45,776 nt of DNA from Blastopirellula marina (GTDB taxonomy: Bacteria; Planctomycetota; Planctomycetia; Pirellulales; Thermoguttaceae). The position numbers were made by a program, and so were the translations under genes. Below the pieces are notes generated by a model. That model was not told the origin of the DNA. It made no database searches and worked only from the letters and a program-made list of their open reading frames with translations. Where the stretch lies: contig DYLS01000031.1 in the NCBI GenBank assembly GCA_020721965.1, positions 1 through 45,776 on the forward strand. The letters are read 5' to 3'. This document shows, piece after piece, positions 1 through 45,776 of the stretch; position 1 is the stretch's first letter, and each line of letters opens with the position of its first letter.

Positions 1-17
1 ATTCAAGGTATGCGCCG

Positions 18-39
18 GGGCCGTGGGACGGCACGGCCC
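18..39. other. GC-rich perfect inverted repeat
   Basis: Eight-base arms (GGGCCGTG and CACGGCCC) enclose a six-base loop. It lies about 160 bases beyond the end of the minus-strand sulfatase gene, so it could be a hairpin at the end of that transcript, but no T-run follows on either strand. Nothing else recognisable is seen in bases 1-201. Confidence 0.3.
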
Positions 40-201
40 GAATCTGGGAGGCGGGGGATGAAGCTCAAGCTGCGGGGGAATAGTGGCCCGGCATCGCGGG
101 GCGGCAAGACGGTTGGCCGGGAGGGTTGTTCGGCGGGACAGTCAACCCCGTCCCACCAGCGGTGGTAAGTTCCTCAGGCTGCGATACCCGCCGAGGTGGC
201 A

Positions 202-1749
202 TCAGGGCCAGGATGCCTTGCGATCGAGGGGCTTGCCAGGCTGCCAGTGGAATCGCGGATCGCCCTCCTGTAAAGTCCCCACAGGCCGGGCGCCGGTGGC
301 CGGCCTGTTGCGCAAGGCGTCGCCCAGGTCCGCTCGCATCGCCTCCGCCAGGGACTCGATCTGTCGCACGACCTCGGGGTACTGATCGGCAAGGTTCTGG
401 GTTTCGCCGGGGTCGGATTCGAGGTCGAAGAGCGACAGCTCGATGGTCGCCTGCCGATAGGGAGCGGGTTGACCGCCGGTGCCGCCTGGCCCACCAGCCA
501 GCGTGCGGTAGGCGTGGGGGAAATGGAGCTTCCACTTCCCCATCCGCACAGCTTGAAGCTCCTGGCCGTAATACAAGAACAGGGCTTGATGGGGGCTTTT
601 CGCGCCGGCGTCTCCGCGGACCAAGGGGAGGATACTCTGCCCGTCGATCTTGTGTTGCGGCAATGAGGCACCGATGATCTCGGCGATGGTCGGCAAGAGA
701 TCAATGGTCATGACCGGCTCGCGGCAGACCGTGCCCGCCGGGATGGTGCCCGGCCACCACATGATGGTCGGCTCACGGCAACCGCCGTCGAATATCGTCC
801 CTTTGCCCTCGCGGAGTGGCGCGGCCGATCCGGCGTGATCTCCGAAGGACAGCCACGGGCCATTGTCGGCCGTGAAAATCACCAGCGTTTTTTGTTCGAG
901 ATGGTGCGCGCGGAGGGTATCGAGAATCTTGCCCACAGACCAATCGACCTCCATCACGACGTCGCCGAACAAGCCGCGCTTAGTTTTACCGGCGAACTTC
1001 TCGCTCACGAAGATCGGGACGTGCACCATGGAGTGGGGAATGTACAGGAGAAAGGGGCGGTCTTTGTGGCGATCTATGAAATCGACGGCGTGTTCCGTGT
1101 ACCAGGTCGTCAAATTCTTTTGATCGTCGGCCGTCACATCGTCGTCGATGACTTCATCTTGCTGGAGGAGTGGCAGGTTCGGGTAGTTTCGGCTCGCGGT
1201 GGGATGGAACGGCCACATGTCGTTGGAATAGGGCAAACCGAAGTACTCATCGAATCCGTGGGCTGTAGGCAAGAATTTGGGGTGATGTCCGAGATGCCAT
1301 TTGCCGAAACACGCCGTGGCGTAGCCTTTCTGCTTGGCGATTTCGGCGATGGTAACCTCGTCCGCATGGATGCCGTAGTTGGCCCTGTGGTCCAAGGCCC
1401 CAAGGATGCCCACGCGAACGTTGTAGCAACCGGTCAGCAGTCCCGCCCGGGACGCCGAGCAGATGGCCTGAGTGACGTAGAAATCGGTGAAGACTCGCCC
1501 TTCGGCTGCCATGCGATCGAGATGCGGCGTGGAGTAGCCCTTGGCACCAAATGGCCCGATGTCGGCGTAGCCCATATCGTCGATAAAGATGATGACGATA
1601 TTGGGCAACGTTCGAGTGTCGGGGGCATCGCCGCACACCTTGGCGTGAAATCCCCCGGCGAGGGTCAGCCAGGCCGCGCTGATGGCCAACCATAGCGGAG
1701 ACTGGGCAGCGGAATGGTGTCCGAGTGCCGTTCGTCGTTGCGTCAACAT
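202..1749 (-). CDS. Exported formylglycine-dependent sulfatase
   Basis: A 515-residue sulfatase of the alkaline phosphatase superfamily, expected to hydrolyse sulfate esters outside the cytoplasm; the substrate cannot be read from sequence. The hydrophobic stretch at about residues 17-33 is a likely export signal. The metal-binding IIFIDDMGYAD is at about 53-63, and the modification site is CSASRAGLLTG at 97-107, with Cys97 expected to become formylglycine. The site carries Ala instead of the commoner Pro at the third position, which the family tolerates. FGKWHLGHHP (about 148-157) and FTADNGPW supply further conserved active-site residues. The ATG at 1749 is preceded by GAGGAG at good spacing. 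The gene stands alone; a predicted promoter lies 115 bases upstream. Family assignment is firm, substrate is unknown. Confidence 0.93.
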   Translation of the reverse strand: MLTQRRTALGHHSAAQSPLWLAISAAWLTLAGGFHAKVCGDAPDTRTLPNIVIIFIDDMGYADIGPFGAKGYSTPHLDRMAAEGRVFTDFYVTQAICSASRAGLLTGCYNVRVGILGALDHRANYGIHADEVTIAEIAKQKGYATACFGKWHLGHHPKFLPTAHGFDEYFGLPYSNDMWPFHPTASRNYPNLPLLQQDEVIDDDVTADDQKNLTTWYTEHAVDFIDRHKDRPFLLYIPHSMVHVPIFVSEKFAGKTKRGLFGDVVMEVDWSVGKILDTLRAHHLEQKTLVIFTADNGPWLSFGDHAGSAAPLREGKGTIFDGGCREPTIMWWPGTIPAGTVCREPVMTIDLLPTIAEIIGASLPQHKIDGQSILPLVRGDAGAKSPHQALFLYYGQELQAVRMGKWKLHFPHAYRTLAGGPGGTGGQPAPYRQATIELSLFDLESDPGETQNLADQYPEVVRQIESLAEAMRADLGDALRNRPATGARPVGTLQEGDPRFHWQPGKPLDRKASWP

Positions 1750-1871
1750 AGGCTCATCTCCTCACGGTGCCACAATGCCCCACGGGCAGGGATTGGTGTT
1801 GGGCACTGATGCCAAGTAACCGTTGCCAAATAGCCATCGCCGAAAATGGTTGGGCCATCGCAAGTGAAACC

Positions 1872-1900
1872 AGTATAACAGCGGCGGGAGAGAAGTCCAA
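1872..1900 (-). promoter_or_regulatory. Possible sigma70-type promoter of the sulfatase
   Basis: On the minus strand TTGGAC and TATACT are separated by exactly 17 bases, upstream of the sulfatase start at 1749. The -10 box matches five of six consensus bases and the -35 box three of six. This would give a leader of roughly 115 bases. Prediction by eye only. Confidence 0.33.
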
Positions 1901-2118
1901 TCGCCGACGCACGGCAGCAAGCGAGGTCCGCGGCAAACGAGGCCGCCTCATCCCTTCGCGGTCCGGGCAAGAAAGCGAAGCTGGGAGGTCCACGTCCGCG
2001 AGCAACAAGCGGATCGGCGCTGCCGCCAGTCCCGGCAAGTCAGGCGAGCGACGGGCATCCAGCTTCAGCGGCCTTCTGGGGGCGGCGATGGAGCAGCAAC
2101 GGCATCCGGCCATCCGTG

Positions 2119-2285
2119 CCAAAGTTGAGATATCCACGAAGGGCACGAAGATTCACGAAGGTTTTTTCTTGGTGCCCCTTGGTGTCCTTGGTGGACTATA
2201 TGACGAGGCACTTCGATTACAGGTTGCCATCAGCGCCAAGGTTGATGTATCCACGAAGGACACGAAGATTCAGGAAGGGTTTTTG
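2119..2285 (+). repeat. Pair of CCACGAAGG-type repeats
   Basis: Two copies of a roughly 49-base sequence start at 2119 and 2236; each contains TATCCACGAAGG, then CACGAAGATTCA and GAAGG and ends in a run of Ts. Between them, the stretch at 2172-2194 carries related TTGGTG and CCTTGGTGG pieces in inverted sense. It fills the gap between the sulfatase gene and the hydrogenase operon. No gene is seen in 1750-2332. Confidence 0.7.
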
Positions 2286-2332
2286 GGGCGTCCGTAAGTA
2301 TCTATTCCGCAAAGCGGCGAGGCGTCCATACG

Positions 2333-2902
2333 CTAGCTTTGCGCCGCCGGTTTTTCTTCGACTTGTTGCTTGGCCTTCCTGATGTACTGGTCCAGGATGA
2401 TTGGAATCTGATCGGGCGTAACCGCGCCGTGCATGTCGTTGTTGACGACCATGACGGGTGCGAGGCTGCAAGCACCGAGGCAGCGTGCGCCTTCCAACGT
2501 GAACATGCCGTCGCCGGTCGTTTCCCCGAAACGGATGCCCAATTCATCCGAGAGCTTTTCGGCCAAACGGTCGGCACCTTTGACGTAGCAAGCCGTGCCC
2601 AAGCACAGATTGATGATGAACTTGCCCCGCGGTTGCAGCCGGAATAGGTGATAAAAGCTGGCGACACCGGAGACCTTTGCGGCGGGCACCTGCAATAGCT
2701 GGGCGACGGCATCCAATTGCGATTTGCCCAGGTAACCGAACTTGCCTTGGACCCGATGCAAGACGGCGATCAGCTGGCTGTGAGGATTGCCTTCGGCGCG
2801 GCATTGCTCGATGAAGGCCACCAAGTCTTCACCCAGCACCCGCCCGGCAGTCGCTTTGACCTCTGCCCAATTATCGGTAGAGCAAGCGTGATTGCAGTTC
2901 AT
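2333..2902 (-). CDS. hydC: NuoE-like [2Fe-2S] subunit of NAD-linked hydrogenase (HydC)
   Basis: A 189-residue thioredoxin-like ferredoxin homologous to complex I subunit NuoE and to HydC of trimeric [FeFe] hydrogenases. It is expected to pass electrons between the NADH site and the iron-sulfur chain of the complex in the cytoplasm. The four cluster ligands are visible as Cys100 and Cys105 (LCLGTACYVKGA) and Cys141 and Cys145 (RCLGACSLAP). The helical N-terminal part is normal for NuoE, and the last 15 or so residues are a charged tail. Its ATG overlaps the hydA stop codon by four bases (ATGA), so translation is probably coupled. It is the last gene of the hydBAC operon. A respiratory NuoE is less likely, because the neighbours are a hydrogenase and no other complex I genes occur. 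Confidence 0.92.
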   Translation of the reverse strand: MNCNHACSTDNWAEVKATAGRVLGEDLVAFIEQCRAEGNPHSQLIAVLHRVQGKFGYLGKSQLDAVAQLLQVPAAKVSGVASFYHLFRLQPRGKFIINLCLGTACYVKGADRLAEKLSDELGIRFGETTGDGMFTLEGARCLGACSLAPVMVVNNDMHGAVTPDQIPIILDQYIRKAKQQVEEKPAAQS

Positions 2903-4668
2903 CGGATTCCTCGCGGCAATTTTGGAGAATAATAGGTATGCAGCAATTGGTGCGCCCGTTCTGAACCGGGGCTGCCCAGGAACTTCTCGTAAATCTCTTC
3001 CAAGGCGGGGTTTTCGTAGGACTCGCGTAGCTTCTTGGAGCTATCGATGGTGTACAGCGCAGCGGCGCGTTTGCGGAGGAGCTGCGGATCCAGGACGTGG
3101 TAGTGGGCTGGTGGATAGGGCTGTCCCCCGCCGCCGATGCAGCCGCCCGGGCAGGCCATGACCTCGATGACGTGGAACGCCTCCTTTTCCGAAACCACCT
3201 TGTCCAGGATTTGCTTAGCGTTGTGCAGGCCGTTGGCGACCGCTACGTGAATGTTGCGTTCCCCGATGGCGACGTAGGTCTCGCGGAGGCCCTCGACGGC
3301 CCGTACCTCGGTGAACTCCAGCCGCTCGGGCGATTTGTCGGTCAGGATGTGGTAGGCCGCTCGCAGCGTGGCCTCCATGACACCGCCGGTCGTGCCGAAG
3401 ATGTCGCCGGCGCCCGTCGCCAGGCCGAGCGGAGCGTCGAATTCGCCCTCCGGCAGGGAGGTGAAATCGATCCCGTAACACTTGATCATCCAGATCAATT
3501 CGCGGGTGGTTAAAACCGCATCCGTGTAAGGGATGCCGCTGGGCATTGCGTGCTCAGGCCGCCGGGCCTCGAACTTCTTGGCCACGCAAGGCATGACCGC
3601 CACCATGAAGATTTTCTCCGGTGGGACGCCCTTCTGCTCCGCGTAATAGGTCTTCGCCAGCGTGGAGAGCATGCTCATCGGGGACTTGCAGGTGGAGGCG
3701 TGCGGGATCAATTCCGGATAGAACTTTTCCATGAAGCTGATCCAGCCGGGCGAGCAGGAGGTGATCATGGGCAATGGTCCGCCGCCTTGCAGCCGGGTCA
3801 AAAGCTCGTGCGCCTCCTCAACGATGGTCAGATCGGCCCCCAAGTCGGTGTCGAAAACGGCATCGAAACCCAACAGCCGCAAGGCCGTGACCATCTTCCC
3901 GGTGCAGGGCGTTCCCGGAGGCAGGTCGAACCCCTCGCCGATGGCCGCGCGAATGGACGGCGCGGTTTGCACCACAACATGCAATTCGGGGTCCGCCAGG
4001 GCTTTCCAGACGTCCTCTACACTCGGCTTTTCCAGGAAGGCGGCCGTGGGGCAGACGTTGATGCACTGCCCACACTGGATGCACACCGAGTCATCCATGG
4101 GGACCAGGTGGGCGGGGCCAACTTGCGTGTGGAAACCTCGCCCATGCTGGCTGAGGTTGTACACGCCTTGAATCTCGGCGCACACCCGAACACAGCGACC
4201 GCACAAAATGCACTTGTTGGGATTGCGGACCACCGCGCTGCCGCTATCGTCGATCGGGAATTGCTTGCGCTGACCGGCGTATAACCGCTGGCGAACGCCC
4301 AACGAATAGGCCAGGTTCTGCAACTCGCAATTGCCGTCGCGTTCGCAGGTCTGGCAGTCCATGGGGTGATTGTCGAGGAGCAGTTCCACGATGTCGCGGC
4401 GGGCCTCGCGAATGGCCGGGGAATTGGTTTTCACCGACATCCCCTCCCAGACGGGCGTGCTGCACGAGGCGACATAAGCCCCCGTCCCCTCCACCTCGAC
4501 GATGCACACCCGGCACGACCCCGCCAGGCTCAAATCTGGGTGGTAGCACAAGCGTGGGATGCGGATGCCGAGCCTTTCGGCGGCATGCATGACGGTTGTG
4601 CCTTCGGGCACAGTCAACGGTGTGCCGTCCACCGTAATGTTGATCTGCTTCTTGCGTTTACGAATCAT
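2899..4668 (-). CDS. hydA: [FeFe]-hydrogenase catalytic subunit (HydA)
   Basis: A 589-residue H-cluster hydrogenase that reduces protons or oxidises H2 in the cytoplasm. Domain order: [2Fe-2S] with Cys41, 52, 55, 69; a His-Cys3 [4Fe-4S] site with His101, Cys105, 108, 114; two [4Fe-4S] ferredoxin motifs with Cys153, 156, 159, 163 and Cys196, 199, 202, 206; then the H-cluster domain. The three H-cluster motifs are TSCSPGW (303-309), MPCVAKKFE (359-367) and MACPGGCIGGGGQP (504-517), so all four cluster cysteines (305, 361, 506, 510) are present. The residue after Cys305 is Ser306, where standard enzymes have a second Cys that relays protons. The ATG at 4668 is 85 bases from the end of hydB. Maturation genes hydE, hydF and hydG are not in this window. 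Identity is secure; whether it mainly makes or takes up H2 is not readable. Confidence 0.95.
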   Translation of the reverse strand: MIRKRKKQINITVDGTPLTVPEGTTVMHAAERLGIRIPRLCYHPDLSLAGSCRVCIVEVEGTGAYVASCSTPVWEGMSVKTNSPAIREARRDIVELLLDNHPMDCQTCERDGNCELQNLAYSLGVRQRLYAGQRKQFPIDDSGSAVVRNPNKCILCGRCVRVCAEIQGVYNLSQHGRGFHTQVGPAHLVPMDDSVCIQCGQCINVCPTAAFLEKPSVEDVWKALADPELHVVVQTAPSIRAAIGEGFDLPPGTPCTGKMVTALRLLGFDAVFDTDLGADLTIVEEAHELLTRLQGGGPLPMITSCSPGWISFMEKFYPELIPHASTCKSPMSMLSTLAKTYYAEQKGVPPEKIFMVAVMPCVAKKFEARRPEHAMPSGIPYTDAVLTTRELIWMIKCYGIDFTSLPEGEFDAPLGLATGAGDIFGTTGGVMEATLRAAYHILTDKSPERLEFTEVRAVEGLRETYVAIGERNIHVAVANGLHNAKQILDKVVSEKEAFHVIEVMACPGGCIGGGGQPYPPAHYHVLDPQLLRKRAAALYTIDSSKKLRESYENPALEEIYEKFLGSPGSERAHQLLHTYYSPKLPRGIR

Positions 4669-4753
4669 GGTCTAGGCTTTCCTTGGGCCGTCTCCATCCT
4701 TTGCAAGTATTCCCACCGCTGATCTTATTCGAGAATCGCACGCCGCCCCTGGC

Positions 4754-6937
4754 TCATAATTTCAAAACGGCATCGAAGCGGCACACCTGGAAGCACCGGC
4801 CGCACTTGATGCAACGGGCCTGATCGATGACGTGCGGTTCGCGGCGATTGCCGGAGATGCATTCGACCGGGCAATTTCGGGCGCAGGCCGTGCAGCCCAC
4901 GCATTTTTCCTTATCAATCTCGAAGTGGAGCAATGCCGTGCACTTCTTGGCCGGGCAACGCTTGTCGCGCACGTGAGCCAGATATTCATCGCGAAAATGG
5001 GTGAGCGTGCTGAGCACGGGGTTGGGGGCGGCCCTCCCCAGCCCGCACAGCGATGAGCGCCGGATCAGCTTGGCCAACCGCTCCAGTTTGTTGAGGTCCT
5101 CTTCGTCGGCCTTTCCCGTGGTGATCCGTTCCAGGATTTCCATCATGCGCTTGGTGCCTTCGCGGCAGGGGGTGCATTTGCCACAGGACTCGTCTTCCGA
5201 GAAGGCGGTAAAGAACTTGGCGATGTCCACCATGCAGTCGTCCTCATCGAGGACGATCATGCCACCGGATCCCATGATCGATCCGGCGCGATTCAGGGTA
5301 TCGAAATCGACGCGCAAGTCGAGCATTCCGGCAGGGATGCACCCGCCTGCCGGACCGCCGGTCTGCACCGCCTTGACGGCCTTTCCGCCCGTGCACCCGC
5401 CCCCGATCTCCATGACCACTTCGCGCAGGGTAATGCCGATGGGGACCTCGACCAAGCCCGTGTGATTGACCTTTCCTGCCAGGGCGAAGACCTTGGTGCC
5501 GCCGCTGGCTTGGCTGCCGATGTGGCTGAACCAGTCGGCGCCGTAAATGATCACGGCGGGGACGTTGGCGAAGGTCTCGACATTGTTGATCACCGTGGGC
5601 TTGCCCCACAAGCCGACCTCGGTGGGATATGGCGGACGAATCCGCGGTTGCCCACGCTCACCCTCGATGGAATGAATGAGTGCGGTCTCCTCGCCGCACA
5701 CAAAGGCCCCCGCCCCCAAACGGATTTCGATATCGAAGTCGAAGCCGGATCGGAGGATGTCCTTGCCCAATAACCCCCATTCGCGGCACTTGCGGATGGT
5801 GTTGTCCACACGCTCGACGGCCAGGGGGTACTCGGCCCGAACATAGACGAAGCCCTGATGCGCCCCGATCGCGAAGGCCCCGATGATCATGCCTTCGATG
5901 ACGTTGAAGGGGTCCGATTCCAACATGCTGCGGTCCATGAAGGCGCCGGGGTCTCCCTCGTCCGCATTGCAGATGATGTATCGGACCCTTTCGGGCGACT
6001 TGACGGCCAAGGCCCATTTCTGGCCGGTCGGGAACCCCCCGCCGCCGCGGCCCCGCAATTTGGATTTCGTCACCTCGTCGATGACCCATTGCGGGTCCCC
6101 TTGGCTCAAGACCTTGGCCAGGGCCTCGAATCCGCGGTAGTGGACGTATTCTTCAATGCTCTCGGGGTCGATGATGCCATTGTGCCGCAAGGCGATGCGG
6201 GTTTGGCGATTGAAAAACGCGACCTCACCGTATAGCTCAAAGAAATCCTGGCTGACCGGCTCGTCGTGGACGCGGAGGCGTTCTACGATGCGGCCGCCGC
6301 GAATGTGCTCTTGGACCACCTCTTCCAGGTCGGCCAGGGTCTCCAAGCGATAGAGCACATTCTGGGGCCGCACCAGGATGTGCGTATGCTTGCCCGCCAT
6401 TTCGGCCGAGCAGGCCCCAAAGCAACTGGCGCTGATGACGCGACATTCGTCGGGTTCCACTCCCATCGCCCGGAGCTGATTGGCCATGGGACCGCCGCAG
6501 ATCTTTTCCCCCTTCCAACCGCAGCGAAGCGAGCCGCAATTCAGAATCTCGAAGCGGCTCATGGCCGCGATCGTCCCGTCCAAGACATGGTCTAGCAGCG
6601 GTTCGCCCTTAAGCACATGTTTTGTGAAGATGCCGTGTACCAGCTCACGGGTGACCTTTTCGTACTTGACCGGCATGACGCCCGGACGATAGACGCTGAC
6701 AATCGGCTCGCGGCTGCACCGGCCCGTGCAACCCGTCCGCCGCAAGACGATGTCGTCGCGACCCGAGGCCGCGATATGCTTGCGGAATTCGTCGGCAACG
6801 GCGACCGCCCCGGCGGCGTTTTCACAGGTGGCGGAACCGACCTGGATGAAGATGCGATGACCGGTGTTCTGTTCGCGAACGACCTGCTCGCACTTATCCC
6901 GGATGGTCTGTAAAACATCCCAAACTTGCTGTTTCAC
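4754..6937 (-). CDS. hydB: NuoF-like flavin/iron-sulfur subunit of NAD-linked hydrogenase (HydB)
   Basis: A 727-residue NADH-oxidising (or NAD-reducing) subunit that carries FMN and links pyridine nucleotide and ferredoxin to HydA. A first thioredoxin-like domain spans about 1-110 with Cys38, Cys70 and Cys74. A second one spans about 128-215 with Cys134, Cys139, Cys172 and Cys176. The NuoF core starts near 235, with the nucleotide loop GRGGGGFPTG (297-306) and ICNADEGDPGAF, then the [4Fe-4S] motif SCGKCTPCREG. Two ferredoxin motifs close the protein (KCVGCTACARNCP and RCIKCGRCFQVC). HydB proteins I know of have one N-terminal ferredoxin-like domain and run near 600-630 residues, so the second domain explains the extra length. 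The start is GTG at 6937, preceded by AAGGAG at seven bases. First gene of the operon. Electron bifurcation is likely from the architecture but not proven. Confidence 0.93.
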   Translation of the reverse strand: MKQQVWDVLQTIRDKCEQVVREQNTGHRIFIQVGSATCENAAGAVAVADEFRKHIAASGRDDIVLRRTGCTGRCSREPIVSVYRPGVMPVKYEKVTRELVHGIFTKHVLKGEPLLDHVLDGTIAAMSRFEILNCGSLRCGWKGEKICGGPMANQLRAMGVEPDECRVISASCFGACSAEMAGKHTHILVRPQNVLYRLETLADLEEVVQEHIRGGRIVERLRVHDEPVSQDFFELYGEVAFFNRQTRIALRHNGIIDPESIEEYVHYRGFEALAKVLSQGDPQWVIDEVTKSKLRGRGGGGFPTGQKWALAVKSPERVRYIICNADEGDPGAFMDRSMLESDPFNVIEGMIIGAFAIGAHQGFVYVRAEYPLAVERVDNTIRKCREWGLLGKDILRSGFDFDIEIRLGAGAFVCGEETALIHSIEGERGQPRIRPPYPTEVGLWGKPTVINNVETFANVPAVIIYGADWFSHIGSQASGGTKVFALAGKVNHTGLVEVPIGITLREVVMEIGGGCTGGKAVKAVQTGGPAGGCIPAGMLDLRVDFDTLNRAGSIMGSGGMIVLDEDDCMVDIAKFFTAFSEDESCGKCTPCREGTKRMMEILERITTGKADEEDLNKLERLAKLIRRSSLCGLGRAAPNPVLSTLTHFRDEYLAHVRDKRCPAKKCTALLHFEIDKEKCVGCTACARNCPVECISGNRREPHVIDQARCIKCGRCFQVCRFDAVLKL

Positions 6938-7054
6938 GGTCGCTCCTTCTCTTCGAGCTGATACCGTCTTGGTCGGTCCTGGCAGGGAACCCGCCTCTTG
7001 TATCCTTCAACGGGCGGCGACGCTGCTTGCCAGAGGACAGAGTCGAAAGTGCAT

Positions 7055-7097
7055 GTAAAACAGTACTATATTACTAGAATTAGTCGTAAAAAATAAG
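7055..7097 (-). promoter_or_regulatory. AT-rich island upstream of the hydrogenase operon
   Basis: This roughly 43-base stretch is strikingly AT-rich compared with its surroundings and lies 118-160 bases before the hydB start. On the minus strand it holds TAATAT as a candidate -10 box with a poor TTATTT 17 bases upstream, and a small dyad (ACTA, GAAT, TAGT). It is the likeliest promoter/operator region for hydBAC. No Rex-like TTGTGA/TCACAA site was found. Confidence 0.33.
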
Positions 7098-7408
7098 CCT
7101 GGTATTGTTGAGCACCTAAAATCCGGTTACGAAGGGCAATCGGGTGAAAACTGGCAGCCCTTCCCTCAGGCTCCAGAAGCCCATACCACGGAACCGATTT
7201 TCCGCCTTTTTCTCACCGCGACCTTGCATATTGCTATTACGCACCCCGACGCAGGCCAGTTCTCGGCAGCGCCCCCCCGGTAGCTCAGTCTGCTGCGCAC
7301 TGCCGGGTGCTCCACCGCCGGTTGGCAAGCTATAGTTTTGGTAGTGAGAAAGTCCGCCAAGATTTCTTAAAACTTCCGATTTCCTAATACTCTGAGAGGG
7401 GGTGTTGC

Positions 7409-8449
7409 ATGAGAGATTCCAGCAAGCCACCAAGGCCGCGTAGTGCCGAGACGCTGGGATCGCAAGCAAACACGGCACGAACCGCCAGCTCTGCGGAAGC
7501 CGCGATGGACGCCATTCTTGACGCCGTGGACGAGCTGCATTCTTCGCCCACGGTGGCCTGGCGCGTGCTCAATCTTCTCAAGGATCCGGAATTCGATATT
7601 CGGGCCGTGGAGAGTCACCTGGAGGCAGACCCTGCCTTGACGGCGTCGATCCTGCGGCTTGTCAACTCCGCCGCGTACGGGTTGCCCCGGCGCATCGCTG
7701 GTCTCCGCCAGGCCATCATGTTGATGGGTTCGCGGTCCCTGCGACTCGCGGTGCTCAGCTTTGGCTTGGTGGATCGTTTGACGCGAGGTGTCCCGGCCCA
7801 AGTTTACGATGACTTCTGGCGGCGAGCCTTGACCACAGCCGTGGTCGCTGCCCGACTCAGCCGCGGGGTGCAACGGAACGCCGCCGACGAGGCATACAGT
7901 GCCGGCCTGTTGGCGGACCTGGGCGTGCTGGTCTTGTCGCAAGTCGATACCGCGCGCTACGTCAAGCTCTACACACGGCATCCCCACGGCAGTACCTTGC
8001 AAGAGGTCGAGACGGAGCAATACGGGTTCTCCCATGCGGCTTTGGGTGCCCGGCTGCTAGCTCGTTGGGGCATCCCCGCGCCAATACCCTTGGTCGCAGC
8101 CGCGCATCATCTTCCTCCCGCGGAAGACGTCTTGCTGTTTCAGACGGTTTATTCAGGCACGCTGCTGGCCGACGTCCTTTGGACCGAAAAGTCGTCCCTC
8201 CTGCCGCAAGTCCAATCGTTTCTGGAAAGGTATTTCGAGTTCGACCTCGACCGATTCATCGACCTCGCCACGGAATGCAAGGCCGACATCGCGGACGCAG
8301 CCGAAATGTTCTCTGTGCACATCGAGGGTGAAATCGACTGCGACCGATTGCGGAAAGAAGCAGCCAACCGCTTTCGCCAGGAGGCAATCGAGACCGCTAT
8401 TGATTACGACGGAGTCACGGCGGTACTGGACGGAGACTTTGGCCCCTAA
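7409..8449 (+). CDS. HDOD-domain signalling protein
   Basis: A 346-residue protein whose HDOD domain occupies roughly residues 45-250. Visible hallmarks are the helix pair around SSPTVAWRVLNLL, the LVNSAAYGLPRRI segment at about 88-100 and the AIMLMGSRSLRLAVLS stretch that follows. HDOD domains are degenerate relatives of HD phosphohydrolases that lack the metal-binding HD pair and work in bacterial regulation, motility and stress signalling. No second enzymatic or receiver domain is seen; the C-terminal 90 residues are helical and acidic. The ATG at 7409 follows GAGAGGGGG at about eight bases. It is monocistronic, divergent from the hydrogenase operon across a 470-base gap, and followed by a repeat-filled region. 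Partner and pathway are unknown. Confidence 0.85.
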   Translation: MRDSSKPPRPRSAETLGSQANTARTASSAEAAMDAILDAVDELHSSPTVAWRVLNLLKDPEFDIRAVESHLEADPALTASILRLVNSAAYGLPRRIAGLRQAIMLMGSRSLRLAVLSFGLVDRLTRGVPAQVYDDFWRRALTTAVVAARLSRGVQRNAADEAYSAGLLADLGVLVLSQVDTARYVKLYTRHPHGSTLQEVETEQYGFSHAALGARLLARWGIPAPIPLVAAAHHLPPAEDVLLFQTVYSGTLLADVLWTEKSSLLPQVQSFLERYFEFDLDRFIDLATECKADIADAAEMFSVHIEGEIDCDRLRKEAANRFRQEAIETAIDYDGVTAVLDGDFGP

Positions 8450-8492
8450 GCAAACCGCGCCTCCGGTAGCAAGCCGGGTAGTCTGTCACAGC

Positions 8493-8852
8493 GATTCTCG
8501 CCACTGCAAAACAGCTCGTCCTCTTGTCCATTCGACTCTTGCCATTTCGAGCGAAGCGAGAAATCTTGCGGTGCGCCACCGCCATTGCACGCCACTATAC
8601 GTTGCGTCTAGAAGTCGCTGTCAAGGCTATGTAATGTGCCTTAATGGTCGTGTGCAATGAGAGTCGGCCACCGGGAGAAATCTTGCGAAGCGAGAAAGCC
8701 TCTGGACAGGGTAAGATTTCTCCTCGCTGGCGCTCGTCGAAATGACATTCCGTCCCACAATGAAGGAACCTCCGGACAGTCGTCGGGAACCTCCGAACAG
8801 CCCTCGTTGTTTCACAAATCTTTTCTGTTACAGCTCAGCCGTGAACGGTTAC
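8493..8852 (+). repeat. Dispersed repeat F1, copy 1 (long form)
   Basis: One of four copies of a non-coding repeat built around CATTTCGAGCGAAGCGAG, AGAAATCTTGCG and TTTCTCCTCGCTGGCGCTCG, ending in CTCAGCCGTGAACGGTTACC. This copy carries the extra 117-base module (8569-8685) that recurs in copy 4, bounded by the direct repeat AGAAATCTTG at 8559 and 8676. It has two 21-base tandem units at 8766-8807. It lies between the HDOD gene and the end of dnaB and directly abuts an F2 repeat. Confidence 0.85.
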
Positions 8853-8940
8853 CCAGCCGTTATGCCTCGTTACCTCAAGCTGCTGAGGCAAGCAAACAAC
8901 CCTGCGTTGTGGCATCAGGGGTTGCGGCAAACGTTCTGTG
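8853..8940 (+). repeat. Dispersed repeat F2, copy A (partial)
   Basis: The right-hand part of the F2 family: CCGTTATGCC, then GAGGCAAGCAAACAACCCTG, GTTGTGGCATCAGGGGTTGC. It matches copies at 12994, 30132 and the inverted copies at 16168 and 43628. The left part (GCGCAGAGTCCGCC) is missing, as if truncated where F1 copy 1 joins. Confidence 0.7.
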
Positions 8941-8949
8941 CGGGCCAGA

Positions 8950-10416
8950 TCAAAAGGGGGCGTCGCCAAAGTCTTGCGGAACATAACCTTCGGGGACGTA
9001 GTCGTTTCCGTAGCCTCCTTCGTCCGTGGCCACGCTATTCTCGAACCGCGTAAAGTCTTTGAGCCACGTCAGCTTCACTTCCCCAATGGGGCCGTTACGC
9101 TGCTTAGCAATGATGATCTCCGCGAGTCCAACGAGGTTTTGGGTTTGCGCTTCCTCCAACGTGTGATAATACTCTTCGCGGTGAACAAACATGACCACGT
9201 CGGCGTCTTGCTCGATGGCCCCCGACTCGCGGAGGTGGCTGAGGCGTGGGCGATTGTCCTTGGCGACCTCGGTCTGACGGTTGAGCTGGGCCAGGCAGAG
9301 GATGGGGACTTTCAGCTCACGAGCCAGGGTTTTTAGGCGTCGCGTGATCTTGGCCACCTGTTCCTGTCGCGGATCTTTGGCGTTGTCCGGCTCGATCAGT
9401 TGCAAGTAGTCGATGACCACCAGACGGAGGTCTTCCTTGCGTTTGAGCCGCCTGGCCACGGCTGCAATCTCGGTGACGGTGCGGCTGGGAGAGTCGTCGA
9501 TCAACAGGCGCCCACGGCTCAATTCCCCCGCCGTCTTCACGAGCTTCTCCCGATCGTCCATCGACAGGAATCCGCTGCGGAACTTGTGCCCATTGATTTT
9601 GCCCCGCGAGCACAGCATCCTTTGGACCAGCTCCAAACGCGACATTTCGAGGCTCACGAAGAGCGTCGTCATGCCGGCATCGACGGCTACGTATTCGGCG
9701 ATATTGGTGGCCAGCGCGGTTTTCCCCATGCTGGGTCGGGCCGCCAGGATGACTAGCTCGGATTCGTGCAGCCCGCCCGTCAGTTTGTCCAGATCGGCAA
9801 ATCCGGTGGGCACGCCGGTACTGACCCCGTGCTCCATGCGGTGATCGAGGTGCTGAAACGCTTCCATCAGCACGTCACTGATGGGTGCGATTTCGCTCGT
9901 CCCGCGGCGATCTCGAACGGAAAAGATCCGCTCCTCGGCCCGATTCATTAACTCGCGGGGTTCGAGTTCGAGATGGAAGGAGTCGTGGACTATGTCCGTG
10001 CCGGCCTGGATCAAGGCGCGAGTAAAGGCGCGATTTTGCACGATCTCGGCGTAGTAGATGGCATGGGAAGCCACCGCGACGGATTGCGCGATGTCGGCCA
10101 GATACGCCCCGCCCCCCACCGCCTCGTATTCACCGTGGCGACGCAGCTCCTCGACCAGCAACATGGGGTCGATGGTACGATTCTCCGCGTGCATGGCCAG
10201 CATTCGGGCATAGATGCGGCGATGCGCATCTTGATAAAAATCGTCGCTGATGAGGCGGACCGCCACGTCATCCAGAACCCGCGGATCGAGGAGGATGCTC
10301 CCCAGAACAGCCCGCTCGGCCTCGTCGCTGTGCGGCGGCGTTCGCCCGAGCGGAGCAGACTCGCCGCCCCGCTGCCCCGAGCCTTTTCCCCGTTCGTTGC
10401 GTCCGTTCTCACTCAT
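8950..10416 (-). CDS. dnaB: Replicative DNA helicase DnaB
   Basis: A 488-residue hexameric helicase that unwinds the replication fork. After a short basic leader, the N-terminal primase-interaction domain starts near PHSDEAERAVLGSILLDP. The RecA-like motor follows with the Walker A loop ARPSMGKTALATN and Walker B-region LRLVVIDYLQLI. The arginine-rich motifs around LKVPILCLAQLNRQTE and EQDADVVMFVHREEYY are also present. No intein interrupts the motor domain. I chose the ATG at 10416 because GAGG lies seven bases upstream; a longer reading frame begins at a TTG (10452) without a ribosome binding site. The gene is alone, upstream of it is a degenerate tandem repeat (10496-10560), and its 3' end abuts repeat F2 copy A. 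Identity is firm. Confidence 0.96.
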   Translation of the reverse strand: MSENGRNERGKGSGQRGGESAPLGRTPPHSDEAERAVLGSILLDPRVLDDVAVRLISDDFYQDAHRRIYARMLAMHAENRTIDPMLLVEELRRHGEYEAVGGGAYLADIAQSVAVASHAIYYAEIVQNRAFTRALIQAGTDIVHDSFHLELEPRELMNRAEERIFSVRDRRGTSEIAPISDVLMEAFQHLDHRMEHGVSTGVPTGFADLDKLTGGLHESELVILAARPSMGKTALATNIAEYVAVDAGMTTLFVSLEMSRLELVQRMLCSRGKINGHKFRSGFLSMDDREKLVKTAGELSRGRLLIDDSPSRTVTEIAAVARRLKRKEDLRLVVIDYLQLIEPDNAKDPRQEQVAKITRRLKTLARELKVPILCLAQLNRQTEVAKDNRPRLSHLRESGAIEQDADVVMFVHREEYYHTLEEAQTQNLVGLAEIIIAKQRNGPIGEVKLTWLKDFTRFENSVATDEGGYGNDYVPEGYVPQDFGDAPF

Positions 10417-10495
10417 GGGATGCCTCGGACATGATACGTTCGGAACCTTCAAAACAACTCAGCGAGTTCACGGTCCAGCGGTTGATACCGGCTGC

Positions 10496-10560
10496 TCTGC
10501 CTGCCGTGCCGATAAGGTTCTCTGCCTGTTGTGCCGTTGTTGTGCCGATAAGGGCCTCTG
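10496..10560. repeat. Degenerate ~25-bp tandem repeat upstream of dnaB
   Basis: TCTGCCTGCCGTGCCGATAA at 10496 recurs as TCTGCCTGTTGTGCCG at 10521 followed by TTGTTGTGCCGATAAGG. The array is two to two and a half imperfect units, 80-144 bases before the dnaB start codon. Confidence 0.5.
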
Positions 10561-10646
10561 ACCCCAATCTAGCGGCCCCGGCGTGCGCCGACAATTCACC
10601 CAAATTAGGCTTTCGACCTATGCTTGCCGGGGTGTATCCGGCGCGC

Positions 10647-10674
10647 AAAAAAGAGGCCCGAACCAGCGGGCCTC
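10647..10674 (-). terminator. Rho-independent terminator
   Basis: On the minus strand the arms GAGGCCCG and CGGGCCTC enclose CTGGTT and are followed directly by six Ts. It ends whatever is transcribed leftward from the methylase gene or from the structured segment before it, and separates that transcript from dnaB. A second small hairpin (GCCGG/CCGGC) lies just beyond at 10626-10642. Confidence 0.75.
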
Positions 10675-10860
10675 GAACGAGTCCAGGCATTCCTCGGGCT
10701 GAATGTGCCCCAGTGCACGGGGTCTCGTGGCCTTCCCTTCCGCCACCAACGCCCCCGAACCTTCCGCGGGCCGCAGGGGCGGTGGCCTGGCCAAGTCCTT
10801 TGGCAGAGCGAACGCTTGCAAGTGAAGGCTTTGCACGGAATTGGCGAGACTTTGAGACAC
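10675..10860 (-). other. GC-rich structured segment ahead of the terminator (possible ncRNA or 3' UTR)
   Basis: On the minus strand this non-coding segment can fold into a long arm (10776-10786 with 10742-10756, GCCACC/GGTGGC and GCCCC/GGGGC pairings) and a CCCC/GGGG hairpin at 10708-10722. It then runs into the terminator at 10674. It could be an independent small RNA or the structured 3' end of the methylase mRNA. I compared it from memory with 6S RNA, SRP RNA, RNase P RNA and tmRNA and saw no convincing match, so it stays unassigned. Confidence 0.3.
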
Positions 10861-10907
10861 GTCCTTTCGGCAAGGGAGGTGCTACCGCAAATCTACTCGA
10901 TCTGCGT

Positions 10908-11807
10908 TCAGTGCGAATGTGTGTGCTGAGTGGGCGGCGTCTTCTTGTGCCGGTATGTCAGGAAATCGCCCACGTAAATCATGTATTCGAACGGCAACTG
11001 CTCTGGGACGACCTCCCGCTGGATCGTCCCCAGCGTGGCCTGGATGACCCGCTCTTTATCCTTGTACCCGGCTTGGATCACAACGGCGACGGGGGTCTCC
11101 GGCGGATAATGCGTCTTCAGCTTTTCGATGAGGGAGTTGAAATCCGCTCGCATGGTGAATAGCACCATCGTGGCCCGATGCTGGGCCAATTTGTCGATGG
11201 TATCCGTTTTACCCGGCCAGTCATTGGCAGACAGGATTACCGATTTGGTTTCGGTGGCATTGGTGATGCCTCGCCCGATGGCGGCGTTTCCAGCATTGAA
11301 GGCACTCACGCCCGGCACGACCTCAGGGTGCAAATCCTCGAACTCTTCCAGGCACCATGACCACGGACCATAAATCAGCGGATCGCCGTGGTCCGCGATG
11401 ACCACAGTCTTTCCCTGAGCGATCGCCTGGCGTACCCGTTGAATGAATTCGCTCCTTTTTTTGGCCAATTCTTCGGCCCGGGGCCGTTCCTCAGGCGGCA
11501 ACGTTTCGATATCTACCCCATAGTACTCGAACAGTCGCCAGTAGCCGGTGACCACCTCCTTGTCGGCGAGATATGCGCCACATTTTTCACGAATTCCGTC
11601 CGTGCAGAATACCAAGTCCGCCTTCTGGATGGTAGCAATCGCCCGCAGAGTGATCAGGTCCGGATCGCCCGGCCCAACCCCGACCAGAAAGAGCTGGGTG
11701 GGATGCGCCTGAGCCGGCAGTCCAAGGCAGGAGAACAAAACAATCGCGAAAAGGCACGTACCCTGCCGCAAACAGCTCCAGAAACCTAGCAACTTTTGAT
11801 TCTTCAT
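10908..11807 (-). CDS. Tetrapyrrole methylase-family protein with a signal peptide
   Basis: A 299-residue protein of the SAM-dependent tetrapyrrole (corrin/porphyrin) methylase family. The SAM-binding hallmark LFLVGVGPGDPDLITLRA begins near residue 40, with further family motifs at ADHGDPLIYGPW and VVPGVSAFNAGNAAIGR. Overall it looks nearest to precorrin C11/C20-type enzymes. Unusually, residues 1-34 form a classic export signal: basic start, hydrophobic core CLFAIVLFSCLGL, and a likely cleavage after AQA. The C-terminus is His-rich (TQHTHSH). The ATG at 11807 is preceded by GGAGGT at nine bases, so the signal peptide is in the gene product and is not an artefact of a too-early start. No cobalamin or haem genes flank it. 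Upstream lies an eight-unit 16-base tandem array. The enzyme activity and its compartment are uncertain. Confidence 0.8.
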   Translation of the reverse strand: MKNQKLLGFWSCLRQGTCLFAIVLFSCLGLPAQAHPTQLFLVGVGPGDPDLITLRAIATIQKADLVFCTDGIREKCGAYLADKEVVTGYWRLFEYYGVDIETLPPEERPRAEELAKKRSEFIQRVRQAIAQGKTVVIADHGDPLIYGPWSWCLEEFEDLHPEVVPGVSAFNAGNAAIGRGITNATETKSVILSANDWPGKTDTIDKLAQHRATMVLFTMRADFNSLIEKLKTHYPPETPVAVVIQAGYKDKERVIQATLGTIQREVVPEQLPFEYMIYVGDFLTYRHKKTPPTQHTHSH

Positions 11808-11835
11808 CGTTCTGCTACCTCCAAAATCCCGTAAA

Positions 11836-11963
11836 AACACGAGCCTGATCGACCACACATCTGATCTATCGCAAATTTGATTTACCACAAACCGCGTCTA
11901 CCCCAAATGTGAGCCGACGCAAATGTGAGTTACCACAAATGTGAGATACCGCAAGTCAGGGAT
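11836..11963. repeat. Eight-unit 16-bp degenerate tandem array
   Basis: Units start at 11836, 11852, 11868, 11884, 11900, 11917, 11932 and 11948 and are 15-17 bases long. Consensus is about ACCRCAAATGTGAGWT; the best units are ACCACAAATGTGAGAT and ACGCAAATGTGAGTT. The array begins 29 bases upstream of the tetrapyrrole methylase start codon. It is contiguous, with no spacers, so it is not a CRISPR array. It could be an iterated operator or a neutral expansion. Confidence 0.8.
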
Positions 11964-11994
11964 ACGTCGTGCGCACGAAGTCGATTCAGGAGCG

Positions 11995-12021
11995 GTATTA
12001 CGATAGTAATCATGGTAATAC
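11995..12021. promoter_or_regulatory. AT-rich dyad upstream of the tandem array
   Basis: GTATTAC and GTAATAC form an inverted repeat with 13 bases between, inside a locally AT-rich stretch (about 11990-12040) 188 bases before the methylase start. On the minus strand the same stretch offers TTTGCG and TACTAT 16 bases apart. It may be a promoter/operator for the methylase gene. Confidence 0.28.
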
Positions 12022-12143
12022 TAGCGCAAACAAAAACAAGCCCCACTTCGATCGGAATGGGTTTGCCCTCCGACTCGCTGGCCGACGCTCCAAGCCGCAT
12101 GGCGAGACTTCGGGGTTGCGGTGCTAATCGCGCGGAAAGCCCT

Positions 12144-12764
12144 TCAACCCGATTCCTGGGTGCCAGAGTCGAAAGGTGGGGCCTCCTTCGCCAGTTGCGC
12201 GATGGCGCGGAATTCGGCCGTCCCCGCACGAATGCACCATTCGAACATGGCCGCCTCCGTGGTCGTCAACACAGCCCCGGACAGCTCCATGCGGCGGAGT
12301 GCGGTGGCATAATCCGTCTCGTAACGCGAGCCGACGGCGTCCACGGCCACGTACACGCGATACCCTCCGCTCAGCAGGTCCAAGGCTGTCTGCTGCACGC
12401 ACACGTGAGTCTCGATCCCGCACAGCAAGATGCGGTGGATGTCGCTGGTCCGCCACGATTCGAACAGGGTGGCACACTCGCGGCAACTGAACATCAGCTT
12501 TTCCTGCCGAGGGCCGAGCCGTGCCGCCAGCTCCGCCACGGTGGGACCTAGCCCTTTGGGGTACTGTTCCGTGGCTGCGACCGCCATGTTCAAAATCTTG
12601 GCCGCATCCAGCAACCTGCGGATATTCCATGCCACGCGCTGCCCATCCCGGATTGCGGGAAGCAAGCGTTGCTGCACGTCGATTACCAACAGGGCCGTGT
12701 CATGGGGGGACATCAGCTCTGGACTGCGAGGAATCTCTGGCGTCTGGGGTTCATCCTGGCCCAT
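12144..12764 (-). CDS. Isochorismatase-family cysteine hydrolase
   Basis: A 206-residue hydrolase of the isochorismatase/nicotinamidase superfamily. The expected catalytic triad can be traced: Asp in TALLVIDVQQRLLP (about residue 25), Lys in TEQYPKGLG (about 66) and the nucleophilic Cys in CGIETHVCVQQTALDLL (about 117). The TEQYPKGLG pattern resembles the ISOC1/YcaC-like branch of unknown substrate and not dedicated isochorismatases or nicotinamidases. The protein is soluble and probably cytoplasmic. I chose the ATG at 12764 because AAGGGAG lies seven bases upstream. It is a single gene on the minus strand with no pathway partners next to it, so the substrate cannot be inferred from context. 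Confidence 0.87.
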   Translation of the reverse strand: MGQDEPQTPEIPRSPELMSPHDTALLVIDVQQRLLPAIRDGQRVAWNIRRLLDAAKILNMAVAATEQYPKGLGPTVAELAARLGPRQEKLMFSCRECATLFESWRTSDIHRILLCGIETHVCVQQTALDLLSGGYRVYVAVDAVGSRYETDYATALRRMELSGAVLTTTEAAMFEWCIRAGTAEFRAIAQLAKEAPPFDSGTQESG

Positions 12765-12993
12765 GTGCAACTCCCTTTTCTGCCGAAATCGGATCGTCTT
12801 TCGAAGGAACCGTGAAAACGATCTGCGCCGCCGGCCGCCGCTACACCGGAAGGTGGGCGAGCGTGGCCCCACCCCGCCTTCCCATTCACGGAACAGCCTG
12901 GCACAGCATCAATGGCCCCGCACAGCATTGCGGAAAATAGCCTCAAGGAACGTTGCGGAAAAAGGCGAAAAACCGTATTTTACCACGAGATGT

Positions 12994-13120
12994 GTAGTCC
13001 TGCGCAAAGCCCCCCTGACGGCATGAGGTGGCCGGTACATGTGCGAGGCGTTGGGCTCAATCCCTGCAAAGTGTTGAGGCAAGCAAATGCCCGCGAGCTG
13101 TAGTATTCGGAGAACCCTGC
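12994..13120 (+). repeat. Dispersed repeat F2, copy B
   Basis: Contains the F2 landmarks in order: GCGCAAAG with CCCCCCTGACGGCATG, GTGCGAGGCGTTG, GTTGAGGCAAGCAAATGCCC and GAGCTGTAGTATTCGG. It lies in the gap between the isochorismatase gene and the M16 protease gene (12765-13251), which otherwise shows only short CACAGCAT direct repeats near 12900. Confidence 0.65.
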
Positions 13121-13251
13121 ACTTGGCAACTCCGTACAGCTCTCCAATAATGCTAAACGATTTGCTTCCGTTGTGCCTCGCTCGGTTGCGGGTACCGGTA
13201 GCGCCGCCCTGCGACCGTCACGAGGGTAAACTCTCCTGGAGAGATATTGGC

Positions 13252-16008
13252 ATGAGATTTTTCCTGGCGAAAGTGCTCCCACGTTTTGCTCCTACTCTGG
13301 CTGCGTGGTTCGTTGCCGGGCTGATGGCCGTCCCCGGCCTCTCCCAGCCGGCGGCGATCTCTCCGCCCTCAGAGTCCCCCAAGGAGGCTGAAGTGACCGA
13401 CGTCCCCCAAATCACCGAGCGAGTCAGCTTTCCGGACAGCATTACGCTCTGCGAACTATCCAATGGTTTGACCATTCTGGTGCAAGAAAATCACACGGCG
13501 CCGGTGGCCACCGTGCGCTGCTTTGTTCGCAATACCGGCAGCATTTACGAGGGCAAATACCTGGGGGCGGGATTGAGCCATGTGCTAGAGCACGTCGTCG
13601 CCGGCGGAACCACCACGAACCAAACGGAAAAGGAAATCGCGGAAATCATCGACCGTTTTGGCGGAAAAACGAATGCCTTCACGTCCAGCGACATGACGGC
13701 GTACTTCATCGATTGTCCCGCAAAGAACGTTCAGGAGGCGATCTCTCTACTGGCCGACGCCATGCAACATATCGCCTTCGAGCCGACGGAATTCGAACGG
13801 GAACTCAAGGTCGTCAAACGCGAGCTTGCCGACGGCGAAGCCAATCGGCAGCGCGTGTTGTGGAAGATGCTGAACCAAACCCTCTATTTGCAGCATCCGG
13901 CGCGGCATCCCATCATCGGTTATCTGGATGTACTCAATCAGACCACCAACGAGGCGATCGTCGAGTTTTACCGGTCGCGTTACGTGCCGAACAATCAGGT
14001 CTTCGTGATCGTGGGCGACGTACAAACAGACGAGGTGCTCGCACAGGTCGCGGAATGCTATCGGGGCAGCCGCCGTGCCTTTGAGACGTACGTGCCGCTG
14101 GTGCAAGAGCCGCCGCAAACGTCGCCTCGTGAGTCGCTTCGCGAGATGGAGGGTGAGACCTGCAACTTCATCCTGGCCTGGCCCACGGTGCGCCTCAGCG
14201 ATTCCGACTTGTACCCGCTGGACGTGGCCGCCGAGATCCTTACCCGAGGCGAAAGCTCCCGGCTGGTGCGGCGGTTGCGGCGGGATCGCCCGTTGGTCCT
14301 CAGCGTCGATGCGGTCAGCGCGACCCCCTCCTATGTCCGCGGTTGGTTTGGCGTGATGGTGGACTGCCCGGTCGAGAATCAGGCCGAGGCGGAGGCGATC
14401 ATCATGGAGGAGATCCGCAGGCTGAGCGAAGAACTGGTGCCGCAGGCCGAGCTGGATCGCGTCAAGCGGAAGAAGGCTGCCGACCTGATCTTCGACCGCG
14501 AAACCGTGGCCTCTGCGGCGGACAGCATCGGCCGGGCCTTCGTGGCAACCGGCGATCCGCGGTTCGACACGGCCTACACCGAGGCCATTCAGCGGGTCAC
14601 GGCGGAACAGGTCCGTGAGGTCGCGAGGCGCTATTTCGTGCCGCAGCGGCTCAATCGCGTGTCCATTTATCCGCCCGGCAAATCGCCAGCCCGGCAGGTT
14701 GCCGCCTCCGCCGCAGAGGAGACGCCGGCCCAAATGGTCAAGCTGCCCAACGGCTTACGAGTGATCTTGAAACGCCAATCGAATCTGCCCCTGGTCACCA
14801 TGCAAGTGGCGATCCTGGGGGGCAATCTCGTGGATGATGAATCGACCGCGGGCCGCTCCAACCTGGTGGCCCAAATGCTCGACAAAGGCACGACGAAACA
14901 TTCCGCGCCGGAGATTGCGGAACTGTTCGACACGTACGTTGCCCGTGTTAGCTTCTCATCCAATCGGCATACGTTTACGGCCCGATTGTGGACCGTGCGG
15001 GATCAATTCGAGGAAGCGGGCAGACTTGTCGCCGAGTGCCTGTTCCAACCGACGTTCCCGGAGGACGAGCTGGCCAAGGTCAAGCAGCTTGCCTTGACGG
15101 CAATCGCGAACCGCAAGGCCTCGCCGCAGGCGGAAGCGATGGAGCTGTTCTGCGACTTGCTGCCCCCCCAATCGCCTTTCCATATCTTGCCCGAAGGAAA
15201 ACGGGAAAGCGTGGAACGGCTCACCCGTGACGACCTCGTGCGGCATCACGCCCGGTATTTTGTACCGGAAAATATGGCCGTGGCCATCTTCGGCGACATC
15301 GATCCCCAGCGAGGACTGAGTCTGGCCCAGGAGTGGTTTGGCAATCTGGCACCGGCCGAGAAGCCGGCGACGATCTCGTTCGACCGCGACAACTCGATCC
15401 CCCACGATGTGGCTAAGCATCTGCAAACGCAGAAGCCGACGGCCTTCCTGTTCCTCGGTTACACCGCGCCCTCTGTTCGCGATGCCAAGGAATATGCCGC
15501 GATCGAGGTGTTGGATACCGTCATGTCGGGCTACGGTTACCCCGGCGGGTGGCTTCATGAAGAACTTCGCGGGGAGGGCTTGGTGTACATGGTCCACGCC
15601 ACGACCTTTGCCGGACCGACGCCCGGCTTCTTCGTGATCATCGCCCAGACTTCGCCTGAATCTCTCGGGGAGGTCATCTCTCGCATCGAGCAGAAGGTGG
15701 AGAAAGCCAAGGCGGGCCAAATCGATCCTAAGGAATTGGAGATCGCCAAGCAGCTCATCACGGCTTACCATGCCCAAGAGAACACGACCATCGGCGATCA
15801 GGCTTTTCAGGCCGTTTTGAATGAGCTGTACGGTTTGGGGTACGACTACGAGAAGACGTTCGACTCGCGCATCGAGGCCGTCTCGCTCGATGACGTGGTC
15901 GCGGCGGCGCGGAAATTCTTGGGGAATGCGATCCTGGCCACGACTTCGCCGATGCCTGCGGCTTCTCAGGCCGCGCCAGGCACCACCACCTCGCCCGCAA
16001 AGGATTAG
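13252..16008 (+). CDS. Exported two-domain M16 (pitrilysin/insulinase) zinc protease
   Basis: A 918-residue protein with an N-terminal signal peptide (hydrophobic LAAWFVAGLMAVPG, likely cleavage after about residue 31), so it should act in the periplasm or outside. The first M16 half (about 57-480) has the inverted zinc site HVLEH at 110-114 and the distal ligand Glu191 in KRELADGEANR. The second M16 half (about 490-890, starting near MVKLPNGLRVILKRQ) has NLVAQMLDKG where the zinc motif would be and is therefore a structural, non-catalytic half, as usual in this family. The halves probably close like a clamshell around peptides. The ATG at 13252 follows GGAGAG at nine bases. With the peptide transporter at 20-27 kb it fits a peptide-scavenging lifestyle; M16 can also process other exported proteins. 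Confidence 0.92.
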   Translation: MRFFLAKVLPRFAPTLAAWFVAGLMAVPGLSQPAAISPPSESPKEAEVTDVPQITERVSFPDSITLCELSNGLTILVQENHTAPVATVRCFVRNTGSIYEGKYLGAGLSHVLEHVVAGGTTTNQTEKEIAEIIDRFGGKTNAFTSSDMTAYFIDCPAKNVQEAISLLADAMQHIAFEPTEFERELKVVKRELADGEANRQRVLWKMLNQTLYLQHPARHPIIGYLDVLNQTTNEAIVEFYRSRYVPNNQVFVIVGDVQTDEVLAQVAECYRGSRRAFETYVPLVQEPPQTSPRESLREMEGETCNFILAWPTVRLSDSDLYPLDVAAEILTRGESSRLVRRLRRDRPLVLSVDAVSATPSYVRGWFGVMVDCPVENQAEAEAIIMEEIRRLSEELVPQAELDRVKRKKAADLIFDRETVASAADSIGRAFVATGDPRFDTAYTEAIQRVTAEQVREVARRYFVPQRLNRVSIYPPGKSPARQVAASAAEETPAQMVKLPNGLRVILKRQSNLPLVTMQVAILGGNLVDDESTAGRSNLVAQMLDKGTTKHSAPEIAELFDTYVARVSFSSNRHTFTARLWTVRDQFEEAGRLVAECLFQPTFPEDELAKVKQLALTAIANRKASPQAEAMELFCDLLPPQSPFHILPEGKRESVERLTRDDLVRHHARYFVPENMAVAIFGDIDPQRGLSLAQEWFGNLAPAEKPATISFDRDNSIPHDVAKHLQTQKPTAFLFLGYTAPSVRDAKEYAAIEVLDTVMSGYGYPGGWLHEELRGEGLVYMVHATTFAGPTPGFFVIIAQTSPESLGEVISRIEQKVEKAKAGQIDPKELEIAKQLITAYHAQENTTIGDQAFQAVLNELYGLGYDYEKTFDSRIEAVSLDDVVAAARKFLGNAILATTSPMPAASQAAPGTTTSPAKD

Positions 16009-16076
16009 TACCGGACTTCTGCAACTTGGGTTCGCAAGCTCCATCCTCCCCCTCGGGAGATGGTAGGGCGAAGGCA

Positions 16077-16091
16077 GTTTCCTATGGAAAC
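16077..16091 (+). terminator. Possible terminator of the M16 gene
   Basis: GTTTCC and GGAAAC pair around TAT, followed by CGTTTTCC. The T-run is short. A second GC-rich hairpin (CCATC and GATGG with inner CTCCC/GGGAG) lies upstream at 16042-16064. Both are 35-85 bases after the protease stop codon. Confidence 0.3.
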
Positions 16092-16167
16092 CGTTTTCCT
16101 GGCTTTCCTGGCTTGCCCAGCCCTCCCTTCTGCCGCCCTCTCTCAGAGGGGGATCGAGCAGTTTGCA

Positions 16168-16296
16168 ACGGCCCATTCCGTACTACAGCGCACGATGGAT
16201 GGATTGGCTCAATATCTTGTGGCGATGCGACATAGCGCCTCGCATCCATGCTGCGCACGCCATGCATCGGGCGGACTCTGCGCCGCAGGGCAGGCT
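16168..16296 (-). repeat. Dispersed repeat F2, copy E (inverted)
   Basis: Read on the minus strand it has CTGCGGCGCAGAGTCCGCCC, GATGCATGGCGTGCGCAGCA, GCGAGGCGCTATGTCGC, ATTGAGCCAATCCATCC and CGTGCGCTGTAGTACGG. It is the cleanest full-length F2 copy, lying between the M16 gene and the end of the porin gene. No other feature is seen in 16009-16519. Confidence 0.8.
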
Positions 16297-16519
16297 CAGT
16301 AAACCATCATTGCCAGGGTACTATCGCAGCCCTCTGTGCGAAAAACCAGATCGCAACAAACGGGGCCAGACGCGACTGGGGTCGGCCGCCATAAAAAGTT
16401 GCGGCCCGATCTCGCCTGGATCCGGGCCGCATTGGTGCCACAAGACGGACAACATACTGATACTGTGAGACAACACACTGGGCGATAAAGTACTGTGCGA
16501 CAGTGGCCGCGATCAGCTT

Positions 16520-17887
16520 TCAGAAGCCGTATTTCGCCACGAATTCCAGTCTGAAGCTGTCGCCAGGTAATTTCCCGGCCCAGTTCGTCTTCCACTGACT
16601 GGCCTCCACGCCAACGAGGAATTGCTTCGTCAAATCATAGCTGAGGTTGGCGAAGTAGAACTGGTTGTACGTTCGGCCGGTCGTGATGTCGCTGTTGATA
16701 GGGTCATCGATGGAATAGCCGACATGGCTGTGCAGCCGGCTCGTCCAGTCGTACCAAACATCGACCCAGCCACCGGTCGAACGGATGATATCCCGCGTGG
16801 TTGTGTTCACCCCCTGAACCGCGCCGCCGAGATAGGCACCCAGGTTTTCGCCGGTGAAGAACTCGCCTTGAACACCGAGCCGGCGGGTGATTGGGTAGCG
16901 GAAGTCGACGTTGAATGACCAGGTCAGCAGCTCAACGTCGTCGGCCGCCGGCGGTGTCAGGAAGTCCCACGACTGCTCGCCGATGTGCCCGGAGATCCCG
17001 AACTCGAAGGGGCGGCCACCTTGGCCACGATCCCCGAGCTTGAAGGCCAACCGCCCCTCCACGACTGGCCAAGAGGCGTGGTCTCCCACCACGTTCGGTC
17101 CGAATTCGGAAACAATATCACCGTTAATGGACGCCTGTGTTGTTACCAGCAGGTCGTCGGAAAAATGAAAATACCGTTCCGCGCGGAATTGGGCACGGCG
17201 GTAGCCGAGATTTCCACCACCCCAACCCACGGAGTACATCAAGGTGCCGGGGAGTAAGGGCGAAATGACGTCCCAAGTTTGACCGGCCAGCAGCCGAAAG
17301 TATTCATTCTTGACTTCCAGGTACGCGTGGCGGAGAAGGACCGTACCTTTGTTCTCCTGGAGGTAATTGCCCTGGAAGTCGATTTCGACCTTGCCACCGC
17401 TTTCCGCGCAGCCGAGCGCCGCAATTTGGGGACCGGTAAAATCCAATCCCAAACGTGTGGATTTGGCATCCACATGCCAGGCCGACTCGCCTTGATCCGA
17501 GGATGAAAAAACATACAGCGTGTAGTCACCAACGTTCGAACGTGCACTTTCGTACGTCGTTGCGCCCCAGAGGATGCCGTACGGCACGATTTGGAAATCG
17601 CCCTTAGTCCAGGCCAGCTTCTTCATTTCAGCCCGCAACTCGTCCATGGTGTAGTATTCAGCCTTGAGGTCGGGATCGGCTTCGGTGGCGAAAGAAGCCG
17701 TATCGTAGCTGACCGGTGGCAGTGGCCGGAGCGATTCCGCGCGCAGCCGAGCCAATTCCTCTCGCAGGGCCTGTGTCTCGTTCTCCAATCGCTGAAGACG
17801 CTGCTCCGCGGTCTCCTGGCCGTGCACAGCCGCCGGAAGGCCGAGCACTACGGCCAATGTTACAACGAGCAACCCGTGCCAATTCAT
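16520..17887 (-). CDS. Outer-membrane porin-like beta-barrel protein
   Basis: A 455-residue exported protein. Residues 1-23 are a signal peptide ([18 protein letters not shown]) and cleavage is expected before QETAEQ. A short coiled coil follows ([18 protein letters not shown], about 26-52). From about residue 90 the sequence alternates polar and hydrophobic residues with many aromatics and Gly, as in trans-outer-membrane beta strands, and it ends in Phe (VAKYGF), the usual barrel-insertion signal. The coiled coil followed by a barrel recalls planctomycetal porins of the OprP/phosphoporin-like type, but the solute is unknown. I chose the ATG at 17887, preceded by GGAGAAAGGAC; longer frames upstream lack a signal sequence. 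It is divergent from glgC. Supports a Gram-negative type envelope. Confidence 0.82.
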
Positions 17888-18085
17888 CGGATCCGTCCTT
17901 TCTCCCGGGAAGCGATCATGCGTTGGCCAAACAACAAGGTGGTGGCGATTGGCCAGCAATTCGGCAAAATCCGTGCCGTCCTTCTTGGTGTAATCGTCAG
18001 TGCGATGCGTATATTTCACACGATTCGACGGTTGGCAGTCGCGGATTTGCCGCTGTGGGGAATCCCCTCGCACGATCTGCCGAGT

Positions 18086-18112
18086 TTGACGATTGTGCGG
18101 GCAGGATAATAT
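18086..18112 (+). promoter_or_regulatory. Possible promoter of glgC
   Basis: TTGACG and TAATAT occur 15 bases apart (TTTGAC gives 16), 243 bases before the glgC start, in the 467-base divergent gap between the porin and glgC. Spacing is slightly short for sigma70. Nothing else is recognised in this gap. Confidence 0.3.
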
Positions 18113-18354
18113 GTAGCGAACTGAAGGGTATTGCCAGAACGTCGCCCGACGCCAGGCCGGGAACGACCGTGGCGCCAGGTTGCGGGAAGCTCGGCCGGGG
18201 CTGTCGCCCCTTCCAATTCTTGCAAGTTCTTGCAAGAATCGCCTCTCGGCGGTTGAAGTCGCCGGGCAGTGTGATACCATGCATCAATCGGGAGGGTATC
18301 GGGAGAGACTGGTTTTGCAGCGACGGGTCATTGCAAGTGCAACGGGAAGGCGTC

Positions 18355-19626
18355 ATGAACAAAATGGTGGCACTGATCTTGGGCGGCGGGCGGGGTACGC
18401 GACTGTATCCGTTGACGAAATATCGCTCCAAGCCGGCCGTGCCCATCGGCGGCAAGTACCGACTGATCGATGTTCCCATCTCCAACTGCATCCATAGCGG
18501 CGTGGAACGCATTTATATCCTTACGCAATTCAATTCTGCGAGCCTGCATCGGCACATTCGCGCAAGTTACAACTTCGACGCCTTCCACGGCGGTTTCGTG
18601 GAGATCTTGGCCGCCCAGCAGACGTTGACGCACTCCGACTGGTATCAAGGTACAGCGGATGCGGTCCGCCACAATCTGACGTATGTCCGTCGCCCAGATG
18701 TGGATCAGGTTTTGATCCTCTCCGGCGACCAGCTTTATCGCATGGATTACCGGCAATTGGTCGCTCTGCATCGCCAGAGAAATGCGGATGTCACGATCGC
18801 GGTGATTCCGGTTCACCGCAAGGCGGCGCCAGGGCTGGGAATCGTCCATATCGAAGAAGACGGCCGGGTTGTGGCCTTTCATGAAAAGCCACAGACTGAC
18901 GAAGAACTGGAGGCCGTACGAACCGAGCCAGCCTGGATCGAAAAACTGGGGGTGCCCTCGCATGGTCGCGAATACGTGGCCAACATGGGCATCTACCTTT
19001 TCAATCGCGATGTACTCGTCGACATCCTGGAACGGACGGATTACCGCGACTTCGGCAAGGAGGTCTTCCCCTCGGTCATCCAGGCCTGCCGTGTCCAGGC
19101 CTTTGTTTTCGATGGCTATTGGGAAGACATCGGGACGATCGGCGCCTTTTTCGAGGCCAACTTGGCGCTCGCGCAGCCGGATGCTGCCTTCTCGCTGGAA
19201 GCCCCGAACGCCCCGCTTTACAGTCGCGGCCGATTTCTGCCGCCGTCCCGCATCGCCAATGCGACGATCAAGAACAGCTTGGTAGCCGACGGGTGCGTCA
19301 TCGGCCCCGGCTGTCTTGTGGAGAACAGCATCATCGGCTTGCGGAGCATCATCGCCGAAAACTGCGTGATCCGTAACGCGATCATCATGGGCAACGACTA
19401 CTACGATCGCCACGGTGACGCCCGGCAGACGCCCCTCATGATTGGCCCGGAAACGCACATCGAAAACGCGATCATCGACAAGAATTGCCGGATCGGAAAA
19501 AATGTGCGAGTCATCAATCTTTCGGGCGTGCAAGACTCTCCCGAAACGCCATTCGGTATGATTCGTGACGGCGTCATCGTCGTGCCTAAAGAGACGGTCT
19601 TGCCCGACGATTGGACCATGGCCTGA
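18355..19626 (+). CDS. glgC: Glucose-1-phosphate adenylyltransferase
   Basis: A 423-residue ADP-glucose pyrophosphorylase, which makes ADP-glucose from ATP and glucose-1-phosphate for glycogen synthesis in the cytoplasm. The nucleotide-binding start [17 protein letters not shown] is at residues 6-22, followed by [20 protein letters not shown]. The catalytic-region [10 protein letters not shown], the substrate-binding FHEKP and the [11 protein letters not shown] motif are present. The C-terminal third is a left-handed beta-helix with hexapeptide-like repeats ([16 protein letters not shown] and onward). Length is normal. The ATG at 18355 has GGGAAGG six bases upstream; the open frame extends far upstream but without homology. 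No glycogen synthase or branching enzyme lies next to it. Allosteric effectors cannot be read from the sequence. Confidence 0.95.
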
Positions 19627-19903
19627 ATCGCGGGAGGCACGTTACGTGTCCCTGCTCATATCTTGCTTGCCTCCCCTCGCCATCTGGCCGTACTGCACGT
19701 GTATTAGGCAGAGCGACGGCGGCTAGAAAAGCGTGTAAAGGGCAGCTTGAGCAGCGTATATACGCCCTACCGAGCCGATGGCGCGATTCCACCACGGTCT
19801 TTGGAATCGCACCGATAGATTGCCAGCGTCGGTCCGGGCGCGGCCTGGTGGCGGCCAGCCGCAATGCGGGCATTCGCCGCAGTGCTATCGCAACGAGATA
19901 GCG

Positions 19904-21046
19904 TCAGGAACGCCTCGAGGCGGCATCGGTCGCCAGATGGTCCGGCTCTTCCTCGGCAACGATACGGCCCTCGCCACTGCGCTGGCGTTCCACAATGTGG
20001 CATTTCACGATGTGCCCATCCAGATCGAGCGTGTTCGGGGCTTGCCGTCGGCAGATATCCTCCGCCAGCGGACAGCGGGGATGGAAGCGGCAGCCCGGCG
20101 GAGGCTTATCCGGGCTGGGAACGTCGCCCTCCAAAACGATGCGGTGGCGATTGGCAGTCGGGTCCATTTGTGGAACCGCCGAGAGGAGGGCCTGCGTGTA
20201 GGGATGCAACGGTTCCGCATACAGCCGCGAGCTTTCCGCCATTTCCACGATTTGCCCCAAATACATCACGGCAACCCGGTCCGACAGATATTCTACCACC
20301 GATAGATCGTGAGAGATGAATAAATAGGTCAAATTGAAATCCGCCTTTAGCTCCATCAATAGATTGATAATCTCCGCCTGAAGCGAGACATCCAGCGCGG
20401 ACAGGGGTTCGTCGAGCACAAGAAAATCGGGCCGCAACGCCACGGCCCGGGCGATGCAGATTCGCTGCCGCTGCCCCCCCGAGAACTCGTGCGGATACCG
20501 ATCCCAAATGCCGGGTGGAAGATGCATGCGGTCGAAAAGGTGGGTGACGATGCGCCTCCGCTGCTCGGGATCAGTCCAATTGTCATGATCAGGCGAGATA
20601 TTGGTCTGCCCAGGCGTTCCTTCACCGATGTTGGATTCATGAGATAGAAATCTACGCTTTTGGTTCGCGCCCGCGTGGATGATCAATCCCTCTTCCACGG
20701 CGGCGCCGACGGTCATCCGAGGGTTGAGCGAACTGAACGGATCCTGGAAAACGATCTGCATCTCTCGTCGTAGTTGGCGGAACGCACTGCCCCTCAGGTG
20801 CGTGATGTCGCGCCCCTTGAATTCGATGCAACCGGAAGTCGGTTCGATAAGACGCAGGATGGTTCGACCGACGGTGGTCTTGCCGCAGCCGGATTCGCCG
20901 ACAAGCCCGAGAACCTCGCCCTTGCGAACGTCGAACGATACCCCGTCCACCGCTCGCGCCACTTTCCTCTCTGTGGAGAATAGGCTGCGTGGGCCATAGA
21001 AATACTTTCTCAGTCGGCGTACCCGCAAAAGCGCTTCATCTTTCAT
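19904..21046 (-). CDS. oppF: Oligopeptide ABC transporter ATPase, OppF-type
   Basis: A 380-residue ATPase that powers peptide import together with the OppD-type partner. Visible motifs are Walker [11 protein letters not shown]-loop [10 protein letters not shown], signature FSGGQRQRI, Walker [13 protein letters not shown] and H-loop ISHDL. The C-terminal oligopeptide-transporter extension has the [14 protein letters not shown] cysteine cluster plus a later Cys, a pattern that in some Dpp/Opp ATPases binds an iron-sulfur cluster. About 30 polar residues (near [15 protein letters not shown]) are inserted between Q-loop and signature, unlike most relatives. The chosen ATG at 21046 overlaps the end of the upstream gene by 11 bases; a GTG at 21058 is possible. 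It is the last gene of the operon. Peptide specificity is inferred from family and operon only. Confidence 0.9.
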
Positions 21047-22079
21047 AATCAAGCTCACCCGCGAAATGGCACCGCACTTCGTGGCCCGGTTCCAGGATTC
21101 TCAGTGGGGGTTCTTCCTCTCGACAGCGGTCCTGCGCGAATTTGCAGCGCGGGGCGAATTTGCACCCGCGCGGCAATTGCGCAGCGTCGGGCACGTCGCC
21201 GGGAATGGTCAGCAGCTCCTGTCCTTTCTTCATGCCCAAGGCTGGCCGAGCACGAAACAGCCCCCAAGTGTAGGGATGAAGAGGATGGGCAAACAATGTG
21301 CGCACCGACGCCTTTTCCATCACCCGGGATGCGTACATCACGAGGACTTCGTCGGCCATTTCCGCCACGATGCCCAAATCGTGCGTGATCAGGATGACCG
21401 CCATATCCTTTCCCGACTGAAGTTGCCGCAGCACTTCCAGAATCTGGGCTTGAATCGTGACGTCCAAGGCGGTGGTAGGCTCATCGGCAATCAGCAGCTT
21501 TGGTTCGCATGACAAAGCCATCGCGATCATGACCCGTTGACGCATACCGCCCGACAGTTGATGCGGATACCAATATTGCCGCGAGCGAGGATCGGGAACG
21601 CCCACTTTTTCGAGTAGCTTGACGACCTGTTCTCCGACCTCGCGGGTGCTCGAGTGCGGCTGATGCAACCGGATGGCCTCCCGAATCTGAGAGCCTACGG
21701 TGAATACCGGGTTCAGCGAAGTCATCGGCTCTTGAAAGACCATGGCGATCTTGGCGCCGCGAATCTTGCGCATCTCCACTTCCGAGAGTCGGGTCAAATC
21801 TGTCGCTCCGCCGGCGTCATGGAAGGTGATCGTTCCGTCCACGATGTGGCCGGGGGGAGGGACCAGACGCATGATCGACAAGCCGGTCATGGACTTGCCG
21901 CAGCCCGACTCGCCCACGATTCCCACGGTCCTGGCCCTGGGGACATCGAAAGATACGCCATCCACCGCCTTGACCACACCTTTTTCAGTGAAGAAATAGG
22001 TTCGCAGGTCGCGAATACTCAAGACTGAGGACGGTGTGCTGGCGAGCGATGGTTGATGATATTCGACGACGGAAGACAC
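21036..22079 (-). CDS. oppD: Oligopeptide ABC transporter ATPase, OppD-type
   Basis: A 347-residue ATPase, the partner of the OppF-type protein downstream. Motifs: Walker A GESGCGKSM, Q-loop FQEPMTSLNPVFT, signature LSGGMRQRV, Walker B LLIADEPTTALD and H-loop ITHDLG. The C-terminal extension again carries a cysteine cluster (CKFAPRCKFAQDRC). The first 20 residues are a variable leader. It starts 48 bases after the oppC-type gene and overlaps the next gene, so it is co-translated within the five-gene operon. Identity as a peptide/nickel-class ATPase is firm; the exact ligand of the transporter is not. Confidence 0.92.
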   Translation of the reverse strand: MSSVVEYHQPSLASTPSSVLSIRDLRTYFFTEKGVVKAVDGVSFDVPRARTVGIVGESGCGKSMTGLSIMRLVPPPGHIVDGTITFHDAGGATDLTRLSEVEMRKIRGAKIAMVFQEPMTSLNPVFTVGSQIREAIRLHQPHSSTREVGEQVVKLLEKVGVPDPRSRQYWYPHQLSGGMRQRVMIAMALSCEPKLLIADEPTTALDVTIQAQILEVLRQLQSGKDMAVILITHDLGIVAEMADEVLVMYASRVMEKASVRTLFAHPLHPYTWGLFRARPALGMKKGQELLTIPGDVPDAAQLPRGCKFAPRCKFAQDRCREEEPPLRILEPGHEVRCHFAGELDYER

Positions 22080-22127
22080 GCGCTGGACTCCCTGATGAAT
22101 GCGATCTAGGCACGCAACCGAAGATCC

Positions 22128-23396
22128 CTAGGTGCGCAGCCGAGGATCCATGGCATCGCGCAGCCCGCTCCCCACCAAATTGAATACCGTAACTGTCACA
22201 AAAATGGCCAAGGAGGGAAATACGACCAGCCACCAATAGTGATAGTTTTCGCTTCCGGTACGTAGGATCAATCCCCAGCTCGGCGCGGGGAGCCGTACTC
22301 CGAACCCGAGCAAACTCAACCCCGCCTCCGTGATGATGGCTCCCGCGATGCCAAAGGGGGCGGCCACCAGGGCCGGGGAAATGGCATTCGGTAATATATG
22401 CCGAAAGATGATTCGACTGTGCGACGCGCCCATCGCCCGCGCGGCCTGCACGTAATCGATGGCTCGCTGCTTCAGCACCTCGCCGCGAATCAACCGGGCT
22501 ATCGTCGGCCAACCCGTCACGCCGATGACCACCATGATGATGTAAATGCTTTGCCCCAATAAACCGACCAGCGTGAGAATGAGGAAGAAACTCGGAAACA
22601 AGATTACCACTTCGATGACCCGCGAAATCACGATATCTACCGCCCCGCCGAAATAACCTGCAATGGCCCCCAGCACCACGCCGATCGTGATATAGATGCC
22701 CACCGCCACGAAGCCCACCGTGAGCGAAATCCGCAGCCCGTAAAGCATCCGCACGAACACGTCGCGTCCCACGTCATCTGTCCCCAGAATATGTGGGAAA
22801 CCATCGTTGCTTTTCCGCCAATTCAGGACCTCTTGCCCCTCGGGATTGGTCACGAAGCGGGGCTTGCGATACATGGGCGGCTTCACCGACGATTCGATAT
22901 CCTGCTCCGTCGGCCCGAACGGTATGGGCGGATAGAACGCCACGACGTTCTTTTCATTGCGAAATTGTTCTTCGGGGAAGGTCCGTGCGCGATAACGGTT
23001 ATCGGGCCGGATGCCGGGGACCGTCATCATCCCACTGGCCAGGACGATCAAGCAGATGTAGAGTGCGGCAACGCGGCTCATCCTTGCCCATTTTCCCATA
23101 CCCCGACGTCGCCATGCCCGATCCGCGATGACTCCCGCCACGACCCAGGGGACAAAGGCCACCAAAGCCATATTGAACCAGAAGTCCACCGTCTCTTCTG
23201 GGTTCAGCAAAGCGCGAAACCAAGGCCATAGAATCTTATGTCCGTCGTAATAGAAAAAAGGCACGCTGGAGGCCAATGCTGGCGCGAAAATCGCCAAACA
23301 AAAAAGCGGCACCAGCAGCCATAGCGCGATATACGCGGCTGTATTCTTTCTGAATTGCGACCATACAATGTCGAGGTAGCCGTCGCGCCGACTCAT
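22128..23396 (-). CDS. oppC: Oligopeptide ABC transporter permease, OppC-type
   Basis: A 422-residue inner-membrane permease. After the first membrane helix (about 19-41), instead of a short loop there are about 150 extra residues with two further hydrophobic segments (about 77-95 and 108-124). After these comes the standard region, starting near HILGTDDVGRDVFVRMLYG. The ATPase-coupling EAA-like loop is YVQAARAMGASHSRIIFRHILPN at about 314-336. OppC-type proteins are usually near 300 residues, so this one is unusually long at its N-terminal side. Its ATG overlaps the stop of the oppB-type gene by four bases. It pairs with the also enlarged OppB-type permease, which suggests that the two extra parts may act together outside the membrane. 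Confidence 0.9.
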   Translation of the reverse strand: MSRRDGYLDIVWSQFRKNTAAYIALWLLVPLFCLAIFAPALASSVPFFYYDGHKILWPWFRALLNPEETVDFWFNMALVAFVPWVVAGVIADRAWRRRGMGKWARMSRVAALYICLIVLASGMMTVPGIRPDNRYRARTFPEEQFRNEKNVVAFYPPIPFGPTEQDIESSVKPPMYRKPRFVTNPEGQEVLNWRKSNDGFPHILGTDDVGRDVFVRMLYGLRISLTVGFVAVGIYITIGVVLGAIAGYFGGAVDIVISRVIEVVILFPSFFLILTLVGLLGQSIYIIMVVIGVTGWPTIARLIRGEVLKQRAIDYVQAARAMGASHSRIIFRHILPNAISPALVAAPFGIAGAIITEAGLSLLGFGVRLPAPSWGLILRTGSENYHYWWLVVFPSLAIFVTVTVFNLVGSGLRDAMDPRLRT

Positions 23397-25210
23397 GCTT
23401 GGCCGTCCTGCGTCCCGAAACTGATTCTCGGGTCCACCACGGTGTACAAAATGTCCGTCAATAAGATGCTGAGTAACACAACAATCGCATCAATGTAAAT
23501 CAAAGCCATGAGCGTCGGATAATCCTTTTGCTCGATAGACTCCCAACTTAGTCGCCCCATGCCGTGAATCCCGAAGATATATTCGACGAGCACGGACCCG
23601 CCTAGGAGCGCCGGGAGGAATGATGAGAAGAGCGTGAGGATGGGAATCAACGCATTACGCAAGGCATGCTTGAGAATGACCTTGGATTCGGAAAGCCCCT
23701 TCGCCCGGGCCGTGCGGATATAATCCTGCGAGACGACATCCAGCATGGCCGTCCGGGAATACATGGCCAAGCCGGCTAAACTGAATAGCGAGAGGCATAC
23801 AACCGGCAGGAATGCATGCCAAAGATAGTCCAGCAAATAGCGCCCCCAGGCGTAGCTGTCGGCATTGGGGGAATGCAGCCCCAACATGGGAAACCACTTC
23901 AGGTAGTCCCCATAGCAAAAGAATAGCAGGAGAAGCATCCCCGCCACGAAGGGCGGAATGGAATATAAAAGAAACAGTTTGAAGGTAATCCATCGGTCGA
24001 TCCAGGTATTCCGATATACGGCCGCCGCGATGCCGGCTGGGATGGCGATCAGATAGATCACTACCTCCGCCATAAGCATGAGCGGGGCCGAGACCAGCAC
24101 CGCATTCCAAATCTTCGTCGCCACGAACTCTCGCGTCTTGGTGGCGGATCGGCCGAATTGGAACGTGACCAATCGCCACACCATGTGGGCATATTGCGTA
24201 TCTGTGAAGCAATACAGGCAGCGCTGCCACAAGGGCGGCTCATACAAGGTGCGATTCAGATCATAGTGGACGAGCCAGTTGTCAGCCACCTCTTCGATCA
24301 GCTCGCGTGGGGCGTCGGGGGGTACGTCCAACCGAAGGGGATTGCGTACCAGACGCCGCAGGGCCATAGCCGCGACGGCACGCTCGTGCAGCGATGTACT
24401 GGAAAGCAACGTCTCGATATAAAATCGCGTGTCGGCGGGGTCGATGTAGTCCAATTCCTCGAACAATGCCGCACGGTCGAGTTCGAGCATCCCGCGGAAA
24501 TGGGCGGTAAGCTCGGCGCGACGTTCGTCCGACAATCGCCGGGTCAGCGGTTCCGCCCGACGCCACCACTGCCGCCAGGCACCCACCACCTTGGCTGTGT
24601 CCGCATCTTTAGGGGGATAAGAATAGGTGTAAACAAACGGTTGCACCACCATGGCATTGAGCGCGTGGATCACCCCGATCTTCTCGTGCGGATCGATGTC
24701 CCGGCGACGAAGCAAGTCGATGAGCGGCGGTACACCGTGAACACCGACATCCTCGCAGTACACCCTGGCATAGGCTGCGACGGCCTTGGCGAGGCGGGGG
24801 CGTTCACGCGCATCCGCCAGCCGCTGGCGGAAGCGAGGAATCCCGAGACCTCGCAGGAACCGGAGCGCCGCCCGATTTTCAGGATCGTTAGGGCTCTTGG
24901 CCAAAAGATTCAATTGACGGGCGATTTCCGATTCATCGGCCATCAAGAAGTGTGCGGCTTGCCGAACGGCCTGAAAATGGTCGAGGGAGTATCGCAGATT
25001 GAGGATCAGCGGTCGATCGAGCTTCAAATCCCGTTTCTGGAGGAGGTACGCTTCCCTGGTTTGTGTTCCCTGACCAGCCAGGCCGGTTGCGCCCAACTGC
25101 ATGAGCAGAGGGTCGCCCGGTGCCAGTTGCATGATGCAGAAAGACACCACCGTCACTCCGAAGAGCGTGGGGAGGATGAGAAAGAGTCGTCGAACGATAT
25201 AACTCAGCAC
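23393..25210 (-). CDS. oppB: Oligopeptide ABC transporter permease, OppB-type, with a large inserted domain
   Basis: A 605-residue permease. The N-terminal helix (LSYIVRRLFLILPTLFGVT) and MQLAPGDPL are standard, as is everything from TFQFGRSATKT (about 349) to the end, including the EAA-like loop YIRTARAKGLSESKVILKHALRN. Between about residues 75 and 345, where relatives have a short extracytoplasmic loop, sits a roughly 270-residue soluble, helix-rich segment with HEAT-like character. Typical OppB proteins have 300-340 residues, so the insertion nearly doubles the length. I prefer the GTG at 25210 because it gives the usual start and AAGGAG lies upstream (13 bases, long); another GTG at 25240 has no ribosome binding site. 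It is the second gene of the operon, 100 bases after the lipoprotein. Confidence 0.9.
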   Translation of the reverse strand: MLSYIVRRLFLILPTLFGVTVVSFCIMQLAPGDPLLMQLGATGLAGQGTQTREAYLLQKRDLKLDRPLILNLRYSLDHFQAVRQAAHFLMADESEIARQLNLLAKSPNDPENRAALRFLRGLGIPRFRQRLADARERPRLAKAVAAYARVYCEDVGVHGVPPLIDLLRRRDIDPHEKIGVIHALNAMVVQPFVYTYSYPPKDADTAKVVGAWRQWWRRAEPLTRRLSDERRAELTAHFRGMLELDRAALFEELDYIDPADTRFYIETLLSSTSLHERAVAAMALRRLVRNPLRLDVPPDAPRELIEEVADNWLVHYDLNRTLYEPPLWQRCLYCFTDTQYAHMVWRLVTFQFGRSATKTREFVATKIWNAVLVSAPLMLMAEVVIYLIAIPAGIAAAVYRNTWIDRWITFKLFLLYSIPPFVAGMLLLLFFCYGDYLKWFPMLGLHSPNADSYAWGRYLLDYLWHAFLPVVCLSLFSLAGLAMYSRTAMLDVVSQDYIRTARAKGLSESKVILKHALRNALIPILTLFSSFLPALLGGSVLVEYIFGIHGMGRLSWESIEQKDYPTLMALIYIDAIVVLLSILLTDILYTVVDPRISFGTQDGQA

Positions 25211-25310
25211 GGGCTCGATTCGCTCCTTGTGTCTTTCCACCAGGGTCTGGCGACAAAGTGCGGCGGACGTTGCATCCGCGACTACGGTGTGGAGTCCGCC
25301 GTGCGCGTCC

Positions 25311-27248
25311 TCAGGGCATTTCCCGCCCTGTCAGGCGAGCGCGGTCGGAGTACCATTCGCGGCCATCGTAGCATGGGCGAATCTTATAAAAGTTGACGTT
25401 ACGTATTCGGGCATCGTAGCCGCCGGTGGCTCTATCTGAGAATAAGAATGTATATGGTTGATCCTCATAAATCAGTCGATGAATACGGTGGTACAATTCC
25501 TTTTGCTCGTCTTCATCCATCGTCACACGCAACTTTTCGATGGCTGCGTCGACCTCCGGGTTGCGGTAGGCCACGTGATTCGAGCTGTCGGGTAAATCGG
25601 CCTGGCTGCTATGCCAGACTTGGTAAGGATCCTGCTTCCAGGAGAGCGCCCAGCCCAGCATGGCGGCGTCGTAGTCCCGCTTTCGCAGCTTTTGTAGCAT
25701 GAGATTCCACTTCGTCGGGGCGATGACGACGTCGATCCCGACCTTGCGGCATTCCTCCTTGACAATCTCGGCCACCTGGCGATAGGTGGGCGAATCGGCG
25801 TAGATCATCAATTCGAACCGGGCGGCGATGCGCCGGTTATCTATGCTCTTATCGCGGATCCCGTCGTTGTCGGTATCCTGCCAACCGGCCGATTCAAGAA
25901 GGCTTTGGGCCTTCTGCAAGTCATACGGTATCGGCTCCAGACTGGAATCGTAGCTGCTGCTGCCGGGTAAAAAAGGCCCTGTCGTTCGCTCCGCCAAACC
26001 CCGGAACGTGCGTTCGATGATGGCATCCACGGGAATCGCATACGCCATGGCCCAACGAAATTCGCGATCGCGAAAGACCTCACGGTCCAGGTTATAACCG
26101 ATGTAACGGTATCCTGGGTAACTATAATCGACGAGTTTTACCTTTTTCGCTTGTACATTGGGATGGGACTTTGCCTGGAGGAACTGGTCTTTATCGGGAA
26201 TTCCTGCGAAATCCAACTCATTTTGAAGCAGTTTTTGCGTCATTGTGTTAGTATTGGTTATGCATTGGTAGAGCACGTCGCTAAAATAGTAAGGACTGCC
26301 CCAATAGTTGCCGAACCGCCGCAGGGAGAGGCTTTGCTGTGTCCGCCACTCGACGAACACCATCGGTCCCGTGCCGCACATCATTTTGTTGGCCCAATGG
26401 TTATTGAAGGCGTCCGCAAACTCCTTGGAAGAGAAATCTGCCGAGATGGGGTCCCCGTTTTCGTCCACGGAGAACACGTGCCGCGGAATAATAGGAAAGC
26501 CAAATAGGGTGAAATCCCTCGCGAGGAAGTAAGGCTTTTTCCAGCGTACAACGAAGGTATACTTGTCCTTCATGCGATATTCGATTTTGTACGGATTATT
26601 CGGGTCTTCCGATTGTGGGTCCTCAAAGTAGCTGCGAATATGCGCGGCCTCGATGTTGGGATTGAGCACGCAGTCGAAGGAAAAGGCCACATCGCGCGCC
26701 GTGAGTTCACGGGCGGGAAGAGGCTTTCCGTTGGGCAGCTTCATGGGATGCCACATAACGCCTTTGCGGATGTGGATCGTGTACTCCAGTGTGTTCGGAT
26801 TAAATTCCCAGGATTCCGCCAGAACCGGTTCCAGAACGTCGGGATCGGAGAATTGTGGCTCGGCCAAGGTCTCGTAAACCCGTGATTGAAAGGCCTCCGA
26901 GACCGTGTCGCTGGCGGTCAGCGGGTTCAGGGTATCCGGGTCTTCGGGATAGGCCAGGAGCAATAAATCTTGAGGCGCCGGCTCGCGATTGGAACGGGTA
27001 AGCTTTCCGGTGACCGATCGGGACCGGGCCGAGCCTTCCGGCGTGCTGGGGTTGGCCACGGCGGTGCCTGACGTATTCTGCGGCTTGGAACAGCCGACGA
27101 CAACGGCCAACACGGCGAAAAGACCGATCGTTAGCGTGCGAGCGTCCCCGACGCGGCGTGAACAGCTCGTCCGCGGAACAGGTTGCAAGGCTCTTTGCGC
27201 TCTTGAGGCATTGGTAAGGGTTCGGCACATGGTGTAGATCAGCGACAT
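25311..27248 (-). CDS. oppA: Peptide-binding lipoprotein of the ABC transporter
   Basis: A 645-residue extracytoplasmic solute-binding protein of family 5 (OppA/DppA). After a basic leader, a hydrophobic core and lipobox (LAVVVGC, Cys53) show that it is a lipoprotein. The mature part begins with a low-complexity Ser/Pro/Thr linker. Family landmarks include YPEDPDTLNPLTASDT at about 97-112, the LAESWEFNPNTLEYTIHIRKGVMWH region and ELTARDVAFSFD. A DTDNDGIRD segment (about 452) resembles a calcium-binding loop. It leads the five-gene transporter operon and would hand peptides to the two permeases. The ATG at 27248 was kept although its ribosome binding site is weak; an ATG at 27230 is an alternative. 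Ligand is inferred from the operon; related proteins also bind nickel or sugars. Confidence 0.9.
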   Translation of the reverse strand: MSLIYTMCRTLTNASRAQRALQPVPRTSCSRRVGDARTLTIGLFAVLAVVVGCSKPQNTSGTAVANPSTPEGSARSRSVTGKLTRSNREPAPQDLLLLAYPEDPDTLNPLTASDTVSEAFQSRVYETLAEPQFSDPDVLEPVLAESWEFNPNTLEYTIHIRKGVMWHPMKLPNGKPLPARELTARDVAFSFDCVLNPNIEAAHIRSYFEDPQSEDPNNPYKIEYRMKDKYTFVVRWKKPYFLARDFTLFGFPIIPRHVFSVDENGDPISADFSSKEFADAFNNHWANKMMCGTGPMVFVEWRTQQSLSLRRFGNYWGSPYYFSDVLYQCITNTNTMTQKLLQNELDFAGIPDKDQFLQAKSHPNVQAKKVKLVDYSYPGYRYIGYNLDREVFRDREFRWAMAYAIPVDAIIERTFRGLAERTTGPFLPGSSSYDSSLEPIPYDLQKAQSLLESAGWQDTDNDGIRDKSIDNRRIAARFELMIYADSPTYRQVAEIVKEECRKVGIDVVIAPTKWNLMLQKLRKRDYDAAMLGWALSWKQDPYQVWHSSQADLPDSSNHVAYRNPEVDAAIEKLRVTMDEDEQKELYHRIHRLIYEDQPYTFLFSDRATGGYDARIRNVNFYKIRPCYDGREWYSDRARLTGREMP

Positions 27249-27890
27249 AGGCTCAACCGATGGATACAGGGCTTGGATGGATGCAGGGCTTGGACCGCTA
27301 TGCGGCCGGTAGCGTCACTGGAGCGATGATCCGATACGGCGATTTCGGAGTTGTCTCACCCGAAATGACAGCAGCGGATCGCATCTTTCCCAGATTCCAA
27401 ACTCATATCGCAGGTGTATCGCAAAACGACATTTCCTCACGGCTGGAAGCATCGTCCCGTTTCCAGAACTTCCTGCGGAAGTCGTGTCTCTTGATTGGCA
27501 TGGTAGAAGAATTGTGCCGGATGGTCAATAACACTTCGCGTTTGCGTGGAATAGGGAAATTGGGTAAATCGTGCCGATTGGAGCTGCGACCGATGGTTGG
27601 CAGCGGGGCAGTAGCTCAGCCAATACACGCCCGAAAACTCGTTTTTGGTAACTGTTCACGGGACCCTCGGGGTGTTACGCAGGGGCCGACCACAACATCT
27701 TGTAGTCGCCTTGCGCAATCGGTGACTGGTGGAAGGGCGTTTTTGCCAAACGGCTCCTGAAAACGCCGCGTTTTCCGCATCGTTCCCGTCGTGAGTGGTT
27801 ACGGTTTTTGTATGTCGGGAGTTTCTCGCCGGCGGAGAGGTGTTGCGGCCGCCAGGTGTGCGGAAATTCCCCCCAGGTTTGGCGCAAAAA
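27249..27890. other. Gene-free interval with small hairpins
   Basis: No convincing gene lies in these 642 bases, which must contain the promoter of the peptide transporter operon. Two perfect dyads are visible: ACTTCC-TGC-GGAAGT at 27468-27482 and GAAAACG-CCG-CGTTTTC at 27759-27775. The second lies downstream of the minus-strand epimerase gene and could act as its terminator together with the nearby GGCGTTTTT/AAAAACGCC arms. No repeat-family sequence is seen here. Confidence 0.4.
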
Positions 27891-28913
27891 TCACAGCCAA
27901 CCTTGGTCGAAATACCAGTCGGCCGTCTGTTTCAAACGCGCTGCCAGAGGGGCGGCGACCTGAAAACCGAGTTGCTGCTGGGCCTTCTCGGAGGAACAGG
28001 TCCAGGAGCCTGCCAGAGCCTCTCGGGCCTTGTCCAGCGAGAAGATTTGCGGTCGGCGGCGGATTCGCCCGATCACCGTGGAGACAGCGGCAACGAGCCA
28101 GACGACGGGGGGGGCCACGGGAATGACCAGCGTGCGTTTCCCCAAGGCACTCGCGATCAAGGGGCCGAGCTGTCCGTAGGTTGGGTTTTCCGGACCTGCC
28201 GCGAAATAATAGCCCGTCCCCCTGTCGGGTTTTTCTTCACGGCGCCCTGGCAAGCGTTCTCCTCGCTCGGCGGCTGAAATCAACAAAGCGGCTAAATCCT
28301 CCGCATGGATGAGGGAAAAATATTTGCGCCGGTAGCCGGGGACCAAATGGATGCCCGATCGCCGAATGGCGAGAAACATCAAAAGGCAATCTTTGTCCCA
28401 CTCTCCGAACACGATGGCCGGCCGCACTACCGTGATAGGGATATCGGCAGCACGCGACTCCGCCGCCAACTCACCCGCCCGCTTGCTATGGCCGTAAAAT
28501 GAGACGGGGCGAGGCGGATCTTCTACTTTGCGAAGGCAGAGACGACCGACTGGCATCGGTCCGGCGGCGGCGAGGCTAGATACCAGAACGACGACCGGTG
28601 GATGGGGCAGGCGGCGACAGGCCTCCAGCACTTCGACTACGCCGTTTTCATTCGTTCGATAGAGATCGCTGCGTCGCAGGGCTTTTGTAGTTCCGGCCAG
28701 GTGATAGACCACTTGCACATCGCGAAGCGGTTCCATTAGGCTTTCTCGATTCGAGATGTCTCCCTCGATGAAGCGGACGCCAAACGGGCGAATCTGCTCC
28801 ACGCGGGAGGTCTTGCGAATCAGGCATGTGACTTCCTGATCCCGCTTCCTGATCGCCTTGACCAAGTGGTATCCGATGAAACCTGTGCCACCTGTAACCA
28901 GGACGTGGGACAT
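27891..28913 (-). CDS. NAD-dependent epimerase/dehydratase (extended SDR)
   Basis: A 340-residue extended short-chain dehydrogenase. The Rossmann motif TGGTGFIG is at about residues 7-14, the VSSLAA strand carries the catalytic Ser region and YGHSK gives the catalytic Tyr and Lys. The C-terminal substrate domain is complete. Enzymes of this kind epimerise, dehydrate or reduce nucleotide-sugars or related substrates; the exact reaction is not determinable. The ATG at 28913 puts the Rossmann motif at its normal position, although the ribosome binding site is weak; an upstream TTG is unlikely. It is divergent from a heptosyltransferase-family gene 155 bases away, which suggests a role in envelope glycan synthesis. 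Confidence 0.87.
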   Translation of the reverse strand: MSHVLVTGGTGFIGYHLVKAIRKRDQEVTCLIRKTSRVEQIRPFGVRFIEGDISNRESLMEPLRDVQVVYHLAGTTKALRRSDLYRTNENGVVEVLEACRRLPHPPVVVLVSSLAAAGPMPVGRLCLRKVEDPPRPVSFYGHSKRAGELAAESRAADIPITVVRPAIVFGEWDKDCLLMFLAIRRSGIHLVPGYRRKYFSLIHAEDLAALLISAAERGERLPGRREEKPDRGTGYYFAAGPENPTYGQLGPLIASALGKRTLVIPVAPPVVWLVAAVSTVIGRIRRRPQIFSLDKAREALAGSWTCSSEKAQQQLGFQVAAPLAARLKQTADWYFDQGWL

Positions 28914-29068
28914 TTGGGTAGACTCGTCCGAAGAAATCGACAGATCGAACAAAGGACAGCGGATCGCGCATCGCGTGTCGGAGGCTCACCGCTGCCCGTT
29001 TAGGGCATAGCTTTCAAAAAGCGAACGGTTCCGTCAAGAGGATTTCGCTCAAGGAGTTTGACAGTATT

Positions 29069-30130
29069 ATGGGACATCTGGCCGGGAAGGTCTGCAAACA
29101 GCTTAGCCTTTTGTCTTGTCCGCGTATTTTGATAGTGCGTCTTAGCGCGATTGGAGATGCGGTTTTGACGCTTCCGGTCCTGTGCGCTCTCAGGCGGCGA
29201 TTCCCGGGTGCCTATTTGGCTTGGGTGGCTGAGCCGCGCGCTGCGGTGATCTTGCGAGGACATCCCGCGCTGGATGCAATCATCGAGGTGCCGCGGGGAT
29301 GGTGGAAGTCGCTTCGAACGGTACGAGAATTGCGCCGGCGGCTTTGCGACATGCAATTCGACGTGGCCGTGGATCCGCAAAGTTTGACAAAAAGTGCTTT
29401 ACTGGCTTGGCTCTCCGGGGCCCGGTGCCGGATTGGACTAGCGCGTCCCTTGGGCCGGGAGTTGGCACCGCTATTTGATAACCATGTGATCCGCACGTCG
29501 GGGCCGCATGTCGTGCAGCATATGCTTCAGCTCCTCGAACCGTTGGACTGTGGGCTAGAACCTGTGGAGTTCCGGTTGCCAATCCTGCCGGAGTCGGTGG
29601 CGCAGGGCGAAGGCATCTTGCAATCGGCTGGATTGACCGAGCGTTTCGTGGCGATCAACCCTGGGGCGGGCAGTACCTTGCGTCGATGGCCCACGGAGCG
29701 GTATGCCGAAGTGGCACGCCGGGTATGGCAGGTGCTTCACGTTCCATCGTTGATCGTTTGGGGCAATCCATTCGAGCAGGAACTGGCGAATCAGATCGCG
29801 GCGTTGGCTGGGGAGGGGGCACGCGTGGCGCCACCGACGACGCTCCCCACTTTGCTGGCCGTTCTACGCCGTGCAACGTGCTTGGTTTCTGGCGATACCG
29901 GGCCGTTGCATCTGGCCGCCGCGGTGAACACGCCTTGCGTGGGTATTTACGGCCCCACATGGCCGGAATTCGCCGGGCCTTTCGGGGACGGTCACATCGT
30001 GATTCGCGGCCATTGGCGGGCACCCCACCCCCTGGGTTGGCGCTCCGCACCGCGGGACGTGATGCTGAGTATTGCGGCGGAAGACGTGTTTCTGGCGGGT
30101 GCGAGCATCCTCGACCGCAATCGGGCCTAG
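29069..30130 (+). CDS. Heptosyltransferase-family (GT9) glycosyltransferase
   Basis: A 353-residue glycosyltransferase of family 9, the group that includes the lipopolysaccharide heptosyltransferases WaaC and WaaF. The N-terminal ILIVRLSAIGDAVLTLPVL (about 20-38) is the classic start of the acceptor domain. In the donor-binding half, AINPGAGSTLRRWPTERYAEV at about 194-214 and SGDTGPLHLAAAVNTPCVGIYG at about 274-295 are the family signatures. It is cytoplasmic or loosely membrane-bound. AAGGAG lies 12 bases before the ATG. Together with the divergent SDR it points to synthesis of LPS-like or other surface polysaccharide. The sugar transferred is unknown. Confidence 0.9.
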   Translation: MGHLAGKVCKQLSLLSCPRILIVRLSAIGDAVLTLPVLCALRRRFPGAYLAWVAEPRAAVILRGHPALDAIIEVPRGWWKSLRTVRELRRRLCDMQFDVAVDPQSLTKSALLAWLSGARCRIGLARPLGRELAPLFDNHVIRTSGPHVVQHMLQLLEPLDCGLEPVEFRLPILPESVAQGEGILQSAGLTERFVAINPGAGSTLRRWPTERYAEVARRVWQVLHVPSLIVWGNPFEQELANQIAALAGEGARVAPPTTLPTLLAVLRRATCLVSGDTGPLHLAAAVNTPCVGIYGPTWPEFAGPFGDGHIVIRGHWRAPHPLGWRSAPRDVMLSIAAEDVFLAGASILDRNRA

Positions 30131-30131
30131 C

Positions 30132-30285
30132 ACTACATCGCAAAGTCCGCCTGATTGCATGACGTGCCCAGCACGAGCTGCGAGGCGTTATGCCGCTTCA
30201 CCGCGGATGTTGAGCCAAGCAAACAGCCCCGCGCTACAGAGCAAACAATTCTGCCCTGTAGTGCCAAACAGCCCTGCGATATCGT
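30132..30285 (+). repeat. Dispersed repeat F2, copy C with a local triplication
   Basis: Starts one base after the glycosyltransferase stop codon. It shows ACTACATCGCAAAGTCCGCC, TGATTGCATGACGTGCCCAG, GCGAGGCGTTATGCCGC and GTTGAGCCAAGCAAACAGCC in F2 order. The right end is repeated in three units of 22-23 bases beginning at about 30219 (AGCAAACAGCCC, AGCAAACAATTC, GCCAAACAGCCC), an expansion not seen in other copies. Confidence 0.8.
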
Positions 30286-30349
30286 GCTGGCACTGGCCGC
30301 CATTTCCCTCGCATCAGGAGTCCGAAGAAAGCCGAAGAAGTCCGAGACG

Positions 30350-30820
30350 TCAAACGCCGCGGCAGGGCGGATTCCTGGTGCAGATCCATACGTAGCGAGT
30401 CACCCCGTTGATCTCGCGCGGCGCCAGCTTCATGATGTTTCCGCAACGAGGGCAATACTTCTCGGGACCGGTGCTGCGTCCCTGCTCCCAAGCCGTCTGG
30501 CAGTCGGTGCACCGATCAGCATCGGGGACGACGGCCAATCGGGAAGGTGAAATGACACATCCGCAGTCCCGGCAGCGGCGAGACTCAACCCAATCGTCTG
30601 CCGTTTCCAGGCCCGTAATCCGCCAATTCCGCTGACCGCAAGAGCAGGGGAGTTGGGACAGGAGGGAAGGGACAAGCTCGTCCAGCAAGCTCTCGTCAGC
30701 GCCGCAGGCCACGGCCCGCAGTTTGCGTGCGGCTACCAGTCGCACCAGGGCCTCGTGGCGAGATATCTTCTCGCTTTTGCCACAGGATCCACAGATTAGC
30801 TGGTAGAAACGGACGGGCAT
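30350..30820 (-). CDS. DksA/TraR-type multi-zinc-finger protein
   Basis: A 156-residue Cys-rich protein. Three probable zinc sites can be seen: CGSCG near residue 10 with CSCG near 60; a DksA/TraR-like C4 finger, CRDCG with CTDC 21 residues later (about 82-106); and CPRCG (about 123) with two C-terminal cysteines that resemble a rubredoxin/topoisomerase-like ribbon (CTRNPPC). Unlike DksA it lacks the long coiled coil that enters the RNA polymerase channel, so it need not act as DksA does. The ATG at 30820 was chosen because AAGGGG lies upstream and the first Cys pair then sits near the N-terminus. It stands between two repeat elements. Function unknown; binding to nucleic acid or polymerase is a guess from the fold. 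Confidence 0.7.
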   Translation of the reverse strand: MPVRFYQLICGSCGKSEKISRHEALVRLVAARKLRAVACGADESLLDELVPSLLSQLPCSCGQRNWRITGLETADDWVESRRCRDCGCVISPSRLAVVPDADRCTDCQTAWEQGRSTGPEKYCPRCGNIMKLAPREINGVTRYVWICTRNPPCRGV

Positions 30821-30932
30821 GGAGGCGGTTCCCCTTTCCGGTGACGGTTCACGGAACATTCGTGGCGTCGCGGCGCGACAACGGCAGCATGTTGCGTTGC
30901 CCTTGAGCGATCAACGTGGCCTTTCACAGGGG

Positions 30933-31321
30933 GTCTCGTGACTGCAAAACGGCTCGCCCCCCTGTCATTTCGAGCAAAGCGAGAAATCTTGCGAAGCGAG
31001 ACAGTTCTTCGACAGGGGTCAAGATTTCTCCTCGCTGGCGCTCGTCGAAATGACAGAACTGGCGCCCGTCGAAACGATATGACTGGCGCTGATTGAAATG
31101 ACACTGCTAACGCTCGCCGCAATGACACTGCTGCACTCATCGCATTGATATGACTGACGCTGGTCGAAAGGACAGTCTAGGCCACACTGAAGGAACGTCG
31201 GAAAAACGCTTGTGAACGTCTGAATAACCATTGGGAACGTCTGAACAATCCTTGGGGACCTCGGAACAACCCTCGTTGTTTTACCAAGCCTCTCCATTGT
31301 ATCTCAGCCGTGAACGGTTAC
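30933..31321 (+). repeat. Dispersed repeat F1, copy 2 (short form, expanded)
   Basis: Runs from ACTGCAAAACGGCTCGCC through CATTTCGAGCAAAGCGAG to CTCAGCCGTGAACGGTTAC, preceded by the CTTTCACAGGGG flank shared with copy 3. It lacks the 117-base module. It has about five 24-base tandem units at 31047-31165 (GAAATGACA...TGGCGC...GTC type) and four 21-base units at 31193-31276 (GAACGTCTGAACAATCCTTG type). It fills the gap between the zinc protein gene and the enolase-superfamily gene. Confidence 0.87.
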
Positions 31322-31439
31322 AGCGGTGGAGCACGCGGTAGTGGCATCCCGACCGCCACGGGAACGGCGGCCATTGCGTGGAGGGGCACGCTCGCGCCAA
31401 TGCGACCGGCGCTGGCAAACCAACGCGGAAACGATCCAA

Positions 31440-32516
31440 TCAACGCGGAAACAGATCGTCGAGGTCGCGGCTGACCGACAAACGCTCGATTCTCTCCAGA
31501 TCGACCTCGATACCCAGCCCTGGACTGAGTGGCACTTCGTACATGCCGTCCACTACTTTCAGGCCGCTTACAAGTGATGCGGAGATACCTTCCTGGAAAG
31601 GCAAGTCGTGCCCGAGCGTCAGGGCAGGGAGTGCCGAGGCTAGTTGGACGGCAGCGGCCGACTGAATCCCCAACGACGGCCCGCATCGCAGCGAGCACCC
31701 CAGCTTGGCGGCATCGGCGACGGCGACGCAATCGCGGGCACGCAGGATACCGCCGACCCTTGCCACGTCGATGATGACGTGATCGACTGCCGCGGCACGA
31801 GCGGCGGCGAAGACGTCCTCGGGCCCCTGAATATGACGGCAAGCGGCCATGGGGATATCGGCGCCGCGCTGCAATTGATAATAGAGGTCCCAGCCAGTTC
31901 GGCGTAAGGCGTCGATCACCATGACCGGCTGCAACTCCTCGAGGTCGCGAGCGAATTGCAGGGCGGAGGGGAGATCGAAGGCTCCCGCGGCGTCGAAACG
32001 GAGAGCGACGTTTGGGCCAGCTACCGCACGGACTGTGCGCACCCGACGGAGGTCGCTCTCGACATACCCCGATCCGGACAGCGACAAGAGATCGTGTCCC
32101 GCCTCGATGGCGCGGCGTGTCTCGGCCGTCAAGGCGTTCACGTCCTGAGCGGACAACTGGACGGCGCAAGGGACGCGTTCTCGATAGACTCCGCCCAGGA
32201 GTCGCGCTACAGGTTGGCCCACGGCACGCCCCAGGGCATCCCAACATGCGGTTTCCACCGCGGCCCTCAAAGCGGGGGGGTAGAGCGTTTCGAGGTCCAA
32301 CAGTTCGGCGATATCGAAGGCGCTCCGCCCGGCCAGGACGGGTAAGAGGTACTCCCGTCGCGGTCCCAATTCGGCCACTCGCCAGGGGAGGGGAGCCTCC
32401 CCCCAGCCTTCGAGATCAGCATCGAAAATGAGCCGAATCAGGACATAGCGATCCCGGGCAGACCCCGCCCCTTCCGGTGCACGGATCAATTGAAACTCCA
32501 GGTCTCGGATCATCAT
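31440..32516 (-). CDS. Enolase-superfamily protein (mandelate racemase/OSB synthase-like), atypical active site
   Basis: A 358-residue protein with the two-domain enolase-superfamily layout: an N-terminal capping domain (LEFQLIRAPEG..., GWGEAPLP) and a C-terminal barrel. The region FDIAELLDLETLYPPALRAAVETACWD resembles OSB synthases and dipeptide epimerases. The expected catalytic KxK on the second barrel strand is replaced by LLSLSGSG. The metal-ligand positions read RFDAAGAF, VMIDALRR and HVIIDVARVGG, so only part of the usual Asp-Glu-Asp set is obvious. It may be catalytically altered. The ATG at 32516 starts 36 bases after purH ends; a TTG overlapping the purH stop also exists. Likely co-transcribed with purH, though no functional link is known. 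No menaquinone genes are adjacent. Confidence 0.75.
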   Translation of the reverse strand: MMIRDLEFQLIRAPEGAGSARDRYVLIRLIFDADLEGWGEAPLPWRVAELGPRREYLLPVLAGRSAFDIAELLDLETLYPPALRAAVETACWDALGRAVGQPVARLLGGVYRERVPCAVQLSAQDVNALTAETRRAIEAGHDLLSLSGSGYVESDLRRVRTVRAVAGPNVALRFDAAGAFDLPSALQFARDLEELQPVMVIDALRRTGWDLYYQLQRGADIPMAACRHIQGPEDVFAAARAAAVDHVIIDVARVGGILRARDCVAVADAAKLGCSLRCGPSLGIQSAAAVQLASALPALTLGHDLPFQEGISASLVSGLKVVDGMYEVPLSPGLGIEVDLERIERLSVSRDLDDLFPR

Positions 32517-32551
32517 GTTCGGAGAGGCGTGCCCCGTCTTGGGTCCAGGGA

Positions 32552-34126
32552 TCAATGCCTAAAGTGGCGCCGTCCTGTAAAGATCATGGGGATGCCGTGG
32601 CGATTGCAGGCCTCGATGACTTCCGCGTCGCGGATGGAGCCGCCAGGCTGAATGATGGCCCGAACCCCCGCGGATGCCGCGTGATCCACCGAATCGGGAA
32701 ACGGAAAGAAGGCGTCGGAGGCCAAAACGGAGCCGGCGGCCCGGTCGCCCGCCTTGCGGATGGCGATTTCCGTGGAATCGACCCGGCTCATCTGACCCGC
32801 GCCAACGCCCACCAACATGCCCCCCTTGGCAAGGACGATCGCGTTGGATTTGACGAACCGGACCATCGCCCAGGCAAAACGCAGGTCGCGGAGCAGTTCG
32901 TTGGGGGGCGACGCCTGGGTAACTACCTTCCAATCCGTTTCGTCATCCGGCAGGGTGTCCGCCTGTTGAAGCAACAGCCCGCCGGCGAGCACTCGAAACG
33001 ACCACGCTTCCGAGGGTCCGGCGAGATCGCCGATCTCGAGCAAGCGGACGTTTTTTCGCCATTTGGGCCGTTCCGTCAACATGGCCAGGGCTGCTGGATC
33101 GTACGCTGGGGCTGCGATGGCTTCAATGAACAGCCCGTCTTGGCACAGCACCTCGGCGGTTTGGGAATCGACAGACCGATTGAATCCCAAAATGGAGCCA
33201 TAGGCGCTCACGGGATCGCCCCGCAGCGCGTTGACCGTGGCCTCGGCAAGGGTATCCGCGACGGCCGCCCCGCAAGGGTTATTGTGTTTGACAACCACGG
33301 CCGCCGGTTGAGGGAAGAATTGGGCGATCTCCAGCGCGCCATCCAAATCGAGCAGGTTGTTGTGCGACAGCTCCTTGCCGTGAAGCTGGCGCGCGGTCAC
33401 CACGCCCGGCCAGCAAAACCCTGGAAAAGCATACACGGCAGCCTTCTGATGCGGGTTTTCTCCGTAGCGGAGAGTCGCCAAACGCTTGGCTTGCAACTCG
33501 ATTTGCTTGGGCAGCTCCTCTCGCTCGGATTGCGTCTTTTCGGCAAACCATGCCGCAATCGCCCGATCGTACTGGGCAGTGTGGGCAAAGGCCGCGGCTG
33601 CCAGACGGCGCCGCGTCGCCAAGGTCGTAGCGCCGCGATCCTGCACCTCGGCCAAGATGTCGGCATACTGGCCCGGATCCGTGGCGATGGTTACGAAGGC
33701 GTGATTCTTGGCTGCTGCCCGGACCAGCGAAGGCCCCCCGATGTCGATCTTTTCGATGGCTTCGCCTTCCGTGCAATCCGGTCGGGCAACAGTGGCCTGA
33801 AACGGGTAGAGATTGACCACCACCAATTCGAAGCTCACAATCCCGTGGGTTTCCAGGGCTTGCATATCGTCGGCGTGATCGTGCCGGCATAGAATGCCAC
33901 CGAAGACCTTGGGATGAAGCGTTTTGATCCGCCCATCCATCATTTCGGAAAAGCCCGTATAACCGGCGACGTCGCGCACCGGTATTCCTTCCTGCTCCAA
34001 AAACGCCCGGGTTCCTCCAGTGGAAAAAATCTCCACGCCGGCGCTATTCAGACCGCGGGCAAAGGGGGCCAAACCGAGCTTATTGCTAACACTGATCAAA
34101 GCGCGACGAATTTTCGGATCAGACAT
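32552..34126 (-). CDS. purH: Bifunctional AICAR formyltransferase/IMP cyclohydrolase
   Basis: A 524-residue enzyme for the last two steps of purine synthesis, AICAR to FAICAR to IMP, in the cytoplasm. The N-terminal cyclohydrolase half (about 1-200) begins with RRALISVSNK and contains STGGTRAFLEQEG, GRIKTLHPKVFGG and KIDIGGPSLVRAAAKN. The C-terminal transformylase half has LRYGENPHQKAAVY at about 239-252 and VVKHNNPCGAA at about 293-303, which carries the Lys-His active-site pair. Length is normal. The ATG at 34126 is preceded only by a weak purine-rich stretch, and an array of four 21-base repeats begins nine bases further upstream. No other pur genes are adjacent. Identity is firm. Confidence 0.96.
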   Translation of the reverse strand: MSDPKIRRALISVSNKLGLAPFARGLNSAGVEIFSTGGTRAFLEQEGIPVRDVAGYTGFSEMMDGRIKTLHPKVFGGILCRHDHADDMQALETHGIVSFELVVVNLYPFQATVARPDCTEGEAIEKIDIGGPSLVRAAAKNHAFVTIATDPGQYADILAEVQDRGATTLATRRRLAAAAFAHTAQYDRAIAAWFAEKTQSEREELPKQIELQAKRLATLRYGENPHQKAAVYAFPGFCWPGVVTARQLHGKELSHNNLLDLDGALEIAQFFPQPAAVVVKHNNPCGAAVADTLAEATVNALRGDPVSAYGSILGFNRSVDSQTAEVLCQDGLFIEAIAAPAYDPAALAMLTERPKWRKNVRLLEIGDLAGPSEAWSFRVLAGGLLLQQADTLPDDETDWKVVTQASPPNELLRDLRFAWAMVRFVKSNAIVLAKGGMLVGVGAGQMSRVDSTEIAIRKAGDRAAGSVLASDAFFPFPDSVDHAASAGVRAIIQPGGSIRDAEVIEACNRHGIPMIFTGRRHFRH

Positions 34127-34134
34127 TTTCTTTC

Positions 34135-34218
34135 ACTCACGTGTCTTGCGAACGCACTCTCGTGACTTGACAGCGTACTCTCGTGACCTACGAACGTGCC
34201 CCCGTGACCTGCGAACGC
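34135..34218. repeat. Four-unit 21-bp tandem array at the purH start
   Basis: Units begin at 34135, 34156, 34177 and 34198, each exactly 21 bases, with the shared core ACTCTCGTGACCTGCGAACG and one to six differences between units. The array ends nine bases before the purH start codon, so it lies in the purH 5' region. Twenty-one bases is two helical turns, which would place repeated binding sites on one face of the DNA. Confidence 0.85.
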
Positions 34219-34866
34219 GAACAGCCGCACTCAGGGCGTGGGATGATGGTCCCTGGAGTGAGCCGTTCCACGCACGAGTACGCAGGCTTTGGCATCCGTG
34301 GGAAAGGTTGCAGCGGTGGCAAAAGTGCACTTCAGCGGCTCAAAATCGCAGGGAAAAGTGCCACCCCACGCGCCGCCGGAGTGGCTGCCTGCAACCATCG
34401 TCAAATCCGGAGTGTAGCGCAAGGCATCGCCGCGGTCAAGGACGAGGCCGAGAAGCCCGAGTGAATTGTTTGGAAGACCGCGCCGGACCGAGGCGACTAG
34501 CAGAGGAGCCACGCACTGTGCCGCGGCATGGCCGCTGCCGCTTCCAATTCTGGTAGCCGACCGCTCCGATCGACGACCGCTTTCCGGCAGGCAGCAAGAG
34601 GTGGCAGGCCGGGCTTGTCCACCCTCGGATTCCGCCCTTGACGCAGGGGTTACCTTCGAGAAACGCTTTTTCTGACCGCGCAGGTTTGCCTGGACCGTTC
34701 TCGCGGAAGGGATCTCCCTAAAAAGCCAGAGAGTGTCGGCCCATCGCATTGGACGCCCCGCTTTTGGCCGTGAATAATAGAGAAGGTCACTCCACGCGGA
34801 CGGCCGACGTTGCGTGCTCGCCGGGTTCGCGATGCAACAAGTTACACTTCCGATGAGGGCGGAGCG
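34219..34866. other. Gene-free interval between purH and the ThuA-like gene
   Basis: These 648 bases hold no frame that looks like a real gene and no copy of repeat families F1 or F2. They should contain the divergent promoters of purH and the ThuA-like gene; no confident boxes were identified. Confidence 0.4.
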
Positions 34867-35661
34867 ATGTCTCGCTTGAATCGTCGACGGTTTATTTTCC
34901 ATTCCGCGCACCAGACGGTCGGACTGACCGCCACGTTGGCCGCTCTTCCAAACTCGGAGGTCGTGGCGGAATTCCTGGAGGTCGAAGACGCTCCCAAACC
35001 CCAGCCCCGGACTCCGCGTTTATGTCTCGTCTCGGGTTCGGAGGAATATCGGTCGGACGATTCATTGGCCTGGTTTGGTGATTACTTGGAAGAGAATTTC
35101 GGGATCGTCTCGGATAAGGCCTTTGCGCGAAGTCTAACGGATTTGCCGGGGCTTGAGGCCCTCGATCGCTGCGACTGCTTGGTGCTTTTCACCCGGCGGC
35201 TCGAAATCGACGGCGAGCCTTTGGAACGCATCAAACGGTATTTTGCCGAGGGTCGGCCTGCGGTGGGTATTCGCACGGCCAGTCACGCCTTCCAGGATTG
35301 GTTAGCCCTGGATAAGGAAGTCTTTGGTGGTGACTATAGCAACCACTACGGAAAAGACTACCTGCCGCGGATTGAAGTGGCCCCCGGCGGCCAGGATCAT
35401 CCGATCGTTCGCGGATTTGAGCCATACGTATCCCAGGGCAGCCTGTACCGCAATCCCGCACTGGCGGAAGACGTAACGGTCCTGCTCACCGGTACCATCC
35501 CCGGGCATACCGATCCGGTCGCATGGACGCGGGTACATAATGGGGGACGGGTCTTTTACACCTCTCTTGGCCACCCGGACGACTTCCGGCAGCGATCCTT
35601 CGTGCGAATGCTGACGAATGCGATCTACTGGGCTTGTAAGCAAGCGATCCCCGAATCGTGA
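34867..35661 (+). CDS. ThuA-like protein with Tat signal
   Basis: A 264-residue protein of the ThuA (trehalose-utilisation A-like) fold, a class I glutamine amidotransferase-like family that is very common in Planctomycetota and other degraders of complex carbohydrate. A twin-arginine signal (NRRRFIFHSAHQTVGLTATLAAL subregion, key residues R6-R8) indicates folded export. The body has CLVSGSEEYRSDDSLAWFGDYLEENFG, the GIRTASHAF turn and the conserved C-terminal VFYTSLGHPDDF. The family is usually considered non-catalytic or of unknown activity. The ATG at 34867 lies directly behind GGAG, and the earlier in-frame start would bury the signal sequence. It converges with the dehydrogenase gene 70 bases downstream. 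Confidence 0.87.
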   Translation: MSRLNRRRFIFHSAHQTVGLTATLAALPNSEVVAEFLEVEDAPKPQPRTPRLCLVSGSEEYRSDDSLAWFGDYLEENFGIVSDKAFARSLTDLPGLEALDRCDCLVLFTRRLEIDGEPLERIKRYFAEGRPAVGIRTASHAFQDWLALDKEVFGGDYSNHYGKDYLPRIEVAPGGQDHPIVRGFEPYVSQGSLYRNPALAEDVTVLLTGTIPGHTDPVAWTRVHNGGRVFYTSLGHPDDFRQRSFVRMLTNAIYWACKQAIPES

Positions 35662-35731
35662 TCTTGCCGAAGATGTTTCCTGGGGAGTGAAACCGGGCGA
35701 ACGGCAACGGCAACAGCGGGGACTGCCTGCC

Positions 35732-36736
35732 TCACGCTATGGAGTCGCAGAGATCGATCCAGAGAGGGGTTTTTCCGTCCCGGAACGGGAATCCGGCGGT
35801 TTTGTCCGTGATCCGATTGATCAGCGGTCGCTTCTCGTGCCAGCGACGCAGATTCTCGCAGAAAAGCCGGGTGATGTCGTCTGCGCGGCTGGCGCACTGC
35901 CCGCCGACATGCGGCGTGATGATGACGTTAGGGAGGTCCCAAAGAGGGTGGCCGGGGGGCAAAGGCTCCGGATCGGTCACGTCCATCACGGCGCCAGCGA
36001 TGGGGCCGTTACTCAAGGCCTCCAACAGGTCGTCCGTCACCACGATGGGGCCCCGCGCCACGTTGACGAACAGGGATCCCGGCTTCATGCGGGCAAACTG
36101 GGCCGCCCCAAAGGCGTGACGTGTCGAAGCGTTCAATGGCAAGGCAAGAATCACAAGGTCGGCCTGGAGTAGAAGTGCCGGCAATTCCGTGGGCGGCAGC
36201 AGTCGCTCCACATAGTCGGGTTGGTCGATGGGGAACAAATCGACGGCCCACAGCCGGGTCTTGAAAACGCGCAAAACCTGAGCCAAGCGGCGACCGACGC
36301 CCCCAAAGCCCACGATCAAGATCGTCGTGTGGTGCAGGTCTCGTGTGGGACGGCGAATGAACTCGTGCTTTTTCTGCTCCGCGAAAAAAACGGGAAGATT
36401 GCGGAGCCAGGCCGTGACCAGGGCCGTTGTGTGCTCCGCTACCTGATCCGCCAATACCCCCGAGGCACTCGTCACGACAATGTCCGAGGCGATCACAGAC
36501 GGCACCAGGCAGTGGTCCATGCCCGCGGCGGAGGACTGGATCCATCGCAGCCGCCCCTGCTCGACCACGGCATCCCAGTCCACGGGAACCTTGGCGTGGC
36601 CGCAGAAGATGTCGGCATTCCACAACTCTCGATCGATGCGCTCTTGCGGCACATCGACGATCTCTGCCCAAGGTGCAGCCTCCGCGATTCGGTGACGCTG
36701 CCGTTCCTCATTCGGAAAGCACAAAACGATACGCAT
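35732..36736 (-). CDS. D-isomer-specific 2-hydroxyacid dehydrogenase
   Basis: A 334-residue NAD(P)-dependent oxidoreductase of the D-2-hydroxyacid dehydrogenase family (glyoxylate/hydroxypyruvate reductase or phosphoglycerate dehydrogenase-like). The Rossmann motif is ILIVGFGGVGRRLAQVL at about 139-155. The catalytic Arg is in NVARGPIV, the Glu in DVTDPEPLP and the His in TPHVGG, so the triad is complete. It lacks the C-terminal ACT domain of serine-pathway SerA enzymes, so a reductase role is more likely. The ATG at 36736 has AAAGGG about eight bases upstream. Cytoplasmic, single gene, substrate undetermined. Confidence 0.9.
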   Translation of the reverse strand: MRIVLCFPNEERQRHRIAEAAPWAEIVDVPQERIDRELWNADIFCGHAKVPVDWDAVVEQGRLRWIQSSAAGMDHCLVPSVIASDIVVTSASGVLADQVAEHTTALVTAWLRNLPVFFAEQKKHEFIRRPTRDLHHTTILIVGFGGVGRRLAQVLRVFKTRLWAVDLFPIDQPDYVERLLPPTELPALLLQADLVILALPLNASTRHAFGAAQFARMKPGSLFVNVARGPIVVTDDLLEALSNGPIAGAVMDVTDPEPLPPGHPLWDLPNVIITPHVGGQCASRADDITRLFCENLRRWHEKRPLINRITDKTAGFPFRDGKTPLWIDLCDSIA

Positions 36737-36988
36737 CGATTGCCCTTTAGAAGGATGCGGACTGCGCCGTCGGAGAGCCGCTGGAGAGCCGTCGCAGAAT
36801 GGGCTACCCAGCGGCGCCTTCGAGAGGGGGAGACGCAAGCCGCCCACGGCTCAGCTACTGATACCGGCGGTGCTAGCGGTGTCAAGGGCCTGTTAACGGC
36901 CACCCGACCCTGATCCTACCATCAGACGAATCCGACGAAAAGGTCGGGTCGCGTCGGCAAGGGGGGATCGGGCTGGGTTTGCTTTATA

Positions 36989-37293
36989 GGTAACCATCCA
37001 CGGCTGAGCTATACCGGAAACCATTTGTGAAACAACGAGGGGTGTTCAGCGGTTCCCAAGGATTCTTCAGACGTTCCCAAGGATTGTTGAGACGTTCAGA
37101 ATGAAATGTCATTTCGACCGGCGCCAGTCCTGTCATTTCGACGAGCGCCAGCGAGGAGAAATCTTAATCCCTGTTGAAGAACTGTTCCGCTTCGCAAGAT
37201 TTCTCGCTTCGCTCGAAATGACAGGAGGGTGAGGACAGGAGGGCGAGGACAAAAGGGGGCCGTTTGGCAGCGACCAGGACCCCTGTGAAAGAC
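36989..37293 (-). repeat. Dispersed repeat F1, copy 3 (short form, inverted)
   Basis: Read on the minus strand it runs from CTTTCACAGGGGTCCTGGTC through CATTTCGAGCGAAGCGAG to CTCAGCCGTGGATGGTTACC. It lacks the 117-base module and has about one and a half 24-base units and three 21-base units (37035-37097). A 13-base doublet (GTCCTCGCCCTCCT, GTCCTCACCCTCCT) precedes the core. It lies between the dehydrogenase gene and the end of the large membrane protein gene. Bases 36737-36988 show nothing else. Confidence 0.87.
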
Positions 37294-37333
37294 GACCTTT
37301 TACAGACGGTTTCGCCCTACGTGCGATTGGCGA

Positions 37334-39691
37334 TTACGTGCGATCGGAGATATTGGGCAGGCCCGCCGGTCCTTCCAGCCTCGCCTTCCACAGTTGAATG
37401 GCCCGCTGGCGCTCCACGGGCACAGCGCTCGGTTCATAATTGAGCGTGACGCCCGTTATGCGGCGAAGGTTCCAGAATGCGAGGACGCGGATGGCCAGCT
37501 CATCACGTCCCAAAAGGTCGATCAATTCGCTGGCCTGCTGCCGATTCAAGGTGGTTCCGTACTTCCAGAGCAGGGCGTACAAGAGGGGACCGCGATTGCC
37601 GAACTCCATCTCCGCAGAAGCGCGAACCGCGGCGGCGGATTGCGGGGATTGAGACACGATAGCAAGCAGCTCCTCGATGGCCGGCATCCAACGCGCTTTG
37701 GCTGCCGGATCGTTCAACGTTTGCCACAGCGGCACAGGGTGTCGCAAGTGGGCGAGGCTACGTTGCGCCAACCAAGCGACCTCCTTGCGCCGATGCCGCG
37801 ACAATTCCTCCAACACCAGCAGCGGCGATTTGGCATTACCGGACAAAGCATCCAAGATCAACCCGATGGCGTTTTCTTCCAAGAGGCGCTCCGCGGAGAT
37901 TGGCGGGTTCAACCACGCCACAGGCTCGGCAAGGGGAACGGTGCGCAGCTCCCGTTCCGACAAGCAAACCTGGACTTGCGGAAGCAGCGTCATGGGCCTG
38001 GCGTGTTCCGAGTCGGCCCAAACGGCTTCGCCGGCAAGGACGTACAGATTCACAATCCAGGGTAGCGATTGCGTTTCGGGATCTTCGGGAATGGAACCCT
38101 CGCGACGTACGTCCAAGGCTACGGAGGCGCTGTCTCGCAACTGTAGCAACCCAGCCTGTTTGCCCAAGTCTAACCGCAAGGTGGGTGGCCCTGGCGAGTC
38201 ACCGGCGCTAGCGGCATCTGCGCTGAGGGTCATCCTCCCGTAGCTTACCGCCAATCCTGTGGAACCGGCGGCGTCTGTGGACAAGATGTCGAAGAACAAG
38301 GGACCGATACCAATCATCTCCACGCCTCCGAGGAGGACTCGGGCGCGAAAACCGGGCGGGACGAAATATTGCTCGTAACTGCTCAACTTCTCCCCCTCAC
38401 CCACGATCTGGAAGTCGCCCGAACGCCCCGTCAAACGGAAAAGCAATTGCGGCAAGCCACCGTCTGGAGCAAACGCGCCAACCTCCTCCGGGGGGAGCGG
38501 TGCGGCATTACCGTCGGGGAGAACGGCTGGAGGGGCGGATGGCGCCTGGGGCGCAGCCGGTTGTTGAAGCACCGGCGAAGCGTCGCTCGGTTGTGTGGGT
38601 GGTAAAGGGTTCATGCCGACGGGTGGACCGGGCGACTGTTCCTGAGATGGACCGACGATTGGGGGAGACGCTGCGGCTTCGTCGCTGCCGGGTGATCCAG
38701 GTTCACTGCCTTCCGTGAGTTGTCCATCTTCCGGCGGGTTCGGTACCGCACTCCCGATCGACTGCGGATGGGCCTCTTGCTCCGGCGCGCCGTTTGGCGC
38801 CGTCGCGGCCATTTTCGTCTCGTCGTCTTGACCGACCGCTTGTGGCGCGTCGGAACCGCCCTCAGGTGCCTTCTCGGCCGTCGGCAAGGACGTGGCGTGT
38901 TGCCCCGTTCCGCCCGTTTCCAGCCGCTCCGACGTGCCGGCAGTGCCGCGCGCATTGCCCTCACCCGACCGGGGGGCCTGGGTTGCAGCGTCTGCCGCCG
39001 CGGGGGCATCGGATGATGTCTTGGCGATTTGCTCGTTACCGCCAAAGATCGGGCTGCCGGAGAAATACGTGCGGTAGATCCACGCGCCAGCCAATAGCAG
39101 AATGCCGACTACGGCCACAGTCATCATCGCGGGGAAGAGCCACCTCAACCGCGCGGCCTCTGGGGTCTCGACGGCGCGCGATTCGGCCGATGAGGGACCG
39201 TGCTCCGGGGAATGTGGAGCATGCTCATCGGTGGTGGCAGTCGCCTCCGACGCTAAATCCTCTTGGAAGAGGGATCGCACGATGTCTTTTTCCGAGGGTT
39301 GCTTTGCCGTTCCCGCCAATCGGTACATCGCCTCTCGTGTGCTGGACGCCACCTCGGCCGGTTCCCCGAGTACGATGGACAAGATTTGATGGCACGCGGC
39401 CACCTCAGCCAGTTGCGTGTCGTTCTCCATGCACGCCTTCTCGAATTCCGCCACGTGATCTGCGGACAGCGTGTTGTCGAGATACTCCGCCGCCGTATTG
39501 GGGTCCAGTAGCGGGTTGTCATCGAGAACCGCGGGCGCCCCGATGCGGAGTCGCCGGATGACCTCCTGAATCCGCCGGGCCAGCGTCTTAGCGACCTCGC
39601 TGTCTTCAATCTTGCGACCGATGTCCGCGGTATCCTCGGGCTCGAGAATGTCGTCCAGATAGGCAAGCATGGTCCTCAAGGTCAGTCGCAT
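37334..39691 (-). CDS. Large single-pass membrane protein with anti-sigma-like N-terminus
   Basis: A 785-residue protein that I do not recognise beyond its layout. Two related helical motifs at the N-terminus (YLDDILEPEDTADIGRKIED at 11-30 and YLDNTLSADHVAEFEKACME at 70-89) resemble the YLDGxL-type start of anti-sigma factors, but without a clear zinc HC2 set. One membrane helix spans about 184-207. A low-complexity Pro/Gln/Ala/Ser linker covers about 225-405. A globular C-terminal part of about 380 residues follows, with HEAT-like helices near the end. Topology is probably N-in, C-out, suiting a sensor or anti-sigma role, but no sigma factor gene is adjacent. The ATG at 39691 has AAGGGA eight bases upstream. 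Function unknown. Confidence 0.8.
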   Translation of the reverse strand: MRLTLRTMLAYLDDILEPEDTADIGRKIEDSEVAKTLARRIQEVIRRLRIGAPAVLDDNPLLDPNTAAEYLDNTLSADHVAEFEKACMENDTQLAEVAACHQILSIVLGEPAEVASSTREAMYRLAGTAKQPSEKDIVRSLFQEDLASEATATTDEHAPHSPEHGPSSAESRAVETPEAARLRWLFPAMMTVAVVGILLLAGAWIYRTYFSGSPIFGGNEQIAKTSSDAPAAADAATQAPRSGEGNARGTAGTSERLETGGTGQHATSLPTAEKAPEGGSDAPQAVGQDDETKMAATAPNGAPEQEAHPQSIGSAVPNPPEDGQLTEGSEPGSPGSDEAAASPPIVGPSQEQSPGPPVGMNPLPPTQPSDASPVLQQPAAPQAPSAPPAVLPDGNAAPLPPEEVGAFAPDGGLPQLLFRLTGRSGDFQIVGEGEKLSSYEQYFVPPGFRARVLLGGVEMIGIGPLFFDILSTDAAGSTGLAVSYGRMTLSADAASAGDSPGPPTLRLDLGKQAGLLQLRDSASVALDVRREGSIPEDPETQSLPWIVNLYVLAGEAVWADSEHARPMTLLPQVQVCLSERELRTVPLAEPVAWLNPPISAERLLEENAIGLILDALSGNAKSPLLVLEELSRHRRKEVAWLAQRSLAHLRHPVPLWQTLNDPAAKARWMPAIEELLAIVSQSPQSAAAVRASAEMEFGNRGPLLYALLWKYGTTLNRQQASELIDLLGRDELAIRVLAFWNLRRITGVTLNYEPSAVPVERQRAIQLWKARLEGPAGLPNISDRT

Positions 39692-39809
39692 GAGTGAATC
39701 CCTTATCGCAAAGTTACCCGTCTGATAGGTGGCATTAACGCACTCGGTCGATTGGGTAGTTGCTCCGATCCTTCCCGCCTATTTGATGCCTGCCCATCTG
39801 AATTAGTGC

Positions 39810-39998
39810 GTGGGGCGTCATGAAACCGTACAGGAAAATGTCAGTTTCTGGAACAGAAACCTTGTAACGCTGGAAAGATGGGCTTTACAGGCGATGCAAA
39901 ATGCGAGGAAATGGGCGTTCTTTGATGAGAGAGCGGCTATAGGTGTTACCAAAGATGAGAAGATGAAATGGCTAGGTTATGCAGATAAGCCGGTGTGA
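39810..39998 (+). CDS. Doubtful small ORF, lower GC than neighbours
   Basis: A 62-codon frame starting at GTG whose product contains WNRNLVTLERWALQAMQNAR and ends GYADKPV. I recognise no family. The segment is noticeably less GC-rich than the genes around it. It has no clear ribosome binding site, so it may be only a fragment or non-coding. The perfect hairpin at 39844-39860 lies inside it. Confidence 0.15.
   Translation: MGRHETVQENVSFWNRNLVTLERWALQAMQNARKWAFFDERAAIGVTKDEKMKWLGYADKPV
39844..39860. promoter_or_regulatory. Perfect dyad, possible operator
   Basis: GTTTCTG and CAGAAAC flank GAA, a 17-base near-palindrome in the 524-base gap between the divergent large membrane protein and topoisomerase-like genes, about 150 bases upstream of the membrane protein start. 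It could be a regulator site or an RNA hairpin. The rest of this gap holds the doubtful small frame and the 22-base repeats. Confidence 0.3.
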
Positions 39999-40091
39999 CT
40001 CTGTTGCTTGTGCCGAACCGCCCGATCGGAGAGTTGCCTCGCCAGCAGCGGGATGAGAGTACGGCTTGTACCTGGGGGCGGACCTGCCCTA

Positions 40092-40157
40092 AACTCGATG
40101 GATTGCCCCGCGCGGCTCGATGGGACGTCCCACGCAACTCGATGGGGTGTCCCACGC
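40092..40157. repeat. Three-unit 22-bp tandem array upstream of the topoisomerase-like gene
   Basis: Units of exactly 22 bases start at 40092, 40114 and 40136 (AACTCGATGGATTGCCCCGC, GGCTCGATGGGACGTCCCAC, AACTCGATGGGGTGTCCCAC as their first 20 bases). The array ends 58 bases before the ATG at 40216. Each of the last two units also contains a small GGGACGTCCC- or GGGTGTCCC-type dyad. Confidence 0.8.
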
Positions 40158-40215
40158 GATCTACCGTGGCGGGGGAGTGCGGGAAAGCTGGACGCTCCTC
40201 TTGAGATCGATCGAG

Positions 40216-41370
40216 ATGCCCAGGAAAAAGACTGCGGAAACCGAAACTGATGCGGCAGCGGCTGCGGTGACGCTGGACGAACGCGATCAGCGGACCTTGG
40301 AACGAATCACAGGCTTGGCCGATCATGTGATCACGGTCGCGCGGGCGGGCAAGGACCCGTACCTCGACATCCCGTCCCGAACTCTATCTAACGTGCATTA
40401 CAACCGCAGCAAACGGTTCATCGAAATGGGCAAGGCCCGCAATCGCCGCCACTTGTTCAATTTGGCTCAGGCCAAGAGCTACATGCAGACCATGCTCGTG
40501 GCGAGTGGTTGCAAGCGACTGATCGAGCAGGGCAAAACGACCAGCATTCGTGGAATGTTCTACCTTCTCAAGCACACCATCGAGGGGACGCGAGAGGAGA
40601 CCTTTGCGACGCAGGAGGAGTGCGACCCGATCATCGAGGACGTGGAGGTCACGCTCAACGCCCTTCGTGAAGAGCTGCATGTTTACGCCAGCAATCGTGG
40701 GGCAATGGTCGGCGAAATCACCCTGCGCGACAGCGGCGACGAAATCGACTGTACGCGCATGGGATCCGGCGGCTACTCCATCCCGTCCATCGTGGAACCC
40801 AACGTGATCCAGTTCGTGAAGTGCAATGCCCAATTCATTCTGCACGTTGAAAAGGATACCGTCTGGCGTCGTTTCAACGAGGACAAGTTTTGGCGGAAGC
40901 ACAAGTGCATCCTCACGCATGGGATGGGCCAACCTCCCCGCGGAGTACGCCGCCTCTTGCATCGCATGCACCAAGAGCTGGGATTGCCTGTCTACTGCCT
41001 CTTGGATAACGATCCCTGGGGGTATTACATTTATAGCGTGATCAAGCAAGGCTCGATCAATTTGGCCTACGAATCGCAGCGGATGGCGATCCCCGATGCC
41101 AGGTTCTTGGGGCTCCGCTCCGTCGATTACGAACGTTGCGGCCTGTCCGACAGCGTGATCATCAATTTGACCGATACGGACCGCAAACGGGCCAAGCAGA
41201 TCATGGAATATCCCTGGTTCGCCCAAAAAAAGGCATGGCAAAAAGAGATCCAGAAGCTGCTGGATAACGGATTCAAGCTGGAGGTGGAGGCCTTGATCTC
41301 CAAGGACATCAGCTATGTGACGGAAGTTTATGCCCCGCAGCGCCTCCGCGATCGCGATTGGCTGGATTGA
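40216..41370 (+). CDS. DNA topoisomerase VI subunit A/Spo11-like protein
   Basis: A 384-residue member of the Spo11/Top6A family, enzymes that cut both DNA strands through a tyrosine and a Toprim metal site. The probable catalytic Tyr is Tyr116 in TSIRGMFYLLKHT within the winged-helix domain. The Toprim residues are Glu212 (ILHVEKDTVWRRF) and Asp264/Asp266 (LLDNDPWGYYIY). The GSGGYSIPSIVEP region between them is also typical. The archaeal enzyme works as a heterotetramer with the GHKL ATPase subunit B, but no subunit B gene is in the window. The ATG at 40216 was chosen because homology starts soon after; the longer frame only translates the 22-base repeats. Ribosome binding site is weak (GAGATCGATCGAG). 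Convergent with cutA, 22 bases apart. Confidence 0.85.
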   Translation: MPRKKTAETETDAAAAAVTLDERDQRTLERITGLADHVITVARAGKDPYLDIPSRTLSNVHYNRSKRFIEMGKARNRRHLFNLAQAKSYMQTMLVASGCKRLIEQGKTTSIRGMFYLLKHTIEGTREETFATQEECDPIIEDVEVTLNALREELHVYASNRGAMVGEITLRDSGDEIDCTRMGSGGYSIPSIVEPNVIQFVKCNAQFILHVEKDTVWRRFNEDKFWRKHKCILTHGMGQPPRGVRRLLHRMHQELGLPVYCLLDNDPWGYYIYSVIKQGSINLAYESQRMAIPDARFLGLRSVDYERCGLSDSVIINLTDTDRKRAKQIMEYPWFAQKKAWQKEIQKLLDNGFKLEVEALISKDISYVTEVYAPQRLRDRDWLD

Positions 41371-41392
41371 CCGCGGCGTGGGACGCGGCGTA

Positions 41393-41752
41393 TCACGGAG
41401 AGGGTGTGCCCCGGTTCAAATCATCGCCCCGGGAGAGGGATTCGGCGAGCCACCGCAGATACGGTGGGTGGCCTTCGGAAATGGGGACGCCGAGGATCTC
41501 CGGCACATCGTAGGGATGCAAAGCGGCGACTCGATCGCGGAGGGTGGGCCAGGTTGCAGCATCGGTCTTCATCAGGAGCAGCCATTCCTCGCCGCTCTCG
41601 ACCTGCCCTTGCCAGCGGTAAACGCTGAGGATGGGACCGACCAGTTGCACGCAGCCCGCCAATTGTTCTCGGACGAGCTGGGAAGCGATGCTGGTGCCCA
41701 ATTCACGGCTGGGCACGGTTACGAAGACCTGAAGAAATTGGGGTTCGGACAT
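41393..41752 (-). CDS. cutA: CutA1-like divalent-ion tolerance protein
   Basis: A 119-residue protein of the CutA1 family, small ferredoxin-like-fold trimers named for copper tolerance but of uncertain role. Family landmarks: LQVFVTVPSRELGTSIASQL, LAGCVQLVGPILSVYRWQG, EEWLLLMKT and HPYDVPEILGVPISEGHPPYLRWL. GGGAGGG precedes the ATG at six bases. Cytoplasmic. It is 164 bases downstream of a small hypothetical gene and may share a transcript with it and prfB. Confidence 0.93.
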   Translation of the reverse strand: MSEPQFLQVFVTVPSRELGTSIASQLVREQLAGCVQLVGPILSVYRWQGQVESGEEWLLLMKTDAATWPTLRDRVAALHPYDVPEILGVPISEGHPPYLRWLAESLSRGDDLNRGTPSP

Positions 41753-41916
41753 GGATGCCCTCCCAATGAAATGGATTCCGTAAGGATCAGGTGGACACGG
41801 GCCGCGCCGCCAATCCGCCCCATCCCACGGCTGGCGGGGGAAGATCGACGCTTACCGGAAGCATTTGCCAGAGTGCCGGGGGGATGCCTTGGAATGCCTC
41901 CGCGATCCTTGGGAAA

Positions 41917-42372
41917 TCACGTATCACCGGACGCTGCCTCGGGCCTTTTCTCGGTCGCCTCTCTGGCTGAGGCCTCGTTGGCTGTTGGGGTGGGGGAATT
42001 GCCGTCTTGGCCCTTTTCCTTGGACTGGCGAGCGATTTCGAGTGCCGAGGGCAGATAGGCTTCGCCCTTCGCCGGGGCGGGGTTAGCGGACACCTTGCCC
42101 GGTGCGCTGGCTGACTTCTCTCCAGCAGCCGCAGCCGGGGCAGCCGCCTTCGGGGCCTCAACGATCTTCAAGTAATCGAGGTCGAGATCGTACCAGGTTC
42201 GATCCACCCCCTCGAATTGAACTATCGCTCGACCACTGCAATTGATGGTCAGCACACGCCCCACTTTACCTCGGAAACGTGCCAACTCGGGCCGATCGCT
42301 CTCCACGATCACGTAGCGATCGGAGTACTCCAGCCTGAGATCGGTGATCCGTTCGTGATCCATGCGTGGCAT
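41917..42372 (-). CDS. Small hypothetical protein with low-complexity tail
   Basis: A 151-residue protein I cannot assign. Residues 1-72 form a compact beta-rich domain (RYVIVESDRPELARFRGKVG, RVLTINCSGRAIVQFEG, TWYDLDLDYLKIVE) that looks like a small SH3/KOW-type barrel. From about residue 75 the sequence is Ala/Pro/Lys/Glu-rich and probably disordered. It follows prfB by 102 bases on the same strand and may be co-expressed. An ATG at 42363 is an alternative start. The good codon pattern and domain-tail layout argue that it is real. Confidence 0.6.
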   Translation of the reverse strand: MPRMDHERITDLRLEYSDRYVIVESDRPELARFRGKVGRVLTINCSGRAIVQFEGVDRTWYDLDLDYLKIVEAPKAAAPAAAAGEKSASAPGKVSANPAPAKGEAYLPSALEIARQSKEKGQDGNSPTPTANEASAREATEKRPEAASGDT

Positions 42373-42474
42373 ATCCCCGGCGAGGGCTCCCGGCGGCGCG
42401 GACCTAAGATTCTGATGCTTTACGCCATCCTCGTTGCCGCGATCTGGCCCACCGCGGCAACTGAGAGCGATCGA

Positions 42475-43606
42475 TCATTCCTTACTGGCAGCCTTGGCCT
42501 TGGCAGCGGCCTCCTCCGCGACGCGCCAACGTAGATAGGCGTCCAGAAAACCTTGGATATCCCCATCCATCACGGCCTGAAAGTTGTTCATTGTGTATCC
42601 GGTGCGGGCATCCTTGATTCGCTGATCGGGGTGCTGAAAATAGCTGCGAATCTGGGAACCGAATCCGGTCTTGGGCATCGATTCATACTTGGCGGCCAGG
42701 GCCTCCTCACGCTTCATCTCCTCCAACCGCGCCAACTGTGCCCGAAGCATCTTCATCGCCAAAGCTCGGTTCTGATGCTGGCTCCGCTCGTTTTGGCATT
42801 TGATCATGATTCCCGTGGGGATGTGCAAGATGCGGATAGCGCTGGAAGTCTTATTGACGTGCTGGCCACCGGGACCGCTAGCACGGATAGCCCGCTCCTC
42901 GATGTCTTCATCGCGGATGACAATGTCCGTATCATTTGCGATTTCGGGTGTCACGTCCACGGCCGCGAAACTGGTCTGGCGTTTGCCCTCCGCGTTGAAC
43001 GGGCTGATGCGGACCAAGCGATGGATTCCCGTCTCGCCTTTCAAATAACCGTAAGCCATCGGGCCACGAATGGCGATGGTGGCCGAGTTGATACCCGCGA
43101 TTTCCCCGTCCTGACGATCCAACAGTTCCGCTTCGTAGCCGTAGTTCTCTGCCCACAGGGAGTACATTCGCAACAGCATGTCCGCCCAGTCGTGGGCATC
43201 GGTGCCGCCGTCGCGGGCATTGATCGTCAGCAAGGCGTTGCAAGCATCGTGCTCACCGTTCAGCAGCGACTTGATCTCCAAGTCCGCGACCGCCCCTTCC
43301 AACGCCCCCAGCGCCGCGGGAACCTCTTCCCCGAAAGCCGGGTCTTCCTCTGCCAATTGAATCATCGCATCGATGTCGTCCAATTGACGAAAAGCCTCAT
43401 CCATCGGCTTCAAAATCGCACGAATTGCCTTTAATTCTCCCAAGATTTCAGCCGACTTTTCCTGATCGTCCCAAAAGGTTGGGCCGCACATGATGGACTC
43501 GATCTCGACCTCGCGGGCTTTCTTGCCTGCGTAGTCAAAGAGAGTCTCGCAATTGAGTCAGCCGCTCGCGAATCGTCTGTGCACGGTTCAGTATTTCGCT
43601 TTCCAT
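42475..43606 (-). CDS. prfB: Peptide chain release factor 2, with programmed +1 frameshift
   Basis: RF2 releases finished proteins at UGA and UAA codons on the ribosome. The gene is in two frames. From ATG 43606 (GGAGAAA eight bases upstream) 23 codons read MESEILNRAQTIRERLTQLR-DSL, then an in-frame TGA. A +1 slip at CTT-TGA-C continues as DYAGKKAREVEIESI and 338 more residues, about 376 in all. The main part has the stop-codon recognition SPF (VRISPFNAEG) and the catalytic GGQ (ASGPGGQHVNKTSSAIR), with normal domain order. The autoregulation is classical: when RF2 is scarce, ribosomes pause at UGA and slip. The gene is preceded directly by F2 copy D. A caller that ignores the slip would annotate only 42475-43491. 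Confidence 0.95.
43534..43540 (-). promoter_or_regulatory. Programmed +1 frameshift site CTTTGAC of prfB
   Basis: On the minus strand the Leu codon CTT is followed by TGA and C, identical to the slip heptamer of other bacterial prfB genes. Slipping one base restores the frame at GAC (Asp) TAC. The usual internal Shine-Dalgarno a few bases upstream (AGGGGG in E. coli) is weak here; only GCGAGA is seen. Confidence 0.93.
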
Positions 43607-43627
43607 CGTTATTTCTCCATAATTGCC

Positions 43628-43790
43628 GCCCCTTGGTACCACAGCGCAAGGTTGTTGGTTTGGCTCAACGCCTTGTGGTGGTGGGACATAAGCCCTCGCC
43701 ATCGATGCTCCGCGCGCCATGCAGTCAGGCGGCCTCTGCGCCGTAGTATCAAACGGACTACGCGCCCAATCATGCGGACTACGCGCCAAG
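43628..43790 (-). repeat. Dispersed repeat F2, copy D with triplicated left end (inverted)
   Basis: Read on the minus strand, three units of 21-24 bases start with GCGCGTAGTCCGCATGATTG, GCGCGTAGTCCGTTTGATAC and GCGCAGAGGCCGCCTGACTG. The rest of F2 follows (GGCGAGGGCTTATG, GCGTTGAGCCAAACCAACAA, TGCGCTGTGGTACC). It ends about 10 bases before the prfB ribosome binding site, so it would be part of the prfB promoter or leader. In 43791-44055 nothing more is recognised. Confidence 0.82.
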
Positions 43791-44055
43791 GTATCTGGCG
43801 GCGGTTACCATGTGGCGACAAATCCTTGCGGGACAAACGGGCAACACGCCAACACTTCAAACTATGAAATTATAGCGTCGATTGGGAAACAGCGCCAGCC
43901 GGGCGATCCCAACGCATCTGGTCCTCCGCCGTCCAGGGTGCGACGGAAAAGATGGTTGTGCGGTCGGCGGGCCGCGCCATATAATGCGGCAGCGCTCGCG
44001 GAATCATCCCATCCATCCATTTGCGACGACTGGACCTTGGAAGAAAGGCCATGCG

Positions 44056-45534
44056 ATGAAGAAATTGATTATTAGCACACATTTGGGCTTGATGGCCGCT
44101 GCGACCTTAATGTTGATCATTTTCGGCCGGTGCGGCGCCGCGGCGCAGCATTCCTCTGCGAAGGGGCAAAGGTCGCTGCCCAACGTGATCTTCATTCTGG
44201 CCGATGACCTGGGATACGGTGAACTGGGTTGCTACGGGCAAAAGATTGTTCAAACGCCGCGTCTCGATCGCATGGCGGCCGAGGGGATGCGGTTTACTCA
44301 GTTCTACGCCGGGACTACTGTCTGCGCGCCGTCGCGGTGCGTCTTGATGGTGGGACAGCATACCGGACATTGCCACGTCCGCGGAAACGCCAGCGGGAAG
44401 GAACGCATCAACCAGTCACTGCGGGCGGAAGATCTGACCGTTGCTCAGATCATGCATTCGGCCGGCTATCGAACCGCCTTGATCGGCAAGTGGGGCCTGG
44501 GGGAGCTGGATGAGCCGGGCTACCCGCTCCTGAAGGGCTTCGATTACTTCTTCGGCTATGCGAATCAGGGTCATGCCCACAACTATTATCCGGAGTATCT
44601 TTGGCGGAACCGGGAAAAGGTCCCGCTTCGAAACGAGGTGGTACCCGTCAATAAGAATCGGCCACAGGCCCAGGTGCCAGACTATGGCGGGGGATTTACA
44701 CCGGGTTATGCCGTCAAACGCATCGACTATTCGCACGATTTGTTCGTGGCCGAGGCCATGCAATTCGTGGATGAAAATCGTGGGCAACCCTTTTTCCTGT
44801 ATTTGGCTTTGACCATTCCGCACGCCAACAACGAGGGCACGCGGGGGACGGGCGACGGCGCTGAGGTCCCCGACTACGGCATCTATGCCGATCAGGATTG
44901 GCCCAATCCAGACAAAGGTCGGGCCGCCATGATCACCCGGATGGACGCCGATGTCGGACGCCTGCTGGATCGGCTGGTGGCAGAGCGTACGCTGGTTTTC
45001 TTTGCTTCCGATAATGGCCCGCACAACGAGGCCGGCCATAATCCGCGGCGATTCCAGCCGTCGGGGGTGCTCCGCGGGATGAAGCGAGACCTTTACGAGG
45101 GCGGCATTCGCGTACCGCTGATCGCGTGGTGGCCGGGGACGATCACGCCAGGAACGGTCAGCGATCACGTCGGATACTTTGGCGACTTGATGGCCACGCT
45201 GTGCGATTTGACAGGTGTGCCCTTGCCATCGGGCCGCGATTCCGTGAGCTTTTTGCCGACCCTTTTAGGCCAGCCAGCAAAACAGGCTACGCACCAGTAT
45301 CTGTACTGGGAGTTCTACGAGCAAGGCTCGAAGCAGTCCGTCCGCTTCGGCGACTGGAAGGCGATTCGGATGCCGATGCTGTCGGGCAAAGTGGAACTTT
45401 ACAATTTGAGTCAGGATATCACGGAATCGCACGACGTAGCGGCGGAACATCCCGACGTGGTGGAGCAGGCGATCCGATACATGGACGAGGCCCACGTACC
45501 GCACCCCAACTGGAAGGTCCCCGCTCGCAAGTGA
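44056..45534 (+). CDS. Exported formylglycine-dependent sulfatase
   Basis: A 492-residue sulfatase, different from the one at the left end of the window. Residues 1-30 form a signal peptide ([15 protein letters not shown] core, Ala-rich cleavage region). The metal site [16 protein letters not shown] is at 46-61 and the formylglycine motif is CAPSR at 90-94, the canonical form. [30 protein letters not shown] and [13 protein letters not shown] complete the family pattern. Extracytoplasmic hydrolysis of sulfate esters is expected; the substrate is unknown. The ATG at 44056 is preceded by AAAGG at eight bases. No anaerobic sulfatase-maturating enzyme or FGE gene is in the window. Single gene, followed by repeat F1 copy 4. 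Confidence 0.93.
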
Positions 45535-45579
45535 TGTTTGGGGCGGCGACCCGCCTTGCCCCGTGTCGCGTCGTCGTTT

Positions 45580-45776
45580 ACAGGGCTTCTCGTCATTGCA
45601 AAGCGGCTCGCCCTCTTGTCATTTCGGGCTAGGCGAGAAATCTTGTGGTGCCCCACCGCCATTGCACACCACGGTATGTTGCGTGTAGAAGTCGCTATCA
45701 ACTCTATATGCTGTGCCTCAATGGGCGCGTGCAACCAAAGCAGGCCACCGGGAGAGATCTTGCGAAGCGAGAAATC
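45580..45776 (+). repeat. Dispersed repeat F1, copy 4 (long form, cut by window end)
   Basis: Begins with TTCTCGTCATTGCAAAGCGG and CTTGTCATTTCGGGCTAGGC, then the 117-base module bounded by AGAAATCTTG (45636) and AGAGATCTTG (45753). The module aligns along its whole length with that of copy 1 at the same length. The window ends inside the element. Confidence 0.82.

Follow-up and report, generated by a model that had tools for sequence, protein, structure and literature searches.

The window analysed here, a stretch of 45,776 nucleotides from Blastopirellula marina (contig DYLS01000031.1), carries a gene for a 299-residue protein (P0001) of the tetrapyrrole (TP) methylase fold, which is almost certainly exported by Sec and works outside the cytoplasm, as judged from its signal peptide and start context. 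Based on the neighbours and one domain fusion of its relatives, we favour with moderate confidence the reading that this protein is an extracytoplasmic accessory of metal import which handles the organic ligand of the metal. Service to metal import in the window organism is a likely role on genomic grounds; that the protein handles an organic ligand has slightly less than an even chance, and actual methylation by it is rather doubtful.

The gene and its predicted signal peptide

As read from the translation, the PF00590 match and the orthologues, the gene lies at 10908..11807 on the minus strand, with its ATG at 11807-11805 and its stop at 10910-10908; the coordinates of the first-pass annotation are right. 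A Shine-Dalgarno-like GGAGGT (11817..11822, minus) is found 9 nt before the ATG. The predicted signal peptide comprises residues 1-34 (...IVLFSCLGLPAQA^HPT; 11706..11807, minus), as indicated by a hydrophobic stretch and the orthologue alignment. By eye and with a crude filter, it shows an h-region hydropathy of 2.7, 2 K/R residues and the end AQA^HPT. The N-terminus thus displays the n-, h- and c-regions plus the AxA site of a Sec-type signal, the AxA rule being the sole predictor of the cleavage site. A hydrophobic N-terminus ahead of the motif was also read by eye in 12 of the 12 aligned orthologues, and the earlier claim of a signal peptide before the TP_methylase domain stands.

Besides the ATG, the frame offers three upstream GTGs and, ahead of the motif, TTGs at residues 6, 13 and 24 as possible starts. 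No Shine-Dalgarno-like sequence precedes the TTGs at residues 6 and 24; the TTG at residue 13 has GGAG just 4 nt ahead, and the hydrophobic stretch would survive a start there. From residue 24 to the motif (residue 42) there is no in-frame ATG, GTG or TTG. A start near residue 36, which the annotation had named as the evidence that would speak against its claim, was looked for and is absent from the frame, and its statement that the best-supported start includes the signal is borne out. Since no in-frame start exists in that interval and the signal is conserved in orthologues, a start inside the frame after the signal was rejected. With GGAGGT before the ATG as well, the chance that the real protein begins after the signal, export being a start-site artefact, is negligible.

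Fold and SAM-type site of the exported domain

The Pfam family PF00590 covers residues 39-262 (E value 4.3e-46; 158 bits, cut-off 27.8). Among NCBIfam models, CobM/CbiF (TIGR01465) scores best, with 117.3 bits, far below the equivalog cut-off of 259.65, and the SUMT/CobA/CysG model also remains below its cut-off (84.6 versus 185 bits). CobM/CbiF are likewise the closest solved proteins by sequence. For an AlphaFold2 model of the window protein (mean pLDDT 77.8, pTM 0.74), the top rows of Foldseek and VIA were CobM, CbiF, CysG and CbiL, and SUMT was also matched; the modelled protein has the two-domain TP-methylase fold. The top VIA row, 3nei_B, gave a Z of 14.0 over 218 residues with an rmsd of 13.8 Å, and with an rmsd near 14 Å the domain orientation in the model appears unreliable.

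Column conservation was counted over 53 non-redundant exported TP domains. In the motif VGVGPGDPDLIT (GVGPGDPDLIT; residues 42-53, 11649..11684, minus), G45 is invariant and P46 is Pro in 38 of 53 domains. The equivalent of the SAM loop, GDPLIYGP (residues 141-148, 11364..11387, minus), has invariant G141 and P143, while position 142 is occupied by Asp in 46 of the 53 and by Asn in the other 7. In the PGVS loop (residues 165-168, 11304..11315, minus), G166 is invariant and position 168 is Ser in 33, Gly in 19 and Asn in 1 (n=53). A246 is Ala in 51/53. Nine columns are equivalent to the SAM contacts of CysG listed in UniProt; they average 3.11 versus 2.19 bits, and 20 of 20,000 random column sets scored as high. 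One of the nine, H140, shows little conservation (rank 184 of 254). Where SUMT has its catalytic Asp (D248 of CysG), the exported domains vary: the residue is Thr69 in the window protein and most commonly Ser (15), Pro (9) or His (7) among the 53 domains. His or Cys leads none of the 80 most conserved columns, and Met leads two. From this conservation pattern, a site for a SAM-like ligand is kept in the exported family as far as sequence can tell, there is no indication of SUMT chemistry, and the TP domain shows no metal site. The intact SAM-type site reported earlier is thereby confirmed, with the motif and the GDP and PG loops all present and conserved.

CobM/CbiF (precorrin-4 C11-methyltransferase; PDB 3nei, 4e16, 1cbf) is the best family and fold match and has the same SAM-site motifs, but the window protein scores far below the family cut-off, is predicted to be exported and lacks a corrin-ring cluster. 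Similarly, the fold and the GDP and PG loops are in common with CobA/SUMT/CysG, from which the protein differs in its score below cut-off, its variable catalytic Asp position and its predicted export. The idea that it is the missing corrin-ring enzyme of its own genome was considered unlikely, the scores being far below those of the corrin equivalogs. The borosin alpha-N-methyltransferases SonM and OphMA, which belong to the same fold superfamily and act on a non-tetrapyrrole substrate, appeared as VIA rows at Z 11-12; these enzymes are cytoplasmic.

It was also considered whether the fold is a mere scaffold that binds the metal ion itself, as a metallochaperone would. The linkage to nickel genes described below is in line with this idea, and so are two features of the window protein, namely the His at its predicted mature N-terminus and its His-rich C-terminal tail (residues 292-299, 10911..10934, minus). 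However, of the 13 aligned proteins only that of the window has these His features, the tail being absent from 12 of the 12 orthologues, and the leading residues of the 80 most conserved columns include no His or Cys and Met just twice. The scaffold is hence improbable, and the suggestion in the annotation that the His-rich C-terminus could bind metal is not supported, as the tail is not conserved in the alignment.

Distribution and forms of the family

When 60 genomes were searched (own included), the window protein and seven others matched at at least 55% identity; any match at E <= 1e-10 was obtained in 17 of the 60, the remaining nine at 29-33% identity. Ten loci came from scanning named genomes: nine belong to Planctomycetota and the tenth, at 48%, to a Deltaproteobacteria MAG (L029). 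With a 13-row alignment, 392 genomes sampled from the own phylum yielded just 2 matches at E <= 1e-30, one of them in the own genome, so the gene is patchy there. For the phylum to which the Deltaproteobacteria MAG belongs, a match at E <= 1e-25 was seen in 48 of 297 genomes, 32 of them at E <= 3e-39. Twelve of the other 16 were read, and most resemble cytosolic CobM in sequence; one of these twelve, L120, groups with the exported family on the tree and has no called signal. Close kin were not found on plasmids: all 205 matching plasmid records are below 60% identity, and the best 10 of the 205 comprise nine annotated as cobM or cobA and one without annotation.

The wider family, drawn from 40 fetched loci of the MAG's phylum and from planctomycete loci, holds 52 proteins with 56 domains from these two groups; the model that collected it included the signal region in its alignment and may favour signal-bearing members. 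A crude signal filter (13 uncharged residues, mean hydropathy >=2, K/R before) passed 47 of the 52 proteins versus 1 of 36 comparison ORFs, and that sole ORF, L128_4, is itself a family member. The five failures were L037_9 and L034_8, which are Trp-rich with a hydropathy of 1.7-1.8, L024_11 (wrong start chosen), L090_5 (no K/R) and L090_2 (truncated). Cleavage-type AxA ends were found in many members.

Four forms of the TP family were observed, namely single-domain proteins, tandems (L072, L074, L075, L080), a DUF4198-TP fusion (L070_3) and proteins headed by a molybdenum-type fold (Mo-fold). The last head is an N-terminal region with a weak Oxidored_molyb match (28.5 bits versus a cut-off of 24 in L087; L099 and L179 below it), and the 8 loci of this set were recognised from length, from sequence and from one clade of the tree, with Pfam run on L087 and L099. 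The 19-residue hydropathy after residue 50 reaches 1.6 in just one of 13 multi-domain members (L087_4, 1.61). In the fusion L070_3 there is one N-terminal signal and the best such value is 1.28; with no second membrane-like stretch, its TP domain should share the side of the membrane with its DUF4198 domain.

This fusion bears on the option, raised in the annotation, of an uncleaved signal anchor that tethers a cytoplasmic methyltransferase to the membrane. Such a location would suit an intact SAM site, as SAM is present in the cytoplasm. Yet many members end their signals in cleavage-type AxA, in L070 a secreted domain precedes TP in a protein that has a single signal and lacks another membrane-like stretch, and the neighbours of TP genes encode envelope proteins. 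The tethered form is accordingly disfavoured and very unlikely.

A quick tree of 82 rows placed 57 exported domains on one side of a branch from the CobA-, CobM- and CbiL-like rows; the exported domains thus stand apart from the CobM-like rows, but this branch is weak (support 27). Firm clades were formed by nine planctomycete rows (98) and by a larger group of 30 (96). In this tree ctl_L128_4 and ctl_L120_5 were counted as exported after inspection of their sequences, the rows L090_2, ctl_L123_2, ctl_L119_6, ctl_L113_1, ctl_L003_0 and ctl_L015_3 were removed, and the CobM-like and similar labels of comparison rows were given by sequence, with NCBIfam run on L001 only.

Linkage to TonB receptors and nickel genes

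The annotation had proposed a survey of signal-bearing TP_methylase proteins and their gene neighbours, and this survey turned up TonB receptors and nickel/cobalt importers. In the MAG's phylum, neighbours were counted in 37 loci from 27 of the 32 genomes at E <= 3e-39; L076, L077 and L107 were left out of the 40 fetched loci as they held no exported TP among their called ORFs. Within 3 called ORFs of the exported TP gene, 33 of the 37 loci have a TonB receptor (absent in 4/37), 17 an APC permease, 16 DUF4198 and 6 a NikL-like gene; neither DUF4198 nor NikL was seen in 19/37. By comparison, ten arbitrarily placed windows, set at round numbers in eight of the genomes and counted whole, gave 0 for all four categories, and ten windows around cytosolic-type TP genes gave one TonB receptor and no APC permease, DUF4198 or NikL. 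The loci counted had also served to build the category models, and the controls were scored with these same models. The ORF caller was crude (longest non-overlapping ORF), and genes that it missed or mis-called (L151, L176 and 16520-17890 of the window) were re-read afterwards.

Two loci illustrate the arrangement. The first part of L080 encodes CbiM (277.7 bits, cut-off 173), CbiQ (132.9, cut-off 111.8) and a CbiO-like ATPase, followed by a TonB receptor (called in two pieces), the tandem TP gene, DUF4198, APC, a TonB receptor and a NikL-like gene with 48.8 bits versus a cut-off of 100. In L104, TP is followed by DUF4198 and APC and preceded by a LarC nickel-insertion gene (463.7 bits, Pfam), a TonB receptor and one further gene, in that order. 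Of the 29 loci that lack the Mo-fold head, 18 carry DUF4198 or NikL, compared with 0 of the 8 that have it (hypergeometric P 0.002, the loci not being independent). TupA-like or FmdE genes are present in 9/37 loci, that is, in 4 of 10 Mo-fold-headed or related loci versus 5 of 27 others, and two of those five also hold nickel markers; the Mo-fold-headed type is therefore only weakly linked to tungsten genes. A nucleoside-hydrolase-like gene was also noticed beside TP in two loci, L095 (by Pfam) and L102 (by similarity to that of L095).

The neighbouring APC permease occurs in 10 of 18 loci with nickel-type markers and in 6 of 10 Mo-fold-headed or related loci. Among solved proteins it is closest to LAT-type and related amino-acid transporters, many of the nearest being of the LAT type, a group of exchangers. 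These data are relevant to a rival which overlaps our preferred explanation and goes one step further, namely that the TP protein is a working periplasmic SAM-dependent methyltransferase, with the LAT-like permease swapping SAM for SAH or bringing in the substrate. The core SAM-site columns, kept across diverged members, and the permease within 3 ORFs of TP in 17/37 loci with both types of marker would agree with it, as would the kinship of the permease to LAT-type transporters. On the other hand, we know of no source of SAM outside the cytoplasm, nothing relevant to a periplasmic methyltransferase using S-adenosylmethionine was found among the papers listed, no such permease was matched in window-type loci and the SUMT catalytic Asp position is not conserved. 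We consider this enzyme rather unlikely.

DUF4198 is described as a secreted nickel-binding protein with a Kd of 18 nM and a variant of the His-brace, encoded near TonB receptors and NikR_C regulators among others (PMC12537917). For NikK and NikL, a place in NikMQO as its periplasmic components has been proposed (PMC545781), and DUF4198 is also found in PepSY clusters (PMC8238504). Like NikK/DUF4198 and NikL, the TP family is exported and linked to CbiMQO-type importers and TonB receptors, and NikK/DUF4198 is fused to the TP domain in L070; in contrast to them, the TP domain belongs to another Pfam family and has no conserved His or Cys column.

Planctomycete loci and the own genome

Among 13 planctomycete loci of the window type, a DUF1559 pseudopilin-like gene adjoins TP in 7, and DUF4198 lies beside or near it in 5; some of the contigs end close to the TP gene (L028, L035). 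In a Candidatus Anammoximicrobium MAG (L176), one strand encodes in succession DUF1559, TP, DUF4198, a CbiM-NikL fusion, CbiQ and a CbiO-like ATPase. L027 has DUF1559, TP and DUF4198 on one strand and, facing them on the other, a CbiO-like ATPase, CbiQ and NikL; CbiM was not seen on this short contig. A second planctomycete type (L179, L180) bears the Mo-fold-like head; in L179 a TupA-like gene, whose 187.9 bits stay under the equivalog cut-off of 400, and an ABC ATPase come next.

The metal-import neighbours are absent from the window locus and also from L034, L037, L038, L035 and L022, and neither a TonB receptor nor a LAT-like permease was matched in window-type loci. No importer category model matched in the window except for two ABC ATPases at 19.9-22.1 kb, which are of the oligopeptide type by sequence. 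The neighbours there are an isochorismatase-family hydrolase, an M16 peptidase and a protein at 16520-17890, in an order kept in the genus. The last protein has no Pfam match; its relatives are near or next to TP in L034, L037 and L026 (64-67% and 47% identity). As a side observation, it is a possible candidate for an outer-membrane step in the window organism.

The own assembly (97% complete, 380 contigs) contains just three PF00590 genes, namely this one, one of the uroporphyrinogen-methyltransferase (CobA) type (C290) and one of the CbiE-CbiT type (C117). CbiF, CbiL and CbiH are absent among them, so that the corrin pathway does not look intact in the assembly, and the window protein has no place in it; the earlier remark that no corrin genes accompany the gene holds as well. 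Elsewhere in the genome, contig C121 (G000) encodes DUF4198 (184 bits), CbiM (201, cut-off 173), NikL (132, cut-off 100), a CbiQ-like protein (107.2, just under the cut-off of 111.8) and a CbiO-like ATPase. Contig C65 carries a DUF1559-DUF4198 pair whose DUF1559 shares 49-74% identity with the DUF1559 proteins encoded next to TP in six relatives. As this pair is on C65 and TP lies apart in the window, the arrangement suggests that the TP gene was separated from its former partners. A single TonB receptor match was obtained in the genome, on another contig.

The plain setting of the window raises the rival that the gene encodes an envelope protein with another task, its proximity to metal genes elsewhere being incidental. 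The hydrolase, the peptidase and the 16520-17890 protein, whose order is kept in the genus, are consistent with this, as is the lack of a convincing regulator site. However, TonB receptors were counted in 33/37 loci versus 0/10 and 1/10 in the controls, DUF4198 is linked in both bacterial groups and fused in one protein, and Ni/Co genes of the ECF type stand beside TP in L176, L027 and L080. We regard mere proximity as improbable.

Regulatory sites and riboswitches

Upstream of 43 family genes, the consensus sites of NikR (delta type, both orientations), Zur and ModE showed no excess over shuffles. Fur-like sites were found in 11 of the 43 at <=6 of 18 mismatches versus 5.8 expected, with none at <=4, and this weak excess thus consists of poor matches. 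In whole-locus scans covering 614 kb of TP loci and 347 kb of controls, the delta-type NikR site at 3 mismatches gave 24 hits in the TP loci versus 6 in the controls, and the E. coli-type site at 2 mismatches gave 14 versus 2; the delta-type excess was not upheld in the scan upstream of the family genes. A riboswitch scan of 36 of the 40 fetched loci (without L076, L077, L107 and L109) detected two cobalamin aptamers, neither of them upstream of a TP gene. No riboswitch was found in the window, and none serves TP in the six other planctomycete loci scanned.

Discussion

Our preferred explanation remains that of an accessory to metal import. As to ligand, direction and chemistry, we infer the following route. 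An outer-membrane TonB receptor would import the metal bound to an organic ligand, and the two-domain cleft of the TP protein would most likely bind the organic part, be it tetrapyrrole-like or another ligand of the size of SAM. The TP protein would then hold or modify this ligand, with or without methylation, so that the metal can move on. In the nickel/cobalt set the metal would pass to secreted DUF4198/NikK and from there to a CbiMQO-type ECF importer; in the Mo-fold-headed set, tungsten or molybdenum would perhaps pass to a TupA-type importer. The metal may thus be nickel or cobalt in the larger set of marker-bearing loci and perhaps tungsten or molybdenum in the smaller one. As tungstate and nickel have no obvious shared ligand, a tetrapyrrole is disfavoured as the common ligand of all branches.

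This role is suggested by the linkage to TonB receptors, DUF4198 and NikL relative to the controls, the DUF4198-TP fusion and the ECF genes in L080, L176 and L027. It is further suggested by the importer set on C121 and the pair on C65 of the own genome, the nickel binding of DUF4198 and the conservation of the SAM-contact columns. Against it count the window locus without these neighbours, the lack of a convincing regulator site or riboswitch, the 19/37 loci without a nickel marker, the single TonB match of the own genome, the patchy distribution, the weak family branch (27), the poorly conserved H140 and the weak link to tungsten genes.

In the literature searched, mostly outside subscription journals, we found no description of exported TP methylases and nothing on DUF4198 together with FmdE; the two papers listed for such methylases in combination with TonB concern stress in P. 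gingivalis and a Chlorobium population. A precedent for a tetrapyrrole enzyme outside the cytoplasm is CbiKP of Desulfovibrio, an exported cobaltochelatase; it differs in being a chelatase and not of the TP-methylase fold.

A bolder salvage scheme, to which we give little probability, would have the TonB receptors import intact metallocofactors and the exported TP protein dismantle or cap them with SAM from the LAT-like exchanger, the freed metal passing to DUF4198/NikK and CbiMQO or to a TupA-type importer. The cofactors would be nickel or cobalt tetrapyrroles in one branch and pterin-bound tungsten or molybdenum in the Mo-fold-headed branch. If true, this scheme would mean SAM chemistry outside the cytoplasm.

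With the accessory role in metal import as the preferred reading, the exported family appears to be a new variant of the known TP-methylase fold, tied to metal import by linkage and fusion. A fold of cytoplasmic methylation thus recurs as an exported part of metal-uptake clusters in two bacterial groups, which raises the questions of what ligand accompanies the metal on its passage through the TonB receptors and whether cells ever use SAM outside the cytoplasm. Labelling such genes as precorrin methyltransferases by similarity could, moreover, mislead reconstructions of the B12 pathway.

By prediction, the exported tetrapyrrole methylase-like (TP) protein of the window would, once mature, begin with a histidine (residue 35, window 11703-11705). 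An N-terminal histidine of the mature protein is also reported for DUF4198, a secreted nickel-binding protein (PMC12537917). The alignment showed that the histidine at residue 35 is absent from the aligned orthologues of the window protein.

The window carries the genes of an [FeFe]-hydrogenase large subunit (PF02906 match, 306 bits) and its partner, NuoF-like by sequence, at 2899-4668 and 4754-6937 on the minus strand; they lie 4 to 6 kb away from that of the exported protein. An unassigned, signal-bearing protein encoded at window 16520-17890 was judged barrel-like by eye and gave no match in a Pfam search. Its homologues lie close to the exported gene in the loci L034 and L037 (64-67% identity), and another adjoins it in L026 (47% identity).

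A second exported type in planctomycetes, marked by an Oxidored_molyb-like head, was represented by L179:6116-7474 and L180:8002-9411. In L179, a gene for a TupA-like binding protein comes after the headed gene, as does one for an ABC ATPase.

Among relatives from the phylum of a Deltaproteobacteria MAG, a LarC nickel-pincer cofactor gene (L104:4045-5223) precedes a cluster of TonB receptor, TP, DUF4198 and APC permease genes. Nucleoside-hydrolase-like genes with signal-like N-termini adjoin the exported TP gene at L095:6372-7490 (identified by Pfam) and L102:6250-7728 (by similarity to the L095 gene). In L082, L083 and L087, the neighbours of exported TP genes include a cytochrome-c-assembly-like gene (Pfam match in L087) and a gene that appeared ResB-like by eye.

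The window's own genome contains a CbiE-CbiT (precorrin-6Y methyltransferase) gene (L153:713-2026, G000:C117), and its other PF00590 genes are only one of the CobA type and that of the exported protein. CbiE-CbiT is apparently an orphan corrin enzyme in this genome.
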